Below are positions 1 through 36,971 of a DNA stretch of 36,971 nt, piece after piece. The notes below the pieces were generated by a model. That model ran no database searches. It was not told the DNA's origin and saw only the letters and a list, made by a program, of their open reading frames with translations. Origin of the DNA: Peptococcaceae bacterium (GTDB lineage Bacteria > Bacillota > DSM-12270 > Thermacetogeniales > Thermacetogeniaceae); assembly GCA_023249405.1 (NCBI GenBank), contig JAHFCR010000028.1, forward strand, positions 1-36,971, read 5' to 3'. The translations under genes and the position numbers were made by a program. Each line of letters opens with the position of its first letter. Within the stretch, counting starts at the first letter, position 1.

Positions 1-92
1 GCGCCGTTCATGCCCTTCCATTTCTCAAACAGGGCCTCCAGCGCCTCGGCCTGCTGATCCGCAGTGGGTTCGGTGCAGCCGCAATCAGCCAT
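1..92 (-). CDS. Partial N-terminus, possible NuoE/HymA-like [2Fe-2S] subunit
   Basis: Only the first 30 codons lie inside the window; the gene continues beyond base 1. The ATG at 90-92 is preceded by a strong GGAGGGGAG ribosome binding site about 8 bases upstream, so the start is credible. The peptide opens with a Cys-rich stretch (ADCGCTEP) followed by an acidic helix ending in EKWKGMNGA. That ending resembles the region before the GALIPVLQ motif of NuoE/HymA-type NADH-oxidoreductase or bifurcating-hydrogenase subunits. This is a guess from about 12 residues; the family-defining cysteines would lie outside the window. Confidence 0.4.
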   Translation of the reverse strand, partial: MADCGCTEPTADQQAEALEALFEKWKGMNG

Positions 93-365
93 TTAAACTC
101 CCCTCCCTTCTTGACTTGGCTTGACTTGTTTGATGGTATAGGTGGTTATTACCTGTTCCCGGATGAAAGGGACAGGACTTTCTTCACCTCCCGGTACTTT
201 TGTGCCTTTACCATAAAAATTTAGACTCTTCCCCAAAAAATTTTATTCGACAATGATTTAAAAAAACCTCCTTCACGGGGTAAATATCTGCCGTTAAAAT
301 AACTTTTGGTTAAGATAATTTTGTTTGCTTATCAACCAAGACAACGTCTTGCCTGCAATTCCCAG
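93..365. other. Intergenic spacer, AT-rich
   Basis: Spacer between the leftward partial gene and the rightward promoter/riboswitch unit. It is AT-rich with A and T runs around 215-275 and probably holds the promoter of the leftward gene, but no confident -35/-10 pair was found for that strand. The short open frame that begins near 306 runs straight through the riboswitch and has no ribosome binding site, so it is not called as a gene. Confidence 0.5.
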
Positions 366-394
366 TTGATCGCCTATGTAAACCATGGCATAAT
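366..394 (+). promoter_or_regulatory. Sigma-A-type promoter of the riboswitch-hydrolase unit
   Basis: TTGATC (366-371) and CATAAT (389-394) are separated by exactly 17 bases and lie just upstream of the first conserved part of the riboswitch. The predicted transcript start is near 401. Inferred from consensus match and position only. Confidence 0.55.
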
Positions 395-414
395 TGCCAC
401 GAACCATAGATATT

Positions 415-705
415 GCCGAATCCGTGCTCTTATGCCAGGGAGCGCGGTACGGGGGAACCATTTTAGTGGTTGGTGGCCGTACTTAATGGTTGGAAAGAAA
501 CCTGCATTCAGGTTCTAACGACCAGCGGCTCACGACCAACGACCATGAGGGGTGAATCCCCGATTTTTAGCGTCCATGCGCCAACTTGTTGCATGACTAG
601 CAGATGTCTGTGGTCTAATGCAGGAGGCGCAATCAGGCACTGAAGATCAGGGTAGGGGCTTACCTTTCTACCGAACCCATCAGCTTACCCCGGAGGCAAT
701 GAAAG
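415..705 (+). ncRNA. c-di-AMP riboswitch (ydaO/yuaA family)
   Basis: Hallmark blocks of the ydaO/yuaA aptamer appear in order: ACGGGGGAACCA at 449-460, GGGGTGAATCCCC at 549-561, and the 3' block ACCGAACCCATCAGCTTACC (670-689) followed by CCGGAGGCAATGAAAGG. The family binds cyclic di-AMP and commonly switches off cell-wall hydrolase and osmolyte or potassium genes. An insert of roughly 85 bases between the first two blocks can fold into an extra stem. The aptamer ends right next to the ribosome binding site of the hydrolase gene, and no terminator lies between them. Control may therefore be at translation, or through overlap of the aptamer end with the ribosome binding site. Ends are approximate. 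Confidence 0.88.
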
Positions 706-717
706 GGAGGAGAAATT

Positions 718-1680
718 TTGCGTAAAGTTTTAGGCATTGCTTTCGGCGTGCTCTTCTTTTATCTTGCCTTAAGCGGAACCAGTTCCGCCGCCACCTACAC
801 CGTCCAACCCGGCGACACATACTACCTGATCGCCCAACAATACGGCCTGACCGCCGACCAGTTGGCGGCCGTCAACGGACCCGCCGGCAGCAGTCTGTGG
901 CCCGGCCAGGTGCTGACCATTCCCAGCGTTAAACAGTATACGGCAGTGGCCGGTGATTGCCTTTATCAGATTGCCCAAAAATATGGGACGACTGTTAACA
1001 ACCTGATCGTCCTGAATCATCTCTCCGCTGATAGCCAGGGCAATGTGGCCATCTATCCGGGACAGGTGCTGCTGCTGGCCAACGGCAGCGGGTCGGGAAT
1101 CGCCGAGGCCGGCAGTGCCGGATCCGGAACCCAGCAGTACACGGTCAGGGACGGGGACACCCTCGACCAGATCGCCCGGCAAAATAGCGCTAGCATCGAC
1201 GCTATCGTCGCTGCCAATGGTTTAACCGATACCACGATCTATCCGGGGCAGCAACTGGTGCTGCCGGATGGCGGGTCTAACCCGCAGGCATCACGGGCCG
1301 GGCTTACCGCCAACGATACCTACGTGCTGGCCCAGCTGATCAGCGCCGAGGCCGGCGGAGAACCCTTTGAGGGACAGGTGGCGGTGGGAGCCGTAGTACT
1401 CAACCGGCTGCTCAGTCCGAATTTCCCCAAGACCATCAAAGACATCGTCTTTCAGCACGATAATGATACCAGCACCTACCAGTTCGAGCCGGCGCTCAAC
1501 GGCACCATCAATGAACCGCCCTGCTCGTCAGCCATCCGCGCCGCCTATGCCGCCCTCACCGGATGGGATCCCACAGCGGGAGCGCTATATTTTTACAACC
1601 CCCAGAAGGCTGAGAGCTCCTTCTTTGATTCCTGGCTTACCTATCTCACGCATATTGGCAACCATCTTTTCTACAAATAA
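718..1680 (+). CDS. Secreted LysM-SleB cell-wall hydrolase
   Basis: A 320-residue exported peptidoglycan hydrolase. Residues 1-25 form a Sec signal peptide. Three LysM repeats follow (about 26-70, 74-117 and 139-183), each starting like YTVQPGDT and ending in a YPGQ-hydrophobic-P pattern. The C-terminal domain (about 200-320) is of the SleB/CwlJ hydrolase_2 family, with the conserved LISAEAGGEPFEGQVAVGAV segment holding the catalytic Glu. SleB-type enzymes are lytic transglycosylases used in cortex lysis or wall remodelling. LysM repeats place it on peptidoglycan; whether the target is spore cortex or vegetative wall cannot be told. The start is TTG at 718 with GGGAGGAG upstream. Expression should respond to c-di-AMP through the adjacent riboswitch. 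Confidence 0.88.
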   Translation: MRKVLGIAFGVLFFYLALSGTSSAATYTVQPGDTYYLIAQQYGLTADQLAAVNGPAGSSLWPGQVLTIPSVKQYTAVAGDCLYQIAQKYGTTVNNLIVLNHLSADSQGNVAIYPGQVLLLANGSGSGIAEAGSAGSGTQQYTVRDGDTLDQIARQNSASIDAIVAANGLTDTTIYPGQQLVLPDGGSNPQASRAGLTANDTYVLAQLISAEAGGEPFEGQVAVGAVVLNRLLSPNFPKTIKDIVFQHDNDTSTYQFEPALNGTINEPPCSSAIRAAYAALTGWDPTAGALYFYNPQKAESSFFDSWLTYLTHIGNHLFYK

Positions 1681-1717
1681 GACAACCCTGATTCCTGCCC
1701 CCTGTCATACATATAGA

Positions 1718-1772
1718 AAGAGCCCCGGCATGGGGCTCGGACTGTCGGCCAGTAAAGGTCGACAGTTTTTTT
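1718..1772 (+). terminator. Intrinsic terminator after the LysM-SleB gene
   Basis: Two consecutive hairpins: GAGCCCC/GGGGCTC (1718-1738), then ACTGTCG/CGACAGT stems at 1741-1766 followed by seven T (1766-1772). The second has classic Rho-independent form for the + strand. It lies between convergent genes. Confidence 0.8.
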
Positions 1773-1810
1773 GTCAGTCTTATTAGTCAATAGGGATTAG
1801 ACCGTCTCTG

Positions 1811-3172
1811 TCACACAGGCACGATATTTCCCTTCGTTATCGCTTGAAGGTGAGTATACGACCGGCCCAACAAGTCGCGCCCCCGGTTGTCGAAGGCGAT
1901 GCCCGGCAGCAGCAGCAGGTCATAGTCCCGCTCAGACTGGCGCCTGATGGCCCTGATGGCAGAGGCAAAGTCAAGAGTGGTCAGCAGTCCGGCAGCAGCT
2001 ATGGAACCACCGAAAAAGTGATTGGGCACAGCCGCCAGATGCACCTCCCCACAGGCTCTTCTCCTCCACTCGGGGAGCACCATATGCAGCCAGGGGAAGC
2101 CCCAGACAGAGGTCAGAATGAGGACCCGCCGGGCCTGATGGCGGCGGATCACCCGGGTGGCGCTCTCCACCAGGTTCCAATCCAGGTCGTAATGCATCAC
2201 CAGGCCCGATCTGCCGGATCTCTTCTTGAAAATAGAGCAGGAGTTGCTGGCAGTAAGCAATCCGGGCCTGACAACATCCAGCACCGGATGCGCAAACCGT
2301 TCTGCCAGCCGGAAGGCCTCAGTCCTGCAGCGCACCGGCCTGCCGCATACGGCCGTGATCGTGTCTCCGGCCTGCAGTCCCGCCCATGCAGCCGGGGAGC
2401 CGGCGATCACCCCGGCGATCTCGGCTTTCAGAGATTCTCCGGCCTCAATCGGAGGCGGCTCCAGCAGCAGGGGGGTACGCAGGCGTTCCTGCTGCTGCCG
2501 CACCCACAGGCGCAACTGCCGGTATGCCTCCTCGGGGTGGAAACGCAGCCAGGATGGCGCCAGTTTGGTGAACCCGGGCAGGAAGATCCGGATGGTGGCC
2601 ACACCCTGGTCCTGTAAAAATCTGCAGGTATCTTCGAGGTCAGGCCAGCCGACCAGGTGCGGCATGGCCACCAGGCTGCCATGGTACTCGATGCCGGCCT
2701 CGCCGAGCAGGCGGGCGGCTTCCAGGGCGCGGTCCGGTTCCCGGTCGCCCATCAGCAGGTATCGCCCTTCAGGAGTGGCGCTGTTCAAAGAAAGGTTGAC
2801 AGACAGTGGCTCCAGGTCTGCCAGCCGGTTTACGGCAGCGCGGTTCAGCAAGGTGCCATTGGTGGTGATCTGCAGCGGAGTAGCAGGGTGGCACTCTCGG
2901 ACCGCCTCCAGCACCTGCCAGATCAGCGGGTGGGTGAAGGGCTCGCCTTCATTGATCCGGGTGGCCGCCTCGCCGATAATGATCTTCCGCCGGGAGTCGA
3001 GGCAGGGAATCAGTCCCTTGACCAGGGACAGGGGTAGATGAGAGACTGCGTAGATCTGAACACCTCTGGGGTTCTGGATGTTGCTGCAAAAGACGCACCT
3101 GAGATTGCAGGTGGAGGTGAGTGGCAGGACATTCTCCCTGTAGGCCGCCGACCATAAGATATACGGATACAT
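1811..3172 (-). CDS. Radical SAM protein with internal PDZ and DUF512-like C-terminus
   Basis: 453 residues. The N-terminal radical SAM domain carries Cx3Cx2C as CNLRCVFC (C22, C26, C29), a GEP-type motif (INEGEP) and TTNGTLL. A PDZ-like segment follows at about 265-310 (GVIAGSPAAWAGLQAGDTI). The last 110 residues (HFFGGSIAAAGLLTT, then DLLLLPGIAF) resemble the C-terminal part of DUF512 proteins. In typical DUF512 proteins the PDZ comes first, so the domain order here is unusual. The substrate is unknown; one or more Fe-S clusters are likely. The gene starts 3 bases after the lgt stop, suggesting translational coupling. Placement in the radical SAM superfamily is firm, while the DUF512 relation is by eye only. 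Confidence 0.8.
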   Translation of the reverse strand: MYPYILWSAAYRENVLPLTSTCNLRCVFCSNIQNPRGVQIYAVSHLPLSLVKGLIPCLDSRRKIIIGEAATRINEGEPFTHPLIWQVLEAVRECHPATPLQITTNGTLLNRAAVNRLADLEPLSVNLSLNSATPEGRYLLMGDREPDRALEAARLLGEAGIEYHGSLVAMPHLVGWPDLEDTCRFLQDQGVATIRIFLPGFTKLAPSWLRFHPEEAYRQLRLWVRQQQERLRTPLLLEPPPIEAGESLKAEIAGVIAGSPAAWAGLQAGDTITAVCGRPVRCRTEAFRLAERFAHPVLDVVRPGLLTASNSCSIFKKRSGRSGLVMHYDLDWNLVESATRVIRRHQARRVLILTSVWGFPWLHMVLPEWRRRACGEVHLAAVPNHFFGGSIAAAGLLTTLDFASAIRAIRRQSERDYDLLLLPGIAFDNRGRDLLGRSYTHLQAITKGNIVPV

Positions 3173-3175
3173 ATC

Positions 3176-3946
3176 TTAATTGTCCGGGTGCAGATCGGAG
3201 GCGGCCGGATCGATCGCTTTCCGCGACAGGTACCAATAGAAGGCGCCTCCGGCTACGGCAATGCCTAAAGCCGCCAGGGAAGCCGTACCACCTCCCCAGA
3301 AGGTGCTATTCTCCCGGAAATATTCGATCACGGAGCGAGTAAGACCGTAAAGAATGAACAGAGAGGCCACGACCTGCCCCCGGAACCGGATGCGGGATGA
3401 GACAAACTCCAGGATAATGAAAATCAGCAGCCCGGCGGCGACTGAAAATAACTGGGTCGGATAGCGGGCGAGATCATCCACTGCCGGGAAAACGACCCCC
3501 AAGGCCCCACTGGTCGGCCGGCCATAGCAGCAGCCGTTGAAGAAGCAGCCGAAGCGACCGATGGCATAGCCCAGCATCACACTGGGCGTTGCCAGATCGA
3601 AGAAGGCCAGAACGGGGATTCTGGTCTTGCGCAGATAGACGATAGCGGCGATCAGGCCGAGCGCCAACGAACCGTAAAAAGCCATCCCGCCCTGCTGCAG
3701 CATGAATATCTGCAGGGGATGGCTAAAGTAGTAACCGGGGTCGTAAAGAAGGATGTAAGCCAACCGTGCCCCGACGATGCCGGCGATCACCTCCAGGAGC
3801 ACGAAGTCGATCACCAGCTGCGACGATGCCCCTTTCTTTTCAACCTTCCGGGCCAGCCACAGGGTGGCCGCCAGGATGCCCAGGGCCACAAAAAAGCCGT
3901 AGCTGTACACTCGCAGCCAACCAATTTGAAATAAAATAGGACGCAT
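3176..3946 (-). CDS. lgt: Prolipoprotein diacylglyceryl transferase Lgt
   Basis: 256-residue polytopic membrane enzyme that moves diacylglycerol from phosphatidylglycerol to the lipobox cysteine of prelipoproteins, the first step of lipoprotein maturation. Evidence is the N-terminal MRPILFQIGWLRVYSYGFFV segment, the family signature region GRFGCFFNGCCYGRPT at about residue 130-145, several hydrophobic helices and the late helix region with RSVIEYFRE. Length is normal for the family (about 250-290). Upstream is a 197-base gap to tsaD that holds several DnaA-box-like sequences; downstream is the radical SAM/PDZ gene, 3 bases away. Confidence 0.92.
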   Translation of the reverse strand: MRPILFQIGWLRVYSYGFFVALGILAATLWLARKVEKKGASSQLVIDFVLLEVIAGIVGARLAYILLYDPGYYFSHPLQIFMLQQGGMAFYGSLALGLIAAIVYLRKTRIPVLAFFDLATPSVMLGYAIGRFGCFFNGCCYGRPTSGALGVVFPAVDDLARYPTQLFSVAAGLLIFIILEFVSSRIRFRGQVVASLFILYGLTRSVIEYFRENSTFWGGGTASLAALGIAVAGGAFYWYLSRKAIDPAASDLHPDN

Positions 3947-3978
3947 AACAGGACCGCCTTTTTAAATAAATTTTCAGA

Positions 3979-4051
3979 CAATCCACATATCCACAGAGTT
4001 ATCCACAGGCGTCAAGGAGCTTTTGTTAAGATAATGTAAAGATTATCCCCA
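3979..4051 (+). promoter_or_regulatory. Cluster of DnaA-box-like sites
   Basis: Between tsaD and lgt are four like-oriented sequences: CAATCCACA (3979-3987), ATATCCACA (3987-3995), TTATCCACA (3999-4007, exact match to TTATNCACA) and TTATCCCCA (4043-4051). The first three are tightly spaced. This could be a DnaA binding cluster controlling lgt or acting as a DnaA titration site. No dnaA, dnaN or gidA-type origin genes are nearby, so it is not called an origin. Confidence 0.4.
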
Positions 4052-4143
4052 CAATCAACAAGTCTCAATTGGAGCATTTAGGTTTTGAGTGCCATCATCA
4101 TGGGCTCGGGACTCCCATGCCAATGATGTCATAGTCCCAACCT

Positions 4144-5154
4144 TCAGTGTTGGCGCACCAGAGGATAGTTGGCAAAAGCCTCCTGATTCAACGCCGCAAA
4201 ACGCTGGGCCAGAAAATAGTAGTAACCGGCGCAGGCAACCATAGCCGCGTTGTCGGTACAAAGTTCTTTGGGAGGAAAATAGCAGTTGAACCCTTCACGT
4301 TCGGCCCTCGACTGGAGCAGGTTGCGGATCGTAGAGTTGGCGGCCACCCCTCCGGCCAGGGCAATTTTAGAGACTCCGTTCTGGCGGGCTGCGGCCAGGG
4401 CCTTTGCCGCCAGGACATCCGCTACCGCCATCTGAAAGCTGGCAGCCACATCCTCCGCCCGGGCTTGTCCGCCACGCTTCAGATAATTTTGTACGGCCGT
4501 CTTCAATCCGCTGAAACTGAAATCCAGGCTGCCCTCACCCAGCCAGGCCCTGGGAAAAGCTACGGCCTGGGGATCGCCGCCCTGGGCCAGGACCTCCAGG
4601 TTGGGACCGCCGGGATAAGGCAACCCCAGGAGGCGGGCCACCTTGTCAAAAGCCTCGCCGGCGGCATCATCCCGGGTAGCTCCAAGCATTTCGTATACCA
4701 GGTGTTCCCGTACCAGGACGAGCGAGGTGTGCCCCCCGGAGACGATCAGCGTGATGAACGGGGGACGCAGATCGGGATAGGCTAAAAAATTAGCGCACAG
4801 GTGGGCTTCCAGATGGTGCACCGCCAGCAACGGGATCTGCTGCGCATAAGCGTAGGCCTTGGCAGAGGCCACCCCAACCAGCAGGGCCCCGATCAATCCC
4901 GGACCAGCGGTGACCGCCACTCCGCTCAGGTCGCCAAAACCCAGACCGGCGCCGGACAGAGCGGCGGCAACCACCTCGGTGACCTTTTCCAGATGCTGGC
5001 GCGAAGCAACCTCCGGCACTACGCCTCCATATTGCCGGTGGATGGCGATCTGCGAGGCAATGACATTGGAAGCCACGGCCTCTCCGTCTCTGACGACAGC
5101 CGCAGCAGTCTCGTCACAGCTTGTCTCAATGCCCAGAATATAAACAGGCAACAA
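4144..5154 (-). CDS. tsaD: tRNA N6-adenosine threonylcarbamoyltransferase TsaD
   Basis: 336-residue Kae1/Qri7/TsaD protein that transfers threonylcarbamoyl from threonylcarbamoyl-AMP to A37 of ANN-decoding tRNAs. Visible motifs are GIETSCDETAAAVV at the N-terminus, the metal-binding HHLEAHL (HxxxH), VSGGHTSLV, FSFSGLKTAV, AGGVAANSTIRN and CTDNAAMVACAG. The length is normal. Start is TTG at 5154 with AAGGAG five bases upstream; a second TTG follows directly. It acts with TsaB and TsaE, both encoded at the other end of the same leftward gene group. Confidence 0.95.
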   Translation of the reverse strand: MLPVYILGIETSCDETAAAVVRDGEAVASNVIASQIAIHRQYGGVVPEVASRQHLEKVTEVVAAALSGAGLGFGDLSGVAVTAGPGLIGALLVGVASAKAYAYAQQIPLLAVHHLEAHLCANFLAYPDLRPPFITLIVSGGHTSLVLVREHLVYEMLGATRDDAAGEAFDKVARLLGLPYPGGPNLEVLAQGGDPQAVAFPRAWLGEGSLDFSFSGLKTAVQNYLKRGGQARAEDVAASFQMAVADVLAAKALAAARQNGVSKIALAGGVAANSTIRNLLQSRAEREGFNCYFPPKELCTDNAAMVACAGYYYFLAQRFAALNQEAFANYPLVRQH

Positions 5155-5208
5155 TGGCTCTCCTTGTCCCTCCAGCCCGTCGGCGATGACGGGTGCTATC
5201 TCCTTGCG

Positions 5209-5340
5209 CTAGAGTTTTTTCGGTTGACTAAAGATCTCCAGGTCATCAGGGTTTTTGCCGGACTGCCCGGCCCAGTCCTGCTGCTCTTCATTCTTTTTCT
5301 TCTGCTTATCCTTTGAGGATTGCTGTTTCTTGTCTGCCAT
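5209..5340 (-). CDS. Small lysine/glutamine-rich hypothetical protein, 43 aa
   Basis: ATG at 5340 with a GGAGGCG ribosome binding site upstream, 44 codons including TAG. The peptide starts MADKKQQSSKDKQKKKNEEQ and ends NPDDLEIFSQPKKL. It is very hydrophilic, with a basic N-terminal half and an acidic patch before the C-terminus, and has no membrane segment or cysteine. It lies between the DUF3006 gene and tsaD, in the same direction and closely spaced, so it is probably co-transcribed. I do not recognise a family; it may be an unstructured nucleic-acid-binding or accessory peptide. The good ribosome binding site is the main reason to call it. Confidence 0.6.
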   Translation of the reverse strand: MADKKQQSSKDKQKKKNEEQQDWAGQSGKNPDDLEIFSQPKKL

Positions 5341-5403
5341 TGGTGACGCCTCCTATTGCAGCGTTACTAGCAGTTATTAGTATGCCTTTTTTGCAGGATT
5401 CCA

Positions 5404-5628
5404 TCAGCGCTGCCAGACCAGGCGTTCCATCAAGGACTTCGGTGATATTTTCTTGACTTCGGAGGCGGGCAATTCCAGTTTGCAATCGAAATAGATCAGG
5501 TCGCTCTCCTGCGCATCCGGCAACAATGCCCGCGGCCAATGGGCCACCAGGCCCTCATCTCCCAGCAATACCACCACCAGATCCCCTTCGATCCGGTCGA
5601 CCACACCTCTAATGACCACTGCCATCAT
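5404..5628 (-). CDS. DUF3006 family small protein
   Basis: About 74 residues with the pattern VIRGVVDRIEGDLVVVLLGDEG...WPRALLPDAQESDLIYF, typical of DUF3006: small proteins of SH3-like or OB-like beta character and unknown function, often encoded beside metallo-beta-lactamase or housekeeping genes. Several starts are possible: ATG 5643, ATG 5628, ATG 5625 and GTG 5619. GGAAGG lies 9 bases before GTG 5619, which may be the true start and would give MVIRGVVDRIEGD. It lies downstream of rimI in the same leftward group. Confidence 0.7.
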   Translation of the reverse strand: MMAVVIRGVVDRIEGDLVVVLLGDEGLVAHWPRALLPDAQESDLIYFDCKLELPASEVKKISPKSLMERLVWQR

Positions 5629-5689
5629 CCTTCCATAATGCATCTATATCTTCTTGCGCCCCATCCCCTAATCAGAGGACAGGGCCTAT

Positions 5690-6184
5690 CTACCATTTTG
5701 ATTTGTGGACGCGTGAGGTGCAATCCTCCGGCAAGATATTGAGCAGCATCACCAGGGCATCCTCCCGGGTCTCCAGATAGTAGTTCTTGCGGCAGCCAAT
5801 CTGGCGAAAACCCATCTTCTTGTACAGGCAACGGGCAGCAGCATTGGATGGCCGGACTTCCAGGATCACAGTGGAAGCCCCGCGATCGCGCGCCTGGCTG
5901 ATAATGTTATCCATGAACGTCTTGCCCAGGCCCTGGCTGCGCCAATCCGGATGCACGGCAATCGTGGTGATATGGGCCTCACCGGAAAAAAGCCACATTC
6001 CGGAGTATCCCACCACCTTGTCCTCATGCACGGCGACATAATAGACCGCAAATTTGTTTTTCAGCTCGCTGAGGAAGGCATATTCTGCCCACGGCGTCGG
6101 AAAGGAAGCATTTTCGATCGCCAGGATCTGTGTGATATCGCCCTTCTCCATAAGACGAAGCCCGAACTCCACTGTTCCATCCAC
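5690..6184 (-). CDS. rimI: Ribosomal protein alanine N-acetyltransferase RimI
   Basis: GNAT-fold acetyltransferase, up to 164 residues. RimI acetylates the N-terminal alanine of ribosomal protein S18. The RimI-like N-terminus LRLMEKGDITQILAIENASFPTPW is present, along with the acetyl-CoA-binding loop HPDWRSQGLGKTFMDNI (R-x-x-G-x-G) and LEVRPSNAAARCLYKKMGF. It sits between tsaB and the DUF3006 gene in the classic tsaE-tsaB-rimI-tsaD order. The GTG at 6184 follows the tsaB stop by two bases; the in-frame GTG at 6172 has better spacing to AGAGGTGG and could be the real start. Confidence 0.9.
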   Translation of the reverse strand: MDGTVEFGLRLMEKGDITQILAIENASFPTPWAEYAFLSELKNKFAVYYVAVHEDKVVGYSGMWLFSGEAHITTIAVHPDWRSQGLGKTFMDNIISQARDRGASTVILEVRPSNAAARCLYKKMGFRQIGCRKNYYLETREDALVMLLNILPEDCTSRVHKSKW

Positions 6185-6186
6185 CT

Positions 6187-6876
6187 CTATGCGCGCCTGA
6201 TGGCTGGCGGCTTCACATAAAGCGCCCGCACTGCCGGCTGTCTGGCATCATCTCGCCGCTCTTGCAGGGCGGCCATCCCCATGAAGGCAATCAGGGCTGC
6301 CCGGGGCCATATCTGGGCCGGTTCCGCCAGGATGGCCCGGTCGCCCAGGGCCTCCCGGATCAGGCTCCACCAGGTCACGGCCCCCTCGCCGGTAAAGGTG
6401 ATCCCGGCCTGCAACTCGCCTCGCAGGCGGTCGACCAGCTGCCGGGGATCCAGGGCCAGGTAGCCGCTGAGCCGCTTCATTCCCGTTCCGGAACTCGTAT
6501 AAAAGGAGGCGTAGACCTCCTGAGCCCTTGCGGGCAGGACCGTACAGACCAGTCCGGATGTTCCATGCAGCCCCTGGGCCAGGGCATCCAGGGTAGGAAT
6601 CCCGGTCAGGGGCTTCCCCAAGACATGCGCCAATGCTTTGGCAGTCGCCAGGCCGACCCGCAACGATGTAAAAGAGCCCGGTCCCACAGCCACAGCCAGG
6701 GCGTCAACTTCTTTAACGGTAATTCCCAGGTCCTTCAGGATCCGGTCGATCACGGGAAGCAGGTGCTCCATGTGGCCCTGACTGGTATGGAAGCTCGCTT
6801 CCCCCAATATGCGCCGGTCGGACACGACCGCCGCTGAAACTACAGCTGTTGAGGTTTCTATGCCGAGAACTCGAAT
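6187..6876 (-). CDS. tsaB: tRNA threonylcarbamoyladenosine protein TsaB, apparent ATT start
   Basis: TsaB is the scaffold paralogue that dimerises with TsaD for t6A synthesis. Core motifs VAVGPGSFTSLRVGLATAKALA and PTLDALAQG are clear. The first standard start codon in this frame is GTG 6825, but the family-defining first strand is encoded upstream: (I)RVLGIETSTAVVSAAV, matching the usual MxxLxIETS beginning. Between that strand and an in-frame TAA there is no ATG, GTG or TTG. The only sensible initiator is ATT at 6874-6876, with GGAG five bases upstream. This start overlaps the end of tsaE by 19 bases, suggesting coupled translation. From ATT the protein is 229 residues, normal for the family. 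Confidence 0.85.
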   Translation of the reverse strand: MRVLGIETSTAVVSAAVVSDRRILGEASFHTSQGHMEHLLPVIDRILKDLGITVKEVDALAVAVGPGSFTSLRVGLATAKALAHVLGKPLTGIPTLDALAQGLHGTSGLVCTVLPARAQEVYASFYTSSGTGMKRLSGYLALDPRQLVDRLRGELQAGITFTGEGAVTWWSLIREALGDRAILAEPAQIWPRAALIAFMGMAALQERRDDARQPAVRALYVKPPAIRRA

Positions 6877-7346
6877 CGCTGCTCCAGCTCCTTAATCAGC
6901 ATTTCATAGCGGCTGCCATGAGGCAGGAACTGTAGCCTCCGGGCATCATCCGACTGCCCTACCGGATCGATGCGCACCTCCAGAAACTCCCCCGGAAGCG
7001 CATCGGGGATCAGATCGCCCCACTCGATGAGCACAATGCCCTGCCCCTGCAGGTAATCATCCCATCCGATCCCGTCCAGATCCCCAATCGAGCGTAGACG
7101 GTAGAAATCACAGTGAAAGACCGGGTACTTACCCCGGTACTCCTGAACAATCAAAAAAGTAGGGCTGGAAACACCATCACAGCCCAGCCCCCTGCCCGCG
7201 CCGCGCACGAAGACAGTCTTGCCGGCCCCCAGATCCCCTACCAGCGATAGCACGTCGCCGGGAGCCAGTCGCCGTCCCAGTTCCTCTCCGATCATCTCCG
7301 TGTATCCGGGGCTTGGGGAGACTATCTGCCATACCACAAAGATCAC
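6858..7346 (-). CDS. tsaE: tRNA threonylcarbamoyladenosine ATPase TsaE
   Basis: 162-residue P-loop ATPase that powers the TsaBDE complex in t6A formation. Walker A is GDLGAGKTVFVRG, followed by the conserved SSPTFLIVQEY and HCDFYRL segments and IEWGDLIPDALP. Start is probably GTG 7346; an alternative GTG lies 9 bases downstream. The promoter found upstream gives a short leader of about 15 bases. First gene of the leftward t6A group. Confidence 0.93.
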   Translation of the reverse strand: MIFVVWQIVSPSPGYTEMIGEELGRRLAPGDVLSLVGDLGAGKTVFVRGAGRGLGCDGVSSPTFLIVQEYRGKYPVFHCDFYRLRSIGDLDGIGWDDYLQGQGIVLIEWGDLIPDALPGEFLEVRIDPVGQSDDARRLQFLPHGSRYEMLIKELEQRFEFSA

Positions 7347-7366
7347 CGCCTGCCGCTGTCCAGTCT

Positions 7367-7395
7367 ATTATAGCCGTTGCGCACATTACTAACAA
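7367..7395 (-). promoter_or_regulatory. Promoter of the tsaE-tsaB-rimI group
   Basis: Read on the - strand: TTGTTA (7390-7395), 17-base spacer, perfect TATAAT (7367-7372). The transcript would start near 7361, about 15 bases before the tsaE GTG. Confidence 0.6.
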
Positions 7396-7698
7396 GGTTG
7401 TCCGGGGCGAGCGACAATGAGTGCGTCTGGCAGCAGGCATCATTTCTGTTTCCTCTATAATGCTATAATATATGTAGCTGCTAAGGAGTCAGTAGTCAGT
7501 AGTCAGAATGAGAGAACTGGTCTTGCGAAGAATCTTGGAAACTGTGATATTTCCGAAGCGTAACTTCTTTGCAAGTGGATAGTAAATAGTTGGTAATATA
7601 TTCTCATAGATAATATGGCCCCGGTTCCGTCAGGCAGGGAATGAACTGCCTGGCAGCCAAATAAAAGCGGGACAAAAGACAGCATTGGAGTGAGAGCA
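7396..7698. other. Intergenic region between tsaE and the DUF815 gene
   Basis: Two overlapping TATAAT boxes on the + strand (7456-7461 and 7464-7469), without a good -35, may start the DUF815 transcript. A short tandem run of GTCAGTA units lies at about 7487-7507. A CAGGCAG/CTGCCTG hairpin lies at about 7639-7660, with no T tract behind it. No gene is seen. Confidence 0.4.
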
Positions 7699-9078
7699 TT
7701 GATCAAAGATCTGCCACCGGCAACGTCACAACCGCTCAAGGAGACCGGCCTGGCCTTGAATTCCCTGACAGTATACCGCAGGCTGCTGGATGAAGACCAG
7801 GTCATCAACCGCCTGCGTGCGCTGTCCGACTTTTGTCTCCGGGACCGGACAGAACTGGAGATATTCCTCAATCACTACTGCGACTTTTTCGCTTCCCTGG
7901 CAGACAGCGCTGCCTGTTCCCTGGAGGACTATCTGGTGGCAGCGATCCTCTTTCACGACAACCCGTTCTCCCGCGCCATGGAGCGAGATAGCCACAACCT
8001 GGCCGGCCTGGAAGCGGCAGCGGCCCATGACCTGAACTGCCTGCAGCAGATGGCAAACCTGGCTCCAGCTTTGTTCAAAGCCTATGCGGTACAGCGCTGC
8101 TGCGAGTCTGAGGCGGAGCGGACGGCAGTGAACAATCTTCCGGAATGGCAAACCCATAGCGGAGCAGCCATAGGCCGGCAGCGCTATGGCCGGTATGAAG
8201 AGTTGAGCCGCAGTTTTCAGGAGAGCAGCCGTTGGTGTGATTGCCTGGATGGTCTGATCTCCTTCCACCGTCAAAACGGGGCTGGCATATTTGCCCAATA
8301 CGGGGCATTTTACTGGGACCATGCTGACGGCGCCGGCTGCCTGAAGGGCATTGCCAACCCGGACCCGGTGGCCCTGTCCGACCTCATCGATTACGAGACC
8401 GAGCGCGCTGAAGTCATCGAGAACACACTGCAGTTCCTGAACGGCTGGCCCGCCAATAACGTGCTCCTCTATGGAGACAGGGGCACCGGCAAATCATCCA
8501 CCGTGAAAGCCCTTTTAAATGAGTACCAGCAGCAGGGACTGCGACTGGTGGAGGTGCCCAAGACCAGATTACTTGATTTTCCCGCCATCATCAGGGAGTT
8601 AAAGGACCGTGGAGAAAAGTTCATCCTGTTCGTGGACGACCTGTCTTTCGAGGACAGTGAGGATAGCTACACCACCCTGAAGGCAGTGCTGGAGGGCGGC
8701 CTGGAACACAGGCCCGGCAACGTGCTGATCTATGCCACCTCTAACCGTCGCCACCTGATCAGGGAACGTTTCAGCGACCGGGTGGGCCTGCAATCCGGCG
8801 GCAGCCAGGAGGATGTGCACGCTGGAGACACAGTGCAGGAAAAGCTATCCCTGGCGGATCGGTTCGGGATCACCGCGATCTTTTCCACCCCTGATCAGGA
8901 CCGGTACCTGCAGATCGTCGAAGGAATCGCGGCAAGGAGAGGGCTCCGCATTGATCGGGAACAGTTGCACCGGGCCGCCCTGAACTGGGAGAGCTGGCAT
9001 AACGGGCGCTCCCCCAGAACCGCCAGGCAGTTCGTGGATTGGTTGGAGGGCAGAATCAATAGTGAGGTCAACGCCTGA
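7699..9078 (+). CDS. DUF815 family AAA-type ATPase
   Basis: About 459 residues. A poorly conserved helical N-terminal half (to about residue 230) precedes a P-loop ATPase. Visible are Walker A LLYGDRGTGKSSTVKALL, Walker B FILFVDDLSFE, a sensor-1-like LIYATSNRRHL and a late arginine-rich LID-like segment (RSPRTARQFVDW). This is the DUF815 pattern; the physiological role of the family is not established. TTG 7699 is preferred as start because GGAG lies 8 bases before it; the GTG at 7690 overlaps that ribosome binding site. The gene stands alone, divergent from tsaE and convergent with the C26 hydrolase gene, whose stop is 5 bases away. Confidence 0.85.
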   Translation: MIKDLPPATSQPLKETGLALNSLTVYRRLLDEDQVINRLRALSDFCLRDRTELEIFLNHYCDFFASLADSAACSLEDYLVAAILFHDNPFSRAMERDSHNLAGLEAAAAHDLNCLQQMANLAPALFKAYAVQRCCESEAERTAVNNLPEWQTHSGAAIGRQRYGRYEELSRSFQESSRWCDCLDGLISFHRQNGAGIFAQYGAFYWDHADGAGCLKGIANPDPVALSDLIDYETERAEVIENTLQFLNGWPANNVLLYGDRGTGKSSTVKALLNEYQQQGLRLVEVPKTRLLDFPAIIRELKDRGEKFILFVDDLSFEDSEDSYTTLKAVLEGGLEHRPGNVLIYATSNRRHLIRERFSDRVGLQSGGSQEDVHAGDTVQEKLSLADRFGITAIFSTPDQDRYLQIVEGIAARRGLRIDREQLHRAALNWESWHNGRSPRTARQFVDWLEGRINSEVNA

Positions 9079-9083
9079 GCCCA

Positions 9084-9791
9084 TCAGGCCCCGGCAGCGT
9101 GCACCAGGGCGCTGAACAGGGATGCCGCTGCCTGGTCATGTTCCCACATGGCTTCTGGATGCCATTGTACCCCTAATAGCCAGTGTTGGCCCGGCGCTTC
9201 CACTCCCTCAATCACGCCGTCCTCCGCCCAGGCGGTCACCTGCAACCCTGGAGCCGGTTCTTTGATCGACTGGTGGTGGAGGCTGTTGACCTGCAGTTTG
9301 TCCATGCCCACGATGGCGGCCAGTTTGCTGCTCTGGCGCACGGCCACAGAGTGAGTGGGATAGCGGCGGGCGGCTCCCTGGCGGTGCTGGAGAGACTGGG
9401 GTTGCTGCGCAGCCAGGTCCTGGTAGAGAGTGCCTCCCAGGGCTACGTTGATCACCTGAATCCCCCGGCAGATCCCCAGTACCGGTTTGCCCAGGTCGAT
9501 CATCAATCGCAGCATTCCGATCTCAAAATCGTCCCGCTCAGGGTCGAACTCCTCCAGCTTCCAGTGCGGCTCCTCACCGAACAGGAAAGGCTGCAGGTCT
9601 CCGCCGCCGGAGAGTAGCAGGGCATCTATCTTGCCGGCGCAGCTCAGCATCGCTTCCCGATCCGTCAGCGGCGGCAATAGCAAGGGAACGCCGCCTGCCT
9701 GCCTGACACCCCCCACGTAGGTGTTCCGGCAGTAATAGTAATCCTGTTCGGCGTTATGGGCGGTAGTGATCCCGATGCAAGCTCTGGCCAT
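9084..9791 (-). CDS. Peptidase C26 / gamma-glutamyl hydrolase-like (PuuD family)
   Basis: 235-residue class-I glutamine-amidotransferase-fold hydrolase. The nucleophile elbow is VLGICRGIQVINVALGG (Cys), and the catalytic His and Glu are in LGVQWHPEAM. DALLLSGGGDLQP near residue 55 is also typical. Relatives cleave gamma-glutamyl bonds, as in gamma-glutamyl-GABA in the Puu pathway, but no other Puu genes are nearby, so the substrate is open. It is the last gene after alr in a leftward run. A GTTTCA/TGAAAC inverted repeat with an inner GGGATC/GATCCC core (9822-9853) lies in its leader. Confidence 0.87.
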   Translation of the reverse strand: MARACIGITTAHNAEQDYYYCRNTYVGGVRQAGGVPLLLPPLTDREAMLSCAGKIDALLLSGGGDLQPFLFGEEPHWKLEEFDPERDDFEIGMLRLMIDLGKPVLGICRGIQVINVALGGTLYQDLAAQQPQSLQHRQGAARRYPTHSVAVRQSSKLAAIVGMDKLQVNSLHHQSIKEPAPGLQVTAWAEDGVIEGVEAPGQHWLLGVQWHPEAMWEHDQAAASLFSALVHAAGA

Positions 9792-9821
9792 GAACGCTCA
9801 ACCTCCCCGGTCAATTCAGGA

Positions 9822-9853
9822 GTTTCATAGGGAGATCCCGATCCCCGTGAAAC
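9822..9853 (-). repeat. Inverted repeat in the leader of the C26 hydrolase gene
   Basis: GTTTCA (9822-9827) pairs with TGAAAC (9848-9853), with further pairing inside through GGGA and TCCC. There is no T tract, so it may be an RNA processing site, attenuator or operator between alr and the downstream gene. Confidence 0.35.
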
Positions 9854-9866
9854 CCGATCTATATTA

Positions 9867-11015
9867 TCATGATAATCGCGTTTTCCCGGCAGCTTCTCCC
9901 ACATATACGCGGGGCACCCGGGTACTGATCCTGGTGACGATCTCGTAGTTGATCGTGCCGATGTGCCCAGCCAATTCATCCGCGGTGATCTCTTCCGAAC
10001 CCTGGCGCCCGATCAGCACCGCCTCGTCCCCTGGCTTAACGCCCTTAATGCGCCCGACATCCACCATCAGCTGATCCATACAGACTGTTCCCACTACCGG
10101 AGCGCGCTGCCCGCCGATCAGGGCGTCAGCCTTGTTGGAGAGCGGCCTGGGATAACCGTCGGCGTATCCGAGCGGGATGGTGGCGATGCGGGTGGCGCCG
10201 GTGGCGACAAAAGTACATCCATAGCTGATACTGTCGCCTCTGGCCACCTCCTTGACGAAAGCGACCCGGGCCTTGAGGCTCATCACCGGCTTCAGGGCGA
10301 CCAGGTCGTGGCGCACCGTTGGAGCAGGATAGAGCCCGTAGATGATCACCCCTGGCCGTACCAGATCCAGATGGGTGTATGGCAGGTCGATGACAGCCGG
10401 CGAGTTGGCGCAATGGCGCCACCTGATGTAGACCCCCTGGGCGGCCAGTTGCTTAACCACCTGCTGCAACTTCTGGAACTGCTGCTCGGTGTAGCTCTTG
10501 TCAGGAGCATCGGCTATGGCAAAATGGGTGAAGATCCCCTCGATCTCCATTCCCGGCAACCGGTACAGCTTGGAGATGGCATCGACGGTCTCCCTGGTGG
10601 CCGGAAAGCCGATCCGCCCCATCCCCGTATCGATTTTAATATGCACCCGGGCCTTCTTTCCCAGCTTGTGGGCTGCCGCAGCCAGCGCCAATCCACCTTC
10701 CCGTGAAAAGACGGTCTGGCTGATATCGTTGGCCACCACTTCTCCGGCGTCCTGTTCCGGGGTGGATCCCAAGACCAGAATAGGCGCCTTAATCCCCTGC
10801 TGGCGAAGCTCCAGGGCTTCCTGCAGCAAGGCCACGCCCAGCCAGTCGGCCCCGCTCATCAGGGCCACCCTGCTCACCTGCTCCGCCCCATGACCATAGC
10901 CATTAGCCTTGACAACGGCCATGACCTGAGCGCGGGGGTTGGTAATACGACGGATCTCCCGGACATTGTTGCAGAGAGCATCCAGGTCTACCTCCGCCCA
11001 CACCGGTCGCGGCAT
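9867..11015 (-). CDS. alr: Alanine racemase
   Basis: 382-residue PLP enzyme interconverting L- and D-alanine for peptidoglycan. The PLP lysine is in VMAVVKANGYGHGA, and the second catalytic base, a Tyr, is in ISYGCTFVATG. The C-terminal region VCMDQLMVDVG and ELAGHIGTINYEIVTRISTRVPRVYV is typical. ATG 11015 has GGAGG 8 bases upstream; the adjacent GTG 11018 is possible. The acpS-nnr-alr order is common in Bacillota. Confidence 0.94.
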   Translation of the reverse strand: MPRPVWAEVDLDALCNNVREIRRITNPRAQVMAVVKANGYGHGAEQVSRVALMSGADWLGVALLQEALELRQQGIKAPILVLGSTPEQDAGEVVANDISQTVFSREGGLALAAAAHKLGKKARVHIKIDTGMGRIGFPATRETVDAISKLYRLPGMEIEGIFTHFAIADAPDKSYTEQQFQKLQQVVKQLAAQGVYIRWRHCANSPAVIDLPYTHLDLVRPGVIIYGLYPAPTVRHDLVALKPVMSLKARVAFVKEVARGDSISYGCTFVATGATRIATIPLGYADGYPRPLSNKADALIGGQRAPVVGTVCMDQLMVDVGRIKGVKPGDEAVLIGRQGSEEITADELAGHIGTINYEIVTRISTRVPRVYVGEAAGKTRLS

Positions 11016-11141
11016 CACTTGCGCCTCCAGACATTATCCGGCTGAGCGCTTGAAAACTCAGCCAGAAAAGGTTTCATTACGATCACATGAGTTTCCGTGC
11101 GTAAGCACAATCGCTGGCATGACCTGCGCCCACAAATATCT

Positions 11142-12728
11142 TTACCGCCCCCAGATCTCCTTAAATACCAGGGGCAGCTCCCCCAGCAGGTCTCCGGCAA
11201 CCAGGCCGGCCATGCCCCGGGCAGCAGCCAGGCGGTCTGCAGCCCGGCCATGGGCAAATACCCCGGCGGCGGCGGCCTTAACCGGCGCCAGACCCTGGGC
11301 CAACAAACCGGCGATCAGGCCGGTCAGCACATCCCCGGTCCCGCCGGTGGCCAGGCCCGGGTTGCCGGTCGCGTTGATCAGGACCCGCCCATCCGGTGAG
11401 GCCACCACCGTATGGGCGCCCTTCAGCACCACTGTCGCCCCCCATAGCTGGCTGGCTTTCCGGGCGGCTCCTATCCGGTCCGCCTGGATGGCGTCGATGC
11501 CGGTGTCCAGCAACCGGGCCATCTCTCCGGGATGGGGGGTGAGCACCCAGTCCCGCCTTTTGGCCGCCATTGCAGGATCGGTCAGCAATTTCTTATCCCG
11601 GGCCAGCAGGTTCAGGGCATCCGCATCGATGACCGCGGGCACACCGATCTCCTGCAAAAGTTCGTCCAGGAAAATTGCCGTCTCCGGGTCCTGTCCCAGG
11701 CCGGGCCCGACTGCCAGGGCCGTGGCCCTGCCCAGCTGTTCCCGTAAAACCGAATAAGAGTTCCTGGCGAAACCCCGGCCGGATGATTCCGGCGCCGGCC
11801 GAGTCATGACTTCTGTCAGTTTGACCGCCAATATCGGGTGGCTAGAGGCTGGCGCCACGGCGGTTACCAGCCCTGCCCCGCTTCTGAGGGCGGCATTGCC
11901 GGCCAGCGCAATCGCTCCGGTATAACCCAGCGCTCCCCCGATCACCACCGCGTGCCCGTAGCTGCCCTTATGATCCGTGGGCTGGCGGGGCGGCAGGTAT
12001 TCATTCACCAGCATGGCGTCGATCAGGTAAAAGGAATCCTGGCCGGCAATCGGATTATTGCTGCCGAGCAGGCCTGGTGGAAAGGAGATGTCGCCGACCA
12101 CCACCTCACCGGCATAGCCGGCGCCGGGGTCCAGATATAATCCCAGTTTAGGCAAACCGAGAGTGACGGTGAGATTGGCCCTGATGCAGGCGCCGGCTGT
12201 CTTACCGGTATCCGCTTCCGTCCCTGAAGGCAGGTCCACCGCCAGCACCGGTTTGCCGGTTTCATTGACCATATTGATCAGCGACGCCACCGGCTCCGGG
12301 GGTAAACCCCGAAATCCAGTGCCAAACAGGGCATCCACCACCAGGTCAGCCGCCTGGAGCGACTCCGCCAAGCGGCCAGGACTGCCGGTGTCAAGCACCC
12401 AGTGGGGTATCCCGGCAGCAGTCACGATCTGGAGGTTGACAGCGGCATCGCCCCGGTAGGAATCCGGGGGCGCTGTCAGGATGATCTCCACCCCGGCGCC
12501 GCGGTTGAACAGCTGGCGGCCCACCACCAATCCGTCTCCGCCATTGTTGCCCGGACCGGCCAGGATCAGCGCTCTCCGCCCGTCCGGGCCGCCGCTCCAA
12601 TAGTGCTGCTCGATGGCCTGAACCACGCTGAGCCCGGCGTTCTCCATCAGAATGATGCTGGGGATGTGAAAGCGGCGCGTCGCCTCCGCATCCAATTCCC
12701 GCATCACTTCCGCCTTGACCAGCCTCAC
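11142..12728 (-). CDS. nnr: Bifunctional NAD(P)H-hydrate epimerase/dehydratase
   Basis: 528-residue two-domain metabolite-repair enzyme. The N-terminal YjeF_N epimerase domain contains LAGPGNNGGDGLVVGRQL and DALFGTGFRG. The C-terminal ADP-dependent dehydratase (carbohydrate kinase-like, NnrD) domain contains AVGPGLGQDPET, VLTPHPGEMARLL and GTGDVLTGLIAGLLAQG. Together they repair damaged NADHX and NADPHX. Length fits the fused bacterial form (about 500-530). Start is GTG 12728, with GGTGG 6 bases upstream. Confidence 0.93.
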   Translation of the reverse strand: MRLVKAEVMRELDAEATRRFHIPSIILMENAGLSVVQAIEQHYWSGGPDGRRALILAGPGNNGGDGLVVGRQLFNRGAGVEIILTAPPDSYRGDAAVNLQIVTAAGIPHWVLDTGSPGRLAESLQAADLVVDALFGTGFRGLPPEPVASLINMVNETGKPVLAVDLPSGTEADTGKTAGACIRANLTVTLGLPKLGLYLDPGAGYAGEVVVGDISFPPGLLGSNNPIAGQDSFYLIDAMLVNEYLPPRQPTDHKGSYGHAVVIGGALGYTGAIALAGNAALRSGAGLVTAVAPASSHPILAVKLTEVMTRPAPESSGRGFARNSYSVLREQLGRATALAVGPGLGQDPETAIFLDELLQEIGVPAVIDADALNLLARDKKLLTDPAMAAKRRDWVLTPHPGEMARLLDTGIDAIQADRIGAARKASQLWGATVVLKGAHTVVASPDGRVLINATGNPGLATGGTGDVLTGLIAGLLAQGLAPVKAAAAGVFAHGRAADRLAAARGMAGLVAGDLLGELPLVFKEIWGR

Positions 12729-12799
12729 TGCAATCCACCGCCCTAACCGACTGGCGATCCTTAACCGCTATAGTTTATGAGTGTCGCCAGCCCATAGTA

Positions 12800-13180
12800 T
12801 CATTCACCGCTCTCAGCCACCACCATGGCACAGGCATACTCCCGGCTATGGCTGAGGCTCACTTCCAATTTGACAATGCCATGGCCGGCGATCAGACTGG
12901 CAGCCTCAGCAGCCAGGCAGATCTCCGGCCGTCCCGAATCCATCACCACTTCGACCTCCCGCCAGCCGATGACCCGGCCGGACAGCACGCGGCTGCAGGC
13001 CTTGTAGACCGCCTCTTTGGCTGCAAACCGCGCCGCCAGAGAGGCCGCTGGACAGTTGCGGCCATTGCAATAGGCGATCTCCCGGCCGGTAAACAGGCGA
13101 TCCGCCAACCGGGAATGTCTGGCCATGGCTTTCTCTAAACGCCCGATCTCCACGATGTCGATGCCGATGCCGACGACCAT
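12800..13180 (-). CDS. acpS: Holo-[acyl-carrier-protein] synthase AcpS
   Basis: 126-residue 4'-phosphopantetheinyl transferase that activates ACP for fatty acid synthesis. The conserved N-terminal GIGIDIVEIGRLEKA and the Mg/CoA-binding AARFAAKEAVYKA motif are present, with the C-terminal LSHSREYACAMVVAE. First gene of the acpS-nnr-alr group. A TATAAT box on the - strand (13226-13231) lies 46 bases upstream of its start. Confidence 0.94.
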   Translation of the reverse strand: MVVGIGIDIVEIGRLEKAMARHSRLADRLFTGREIAYCNGRNCPAASLAARFAAKEAVYKACSRVLSGRVIGWREVEVVMDSGRPEICLAAEAASLIAGHGIVKLEVSLSHSREYACAMVVAESGE

Positions 13181-13225
13181 AAACCCTTCGCCCCAGCCCT
13201 CATTTTTTGCATTTTTGCTCTAGTT

Positions 13226-13231
13226 ATTATA
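13226..13231 (-). promoter_or_regulatory. Likely -10 box of the acpS operon
   Basis: A perfect TATAAT on the - strand upstream of acpS. The -35 at 17 bases (GTGAGC) matches the consensus poorly, so only the -10 is called. Confidence 0.4.
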
Positions 13232-13357
13232 GCATAAAGCTTTTTCTGGCTCACGACACAGATTCAGAGGAGATGGTTCTCCTGCTCTATAAAGCATATC
13301 AACAGAACCGCTCCCCCCTGATGCGTAATATATTTACAAATTATTTACAAATGCCGA

Positions 13358-13386
13358 TTGACATGGACTTTCAAAATGGATTTAAT
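13358..13386 (+). promoter_or_regulatory. Promoter of the TetR-HlyD-MFS operon
   Basis: Perfect TTGACA (13358-13363), 17-base spacer, TTTAAT (13381-13386). The predicted start near 13393 falls on the operator-like sequence immediately downstream. Confidence 0.7.
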
Positions 13387-13392
13387 AGTAGA

Positions 13393-13410
13393 GAACCGAT
13401 TGGTCATTAT
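13393..13410 (+). promoter_or_regulatory. Putative TetR operator for efflux operon 1
   Basis: GAACCGATTGGTCATTAT matches 13 of 18 bases of the near-perfect palindromic operator in front of the second TetR gene (23900-23917). It sits at the predicted transcript start. A further half-site-like GGACCGTTCAGT follows at about 13413-13424. Autorepression by the first TetR protein is inferred. Confidence 0.5.
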
Positions 13411-13438
13411 CAGGACCGTTCAGTCAGGAGACAATACG

Positions 13439-14077
13439 ATGTCGCGTCGTGACCGGGAAAAAGAGTTCAAGAAAAAGTACATCGCCGAGGCCGCCTACCG
13501 GCTGTTTGCCAGCAGCTCCTACGAGGCCGTGACCGTGGAGGATATCGCCCGGGAGGCCGAGTTCGGCAAAGGCACCCTGTACCAGTTTTTCGAGAGCAAG
13601 GATGACCTCCTCGCCTACATCCTGGAAGAGGGCCTGGATCGGATCTGCAGCGAGATCGCCTCAGAGTGCTCGGCCGCGGTTGACCCGCGGGAGGCGTTAA
13701 ACAGGTTGATCACCCTGCAATACGGCTTTCACAAAGACTTCGTCCACCTCTTTCTGGCCTTCAAGCGCAACACGGACGACCTGCCGAACCCGGACATAGC
13801 CGCCCGGGTCAGACTGATGCTTGACCGGAAGGCCGCGCTGTCGGAGCAGGTGCTGGAGCGCGGGATCAGGGAACGGGTCATCATCCCGGCCGATGTCCAG
13901 AAACTGGCCAGGGCGACGGACTGTATCGTGAAGGGATTTGTGATCTCGGGCGTGGAGATCGATGGTGCGATCGATGACCCGAATAAAGATTTAGAGCTGA
14001 TCAGAATGGTCTTGTCCAATGGCATTTTGATGAATACTGGGGGAGATAAAAGTGGGGGAACAGCAGACAGGCAGTAA
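13439..14077 (+). CDS. TetR/AcrR family transcriptional repressor
   Basis: 212 residues. The N-terminal helix-turn-helix reads EKEFKKKYIAEAAYRLFASS, YEAVTVEDIAREAEFGKGTLYQFF and ESKDDLLAYI, the usual TetR DNA-binding core. The C-terminal ligand domain is not recognisable. Start is ATG 13439 with GGAG 8 bases upstream; the open frame extends 27 codons further but crosses the promoter and operator. It overlaps the HlyD gene by 26 bases and so very likely regulates its own operon in response to an efflux substrate. Confidence 0.9.
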   Translation: MSRRDREKEFKKKYIAEAAYRLFASSSYEAVTVEDIAREAEFGKGTLYQFFESKDDLLAYILEEGLDRICSEIASECSAAVDPREALNRLITLQYGFHKDFVHLFLAFKRNTDDLPNPDIAARVRLMLDRKAALSEQVLERGIRERVIIPADVQKLARATDCIVKGFVISGVEIDGAIDDPNKDLELIRMVLSNGILMNTGGDKSGGTADRQ

Positions 14078-15152
14078 CTATTCCAATAACGGCAGCAAGA
14101 AAAATACCGTCGTCGTGATCGTGGCGCTGGTCGTGGTCGCCGCCCTGGCAGGAGGGATCTGGTGGTGGCATGAACTGCGGGTCACCGTCAGCACCGATGA
14201 CGCCCAGGTGACCGGCAACATCGCCGATATCAGCCCCAAGATCGCCGGCCGCCTGGATCGGATCTTTGTGTCCGAGGGGGATACGGTCAGCGCCGGCCAG
14301 AAACTGGCCGAGCTGGATACCGCCAGCGCCAAGGTGGCCATGAACCAGGCCGAAGCCGCCCTGGAACTGGCCAAGGCCAACTACGCCAAATTGCCGGATG
14401 ATATCAAGTCCGCCCAGGCCACCGCCGACAAGGCGCAGCAGGCGCTAACCGCCGCCCAGGCCCAGGTCAAATCCGACCAGTTCTCTCTCGACGATGCCAA
14501 TAGGGCCCTGAACCAGACAGATAACCTCTACTCCTCCGGCGCCGCCTCCAAAGAGGCCCTGGATTCGGCCCGCTCCAAGAAAGGATCGGCCCAGGCCAGG
14601 CTGGAAGCCGACCAGGCCAATGTCCTGGCGGCCCAGGCCAGCTTGCAGGACGCCCAGGCCAGGTTGGAAGCGGTCAACAATACCAGCGCCGCCACCTACC
14701 AGGCAGCGCTGAAGCAGGCCCAGGCCAACTACGACAGCGCCAAGTTGAACTATGACAATTCCTTTATCTACGCCACCATCAGCGGCACGGTGGTGCGGGT
14801 TCCTGCAGTCGTTGGCGAGAACCTCTCTCCCGGCACGGCGATCCTCTCCATATCCGACCTGCAGTCATCCTGGGTGGTGGCCAATGTCGAGGAGGGCAGC
14901 TATGGCCGCCTCCGTCCCGGACAGAAAGCGGAGGTCAAGGTTGATGCCTACCCGGGCAAGGTGCTTGCCGGCCAGGTAATCGAGTTGGGCGGGGCCACCC
15001 AGTCCACCTTCTCCCTGATCCCGACCCAGAACGACTCCGGCAACTTTACCAAGGTCACCCAGCGGATGCCGGTGAAGATCGAGATCGGCAACAAGGATGG
15101 CCTCATCCTGAAGCCGGGCATGTCCGTAGAGGTCACCATCCACACAGTATAG
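14052..15152 (+). CDS. HlyD/EmrA-type membrane fusion protein
   Basis: 366 residues. One N-terminal membrane helix (about 19-38: VVVIVALVVVAALAGGIWWW) is followed by the first lipoyl half ISPKIAGRLDRIFVSEGDTVSAGQKLAELD. A long alpha-helical coiled-coil hairpin rich in Ala, Gln and Lys spans about 90-230. Then come the second lipoyl half and the beta-barrel (FIYATISGTVVRVPAVVGENLSPGTAIL, then PGQKAEVKVDAYPGKVLAG). This is the adaptor of tripartite efflux pumps, partner of the DHA2 transporter encoded just downstream. GTG 14052 has GGGGGAG 6 bases upstream. No outer-membrane channel gene accompanies it in this window. Confidence 0.9.
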   Translation: MGEQQTGSNYSNNGSKKNTVVVIVALVVVAALAGGIWWWHELRVTVSTDDAQVTGNIADISPKIAGRLDRIFVSEGDTVSAGQKLAELDTASAKVAMNQAEAALELAKANYAKLPDDIKSAQATADKAQQALTAAQAQVKSDQFSLDDANRALNQTDNLYSSGAASKEALDSARSKKGSAQARLEADQANVLAAQASLQDAQARLEAVNNTSAATYQAALKQAQANYDSAKLNYDNSFIYATISGTVVRVPAVVGENLSPGTAILSISDLQSSWVVANVEEGSYGRLRPGQKAEVKVDAYPGKVLAGQVIELGGATQSTFSLIPTQNDSGNFTKVTQRMPVKIEIGNKDGLILKPGMSVEVTIHTV

Positions 15153-15176
15153 GAGACAGGCGGCGAGGCATCAACA

Positions 15177-16817
15177 ATGAGTCCCGACAAGATCAGAAAG
15201 CTGGAAGTATCCGAGGATATCAATTGGCCGGTGGTGATCATCATCGTCATCGGGACGTTCATGGCGATCCTGGACAGCAGCATCGTCAACGTCGCCCTGC
15301 CCAAGATGATGGCGGTATTCGGCGCCAACACCGATAAGATCGAATGGGTCCTCACCGCCTACATGCTGACCCTGGGGGTGGTCATGCCCCTGTCCGGCTA
15401 CCTGGGGGATACCTTCGGCTACAAGCGTTGCTATTTTGCCGCCCTCACCCTGTTCGTGTTCGGCTCCGCCCTGTGTGGCTTGGCCTGGAGCGTCAACAGC
15501 ATGATCGTCGCCCGGGTGATTCAGGCTTGCGGCGGCGGGATCCTGCAGCCGCTGGGGATGGCCCTCATCTACAAGGCCTGCCCCCGGAACAAGATCGGCA
15601 TGGTGCTGGGGGTCTGGGGGATCGCCACCGGCGCCGCCCCGGCCATCGGCCCCACCCTGGGCGGGTACCTGGTGCAGTACGTCAACTGGCGGATGATCTT
15701 CTACATCAACCTTCCGGTGGGCATCATCAACATGTTCCTGGTGCTGAACTACCTCCACGAGACGGATCTGACCAAGGGAAAGCGCCTCGATCTGGGCGGG
15801 ATCATCCTGTCCAGCGTCGGATTTTTCTGCCTGCTGCTGGCGCTCAGCGACGGCGTCACCGACGGCTGGACCTCTCCCTACATCGTCTCGCTGCTGCTTA
15901 TAGCTTTTATCAGCCTGGCCATCTTCATCGTCAACGAATTGCGTAATCCTGAACCGATCCTCGACCTGCGCCTGTTCAAGAACTTCATCTTCACTCTGGC
16001 CGTCATCCTCGGTTCGATCCTGTCTGTCTCCCTGTTCGGCGCCATCTTCCTGATGCCGATCATGATCCAGAACGTGCTCGGACAGACGGCCATGAAATCC
16101 GGCCTGATCCTGTTCCCGGCCGCCCTCGTCTCCATGGTGGTGATGCCGATCAGCGGACGGCTGTTCGACCGCTTCGGCGCCAGGGGGATAGTCATCATAG
16201 GACTGGCCCTGCTCACCTGGACGACCTATAAGATGGGATCCTTCAACGATCTGACCCCCTTCGCGGCGATGACCATGTGGCTGGGCATCCGCAGCATCGG
16301 GATGGGGCTGACCCTGATGCCGACGATGACCGCCGGCATGAACACCGTGCCGCCGCACCTGATCGGCAGGGCCTCGGCCATCAACAACGTCATTCGCCAG
16401 GTCTTCGCCGCCTTCGGGATCGCCATGTTCAACACGATCATGCAGAACCGCCAGATGTTTCACTTCGCCAACCTCGCCCGGTCGGTGAACATGGACAGCA
16501 ACATGGCCTTAGCCCTGCAGAGGCAGCTGCAGGGCCTGGTCGCTCATATCGGAATCAAGGTGTTCTCCATCACCATGCCTACCGGAACGATTCCCCCTGC
16601 GGCCACGCCACAGATGCTGGGCCTCTACATCATCGGCCTCAAAATAGGCGAGCTGTCCATGATCCAGGCAATCGACGACTGCTACATCGTGGCTGCCGCC
16701 CTGTGCTTTTTCGGCCTGCTGCTGTCTCCCTTTTTGAGGGACCGGAAGAGGGCCGCCATACAGCATGAGGAACCGGCTGCCAGATCAGAAACAAAACCCC
16801 TCGCTGCCGAGGGGTAG
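15177..16817 (+). CDS. DHA2 family (EmrB/QacA-type) MFS drug transporter
   Basis: 546-residue proton-driven multidrug exporter with about 14 hydrophobic helices. Signatures are LDSSIVNVALPKM in helix 1, the WVLTAYMLTLGVVMPLSGYL segment and the following motif A GDTFGYKRCY, and motif C-like GIATGAAPAIGPTLGGYL. The C-terminal tail is charged and cytoplasmic. With the HlyD-type gene upstream it forms an EmrAB-like pair controlled by the TetR gene at the head of the operon. A CCCCTCG/CGAGGGG hairpin overlaps the stop codon, but no T tract follows on the + strand. Confidence 0.93.
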   Translation: MSPDKIRKLEVSEDINWPVVIIIVIGTFMAILDSSIVNVALPKMMAVFGANTDKIEWVLTAYMLTLGVVMPLSGYLGDTFGYKRCYFAALTLFVFGSALCGLAWSVNSMIVARVIQACGGGILQPLGMALIYKACPRNKIGMVLGVWGIATGAAPAIGPTLGGYLVQYVNWRMIFYINLPVGIINMFLVLNYLHETDLTKGKRLDLGGIILSSVGFFCLLLALSDGVTDGWTSPYIVSLLLIAFISLAIFIVNELRNPEPILDLRLFKNFIFTLAVILGSILSVSLFGAIFLMPIMIQNVLGQTAMKSGLILFPAALVSMVVMPISGRLFDRFGARGIVIIGLALLTWTTYKMGSFNDLTPFAAMTMWLGIRSIGMGLTLMPTMTAGMNTVPPHLIGRASAINNVIRQVFAAFGIAMFNTIMQNRQMFHFANLARSVNMDSNMALALQRQLQGLVAHIGIKVFSITMPTGTIPPAATPQMLGLYIIGLKIGELSMIQAIDDCYIVAAALCFFGLLLSPFLRDRKRAAIQHEEPAARSETKPLAAEG

Positions 16818-16840
16818 AATGCCAATAAAAAAACAATGTT

Positions 16841-16910
16841 TGGTGCCGGGAGTGGGACTTTGAACCACACGATCCGTGAAGATCCCGGAATTTTAAGGCT
16901 CATGACGACC
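16841..16910 (-). pseudogene. tRNA-Leu(UAA) 3'-half remnant
   Basis: On the - strand it ends in CACTCCCGGCACCA, a typical tRNA-Leu acceptor 3' strand with discriminator A and CCA. Going upstream it shows a damaged T arm (GTGTGG-TTCAAAG-TCCCAC), a variable-arm-like GATC-TTCACG-GATC and an anticodon-loop-like CTTAAAA (UAA). Nothing upstream matches the D arm or the 5' acceptor strand (GCCGGGA expected). It is therefore a 3' fragment, not a working tRNA. Such 3' halves are common scars of integrase-mediated insertion. Confidence 0.6.
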
Positions 16911-17043
16911 GTTATCGCTAGTTTCATATAATTATCGGAAGTTGGTTTGCAAACTTTTTGCAACCCTAATTTTTATATACGGCCCACAAGGTGCGTCGCG
17001 TATGGTAAGTCGCCACAAATAACCCTCGGTACCGCCATTTCCC

Positions 17044-17055
17044 TTACACGTGTAA
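17044..17055. promoter_or_regulatory. 12-bp palindrome, candidate HicB operator
   Basis: TTACACGTGTAA is a perfect 12-bp palindrome 18 bases upstream of the -35 box of hicA. HicB-type antitoxins often bind palindromes in their own promoters; the assignment here is inference from position. Confidence 0.35.
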
Positions 17056-17073
17056 ATATATTTGTGCTCACGA

Positions 17074-17102
17074 TTGACACATATTTTTACCAGTGTTATG
17101 CT
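17074..17102 (+). promoter_or_regulatory. Promoter of hicAB
   Basis: Perfect TTGACA (17074-17079), 17-base spacer, TATGCT (17097-17102). The start lies about 33 bases upstream of the hicA GTG. Confidence 0.7.
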
Positions 17103-17142
17103 TTAAAGTATAAAAAGTTAGGAGCGCAAGGAAGGTGAAGCC

Positions 17143-17334
17143 GTGAAAGGTTATTCATCCAGGGAAGTACTCAAAGTACTGCATGAAGATGGATGGATGA
17201 TCAAAGGGCAAGAAGGTTCCCACGTTCAGTTGAAGCACCCAACAAAATCAGGTAAAGTGACAGTGAAGCACCCTGTCAAAGATTTAGATAAAAAAACAGT
17301 GGAAACGATCCTTAAGCAGGCAGGGTTAAAGTAA
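17143..17334 (+). CDS. hicA: HicA mRNA interferase toxin
   Basis: 63 residues with a dsRBD-like HicA fold. It begins MKGYSSREVLKVLHEDGW and has the catalytic His in GSHVQLKHP, then the usual GKVTVKHPVKDLDKKTVETI and a C-terminal KQAGL. HicA cleaves mRNA and is neutralised by HicB. Start is GTG 17143 with GAAGGTGA upstream. Composition is more AT-rich than the neighbours, consistent with acquisition. It lies 79 bases upstream of hicB. Confidence 0.92.
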   Translation: MKGYSSREVLKVLHEDGWMIKGQEGSHVQLKHPTKSGKVTVKHPVKDLDKKTVETILKQAGLK

Positions 17335-17413
17335 CAGCCCTGCCATGTCCAAAGGTTAAGAAATAAAAATAAAATAAAGTTAAAGAATAAATTAATTGGA
17401 GGATTAAAAAAAC

Positions 17414-17824
17414 ATGGATAAATATATTTTTCCTGCCGTATTCGACCCATCCGAAAAAGGTGGTTACTGCATTACTTTTCCGGACCTGCCTGGAATCGCT
17501 ACAGAGGGCGACTCTATTACAGATGCCTATACTATGGCCAAAGAAGCTTTAGAACTTCATCTCTGGGGAATGGAGGACGACAATGACCCTATACCCACTC
17601 CTACTTTACCCAACATAATTGACGTTCCCACCGGAGGGTTCGTTAGTCTTATAGAGGCATTAATGCCACCTATTCGTGACAAAATGGTAAATAAGGCTAT
17701 AAATAAAACCTTGACTTTGCCTAAATGGCTCAACGATCTTGGAGAAAGTCGTAAGGTTAATTTTTCGCATATACTTCAGAACGCACTTAAAAGCTACTTA
17801 GGCGTTCATGATTACCGTCGTTAA
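17414..17824 (+). CDS. hicB: HicB antitoxin
   Basis: 136 residues. The N-terminal HicB domain reads YIFPAVFDPSEKGGYCITFPDLPGIATEGDSITDAYTMAKEALELHLWGM, the typical antitoxin fold resembling a degraded RNase H. The C-terminal part (KTLTLPKWLNDLGESRKVNFSHILQNALK) looks like a ribbon-helix-helix-type DNA-binding tail. It neutralises HicA and probably represses the operon. ATG 17414 is preceded by GGAGG. The strong terminator just downstream closes the cassette. Confidence 0.92.
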   Translation: MDKYIFPAVFDPSEKGGYCITFPDLPGIATEGDSITDAYTMAKEALELHLWGMEDDNDPIPTPTLPNIIDVPTGGFVSLIEALMPPIRDKMVNKAINKTLTLPKWLNDLGESRKVNFSHILQNALKSYLGVHDYRR

Positions 17825-17844
17825 AAGTCTAAAAGCTCTTGAAT

Positions 17845-17890
17845 AAACGAGAAACCCCTGGTGGTTTGATTGTCGGGGGTTTCTCGTTTT
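17845..17890 (+). terminator. Intrinsic terminator after hicB
   Basis: Long stem AAACGAGAAACCCC/GGGGGTTTCTCGTTT with a 13-16 base loop, ending in TTTT. Good Rho-independent form on the + strand and possibly bidirectional because of the symmetric A and T ends. Confidence 0.85.
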
Positions 17891-18000
17891 GAATTCTTCT
17901 AAATCTTAGATATTGCAATTTACTAAGGTTTTCTCAGCAAAATCTTTTAATAACACATGGAAAACACTTTGCGGCAATAGCTTCAAAGTGGCAATTTATT

Positions 18001-18035
18001 TGGTGTCTAGAGTGGGACTTGAACCCACAGCACGT
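18001..18035 (-). pseudogene. Second tRNA 3'-end remnant (T arm to CCA)
   Basis: On the - strand: GTGGG-TTCAAGT-CCCAC (an intact T arm), then TCTAGAC, A, CCA. The 20 bases TGGTGTCTAGAGTGGGACTT match 17 of 20 in the remnant at 16841-16860, in the same orientation. No tRNA body lies upstream; the sequence runs into the 3' end of the threonine aldolase gene 17 bases away. It forms the right-hand boundary of the hicAB islet. Confidence 0.6.
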
Positions 18036-18051
18036 ATATTCACAAAAAATG

Positions 18052-19101
18052 TTATGCTGCCATAACCACTCTGATCGCCTGCAGGGCGGTTTCTATATCC
18101 TCAGATGAAACCATACGGTTGGCCACCATCCTGATCCGATGCGGACCGGGGCTGCCTGCAAGTACGCCCTTGGCATTCAAGCGCGCCAGGAATTCTTCTT
18201 CGGTCAGGGTGGGCGCCAGTTCATAGCTGACGATATTCGTCTGCACCCGGGCCAGGTCTATTTTGATACCAGGGATCTCTGCCAGGCCAACCGCCAGTCG
18301 TCTGGCGTTGGCATGGTCCTCTGCCAGCCGGTCAACCATCTTCTCCAGGGCTACGATCCCGGCGGCGGCCAGCACTCCGGCCTGGCGCATACCGCCCCCC
18401 ACCACTTTCCGGGCTTTCCGGGCACGCTGCACAAACTCCCTGCCGCCAGCCAGCAGGGAACCCACCGGGGCGCTCAAACCCTTGGACAGGCAGAAGGAGA
18501 CGGAGTCGGCATAGCGGGCGAAATCAGCCGCCGGCCGTCCGGCAGCCACGGCGGCATTGAAGATGCGGGCGCCGTCCAGATGCACCGCCAGATGCAATTC
18601 CCGGGCCAGTTCGTAGATCTCCTGCATCTGTTCAACATTAGTGATAGTGCCGCCGCCGCGGTTGTGGGTATTCTCCAGACAGAAGAGGCGCGTCTCCGGA
18701 AAGTGCAGGTTGGGCGTCCGCAAGACCGCCTTAAAGGCCTCGGCCGTGAACACCCCATCCCGGTCGTCGACCAGCCGGGGCAATACCCCGGCCACCCGGG
18801 CCAGACCGCCGACCTCATAGTAGTACACATGGGCCTCGGCGCCGACCAGGATCTCTTCCCCCGGCCTGGTGTGCGCCAGCAGGGCCACCAGATTGCTCAT
18901 GGTGCCGCTGGGTACAAACAGGGCGGCCTCCTTGCCCATCTTCTGGGCCCCCAGCGCCTCCAGGCGGTTGACCGTAGGGTCCTCGCCGTATACATCATCG
19001 CCGACAACTGCTTCAGCCATCACCCGCCGCATCTCGTCTGTCGGCCAGGTGACAGTATCACTGCGCAGATCGATCACGTGCTTCCCCACCACTGCTTTCA
19101 T
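18052..19101 (-). CDS. ltaE: Low-specificity L-threonine aldolase
   Basis: 349-residue PLP enzyme of the beta-eliminating lyase family that splits L-threonine or L-allo-threonine into glycine and acetaldehyde. N-terminal [20 protein letters not shown] and [16 protein letters not shown] are family hallmarks. The PLP lysine lies in [20 protein letters not shown], and [10 protein letters not shown] is conserved. Length is normal. It is the last gene of a leftward run after the YchF-like gene, and its stop lies 17 bases from a tRNA 3'-end remnant. Confidence 0.93.
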
Positions 19102-19166
19102 TAAATGCTTTTATGATCATCGGGCTAACCGGACATGGCCACCCTACAAAACCGCTTATAGGCGGA

Positions 19167-20240
19167 TCAGATGTTAAATCTAAAGTTGATGATGTCTCCG
19201 TCCTTGACGATGTATTCCTTGCCTTCCAGGCGCGCCAGGCCCTTCTCCTTGACCTTGTTCATCTCTCCCAGCCTGGCCAGGTCGTCATAGGCGACCACCT
19301 CAGCCCGGATAAAACCCCGTTCAATGTCACTGTGGACTTTGCCGGCAGCAGTCCGGGCCGGTGTCCCCGCCCTGATCGTCCAGGCCCGCACCTCATCCTC
19401 TCCGGCAGTGAGGAAGGAGATCAACCCCAGGCGGCTGTATATCGCCCGCGCCAGCCGGTTGATCCCCGGCTCGGAGATCCCCATGGCGCCCATGAAAGAC
19501 GAGCGCTCCTCCGCATCCAGGCTGGCGATCTCCCCCTCCAGTTCGGCGCAGATAGTCAGCACCGGAATACTCCTGGCAGAGGCGTAGACGCCGATCTCCG
19601 GCTCGCCCGGGTAATCGCCCCGGCGCAGCTGCTCCTCGTCGATGTTGACCACCACCAGCGCCGGTTTCACAGTTAAGAAACCCAGGGAATGCACCGCCTG
19701 CCACTCCTCATCGGCCAGGCCGGCCTCCAGCAGTGGCTTGCCGCTATCCAGGACCGCCTGGCAGCGCTGCAGGGCAGCCTTTTCCACCAGGGTCTCCCCT
19801 TTGATCTTTTTGCCGGCGGCGATCCGCTCCAACCGGGTCTCCACCATCTGCAGATCTGCCAGCAGCAGTTCCGCATCGACGTTTTCCAGGTCCCGGCCCG
19901 GGTTCAGGGCGCCATCCACGTGGGGCACCGCATTGCTGCCAAAGGCCCGCACCACGTGGATCAGGGCATCCACCTCCCGCACCGCTGTCAGGAAGGCGGC
20001 GCCCGCTCCCCTGGTCAGGCCTGGCACATCAATGACTTCCAGGGCTGCCGGGGTATACTTGCGGGGATGATACAAGCCCGCCAGAAAATCCAGGCGGGCA
20101 TCCGGGATATCGGCGGTATGAACATTGGTCCTGGTGCGTCCGGCGAAATTGGATGTTTCGGCGCCGGCACGTGTCAGCAGGTTGAACAGGGTGGTCTTGC
20201 CCACCAGGGGCAGGCCGATCAGGCCGCAGGTCAGGGGCAC
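19167..20240 (-). CDS. ychF: YchF/Obg-like ATPase with variant P loop
   Basis: 357 residues, close to the usual 360-366 of YchF. The N-terminal G domain has P loop [20 protein letters not shown], the [14 protein letters not shown] switch region and VVNIDEEQL in place of the classic NKxD. The C-terminal TGS domain is clear ([20 protein letters not shown], then [14 protein letters not shown], and the final [11 protein letters not shown]). Canonical YchF reads GLPNVGKSTLFN, so the NVGKS to LVGKT change marks a divergent member or paralogue. YchF proteins bind ribosomes and hydrolyse ATP. Start is GTG 20240 with GAGG 9 bases upstream. Confidence 0.88.
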
Positions 20241-20328
20241 TTCGCTTCACCTCGCCCATCAGTATAGCAACTATCCATTAAAAGTTAAAGTAGCGGTGAC
20301 CCACGCGCAGGTATCGCCCCTCCGGTCT

Positions 20329-21546
20329 CTACCGGCGCAGACTGCTCACCAGCACCTCGGTAAACCGGTCCAGCACCGGTTCCCGCAAGGTGCGCAGCAC
20401 CAGTTCATTCCCCTTCAGGGCCCGCGGCAGCCGCTTGCTAATCGGCGCCAGGCGCGCCCCTCTTATTTGGCAACACCTGGCCACCTGCTGTCTGAAGTCA
20501 TCCCAACTGTAGATCCGGAAACGCTCCAGGCCTGATGAGGCAGCTGCCCGTTCCAGAACGGCGATCAGGATCTCGCTATACGAGGCAGCGCTGTTCAGCC
20601 CCAGCAGCTCCGCCACCAGGGGAATGATCCGCTCCAGGAGCGATCTCCTGGATGACGTCCCCCCGGGAAGTCCGAAATCATCACTGAGCGCCGCCAGCTG
20701 CTCATCTTCAATGTTCAGCAGGAGATGAAAAAAGTAATCATCATCCTGGTCCACCTCCAGGCAGTACCGGCGGCCCCGGTAGCCCTTAAAAACCTTCAGG
20801 GTGTCAAAGTAGCCCAGCTTGATGTTTTTCCTGGCCCGCTCCAGGGAGAAATCCAAGATCCCGCCCAGGCTCTCACGCGGCCTGATGTAGGTGACCTCGA
20901 CGTCCCTCGTCTCCTGCCACCTGGTGCGGCTGAATCCGCCCAGTCTGACCGCGATGATCCGCTTGAATCCCCGGGCCGCCAGGAGGTCGATCGGCAGATT
21001 GTCGTAAAGCCCGCCGTCCAGCAATAGCTTGCCGTTAATCCGTTCTTTTTTGAAGATGAGCAGCCTGGCGCTGGCCAGGAGATAATCGATCAGCTGTCCG
21101 GCCGGCACATCTTCCAGATATAGTTTCAGGGGATTCCAGTTAGACAGGGAAACGGTGACAAACCCGAAGGTCTGACCTGCGGCTCTGACCCTGGATTCAT
21201 CGACAAACTCACCCATCAGGGAACGGAGGGGAGCGGTGTCCACTCCGTCCTTGAAGATGTTCCTGAAGTGCTGCAACAGGGTGGAGGCGTCATCGGAAGA
21301 CAGGCTCAACCGCCGGAGGCGATCGAAGAGATCCTCATCGACGCTCAGGATCCGGGACAGCCTGATCTCGCTCCAGATCTCCAGAGCCTGGTCGAGGTCC
21401 CCCTGCACCATCATCGCTCCGTTGAGCGCCCCAACCGAGGTTCCGGCCACCCCCCGGTATTCGATCCCGAGCTCCTGCAACGCCTGCCAGACGCCAATCT
21501 GGTAGGCGCCTCTGGCGCCACCGCCCTCCAGAACCACCCCGTACAT
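20329..21546 (-). CDS. Patatin-like phospholipase
   Basis: About 405 residues. The patatin domain starts at once with MYGVVLEGGGARGAYQIGVW (oxyanion-hole glycines), has the nucleophile GTSVGA (Ser about 37) and the catalytic Asp in LLDGGLYDNLPIDLL. The approximately 180-residue C-terminal extension has no domain I recognise. Relatives are serine lipid acyl hydrolases. ATG 21546 is chosen because GGGGTG lies 5 bases upstream; an upstream ATG at 21573 directly abuts the stop of the PAS gene. It is co-directional and contiguous with the PAS gene. Confidence 0.87.
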   Translation of the reverse strand: MYGVVLEGGGARGAYQIGVWQALQELGIEYRGVAGTSVGALNGAMMVQGDLDQALEIWSEIRLSRILSVDEDLFDRLRRLSLSSDDASTLLQHFRNIFKDGVDTAPLRSLMGEFVDESRVRAAGQTFGFVTVSLSNWNPLKLYLEDVPAGQLIDYLLASARLLIFKKERINGKLLLDGGLYDNLPIDLLAARGFKRIIAVRLGGFSRTRWQETRDVEVTYIRPRESLGGILDFSLERARKNIKLGYFDTLKVFKGYRGRRYCLEVDQDDDYFFHLLLNIEDEQLAALSDDFGLPGGTSSRRSLLERIIPLVAELLGLNSAASYSEILIAVLERAAASSGLERFRIYSWDDFRQQVARCCQIRGARLAPISKRLPRALKGNELVLRTLREPVLDRFTEVLVSSLRR

Positions 21547-21573
21547 GCTCACACCCCACTCCTGCACAGGCAT

Positions 21574-21912
21574 CTAACGGATAAAATGCGGGATCTCGGC
21601 AGGCAGTTCAATAGCCAGCTCTACCAGGCCCATAAATCGCTCCCCCTCATACCAGGGCGCCTGGTAGATCAGTTTCTTAACGCCGTTCTTCTCTATAGTG
21701 TAGCAGTTGCTCAACTGCTCCTTCATGATCTGTTTCAGCTTGGCCCGGGCCGGCTCCGGGTGGCAGTCCAGCAGGCTTCGCCCCACCAGTGCGCTGCCCC
21801 CGTCCCTGGCAAAAGTTTTGGCTGACCGGTCATTCATCTCCAGGATGATCCCCTTACTGTCACAGACCGTGATCGATCCCGGGAACTGCTTCGTCCACGC
21901 TCCTGCTGGCAT
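21574..21912 (-). CDS. Stand-alone PAS-domain protein
   Basis: 112 residues made of little more than one PAS fold: GSITVCDSKGIILEMNDRSAKTFARDGG, then LVGRSLLDCHPEPARAKLKQIM and the C-terminal strands NGVKKLIYQAPWYEGERFMGLVEL. There is no output domain. PAS folds bind small ligands or cofactors; the ligand cannot be told. ATG 21912 has GGAGGG 8 bases upstream. It directly precedes the patatin gene, so it may sense a signal linked to lipid turnover (inference). Confidence 0.78.
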   Translation of the reverse strand: MPAGAWTKQFPGSITVCDSKGIILEMNDRSAKTFARDGGSALVGRSLLDCHPEPARAKLKQIMKEQLSNCYTIEKNGVKKLIYQAPWYEGERFMGLVELAIELPAEIPHFIR

Positions 21913-21956
21913 CCGGCATACCCTCCATAAGGTACTGATTTTCTTCCTTAAATATA

Positions 21957-21996
21957 TTCGGCGTCCGGAAGCTGATTACCTTGTCCGGGCGCCGAA
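21957..21996. repeat. Imperfect inverted repeat in the PAS/rocB divergent region
   Basis: TTCGGCGTCCGGA (21957-21969) pairs with TCCGGGCGCCGAA (21984-21996) with one mismatch and a 14-base loop. It lies 45 bases upstream of the PAS-gene start, between divergent genes. It could be an RNA hairpin in the PAS-gene leader or a protein-binding site. Confidence 0.45.
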
Positions 21997-22106
21997 GCCA
22001 TGGGCATCTTTTATTGAAAGTCCGCATCGGGTAGACTGAACAGTGTGCGGTCAATTACAACCGATCCCCGGGTGCGGAGATTGGTAGCGAGGATGGTAGA
22101 GCCGGA

Positions 22107-23729
22107 ATGAACGGGCAGAAACTGATCGATACTTTATTGAAGCTGGTGGCGGCGCCCAGCGTGACGGGCAGTCCCGGAGAACGGGATATGGCCATGCTGC
22201 TGCGAGAGTTGCTGCTGGAGATCGGCTATTTCAGGGACCACCCGGATCAGATCTCCCTGCTCCCCATCGCGGACGACTCCCTTGGCCGCTCTGTGGTCTG
22301 CGCCCTGCTGCGGGGAGCGGGAGATAGCCCTAAGACGACCATCCTGCTCAGCCACTATGATGTGGTGGGCATTGAGGATTATGGCTTGCTGGCAGATTGC
22401 GCCTGGCAGCCACAGGAACTTGGACGCCGGTTACAGTCGGTCCCCCTGCCCGACGAGGCCGCCCGGGATCTGGAGAGCGGTGATTATCTGTTCGGGCGGG
22501 GAGTCATGGATATGAAGTTCGGGATCGCCCTGCACCTGGAGCTACTGCGCCAGGCGGCTGAGTCCGGCCGTCTGTCCGGCAACATCCTGTTTCTGTCCGT
22601 CCCCGACGAGGAGGCCAACTCCGTTGGCATGCTCTCCGCGGTGCCGGAACTGTTGAGGCTGCAGTTACAGGGGTTGCAGTTCATCGGGGCTGTCAACTCC
22701 GAGCCGTTTTTCCCGGCCTGGCCCGGGGATGCTACCCATTACATCTATACAGGCACGGTGGGCAAGCTGCTCCCCCTGGTATTCTGCCGAGGTGAGCAGA
22801 CGCACGCCGGTGAGCCCTTTGCCGGTCTCAACCCGGACCTGATGCTGAGCGCGGTGGTAAGGCAAATAGAGTGCAACCCCACCCTGTCGGAAACCGTTTT
22901 GGGCGCCACCTCCCCACCCCCGGTCTGCCTCAAGATGCGTGATCTCAAAAACGACTACTCGGTACAGACCCCGAACGCCGCCTACGCCTACTTCAACCTG
23001 ATCACCCTGGGCCGGGCACCCGCCGACTGGCTGGCCATCCTCAAGGGGTTGGTTCAGGCCGCCATGAAAGAGGCAGTGGCCATTGCCCATAATGCAGCCG
23101 CCGACTGGCTGGCCATCTCCGGCATCAGGGCTTCTGCCCTGCCCGATTGGAACCCGCCCGTGCTCACCTATGCAGAACTCCTGGCACTCTGCGCCCGGTC
23201 GGCGGCCATGAACCCCTCAGACCTATCCGCCCGGATCATCTCCAGCCTGACTGCCATTGACCTGCGAGAGGCCACGGCAGAATTTCTGCACAAGCTGCTG
23301 GAGTACTGCCCTATCCGGGGTCCCCTGGCAGTGATCGCCCTCGCTCCACCCTATTACCCGCATAGCAGCCTCGATGACAGTCCCGCTAACCGGAAAATGC
23401 ATGAGACAGCCGCCCTGGTGGTGGCACGCGCCCGGCAGGAGCACGGCGTCGAACTGGTCCACGCCCCCTTTTTCCCCGCCCTTTCAGATATGAGTTACCT
23501 GCGACTGAGCCCCACTGTCGATCCGGCCGCTGTGGCGATCGATATGCCGCTCTGGAGCACCAGATACCGGGTGCCGCTGGAGGAGATCCGACAGCTCAAC
23601 ATCCCCGTCATCAATATCGGCCCCCAGGGTCAAGACGCCCACCGTTTTACCGAACGGCTGTACCTTCCCTACTCCCTGAACGTCGTTCCGGACCTGCTCC
23701 GGTACGCTGTCGAACTGCTGCTGCCATAA
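22107..23729 (+). CDS. rocB: RocB-like M20 family metallopeptidase
   Basis: 540-residue M20/M25/M40-type hydrolase, long like Bacillus RocB (about 560). Zinc-site segments are ILLSHYDVVGIEDYG (His/Asp), YLFGRGVMDMKFGIALHLEL and VPDEEANSVG (Glu pair); the late region NIPVINIGPQGQDAHRFTERLY supplies the last His. RocB is linked to arginine use in Bacillus, but its reaction is not firmly known, and no other roc genes lie here. It stands alone, divergent from the PAS-patatin group. The family call is firm, the exact role is not. Confidence 0.87.
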   Translation: MNGQKLIDTLLKLVAAPSVTGSPGERDMAMLLRELLLEIGYFRDHPDQISLLPIADDSLGRSVVCALLRGAGDSPKTTILLSHYDVVGIEDYGLLADCAWQPQELGRRLQSVPLPDEAARDLESGDYLFGRGVMDMKFGIALHLELLRQAAESGRLSGNILFLSVPDEEANSVGMLSAVPELLRLQLQGLQFIGAVNSEPFFPAWPGDATHYIYTGTVGKLLPLVFCRGEQTHAGEPFAGLNPDLMLSAVVRQIECNPTLSETVLGATSPPPVCLKMRDLKNDYSVQTPNAAYAYFNLITLGRAPADWLAILKGLVQAAMKEAVAIAHNAAADWLAISGIRASALPDWNPPVLTYAELLALCARSAAMNPSDLSARIISSLTAIDLREATAEFLHKLLEYCPIRGPLAVIALAPPYYPHSSLDDSPANRKMHETAALVVARARQEHGVELVHAPFFPALSDMSYLRLSPTVDPAAVAIDMPLWSTRYRVPLEEIRQLNIPVINIGPQGQDAHRFTERLYLPYSLNVVPDLLRYAVELLLP

Positions 23730-23899
23730 CCCGTCTCTAATCCCCCGGTCATATTCCTAAATCTATTGACGGAATATCTCTATTGCACATGCGGATTGGA
23801 AAAAGCTCCATGCTTGTGATCCAATACAATATCTGCCTCTTTATTGGCTGAAACCGCCATTTTCTGTATTTGCCAAATTCAGAACACTAGGGTATTTTA

Positions 23900-23920
23900 A
23901 TACTGACTGGTCAGTATAAT
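23900..23920 (+). promoter_or_regulatory. TetR operator overlapping the -10 of efflux operon 2
   Basis: ATACTGACTGGTCAGTAT (23900-23917) has 8-bp perfect inverted arms around TG, a typical TetR-type operator. It overlaps a TATAAT box (23915-23920). The -35 is weak. The TetR gene starts 18 bases further on, so autorepression is very likely. Confidence 0.75.
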
Positions 23921-23937
23921 TATTTAGGAGTGATCCC

Positions 23938-24564
23938 GTGACCACTGAAGCCTCCCAGTCAGCAAGGGATGCATGGTTAAAAAAAGAGAGCAAGTCCGGG
24001 GGCAAGCTCTTTTTTAAGACTGCAGTCGACGTGTTTGCCAGAAAGGGATATCACGAAACCACCGTCGATGAGGTTGCCCAGGCCGCAGGTGTGGCTAAAG
24101 GCACCATCTACTACCATTTTGAAAACAAGGAAGAGCTTTACCTGACGGTCATCCAGAAAGGAATCGATCTGTTTAAGGAGCAACTGCGGCAGGCTATGGC
24201 CGCAGGCGCCACCACCAGGGACCAGATCGCCAACATTATCAACTGCCAGATCGATTTCTTCGAGCAGGAGCAGGACGTGGTCTCGCTGTTTCTGACGGAG
24301 CTATTCGGCAATGACCCGCAACGCAGCCTGCTGGCATCAAGAATGCTTGCCGAGTGCCTGCAGATCATCCGCTTCTGCATCGAGCAGGGCATCACAGACG
24401 GAACGCTGCGCCAGGTCGACCCGGAGACCACCACCTCCTCGCTGTTCGGTATGGTCGTCATCTCCGCCCTGCACTATACCAGATACCACCTGCCAATCCC
24501 GCGCGGCCAGGCCGGGGTCGGGGCGGGGATTGCCGAGATCTTTTTTCAGGGAACAGGCGCATGA
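23938..24564 (+). CDS. TetR/AcrR family transcriptional repressor
   Basis: 208 residues. The DNA-binding core is KLFFKTAVDVFARKGYHETT, VDEVAQAAGVAKGTIYYHF and ENKEELYLTVI. The C-terminal half resembles TetR_C ligand domains with IVNCQ-type helices but has no assignable ligand. GTG 23938 has AGGAG 7 bases upstream. The operator just upstream resembles that of the first TetR operon, and the downstream genes encode a second, different exporter; the two repressors share the same N-terminal domain type but are not close copies. Confidence 0.92.
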   Translation: MTTEASQSARDAWLKKESKSGGKLFFKTAVDVFARKGYHETTVDEVAQAAGVAKGTIYYHFENKEELYLTVIQKGIDLFKEQLRQAMAAGATTRDQIANIINCQIDFFEQEQDVVSLFLTELFGNDPQRSLLASRMLAECLQIIRFCIEQGITDGTLRQVDPETTTSSLFGMVVISALHYTRYHLPIPRGQAGVGAGIAEIFFQGTGA

Positions 24565-24570
24565 CCTGCC

Positions 24571-24692
24571 AAATGGTCGTTGGCGGTTAGTGATTGGCCG
24601 TTATGGTGCTTAGGCCTAGTGGATAGCAAGCAACCGGGCACGCAAAGTTCATACGGCCAACAATCAACGCCAACGACATCAGGCGGGTTTTA
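24571..24692 (+). repeat. Long inverted repeat between tetR and the HlyD gene
   Basis: The left arm at about 24574-24606 (GGTCGTTGGCGGTTAGTGAT, then TGGCCGTTATGG) pairs with the right arm at about 24650-24680 (CATACGGCCAACAATCAACG, then CCAACGAC) over roughly 30 bases with a few gaps. GGCGGGTTTTATTT follows, so the RNA form could act as a weak terminator or attenuator inside the operon. The GGTCGTTGG/CCAACGACC arm also occurs in the riboswitch insert at 465-545, suggesting a small dispersed palindromic repeat family. Confidence 0.5.
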
Positions 24693-24719
24693 TTTCGATG
24701 CAAGGGAGAGGATCTTCAA

Positions 24720-25790
24720 GTGTCTACATCAGAACTGGTCAATATTGACCGGAAAAAAAACGTTGTCTGGGTGCTATTAGTGGTGCTGGTGGTTGCCGCC
24801 CTGCTGATTTTCGGGCACTTATACGTTGCTCAGCGACAACTCGCTGCGCAGCGTGACAGCCTGACTGCCACCGGAACCGTGGAAGCCACCACCGTCAATG
24901 CCTCCTTCAAAGTGGCCGGTCAGATCGCCGCCCTGCTGGTCGGTGAGGGCGACCGGGTGGAGTCGGGGCAGGAGATCGCCAGCCTGGATGCCTCCGATAT
25001 CGGCGCCAAGCTGGTACAGGCCCAGGGAGCGGCCAGCGCCGCCGCGGCTCTTACTAAAAAGGCCAGCTCGGCGATACCCATGACCAGCGATCAGGTGAAT
25101 GCGGCCATCGATCAGGCCAGGGCCACCGTCTCCAAGGCGCAGGCCGGCCTGGACGACGCCAAGCAGAAGTACGATCGGGCCAAGTCGCTGCATGACGCCG
25201 GAGCAGCTTCCAACAGCGATCTGGACCAGGCCACCAACAACTACAACGCCTCCCTGAGCGAACTCAAAGCCGCGCAAGGGCTCCTCGATCAGGCCCTGGC
25301 CGCTCAACCGCAGGTCGATGTGGCACAGGCCGATTATCAGGCCGCCATCGGCCAGAGCGATCAGGCCAAGGGGGCGGTGCAGGAGGCCCAGTCGGCCCTG
25401 GATGACACCCACCTGAAGGCGCCCATGGCCGGTTTTGTCACCCAGAAATACCTGGAGCAGGGAGAGATGGCCAACGCCCTGACCCCGATCTACGAGATCA
25501 CCGATCTTCAGCACACCTACGTGAAAATATATCTCAACGAGCAAAAGATCGGCCGGGTGCGCCTCGGCCAGGAAGCCGATGTCTCCGTGGACAGCTACCC
25601 GGGCAAGGTATTCAAGGGGAAGGTGGTGCTGGTCAACGACGCCGGGGAATTCGCGGTGCGCAAGGCCCTCAACGACCAGTACGATCACGATCTTCGCTAC
25701 TACGAAGTCAAGGTGGATCTCCCCAACCCGGACCTGCTGCTGAAAACCGGCATGACTGCGCGGGTGCATATCCTGGAGGGGGCGCTCTAA
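24720..25790 (+). CDS. HlyD-type periplasmic adaptor of an ABC exporter
   Basis: 356 residues. One N-terminal helix (about 16-34: VVWVLLVVLVVAALLIFGHLY) precedes a lipoyl half (VNASFKVAGQIAALLVGEGDRVESGQEIASLD), a coiled-coil hairpin (about 85-225, with SLHDAGAASNSDLDQATNNY at its tip) and a second lipoyl/beta-barrel part (LKAPMAGFVTQKYLEQGEM, then RLGQEADVSVDSYPGKVFKG). This is the YbhG/YhiI type that works with ABC-2 transporters. GTG 24720 has GAGAGG upstream. The ABC ATPase gene begins 3 bases after its stop. Confidence 0.9.
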   Translation: MSTSELVNIDRKKNVVWVLLVVLVVAALLIFGHLYVAQRQLAAQRDSLTATGTVEATTVNASFKVAGQIAALLVGEGDRVESGQEIASLDASDIGAKLVQAQGAASAAAALTKKASSAIPMTSDQVNAAIDQARATVSKAQAGLDDAKQKYDRAKSLHDAGAASNSDLDQATNNYNASLSELKAAQGLLDQALAAQPQVDVAQADYQAAIGQSDQAKGAVQEAQSALDDTHLKAPMAGFVTQKYLEQGEMANALTPIYEITDLQHTYVKIYLNEQKIGRVRLGQEADVSVDSYPGKVFKGKVVLVNDAGEFAVRKALNDQYDHDLRYYEVKVDLPNPDLLLKTGMTARVHILEGAL

Positions 25791-25793
25791 TCG

Positions 25794-26510
25794 ATGGAAG
25801 CCGTAATCAAAGTGAGCAGGCTGATTCAGGCAAAGGGCCGGCGACTGGTCCTTAATGGAATAGATTTTCAGGTGATGCCAGGAGAATGCTTCGGTGTCTT
25901 TGGCACCAGGGGCGCCGGCAAAACATCCCTGCTGCATATCCTGGCCGGAATCGACGGTTTTCGGTCCGGCGAGGTGACAGTGCTCGGCTGCAACGTCCGT
26001 AATAACGAGGGCTTTAAAGCCAGCCTGGGACTGGTCACTCAGGCCCGCAGCCTGTTCCTGGACCTGACCGCCCATGAAAACCTGGACTTTTTTGCCGCCC
26101 TGAAGAATGCCCCCCGGTCGAGGATCGATCCGGTGAGCAGGAGCCTGGCGCTGGAGGAATATCTCGATGCGCCGGCGGGGTCTCTGGATGCCGGTCTCTT
26201 TCAACGCCTCTCCCTGGCCTGCGCCCTGCTCAATGCCCCCCGAGTGTTGATCGCCGACGAGTTGATCAAAGATATCGACCTGAATTCGCGTCAAATTCTG
26301 CTCAATGCGCTGGGCAATTTTCTCTCCGGAGGCGGCTCCTGTGTCTGGGGCTTCAGCGATATCGGCTCCTGCCATCACATGAACAGGGTCGGCTGGTTGG
26401 AAGAGGGCCTGCTGAACGCTCTCTCGCCGGAGCAGGCAGCTCACGAATGGGAGCACCGGCTGCTCCAGGTTGAAACCACCGGAAGCGGGCGTGATGAAGA
26501 CCATGCTTAG
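25794..26510 (+). CDS. ABC transporter ATPase with degenerate signature and H-loop
   Basis: 238 residues. Walker A is FGVFGTRGAGKTSLLHILAG (about 35-52), the Q-loop is GLVTQARSLF (Gln 83) and Walker B is RVLIADELIKDID with its Glu kept. The signature, normally LSGGxxQR, reads SLDAGLFQRL (about 130-139), and the H-loop His is replaced (WGFSDIG, Asp about 189). Such changes often mark a weakly hydrolysing site. No second ATPase is present, so a homodimer would carry two degenerate sites. It belongs with the two ABC-2 permeases that overlap in sequence downstream. Confidence 0.88.
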   Translation: MEAVIKVSRLIQAKGRRLVLNGIDFQVMPGECFGVFGTRGAGKTSLLHILAGIDGFRSGEVTVLGCNVRNNEGFKASLGLVTQARSLFLDLTAHENLDFFAALKNAPRSRIDPVSRSLALEEYLDAPAGSLDAGLFQRLSLACALLNAPRVLIADELIKDIDLNSRQILLNALGNFLSGGGSCVWGFSDIGSCHHMNRVGWLEEGLLNALSPEQAAHEWEHRLLQVETTGSGRDEDHA

Positions 26511-27669
26511 GCGATATCTGGCAATCATGCGCCACGAGGTCTTGACGCTATGGCACGACACGGGGCTGCGCCATATCATGCTGTGGGCCTCCCTGCTGGG
26601 GCTCTGCCTGTTTCTGCTCGTGTACAGAGCCCAGACAATCACGGCCATCCCCACCGCTGTCCTGGATCTGGACCACAGCAGCACCAGCAGGCAACTGGTC
26701 GAACAGATCGCCAATACCGAAAACCTGGATCTGGCCGCCAGCGTCAACAGTTTCGATGATCTGAAGTCCCTGATCAATGCCGGACGGGTGATCGCCGGAG
26801 TGGTCATCCCCGAAAATTATGGCCGCGACCTCTCTCTGGGGCACCAGACCCGCATCCTGGCCATCATCGACGCCAGCAACATGATCTACGCCACCAACGC
26901 CAGCAGCGCCTTCCTTACCATATCCCGGACGATCAGCGCCCAGGCCGGGATCAGCACCCTGGTAGCCAGCGGCGTGCAGTTCAATGACGCCCAGGATGCC
27001 TATCAGACCGTGGATTTCCAGGAGGAGCCCTGGTTCAACCCGGCTCTGAACTATGCCTATTTTCTGGTATTGGCCCTGGCGCTCAATATGTGGCAGCAGT
27101 GCTGCACCCTGGCCGCCTGCATGACAGTAGCCGGTGAGACCGGCAGGAACAGTTGGCTGCAGATCAGGGCCACCGGCATCTCCCGGTGGAGCTTCTTTTC
27201 AGGCAAGGCCCTGGTCCAGCTGGCGGCCTTCTTCCTGATGGCCCTGCCGGTCTTCCTGCTGAACTTTCTGGTCTCTAAAAGCCCACTGCAGTGCGGCTTT
27301 CCGGTCATGCTCCTGTTCACGCTGACCTTTGCCCTGGCCCTGCAAGCCCTGGGCACCATGATGTCCAGCCTGGCCCGCAATCCGGTGGATGCCTCCCGGC
27401 TCGGCATGATCATCGCCCTGCCTTCCTTCGTACTGTCCGGTTATACCTGGCCGATCGAGGCGATGCCCCACTGGCTGCAGTCCGTGGTCTGGGTGCTGCC
27501 CCAGACCTGGTTCTTCCAGGGATTCAACTACCTGGCCTTCAAGAACCCGGGGTGGGGCTTCATCTCCCGCTACTTCCTGGCGCTGCTGATCATCGCCGGC
27601 ATCTGTTACGGAGTGGCCGCCATCGCCGTCTCGCAGGGTAATCATGGAGCAAGGGGGGCGGAATCATGA
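26494..27669 (+). CDS. ABC-2 type permease, first subunit
   Basis: About 391 residues with the ABC-2 (YhhJ/YbhR-like) layout. One N-terminal helix (HIMLWASLLGLCLFLLVY) is followed by a large extracytoplasmic domain (TAIPTAVLDLDHSSTSRQLV, then GRVIAGVVIPENYGRDL) and a cluster of five or six C-terminal helices. The conserved LPSFVLSGYTWPIEAMPHWL segment lies near the end. ATG 26494 is preferred; GTG 26491 directly precedes it, and an in-frame ATG at 26470 lacks a good ribosome binding site. It overlaps the ATPase gene by 17 bases and the second permease gene by 4. Confidence 0.9.
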   Translation: MKTMLRRYLAIMRHEVLTLWHDTGLRHIMLWASLLGLCLFLLVYRAQTITAIPTAVLDLDHSSTSRQLVEQIANTENLDLAASVNSFDDLKSLINAGRVIAGVVIPENYGRDLSLGHQTRILAIIDASNMIYATNASSAFLTISRTISAQAGISTLVASGVQFNDAQDAYQTVDFQEEPWFNPALNYAYFLVLALALNMWQQCCTLAACMTVAGETGRNSWLQIRATGISRWSFFSGKALVQLAAFFLMALPVFLLNFLVSKSPLQCGFPVMLLFTLTFALALQALGTMMSSLARNPVDASRLGMIIALPSFVLSGYTWPIEAMPHWLQSVVWVLPQTWFFQGFNYLAFKNPGWGFISRYFLALLIIAGICYGVAAIAVSQGNHGARGAES

Positions 27670-28877
27670 GGCAGATCTGGACCATCGCCAGCTATGAGGT
27701 GCTGCATATCTTCAAGGATAAGATCCTGACCCTGATGGTCTTCTTCGTTCCCATCCTGTATGCCCTGCTCTTTGGAACGGTCTACGCCTCCGGCATCCTC
27801 ACCAGCATCCCGCTGGGCATCGCCGACCTCGACCACTCCGGACTCAGCCGCGAGGTGGCCGAGCTATTTACAAACAGCCAGTATTTCCAGGTAGTTCCCG
27901 GGGTCACCACCTATCCGGAATTGCAGACGGCGATGAAAACCGGGGTGGTTCGGGCCGGAATAGTCATTCCGGCCGATTTTGAAAAAAAGGTCTCTGAGCA
28001 CCAGTTGTCCAAAGCCCTGCTGATCTATGACAGTTCCAACCTGATCTGGGGATACAATATCCGGAGGTATGCCCGGACGCTGACCAATCAGTTCTACATG
28101 ACCCACGCCGCCGCCTACCTGTCCGGATTGGGCTTTGCCGGCAAGAATATCAACAACATCCTGGATACGGTCTCGTTGAACACGGAGATCTGGTACAACC
28201 CATCCTTCAGCTACTGCATCTTCCTGCTCACCGGACTGCTGCTGATGATCATCCACCAGATCGGCCTGATGGGAGTCAGCCTCACGGTCACCAGGGAGAA
28301 GGAACGCCACTGCTGGCTCCACTATCTCAGTTCTGCGATCCCGGCCTGGAAGATCTTCATCGGCAAGGGACTGCCTTATTTTCTGGTCACTTTCTTCAAC
28401 TATGCCCTGCTCCTCTGGTTCGCAATCACTTTCCTAAACCTCAAGATCGAGGGCTCGCTAGGGCTGATCATGCTGCTCGGCCTGCTGTTCGACCTGATCA
28501 TCACTGCCGCCGGATTTGCCATCTCCGCTTATGCTCAGAGCTCTCTGACCGTGACCAGGTTCCTGCTGTTGATTTCGGTGCCGATCTTCCTCAGCTCCGG
28601 CTTCACCTGGCCTGCCGCCTACATTCCGCCCCTGCTCAACGGACTGGTGCGCCTGTTGCCATACCCCTGGATAGCAGAAGGCTTTCGCCAGATTGCCCTG
28701 AAATCGTTGGGCGCTGCGGAGATCGCCCCCAGCCTGATAGCGCTGGTGATCATGGCCACCCTGTGGGTAACTCTGGCCGTGTCGATCGCCAAGCGGCGCC
28801 AGTCCGCCGCTATCTCCCGCAACCAGCCGGCGACAGGCTCTTGGCATGCCGGCCAGAAGGCGCCGGTCAGCGGGTAA
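27666..28877 (+). CDS. ABC-2 type permease, second subunit
   Basis: 403 residues and the same architecture as the preceding permease: N-terminal helix (ILTLMVFFVPILYALLFGTV), periplasmic domain with SIPLGIADLDHSGLSREVAE and GVVRAGIVIPADFEKKV, then C-terminal helices with LSSGFTWPAAYIPPLLNGL. ATGA overlap with the upstream gene points to translational coupling. The two permeases likely form the heterodimeric channel of a YbhFSR-like exporter linked to the HlyD adaptor. Substrate unknown; related systems export drugs. Confidence 0.9.
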   Translation: MRQIWTIASYEVLHIFKDKILTLMVFFVPILYALLFGTVYASGILTSIPLGIADLDHSGLSREVAELFTNSQYFQVVPGVTTYPELQTAMKTGVVRAGIVIPADFEKKVSEHQLSKALLIYDSSNLIWGYNIRRYARTLTNQFYMTHAAAYLSGLGFAGKNINNILDTVSLNTEIWYNPSFSYCIFLLTGLLLMIIHQIGLMGVSLTVTREKERHCWLHYLSSAIPAWKIFIGKGLPYFLVTFFNYALLLWFAITFLNLKIEGSLGLIMLLGLLFDLIITAAGFAISAYAQSSLTVTRFLLLISVPIFLSSGFTWPAAYIPPLLNGLVRLLPYPWIAEGFRQIALKSLGAAEIAPSLIALVIMATLWVTLAVSIAKRRQSAAISRNQPATGSWHAGQKAPVSG

Positions 28878-28879
28878 AA

Positions 28880-28917
28880 AAATGGCGCCTTGGCAGCATG
28901 CTGCCAAGGCGCCATTT
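28880..28917 (+). terminator. 38-bp perfect palindrome terminating efflux operon 2
   Basis: A perfect palindrome centred at 28898/28899: AAATGGCGCCTTGGCAGC and its exact complement around a central AT pair, so it can form a very long hairpin. It begins 2 bases after the permease stop codon. It is flanked by an A run on the left, and TTT on the right before GCAAC. It could terminate both convergent transcripts (this operon and ahbB). The U tract is short on the + strand and longer on the - strand. Confidence 0.7.
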
Positions 28918-28919
28918 GC

Positions 28920-28961
28920 AACTTTATAGTCTCGTACAATTCCATCACATTCTATAAAGTT
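28920..28961. repeat. Inverted repeat AACTTTATAG/CTATAAAGTT
   Basis: Ten-base perfect arms at 28920-28929 and 28952-28961 with a 22-base loop, directly after the 38-bp palindrome and before the ahbB stop. Possibly part of a compound bidirectional terminator or a protein-binding site. Confidence 0.45.
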
Positions 28962-28988
28962 ACGAAGGTCGCTTGTCCGCGGTATAGA

Positions 28989-29465
28989 TCAGTCTTCGAG
29001 AAAGTATTTCATACCGCTCTTTTTCAGTTCGTCCAGGCTGAAGATCAGGCGATAATTTTCTATACCGCCGGCCGTAGACAGCCGGAAGGCAATCTCCTGG
29101 CAATCTTCCCGTTTCCGTCCATGCACCATGGTAAACAGGTTATATGGCCAATTGGGCGGGTATGCCGGGCGCCGGTAGCAATGGGTGACTTCCTGGAAAC
29201 CGGCCATGATCTCGCCCACCTCATCGACCCGGTCCTCCGGAACTTCCCAGACGATCATGGCATTGGCCACGTAGCCCAGGTCCTGATGGCGCACCATCAC
29301 TCCGAGGCGGCGAACGATCCCCCGGTCAAGAAAATCCGCCATCGCCGCCAGCAGCTCCTCCTCGCTCATCTGCAGCTGGGTGGCCATAGCCTGGTAGGGC
29401 CGGCTGACCAGAGGAACGCCCTCCTGCAGGACCCGCACGATCTCCCTATCTCTCTCACTGAGCAC
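28989..29465 (-). CDS. ahbB: AhbB-like siroheme decarboxylase (Lrp/AsnC-like)
   Basis: 158 residues from GTG 29465, which has GGAGGGG 6 bases upstream; the frame is open 14 codons further without a good site. The N-terminus is an AsnC-like helix-turn-helix (LSERDREIVRVLQEGVPLVSRPYQAMATQL). The core has HCYRRPAYPPNWPYNLFTMV, the hallmark of siroheme decarboxylase subunits AhbA/AhbB, with the His/Arg/Tyr residues implicated in removing the C12 and C18 acetate carboxyls. It makes 12,18-didecarboxysiroheme in the alternative heme (or heme d1) route. The AhbA partner is not in the window; it follows the ahbC-like gene in the same direction. Confidence 0.82.
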   Translation of the reverse strand: MLSERDREIVRVLQEGVPLVSRPYQAMATQLQMSEEELLAAMADFLDRGIVRRLGVMVRHQDLGYVANAMIVWEVPEDRVDEVGEIMAGFQEVTHCYRRPAYPPNWPYNLFTMVHGRKREDCQEIAFRLSTAGGIENYRLIFSLDELKKSGMKYFLED

Positions 29466-29590
29466 TTTGAACCCCTCCGCCCCAGATGCCGTCGTTAGCC
29501 CCATCAATTACCGCACCGGCATAAATATCTTCACAGCAAATTTTTTAGACTTGATTTTCTGCCTGTCAGGCTACACTGCTAGTTTTTGTT

Positions 29591-30793
29591 TTATCTGACC
29601 TCTGACTTCTGGCATCCGGCCTCCGGTCCGATCTCCTCATCGGTCAGGTAGCAGGCCGGGTCCTCGGCCCAGAAATCACCATAGACCGCCTCAGCCCGGC
29701 TGCGGAAATTGCCGTTGCAGAGATCCAACCAGCGGCATCGGGCGCAGCGCCCCTTCAGCAAGGGTTGCCTGTTTTGGAGCCCGGCCTGCAACGGCTGGCT
29801 GGAATCGGTCCAGATATCGCCAAACCTGCGCTCCCGCACGTTGCCAAAGCTGTGGTTAAGGGTGAACTGGTCCGGATGTACATTGCCTTCCCAGTCCACT
29901 GCGGCGATGGCGATCCCGGAGCGGTTGCCCCGGTTCATCCTCAGCAGTTCATAGACCCGCCGGGCGCCTTCCGGGTCGCGGTCAAGCTGTTTCAGATAGA
30001 GGTAGACACCATCGGCATGGTTGTCCACCGTGAGAATCTCCCTGGCGATCCCCCGGCGATGAAAATCCAGGGTGCGCTCCATGATCAGATCGATGGCCTG
30101 GCGGGATTGTTGGTGGGTGAGGTCCTCATCCAGCATCGCCCTGCCCCGGCCGCTGTAAGCCAGGTGGTAGAAGCAGGCCCGGGGAATGTTCTCCTGCTCC
30201 AATAGATCGAAGATGGCTGGGAGTTGATCGTAGTTGCAGCGGCTGATGGTAAAGCGCAGGCCAACCCGCACACCGGCCTCCAGGCAATAGCGGATTCCCG
30301 CCAGCGCTGCCTCAAAAGCCCCAGCCTGGCCGCGAAAGCGGTCGTTGACCGGGCCGGCGCCGTCCAGGCTGACACCCACGTAGCCAACTCCTATGGAATG
30401 AAAGCGGTGCGCTACCTCGGGGGTGATCAGAGTGCCATTGGTGGAGATTGTTGACCGGAGCCCTAGACCGGCAGCATAGCCGGCCAGTTCAAAGAAATCC
30501 GGGCGCATCAGCGGTTCACCGCCGGAGAACAGGATCACCGGCACCTGGAAAGCGGCCAGATCGTCGATCAGCCTTTTCCCCTCGTCAGTATCCAGTTCCC
30601 GGGCATGCCGGCCCTGGCCGGCGCTGGCATAGCAGTGCACGCAGCGCAGGTTGCAAACTCTGGTGGAGTTCCAGACCACCACCGGTCCGCGGCCGGCCAC
30701 CGTCCCGTGCCGCTGCTCCCCCGCAGTCCGGCTGTAGCGCAGGGAGTCGCCATAATTCTCCGTTTCACAGAGCAGCTTGCTGATACTGATCAC
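29591..30793 (-). CDS. ahbC: AhbC/NirJ-type radical SAM heme-biosynthesis enzyme
   Basis: About 400 residues. The start MISISKLLCETENYGDSLRY (GTG 30793, GAGG about 10 bases upstream) and GRGPVVVWNSTRVCNLRCVHCYAS hold the Cx3Cx2C radical SAM cluster. FSGGEPLMRPD is the SAM-binding GEP motif. A SPASM-like C-terminal cluster set (KGRCARCRWLDLCNGNFRSR, then DPACYL) binds an auxiliary [4Fe-4S]. AhbC removes acetate side chains of didecarboxysiroheme to give Fe-coproporphyrin III; NirJ acts in heme d1 synthesis. Being next to the AhbB-like gene supports a tetrapyrrole role. The precise choice between AhbC and NirJ1 type is not certain. Confidence 0.82.
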   Translation of the reverse strand: MISISKLLCETENYGDSLRYSRTAGEQRHGTVAGRGPVVVWNSTRVCNLRCVHCYASAGQGRHARELDTDEGKRLIDDLAAFQVPVILFSGGEPLMRPDFFELAGYAAGLGLRSTISTNGTLITPEVAHRFHSIGVGYVGVSLDGAGPVNDRFRGQAGAFEAALAGIRYCLEAGVRVGLRFTISRCNYDQLPAIFDLLEQENIPRACFYHLAYSGRGRAMLDEDLTHQQSRQAIDLIMERTLDFHRRGIAREILTVDNHADGVYLYLKQLDRDPEGARRVYELLRMNRGNRSGIAIAAVDWEGNVHPDQFTLNHSFGNVRERRFGDIWTDSSQPLQAGLQNRQPLLKGRCARCRWLDLCNGNFRSRAEAVYGDFWAEDPACYLTDEEIGPEAGCQKSEVR

Positions 30794-30818
30794 GAGCATC
30801 GTCCTCAACTAAATGGTA

Positions 30819-30855
30819 CGACAGACCCGACCATCCGATTTCGTCGGGCCTGTCG
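30819..30855 (-). repeat. Hairpin between eam and the ahbC-like gene
   Basis: CGACAGACCCGAC (30819-30831) pairs with GTCGGGCCTGTCG (30843-30855), a 13-bp stem with one mismatch and an 11-base loop. There is no U tract on the - strand, so it may be a processing or attenuation element rather than a full terminator. Confidence 0.45.
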
Positions 30856-30921
30856 GTCAGTTCTGATCACAGCTACTATTTTAACTGATCCTGCAGACAA
30901 ATGCGATACGCGTCAGATCTC

Positions 30922-32223
30922 CTATTCCCTGCCGATTGTAGTTCTTATAGGAATTTCCATGGAGATGACCTTGTCTTCCCAGGTGCGCAGGAGCAGCCGG
31001 TTGCCGCTTCTGCCGATCAGGTAATTAGGAGCTATGGGCACCTTGCCATAGCCGCCGGAGGCGTTGATGATGTAGCTGGGCACCGCCAGACCGGAGGTGA
31101 AACCCCGGAGGTGTTCCATGATCTCCAGCCCATCATCGACCGGCGTGATAAAATGGCTGGTCCCCCTGACATTTTTGGCATGGAACATGTAGTAGGGCCG
31201 CACCCGGAGCTTTAACAACTCCTGATTGAGTTTTTTCATGACGTGAGGGTTGTTGTTGACGCCGCGCAGCAACACCGACTGGTTGCCCAGCACTGCTCCC
31301 GCCTTTACCAACATGCTGCAGGCCCGCTTGGCCTCGGGGGTGATCTCCAGGGGATGGTTGAACTGCGTGTTGATGTACAGGGGCGGATATTTTTCCAGCA
31401 CTGCGCATAATTCCGGGGTGATCCGCTGGGGCAGGGTGACCGGCGCCCGGGTCCCCAGACGTTTGATCTCCACGTGCGGAATCCTGTGCAACTCCTGCAG
31501 CAGCCAGTCCAAGGCCTGGTCATCCAACAGCAGGGCATCTCCGCCGGTGATCAGCACGTCCCTGATCTCCCTGTTGCTGCGCACATAATCCAGGGCCCTA
31601 GACAGTTGGGGATACGGCAGGTGCTGATCCGCCAGTCCGATGTTGCGGCGTCGCTGGCAATGACGGCAGAACATGGCGCACTGGTTGGTCACGTTGATGA
31701 TCAGCCGGTCCGGATAGCGCCTGGTCACGCCCGGCACCGGAGAGGTCCACTGTTCATCCATGGGGTCGTCCGAGCCCGACTGGTCGGTCACCTCTTCCAG
31801 CGAGGGTACCGCCTGTTTCCAGATGGCGCCGAGGGGCTGGTCGCACATGATCAGCGCCAGATAGTAGGGGGAGATCGCCCAGCGCAGGTGCCTGCTCACC
31901 TCGGTAAGCTCCTGCCGTAAGAGATCGTTGATCGGCAACAGCGTTGCCAGGGTATCCACGTCCGTAACCCGGTGCCGCAACTGCCAGCGCCAGTTGTTCC
32001 AGTCGGTTTCCCATCCGCCAAGGCAGTCCAGAATTTTTACCTGCGCCTCAGCATATTCCCGGGCCAGGTCAAAACCAGTGTGGATCGCCCTTTTTGCCTT
32101 TAGATACTCCCCGATCCGCTCTTTCAAAGTGGCAGCCCTTTCTAGGGCTACCGTGGACGGATCCAGTTCTTTAATTCCGTTGCACAGTTGCTCTTCATCC
32201 AAATTATAAATTTTGACGGCCAC
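30922..32223 (-). CDS. eam: Glutamate 2,3-aminomutase (KamA-family radical SAM/PLP enzyme)
   Basis: 433 residues from GTG 32223, which has GGAG 8 bases upstream. It is a KamA-family enzyme with the radical SAM motif CAMFCRHC (C182, C186, C189), LITGGDALLL, and the PLP lysine in ASGGYGKVPIAPNY (K394). In lysine 2,3-aminomutase two Asp residues hold the substrate's epsilon-amino group, in YQCDLSLG and FVVDAPGG. Here these positions read FHAKNVRG (Lys 350) and YIINASGG (Asn 387). The same Lys/Asn pair is reported for clostridial glutamate 2,3-aminomutase, where Lys can bind the side-chain carboxylate. The product would be beta-glutamate, a known compatible solute. The leader holds a c-di-AMP riboswitch and a terminator. 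Lysine specificity is the main alternative and looks unlikely. Confidence 0.82.
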   Translation of the reverse strand: MAVKIYNLDEEQLCNGIKELDPSTVALERAATLKERIGEYLKAKRAIHTGFDLAREYAEAQVKILDCLGGWETDWNNWRWQLRHRVTDVDTLATLLPINDLLRQELTEVSRHLRWAISPYYLALIMCDQPLGAIWKQAVPSLEEVTDQSGSDDPMDEQWTSPVPGVTRRYPDRLIINVTNQCAMFCRHCQRRRNIGLADQHLPYPQLSRALDYVRSNREIRDVLITGGDALLLDDQALDWLLQELHRIPHVEIKRLGTRAPVTLPQRITPELCAVLEKYPPLYINTQFNHPLEITPEAKRACSMLVKAGAVLGNQSVLLRGVNNNPHVMKKLNQELLKLRVRPYYMFHAKNVRGTSHFITPVDDGLEIMEHLRGFTSGLAVPSYIINASGGYGKVPIAPNYLIGRSGNRLLLRTWEDKVISMEIPIRTTIGRE

Positions 32224-32286
32224 ATTATCCACTCCTTTGTTTGTTTTTCCAGTGGCGCCTGCCATGATGGCATGATCCGGCCGGGG

Positions 32287-32329
32287 AAAACAAAAATGCT
32301 GCCCGGAACGCAAGGTCGGGGCAACATTT
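32287..32329 (-). terminator. Riboswitch-controlled intrinsic terminator upstream of eam
   Basis: On the - strand: AATGTTGCCCC and GGGCAGCATT stem with a loop of about 13 bases, followed by TTTTTGTTTT. It lies between the c-di-AMP aptamer (32361-32500) and the eam start at 32223, as expected for an expression platform that ends transcription when ligand is bound. Confidence 0.75.
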
Positions 32330-32345
32330 AACCCAAGCCATAAAT

Positions 32346-32361
32346 TAGCCAATATTGGCTA
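32346..32361. repeat. 16-bp palindrome next to the second riboswitch
   Basis: TAGCCAATATTGGCTA is a perfect palindrome immediately 3' of the aptamer on the - strand. It may take part in the switch between aptamer P1 and an antiterminator. A related AATAGCCAAT occurs upstream of the promoter near 32560. Confidence 0.4.
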
Positions 32362-32500
32362 TTCCTTTACACGCCTACGAGGTTAGCTGACGGATTCGGG
32401 TTTAAAGGTAACCCTACACGGAATTATCCCGTGATTCACCCCCAAAGATCGGGTCCCCCGCTTCTGTAAAAGAACTCAGCGTTCTGGTTGAAGAGCTATT
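32361..32500 (-). ncRNA. c-di-AMP riboswitch (ydaO/yuaA family) upstream of eam
   Basis: On the - strand the conserved blocks run GCGGGGGACCC (32451-32461), GGGGGTGAATCAC (32431-32443), AGGGTTACC, and CCGAATCCGTCAGCTAACCT followed by CGTAGGCGT (32371-32399), then AAAGGAAT. This is a clean ydaO-type aptamer without the long insert seen in the copy at 415-705. It lies directly downstream of a strong promoter and upstream of a terminator hairpin. c-di-AMP binding is expected to favour termination and so lower eam expression. Confidence 0.9.
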
Positions 32501-32511
32501 TAATTTCCATA

Positions 32512-32540
32512 ATTATAATATATATCCTTATAGATGTAAA
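32512..32540 (-). promoter_or_regulatory. Promoter of the riboswitch-eam unit
   Basis: On the - strand: TTTACA (32535-32540), 17-base spacer, perfect TATAAT (32512-32517). The transcript would start near 32505, just upstream of the aptamer. Confidence 0.72.
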
Positions 32541-32719
32541 GATACCGAATTGCTTGCACAATAGCCAATTATTTACTTGATCACCCCTCTGGCCAGAACT
32601 TTTTAGCCTACTCTTGGCGAAATAACATCAACTGCCGGAGGATAAACAAACCGCCCGGCGCGAAGGGTCGGGACTCACATGATGGCTCGTTTCTTACAAA
32701 ACCCCGGACATGGGAAGCG

Positions 32720-32944
32720 GTGTGCCATGCAACCGGTACCGGAGAGCAAATGCGGCGGCCACCCTGCCGAACTGCAAGCGCTCCTATCAAAGCGAAAGAG
32801 GAAGAGCGGGAGGCCCGGCAGGAGGCCGCGGAAGCACAGCTTAACGCCTTGAGAGCGCTTCTGCCCGGCATTTTAGAAAAGCCCGCCCGAATCAAGGACT
32901 CCCGCCGACCGGAAAGGGCCAGGCACAAGCTCCCGGCAAGATGA
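32720..32944 (+). pseudogene. Possible transposase N-terminal remnant
   Basis: The frame reads through KAKEEEREARQEAAEAQLNA and LEKPARIKDSRRPERARHKL before a stop. The last segment resembles the KIxDPRxPxxxRHxL stretch at the N-terminus of ISAs1/H-repeat-type transposases. There is no ribosome binding site, no DDE core and no inverted repeats that I can see. It may be a decayed insertion sequence or chance. The rest of 32541-32965 holds nothing else that I recognise. Confidence 0.25.
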
Positions 32945-32965
32945 TTGTCGCTGTGTCCTGAATGG

Positions 32966-32994
32966 TTTACAGAGGGGCCAAAGGGTAGTAAAAT
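32966..32994 (+). promoter_or_regulatory. Promoter of the vapBC-type operon
   Basis: TTTACA (32966-32971), 17-base spacer, TAAAAT (32989-32994), ending 34 bases before the antitoxin ATG. Antitoxin autoregulation at this site is expected but not seen directly. Confidence 0.6.
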
Positions 32995-33028
32995 TATAAG
33001 TAGTAGTAAATACGATGGAGGGTATACC

Positions 33029-33274
33029 ATGATTCAAAAGGTTACTATTTCGGAGAAGGGACAAATTATTATTCCAAGTGTCTTACGTAAACGATATGGC
33101 TTGCAAAAGGGCGATAAGCTGTCTGTGGAAGAAGCGGATGGCGCAATTGTGCTCCGGCCACTAGCGGCTCACCCCATACTCGGCTTGAGAGGTAAGTATA
33201 AAAGCACAGGTCAGGAAAAATTAACAGATGTTCTTCTTCATGAACGAAAGCTGGAAAGGGAGAGAGATGTTTGA
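33029..33274 (+). CDS. AbrB/MazE-type (SpoVT-AbrB fold) antitoxin
   Basis: 81 residues with a swapped-hairpin DNA-binding domain: VTISEKGQIIIPSVLRKRYGL then KGDKLSVEEADGAIVLRPL. The C-terminal tail (GLRGKYKSTGQEKLTDVLLHER) is of the toxin-wrapping type. ATG 33029 has GGAGGG 6 bases upstream; the frame is open further up but crosses the promoter. It overlaps the PIN-domain gene by 4 bases. Likely antitoxin and autorepressor. Confidence 0.9.
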   Translation: MIQKVTISEKGQIIIPSVLRKRYGLQKGDKLSVEEADGAIVLRPLAAHPILGLRGKYKSTGQEKLTDVLLHERKLERERDV

Positions 33275-33678
33275 GCAAGAAAAATATCGTCCTTGATGCC
33301 TATGCGATCATGGCGGTAATTGAGGATGAGCCTGGCGCTCAGGCTGTTGCCGACATTATTTCTAATGAACAGCATGAGATATATATGAGCGCTATTAACT
33401 TAGGGGAAGCGTACTACATTCTTTTGCGAGAGCAGGGAAAACAGTCTGCGGAGGAAGTAGTCGGCAGCATTTTTCTGGATGACTCCTTCAGGGTTCAGGA
33501 AGCTTCCTGGCAAAGAATAAAAGCCGCGGCAGCTATTAAATCCAAGGGCGGCCTCTCCTATGCTGATGCCTTTGTTCTAGGGCTGGCACAAGAGATGCAA
33601 GCGGCAATAGTAACGGGAGACCAGGAAATACGTACATTAGCGCAACCAGACCTACAAATTATCTGGATAGGTAAATGA
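33271..33678 (+). CDS. PIN-domain (VapC-type) toxin ribonuclease
   Basis: 135 residues. The PIN fold carries its four acidic residues: Asp9 (IVLDAYAIMAV), Glu46 (INLGEAYYIL), Asp99 (LSYADAFVLGLA) and Asp117 (VTGDQEIRTL). VapC toxins cut tRNA or rRNA at specific sites; the target here is unknown. The TTG start at 33271 lies within the antitoxin stop (TTGA overlap), giving coupled translation. It lies just before the end of the NHEJ operon, which is transcribed towards it. Confidence 0.88.
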   Translation: MSKKNIVLDAYAIMAVIEDEPGAQAVADIISNEQHEIYMSAINLGEAYYILLREQGKQSAEEVVGSIFLDDSFRVQEASWQRIKAAAAIKSKGGLSYADAFVLGLAQEMQAAIVTGDQEIRTLAQPDLQIIWIGK

Positions 33679-33744
33679 GAATGATGAATGGCTGTTGTGA
33701 GAGAATCTTTCTGCGTATAGTCCCTGGGGTGATTGAACGCTCTG

Positions 33745-34674
33745 TCAGTCCCCGTCAGGCGGCAGTTCCTGTTTCAACTCCAGCACCGGGGCAAACAGGT
33801 CGCCCAGCGCCTGCCAGCGCCGTACCACCTGATCCGCTTCGAAGAACAGCAGTTGGGAGTCCCTGCCGGCGACGGCGGCCTCCACCTCCGGCCACTGCAC
33901 CGGTGTGGACGCGGTGGGACGCTCCCTGGCCCGCAGGGAGTAGACGCAGACCGTGGTCTTGTGATGGTCGTTCTGGCTCCAATCGACCAGGACCTTGCCC
34001 TGGCGCAGGCTCTTGGTCATCTTGGAGACCACCAGGTCCGGGTGCTGTTCCTCCAGCAGGCGGGCCTGCGCATGGGCGAAGCTCTTGGTTTGATCGTAAG
34101 CAACCGCTGTGTTCAGGGGCACGTAGACCTGCAGCCCCTTGGACCCGGATGTTTTGGGGAAACTTTGCAGGCCCTGGCCGGCAAATGCCTGGCGCAGCCA
34201 CAGGGCCACCTGGGCGCACTCGAGGATGGAGGCCGGCGGCCCTGGGTCCAGGTCAAAGACCATCATTGAGGGTGTGGCGGGATCCTCTCCCAGCGAGAGC
34301 GAGGTGTGCAGCTCGATGGCCGCGGTATTCACCACCCAGACCAGCGATGGCAAATCGTTGACCAGGCAGAAGTTGACGTTCCGCTCGTTGGACCCGCTGT
34401 ACACCGGAGCGGTGTCCAGCCAGGACGGGCGATATTCCGGGCACTCCTTCTGATAAAAATAGGCGCCGTCCACGCCGCCGGGATAGCGCTTCAGGGTGAC
34501 GGGGCGCCCTGCCAGGTGCGGCAGGAGAGCCGGAGCGATCTGGACGTAGTAGTCGATCACCTGCGCCTTGGTAAAGCCGCTGGCCGGGTAATAGACCTTG
34601 TTCAGATTGGAGAGTTGCAACTGCTTACCGTCAACGTCGATCGCAGTCTTGGTCGTGGATGCTTTACCGGGCAC
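33745..34674 (-). CDS. ligD: LigD-type NHEJ polymerase/primase
   Basis: 309 residues of the LigD polymerase (AEP primase) domain alone. Key motifs are LSNLNKVYYPASGFTKAQVI, MMVFDLDPG with the two metal-binding Asp, SGSKGLQVYVPL and VDWSQN with the third Asp. It fills gaps and adds ribonucleotides during bacterial end joining. The ligase and nuclease parts of a full LigD are not fused; the ligase is a separate gene upstream. GTG 34674 overlaps the ku stop by 11 bases. Confidence 0.92.
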   Translation of the reverse strand: MPGKASTTKTAIDVDGKQLQLSNLNKVYYPASGFTKAQVIDYYVQIAPALLPHLAGRPVTLKRYPGGVDGAYFYQKECPEYRPSWLDTAPVYSGSNERNVNFCLVNDLPSLVWVVNTAAIELHTSLSLGEDPATPSMMVFDLDPGPPASILECAQVALWLRQAFAGQGLQSFPKTSGSKGLQVYVPLNTAVAYDQTKSFAHAQARLLEEQHPDLVVSKMTKSLRQGKVLVDWSQNDHHKTTVCVYSLRARERPTASTPVQWPEVEAAVAGRDSQLLFFEADQVVRRWQALGDLFAPVLELKQELPPDGD

Positions 34675-35485
34675 CGGTTCGCTTCGCCCCCTTCCTGGCC
34701 GGGGCCTTCTTGTTGACAGAGGCCAGGCTGGCTTCCAGCGCCGCCATCAGATCGATCACCTTGCCGGATTCCTCGGCCGGCGGCTGAATCACCACTGTCT
34801 CCCCCTCGGCCTTGCGGTTGATCATATCCATTACCCGCTCCCGGAAGTCGTCATGATACTTTCCGGGGTCGAACTCCACCGCAAGAGTGGTGATCAGCCG
34901 CTCTGCCATCTCCAGTTCCCGCGGCGCCGGGCTGGCATCCGCCGGCGGCAGGTCTTCCAGCTGCTCCTGAGGCACCACCTCATCGGCGAAGTACATCGTA
35001 GACAGGCCCAAGGCATTCCCGACCGGACGGATCACCGACAGGTGCTGCTTGTTGTGCAGCACAAACCTGGCGACAGCCACCTTGCCGGTCTTGCGCATGG
35101 CCAATAGCAGCAAGGAGTAAGCCCTGGCCGCGCCCTTATCCGGTACCAGGTAGTAGGATTTTTCAAAGTAGACCGGGTCGATCTTAGAGATATCGACAAA
35201 GTCATCGATCTCTATCTTGCGGGTATTCTCCGGGAACAGGGCATCCATCTCTTCATCGGCGATTACCACATGGCGCCCCGGGGAGACCTCGTAACCCCGA
35301 ACGATCTCCTCGGCGGGCACTTCGGCCCCGTCGGAGGCGCAGACATTCTTCAGGCGGATGCGGCAACCGTCAGATTTGCGCAATTGGTGAAAGCGAATCG
35401 CCTTTACTTTGACCGAGTTGTACAGCTTGACTGGAACATTGACCAGACCCAGGCTGATGGTACCGCTCCAGATATGTCTTGGCAT
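34664..35485 (-). CDS. ku: Ku end-binding protein
   Basis: 273-residue bacterial Ku homodimer subunit that threads onto DNA double-strand ends and recruits LigD. It begins MPRHIWSGTISLGLVNVPVK, continues with the core EIDDFVDISKIDPVYFEKSYYLVPD and LSTMYFADEV, and ends in a Lys/Arg-rich tail (VNKKAPARKGAKRTGAR). Length is normal. It sits between the ligase gene (19 bases upstream) and the polymerase gene (overlapping). Spore formers often use Ku/LigD for repair on outgrowth, which would fit but is not shown here. Confidence 0.95.
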   Translation of the reverse strand: MPRHIWSGTISLGLVNVPVKLYNSVKVKAIRFHQLRKSDGCRIRLKNVCASDGAEVPAEEIVRGYEVSPGRHVVIADEEMDALFPENTRKIEIDDFVDISKIDPVYFEKSYYLVPDKGAARAYSLLLLAMRKTGKVAVARFVLHNKQHLSVIRPVGNALGLSTMYFADEVVPQEQLEDLPPADASPAPRELEMAERLITTLAVEFDPGKYHDDFRERVMDMINRKAEGETVVIQPPAEESGKVIDLMAALEASLASVNKKAPARKGAKRTGAR

Positions 35486-35504
35486 GCCGGATCAACCTCT
35501 CGAT

Positions 35505-36590
35505 CTATGTTTCCCGGACAACATCCCGGGGACTCTTATCCTGTCGCAGTCCCTTGAAGGACGGATGGCGCAGGGTATGATTGGGCGTCCACTCGGTAAA
35601 CTCCACCTCGCAGACCAGCAACGGCTCCACGAATACCGCGCCCGCCCGGGGGCCGCCGGATGTCCGGACAACGGACGCAGAGTATCCGGATGCCCGCTGA
35701 TCGGCATGGTGCGGCGCCTGACTGCGTATCCATGCCTCCGAATCCTGGCGGAAAGGGCTCGTGACTCGGCATAGCGGCTGTAGCGCTTTCTGCAGCTTAT
35801 CCAGCATCAGATCGGAGAAGCCGGTGCCTACCTTACCGGCAAAAATCAGTTGTTGTTCCAATCCGCGGGCTGCAGCCTGATCCGGCGCCAGGTCATAATA
35901 GCCTACCATCAACGCCCCGATCCTCCCGGACCGGGCACCGCGCCCTGGAAGCCAGCCGCCGATCACCAGTTCCTGACGCAGCTGATTCTTGATCTTCAGC
36001 CAACATCCGGTGCGCCTGCCTGGCTGATAGGGGCTGTCCAGCAGCTTGGCCATCACCCCCTCCATGCCCAATTGCTGGCTGATCCCCTGCACAGCAGGGC
36101 CGTTGCCGGCTGTGCAGCCGGGAGTCTGCCAGGTCCTGCCCGCCAGCCCCAGATCCTGCAAGAGATGGCGGCGCCTGGCATAGGGCTGGGAGATCATAGA
36201 AATACCATTCCGGTAGAGCAGATCGAATATCATATAGGTGACCGGAGTGGTGGCCATCAGCTGACTGACCGCCCGATCCGAAGCCACACCCATCCGGCTC
36301 TGGAGGCTGGCAAAGGATGGTCTGCCATTATCCCCCAGAGCGACGATCTCCCCGTCCAGGATCAGTTGGCAAGAACCGAGTTCCTCCGCCAGAGACAGCA
36401 CCTCCGGGTATTGCCGGGTAATATCCAGCAGGTTGCGGCTGGATAGGCAGGCCCGTCCACGGTCGAGGTAGAGAATGGCCCTGATGCCGTCCCATTTCAT
36501 CTCAAAACCGTAGTCGCCGTCGTTGACCGGCATCGAACCAGGCTTGGCCAACATGGGTTGTATCTGCCGCGGCATCAGTGATTCCGCCAT
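35505..36590 (-). CDS. ATP-dependent DNA ligase (LigD ligase domain, stand-alone)
   Basis: About 361 residues. Ligase motif I is FEMKWDGIRA with the adenylated Lys, then SSRNLLDIT, ILDGEIVAL (motif III) and MIFDLLYRNG; EGVMAKLLDSPYQPGRRTGCWLKIKN covers motifs IV and V. The OB-fold follows (LVIGGWLPGRGARSGRIGALMVGYYD) and ends in EVEFTEWTPNHTLRHPSFKG. An extra segment of about 30 residues (HHADQRASGYSASVVRTSG) separates SPF from the VEPLLVCEVEF strand, longer than usual. ATG 36590 has GGAG 9 bases upstream; the frame is open to 36713 but crosses the upstream terminator region. First gene of the NHEJ operon. Confidence 0.9.
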   Translation of the reverse strand: MAESLMPRQIQPMLAKPGSMPVNDGDYGFEMKWDGIRAILYLDRGRACLSSRNLLDITRQYPEVLSLAEELGSCQLILDGEIVALGDNGRPSFASLQSRMGVASDRAVSQLMATTPVTYMIFDLLYRNGISMISQPYARRRHLLQDLGLAGRTWQTPGCTAGNGPAVQGISQQLGMEGVMAKLLDSPYQPGRRTGCWLKIKNQLRQELVIGGWLPGRGARSGRIGALMVGYYDLAPDQAAARGLEQQLIFAGKVGTGFSDLMLDKLQKALQPLCRVTSPFRQDSEAWIRSQAPHHADQRASGYSASVVRTSGGPRAGAVFVEPLLVCEVEFTEWTPNHTLRHPSFKGLRQDKSPRDVVRET

Positions 36591-36677
36591 TCTCGACCAC
36601 TCCGGAATTATTCTCTGCAGGCTTAGTATGGCGACGGATGGCAGCATCTTATACTGCCCAATTTCCGGTCCCCACAA

Positions 36678-36703
36678 TAAGAAAACCCCGGATTCCCGGG
36701 GTT
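36678..36703 (-). terminator. Intrinsic terminator of the right-edge gene
   Basis: On the - strand: AACCCCGG/CCGGGGTT stem (36684-36703) with a 4-base loop, followed by TTTTCTTATT. It lies 31 bases after the stop of the partial gene at the right edge and separates it from the NHEJ operon. Confidence 0.8.
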
Positions 36704-36734
36704 GGCAACACAAATCCGACCAGATTCAACGGCG

Positions 36735-36971
36735 CTAACTATGGTTCTCCCAGTAAATGCTTGCCCCGCCCGGATAATAATTGCCGTAGAAGCCAGGGTC
36801 GGCGGTCAGGCCGCTGATCAGTTCATTGGCCGGACCGCCTGGCAGCGGCACGGCGTACAGTGAGCCGGTGGTCGCATTATTCAGGCGCAGGAAGATCATG
36901 GATGTTGCTCCCGGGGCAATCGACGGGGCGTAATCAGCGGTTCCATCCGGGCCGGCCGTGATGACCCGGGC
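36735..36971 (-). CDS. C-terminal 78 residues of an unknown protein
   Basis: The gene enters from the right edge; its start lies outside. Visible residues include ADYAPSIAPGATSMIFLRLN, TGSLYAVPLPGGPANELISG and GGASIYWENHS before TAG. The spacing PSIAPGATSMIFL, then LYAVPLPGG, recalls one blade of a TolB/WD40-like beta-propeller or a secreted repeat protein. This is only a resemblance. The terminator follows closely. Confidence 0.6.
   Translation of the reverse strand, partial: ARVITAGPDGTADYAPSIAPGATSMIFLRLNNATTGSLYAVPLPGGPANELISGLTADPGFYGNYYPGGASIYWENHS

Follow-up and report, generated by a model that had tools for sequence, protein, structure and literature searches.

An AT-rich hicAB islet bordered by two degenerate tRNA-Leu 3' ends, a candidate remnant of a tRNA-targeted element

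The window analysed here, 36,971 nucleotides in length, is the entire contig C36 of a 3.57 Mb Bacillota draft genome; its ltaE protein is 80-81% identical to those of the nearest named relatives, the Peptococcaceae MAGs bog_1190 and palsa_1188. Between an efflux permease gene and the ltaE-like gene lies an AT-rich segment of 1.24 kb that carries a hicAB operon and, near each of its limits, a degenerate tRNA 3' end, referred to below as the left and right scars. The features are as follows.

15177-16817, plus strand: left neighbour, EmrB/DHA2-type MFS efflux permease (TIGR00711, E 1.6e-129)
16816-18055, no strand: AT-rich segment, bounded by maximum-likelihood composition change points picked without reference to the scars
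16841-16897, minus strand: left scar, degenerate tRNA-Leu(UAA) 3' half from the anticodon loop to CCA (BLAST)
17074-17102, plus strand: promoter-like sequence, TTGACA-17-TATGCT, TG-extended (agrees with the consensus at 10 of 12 bases; a consensus match only)
17143-17334, plus strand: hicA toxin, GTG start, 63 aa (PF07927, E 3.8e-20; solved HicA relatives 6g26 and 4c26)
17414-17824, plus strand: hicB antitoxin, 136 aa (PF15919, E 2.4e-12; solved HicB relatives 9svk and 5yrz)
17845-17889, no strand: likely hicAB terminator, a perfect 14-bp inverted repeat with a 17-nt spacer and a T tail
18001-18029, minus strand: right scar, tRNA-Leu-like 3' end comprising T arm, acceptor 3' strand and CCA (BLAST)
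18052-19101, minus strand: right neighbour, ltaE-like PLP-dependent aldolase (NF041359, E 2.5e-138; PF01212)

The hicAB operon (17143-17824) is intact, with both products matching their families over the full length, and because PF07927 and PF15919 are encoded by adjacent, like-oriented genes, hicA and hicB are predicted from sequence to be the toxin and antitoxin of a HicAB type II module. In gene order, size, family matches and solved relatives the islet is like other such modules, and HicB homologues in other Bacillota are 63-73% identical; the genes are thus ordinary, and only the border sequences are unusual. The initial annotation had described a hicAB islet in which an AT-rich segment of about 1.2 kb holds only hicAB, its promoter and its terminator and retains no integrase, and this description is confirmed. 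The genes are intact and accompanied by the promoter-like site and the inverted repeat, the only ORFs of the segment are hicA and hicB, genes for integration or transfer are absent from it, and neither a recombinase or integrase nor a fragment of one was seen among the window ORFs scanned. The change points at 16816 and 18055 each fall within 26 bases of a scar, and GC content is 35-42% inside the segment (scars left out) versus 60-63% in the two flanking genes.

The two borders resemble each other in sequence. Positions 16841-16860 and 18001-18020 are identical at 17 of 20 bases at TGGTG...GTGGGACTT, exactly the count first reported, and belong to a 31-nt direct repeat (16839-16869 and 17999-18029) that is 81% identical in ungapped comparison, with two T-arm indels and three acceptor differences. 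The T arms of the scars agree except for one deletion and one insertion in the left scar, and the acceptor ends are unequal, reading TCCCGGC on the left and TCTAGAC on the right, with three of seven positions differing. When the 37 kb window was searched with a library of 115 tRNAs, the scars were the only significant matches, at 62.6 bits (left) and 49.1 bits (right), and they lie in the same orientation, one at each compositional border, as had also been noted initially.

It could be argued that this tRNA similarity reflects chance or some other functional feature, such as a terminator, since ARAGORN reports no tRNA at either scar and none intact at either end, and the Rfam tRNA covariance model reports none in the region up to an E-value of 10; in a genome-wide scan with the tRNA model, the right scar scores 14.6 bits (E 7). 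The scars are missed by these programs because they are fragments, which the model penalises. The covariance-model search, for which the initial annotation had named a lack of tRNA similarity as a refutation, calls no tRNA, and it is the BLAST comparison with true tRNAs that upholds the similarity. For both scars chance is refuted by their scores, which lie well above the maximum of 35.6 bits obtained in 200 dinucleotide shuffles, and the reversed right-scar pattern is absent from all 398 genomes. Together with the compensatory changes in the left scar described below, these results leave an origin by chance or as another feature hardly credible.

In the case of the left scar, the sequence is 86% identical (E 4e-11) to the genome's own intact tRNA-Leu(UAA) gene over nt 33-89 of the latter, and so reaches the anticodon loop as originally claimed. 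Six of the seven substitutions that separate it from the resident gene form three Watson-Crick compensatory stem pairs, one in the variable stem (C48:G57 to T:A) and two in the T stem (C63:G77 to T:A and A65:T75 to G:C). Three compensatory pairs are expected from seven randomly placed changes at a frequency of about 5e-7 (about five per ten million), and they therefore point to a donor other than the resident gene, namely a tRNA-Leu(UAA) from another lineage that was once functional. Judged by this covariation, the left scar is foreign rather than a resident copy that decayed in place, whereas the deletion and insertion in its T arm are later decay. An intact donor was found neither in 398 relatives, allowing up to three mismatches over the 41-nt 3' part (with the T arm as GTGGG), nor in viral contigs, and phage and plasmid records gave partial or weak matches only, the best of the phage ones being annotated tRNA-Leu genes.

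The right scar is shorter, and the tRNA-Leu(UAA) named in the initial annotation, which is correct for the left one, is not its source. Its 29 nucleotides are closest to tRNA-Leu(GAG), with 28 of 29 identical to nt 55-83 of that tRNA in two distant Bacillota of another family (E 8e-7). With TCTAGAC as acceptor end and GTGGG as T stem, it departs in both parts from the Leu(GAG) of two genomes of the same genus (G001 and G002) and from all tRNA-Leu identified in its own genome, so that it, too, is probably foreign. Only 22 bp separate it from the ltaE stop codon, which leaves no room for a full-length tRNA gene. An insertion that destroyed the host's own tRNA-Leu(GAG) was considered and rejected, since the Leu(GAG) of G001 and G002 has another acceptor and T stem; the absence of tRNA-Leu(GAG) from the draft genome may be an assembly gap.

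In this genome, the tRNA-Leu(UAA) gene serves as a hotspot for integration. The intact copy, which the initial annotation had suggested looking for, lies on contig C25 (L004 1469-1557) and is followed by a tyrosine integrase (Phage_integrase) gene (L008 6153-7328). Two further 3' halves, both identical to the intact gene, are found on C143 (L002 1501-1561) and C162 (L003 1501-1557). The former is flanked by an amidase-containing stretch on one side and a second tyrosine integrase gene (L006 5698-6846) on the other, an arrangement that would fit a tandem prophage junction or a circular attP. Both copies have their 5' limit at the 3' strand of the D-side half, between 0 and 5 nt ahead of the anticodon loop, and that of the left scar is no more than 5 nt away.

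With modest confidence, we favour the explanation that the islet is a decayed, horizontally acquired element of the tRNA-targeting, tyrosine-integrase type, which has kept tRNA-Leu 3' fragments at its ends and of which only the intact, self-promoted hicAB operon is left. This explanation is favoured by the fact that the sole tRNA-like sequences of the 37 kb window, two in number, lie in the same orientation and at both compositional borders; by the start of the left scar near those of the C143 and C162 copies, the C143 copy and the C25 gene being beside Phage_integrase genes; and by the foreign left scar, the dissimilarity of the right scar to the Leu(GAG) of the genus, and the low GC content. 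The attL/attR footprint proposed at the outset is thereby borne out in part, since real tRNA 3' ends do lie on the compositional borders, and tRNA-Leu(UAA) is used as a site in the same genome with nearly the same extent of 3' half. The weaker part is the pairing of the ends, for the scars do not appear to be a matched pair from one tRNA and no intact tRNA is present at either end. The latter point weakens the explanation, because an intact or reconstituted tRNA is the normal outcome when an element integrates into a tRNA gene (PMC4383910). Moreover, the differences between the scars in acceptor, T-arm indels and closest anticodons (UAA-like on the left and GAG-like on the right) may make a single recombination event doubtful.

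The same differences lend themselves to another account, in which a foreign piece of DNA with two unrelated parts of a tRNA-Leu cluster flanking hicAB, derived for example from an array in a phage or another of the Bacillota, entered by homologous or illegitimate recombination, and no site-specific recombination took place here. Such an origin would explain why the scars match different tRNAs with different acceptor ends and why both appear foreign, and adjacent tRNA-Leu pairs do exist; for instance, CAG and GAG genes lie 3 bp apart in two of the genomes compared (G048 and G089). Against this, both scars are 3' ends cut on the CCA side, pointing in the same direction and placed at both borders, an att-like arrangement seldom expected of random fragments, and the 5' limit of the left scar is nearly that of the att copies in the same genome. 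We regard this account as unlikely, though it deserves serious consideration.

Comparison with related genomes bears on both the site and its cargo. In G001 and G002, gene order is alike, but hicAB and the MFS gene are both missing, and an EmrA-like (MFP) gene converges on ltaE so that their 3' ends overlap (L089 3024-5214 and L090 1122-3261, respectively). The simplest reading of this junction is a deletion in these two genomes. The empty site that the initial annotation had suggested looking for is found only to the extent that hicAB is lacking; the site is not exact, and its use as proof of an empty site was rejected because the MFS gene is gone too, so that an insertion of hicAB only is not demonstrated. 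An exact empty site was found in none of the relatives compared. As a separate observation, the EmrB partner is missing at the G001 and G002 locus, and EmrAB-like pairs are present elsewhere in both genomes (L093 and L094).

HicB relatives are present in 87 of 299 genomes, and tRNA scars were found around none of the 32 other hicAB loci examined. The suggestion that hicAB might be a general minimal mobile cassette thus finds no sign in its favour, and the search for further tRNA-scar hicAB cassettes came back empty. In eight relatives, each inspected over about 6-10 kb, hicAB is solitary and its surroundings are ordinary chromosomal genes, including those for flagellins, glycosyl hydrolases, SpoVAD and transporters; 20 ORFs neighbouring hicAB in these relatives gave no match to integrase families, and DNA similarity between hicAB loci is confined to the genes. 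These features are what would be seen if a solitary hicAB cassette spread among intergenic sites and happened to land in an old tRNA scar, the tRNA sequences playing no causal part. We consider this improbable, since it leaves unexplained the tRNA 3' ends that lie in the same orientation at both AT-rich borders. In two relatives, hicB was observed tail-to-tail with an intact tRNA gene, that is tRNA-Arg at 32 bp in G136 (L278 7436-7941) and tRNA-Thr at 168 bp in G263 (L279 7154-7789). The polarity is as in the window and the fetched flanks hold no second tRNA fragment, and two cases are too few to count.

Phages provide a further link to the decayed tRNA-targeting element. Temperate Paenibacillus phages carry HicB relatives that are 53% identical, and in Paenibacillus phage Likha (L269 1665-4315) hicAB lies close beside a serine recombinase gene, both of which favour such an origin; HicB was not found in viral contigs. 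The origin is weakened by the failure to find an exact empty site or an integrase fragment, and by the hicAB loci of relatives, which are without tRNA scars.

If the islet did arise in this way, an incoming element with tRNA-Leu 3' sequences at its ends would have become fixed at the locus and then eroded, its integrase included, until the autonomous hicAB unit remained. A tyrosine integrase would have made the junction, and hicAB would have belonged to the cargo from the outset. Toxin-antitoxin pairs carried by integrated elements act as addiction modules (reviewed in PMC5704250), and this role would explain why hicAB outlasted the rest: the operon would have been kept since loss of a toxin-antitoxin pair costs the cell, through post-segregational killing or addiction. 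On the right side, a partial secondary site may have been used, the 5' part of a tRNA may have been deleted, or the scars may be unrelated fragments that were carried in. The scars have probably lost their competence for recombination by now. That the 1.2 kb of hicAB and its two tRNA-Leu att-like ends form a minimal non-autonomous mobile unit, movable in trans by the resident tRNA-Leu(UAA) integrases, is very unlikely.

Among described elements, the closest are cis-mobilizable elements (CIME), which are decayed ICE or IME that have lost their integration and transfer genes while keeping attL and attR (PMC5704250). Like a CIME, the islet is small and non-autonomous, is without integrase or transfer genes, has like-oriented tRNA-derived borders, and carries a toxin-antitoxin cargo of a kind common on ICE and IME. 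Unlike a CIME, its borders are unequal and decayed, neither side has an intact target gene, and its mobility by a resident integrase is a candidate property only; we therefore class it as a decayed islet with tRNA borders and a resemblance to CIME, and not as a proven member of that class. In the Islander islands found in tRNA genes, the layout is an intact tRNA, the element and a 3' fragment (PMC4383910). The left border of the islet is such a like-oriented fragment, distal in this layout, and as a 3' half beginning at the anticodon loop it falls into one of two classes given in that work; an intact proximal tRNA, an internal tyrosine integrase gene and a length of at least 2 kb, which Islander requires, are all lacking. 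The tmRNA (ssrA) islands of Dehalococcoides are likewise bounded by RNA-gene 3' repeats, with some lacking an integration module (PMC3146451), as the islet does, whereas their repeats are short, conserved and downstream of an intact ssrA, and a serine recombinase is used.

The islet is thus ordinary in kind, a known sort of genomic leftover and not a new kind of system, and on the favoured explanation it would be a clear case of a tRNA-targeted element eroding to its toxin-antitoxin pair. Compensatory stem changes in a scar provide a useful test of resident versus foreign tRNA origin. The filters now used in mapping tRNA islands discard islets that are shorter than 2 kb and have no integrase, and such remains may therefore be under-counted. 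Elsewhere in the window, about 17 kb from the islet, genes for Ku and an ATP-dependent DNA ligase, the bacterial non-homologous end joining pair, adjoin at positions 34664-36713.
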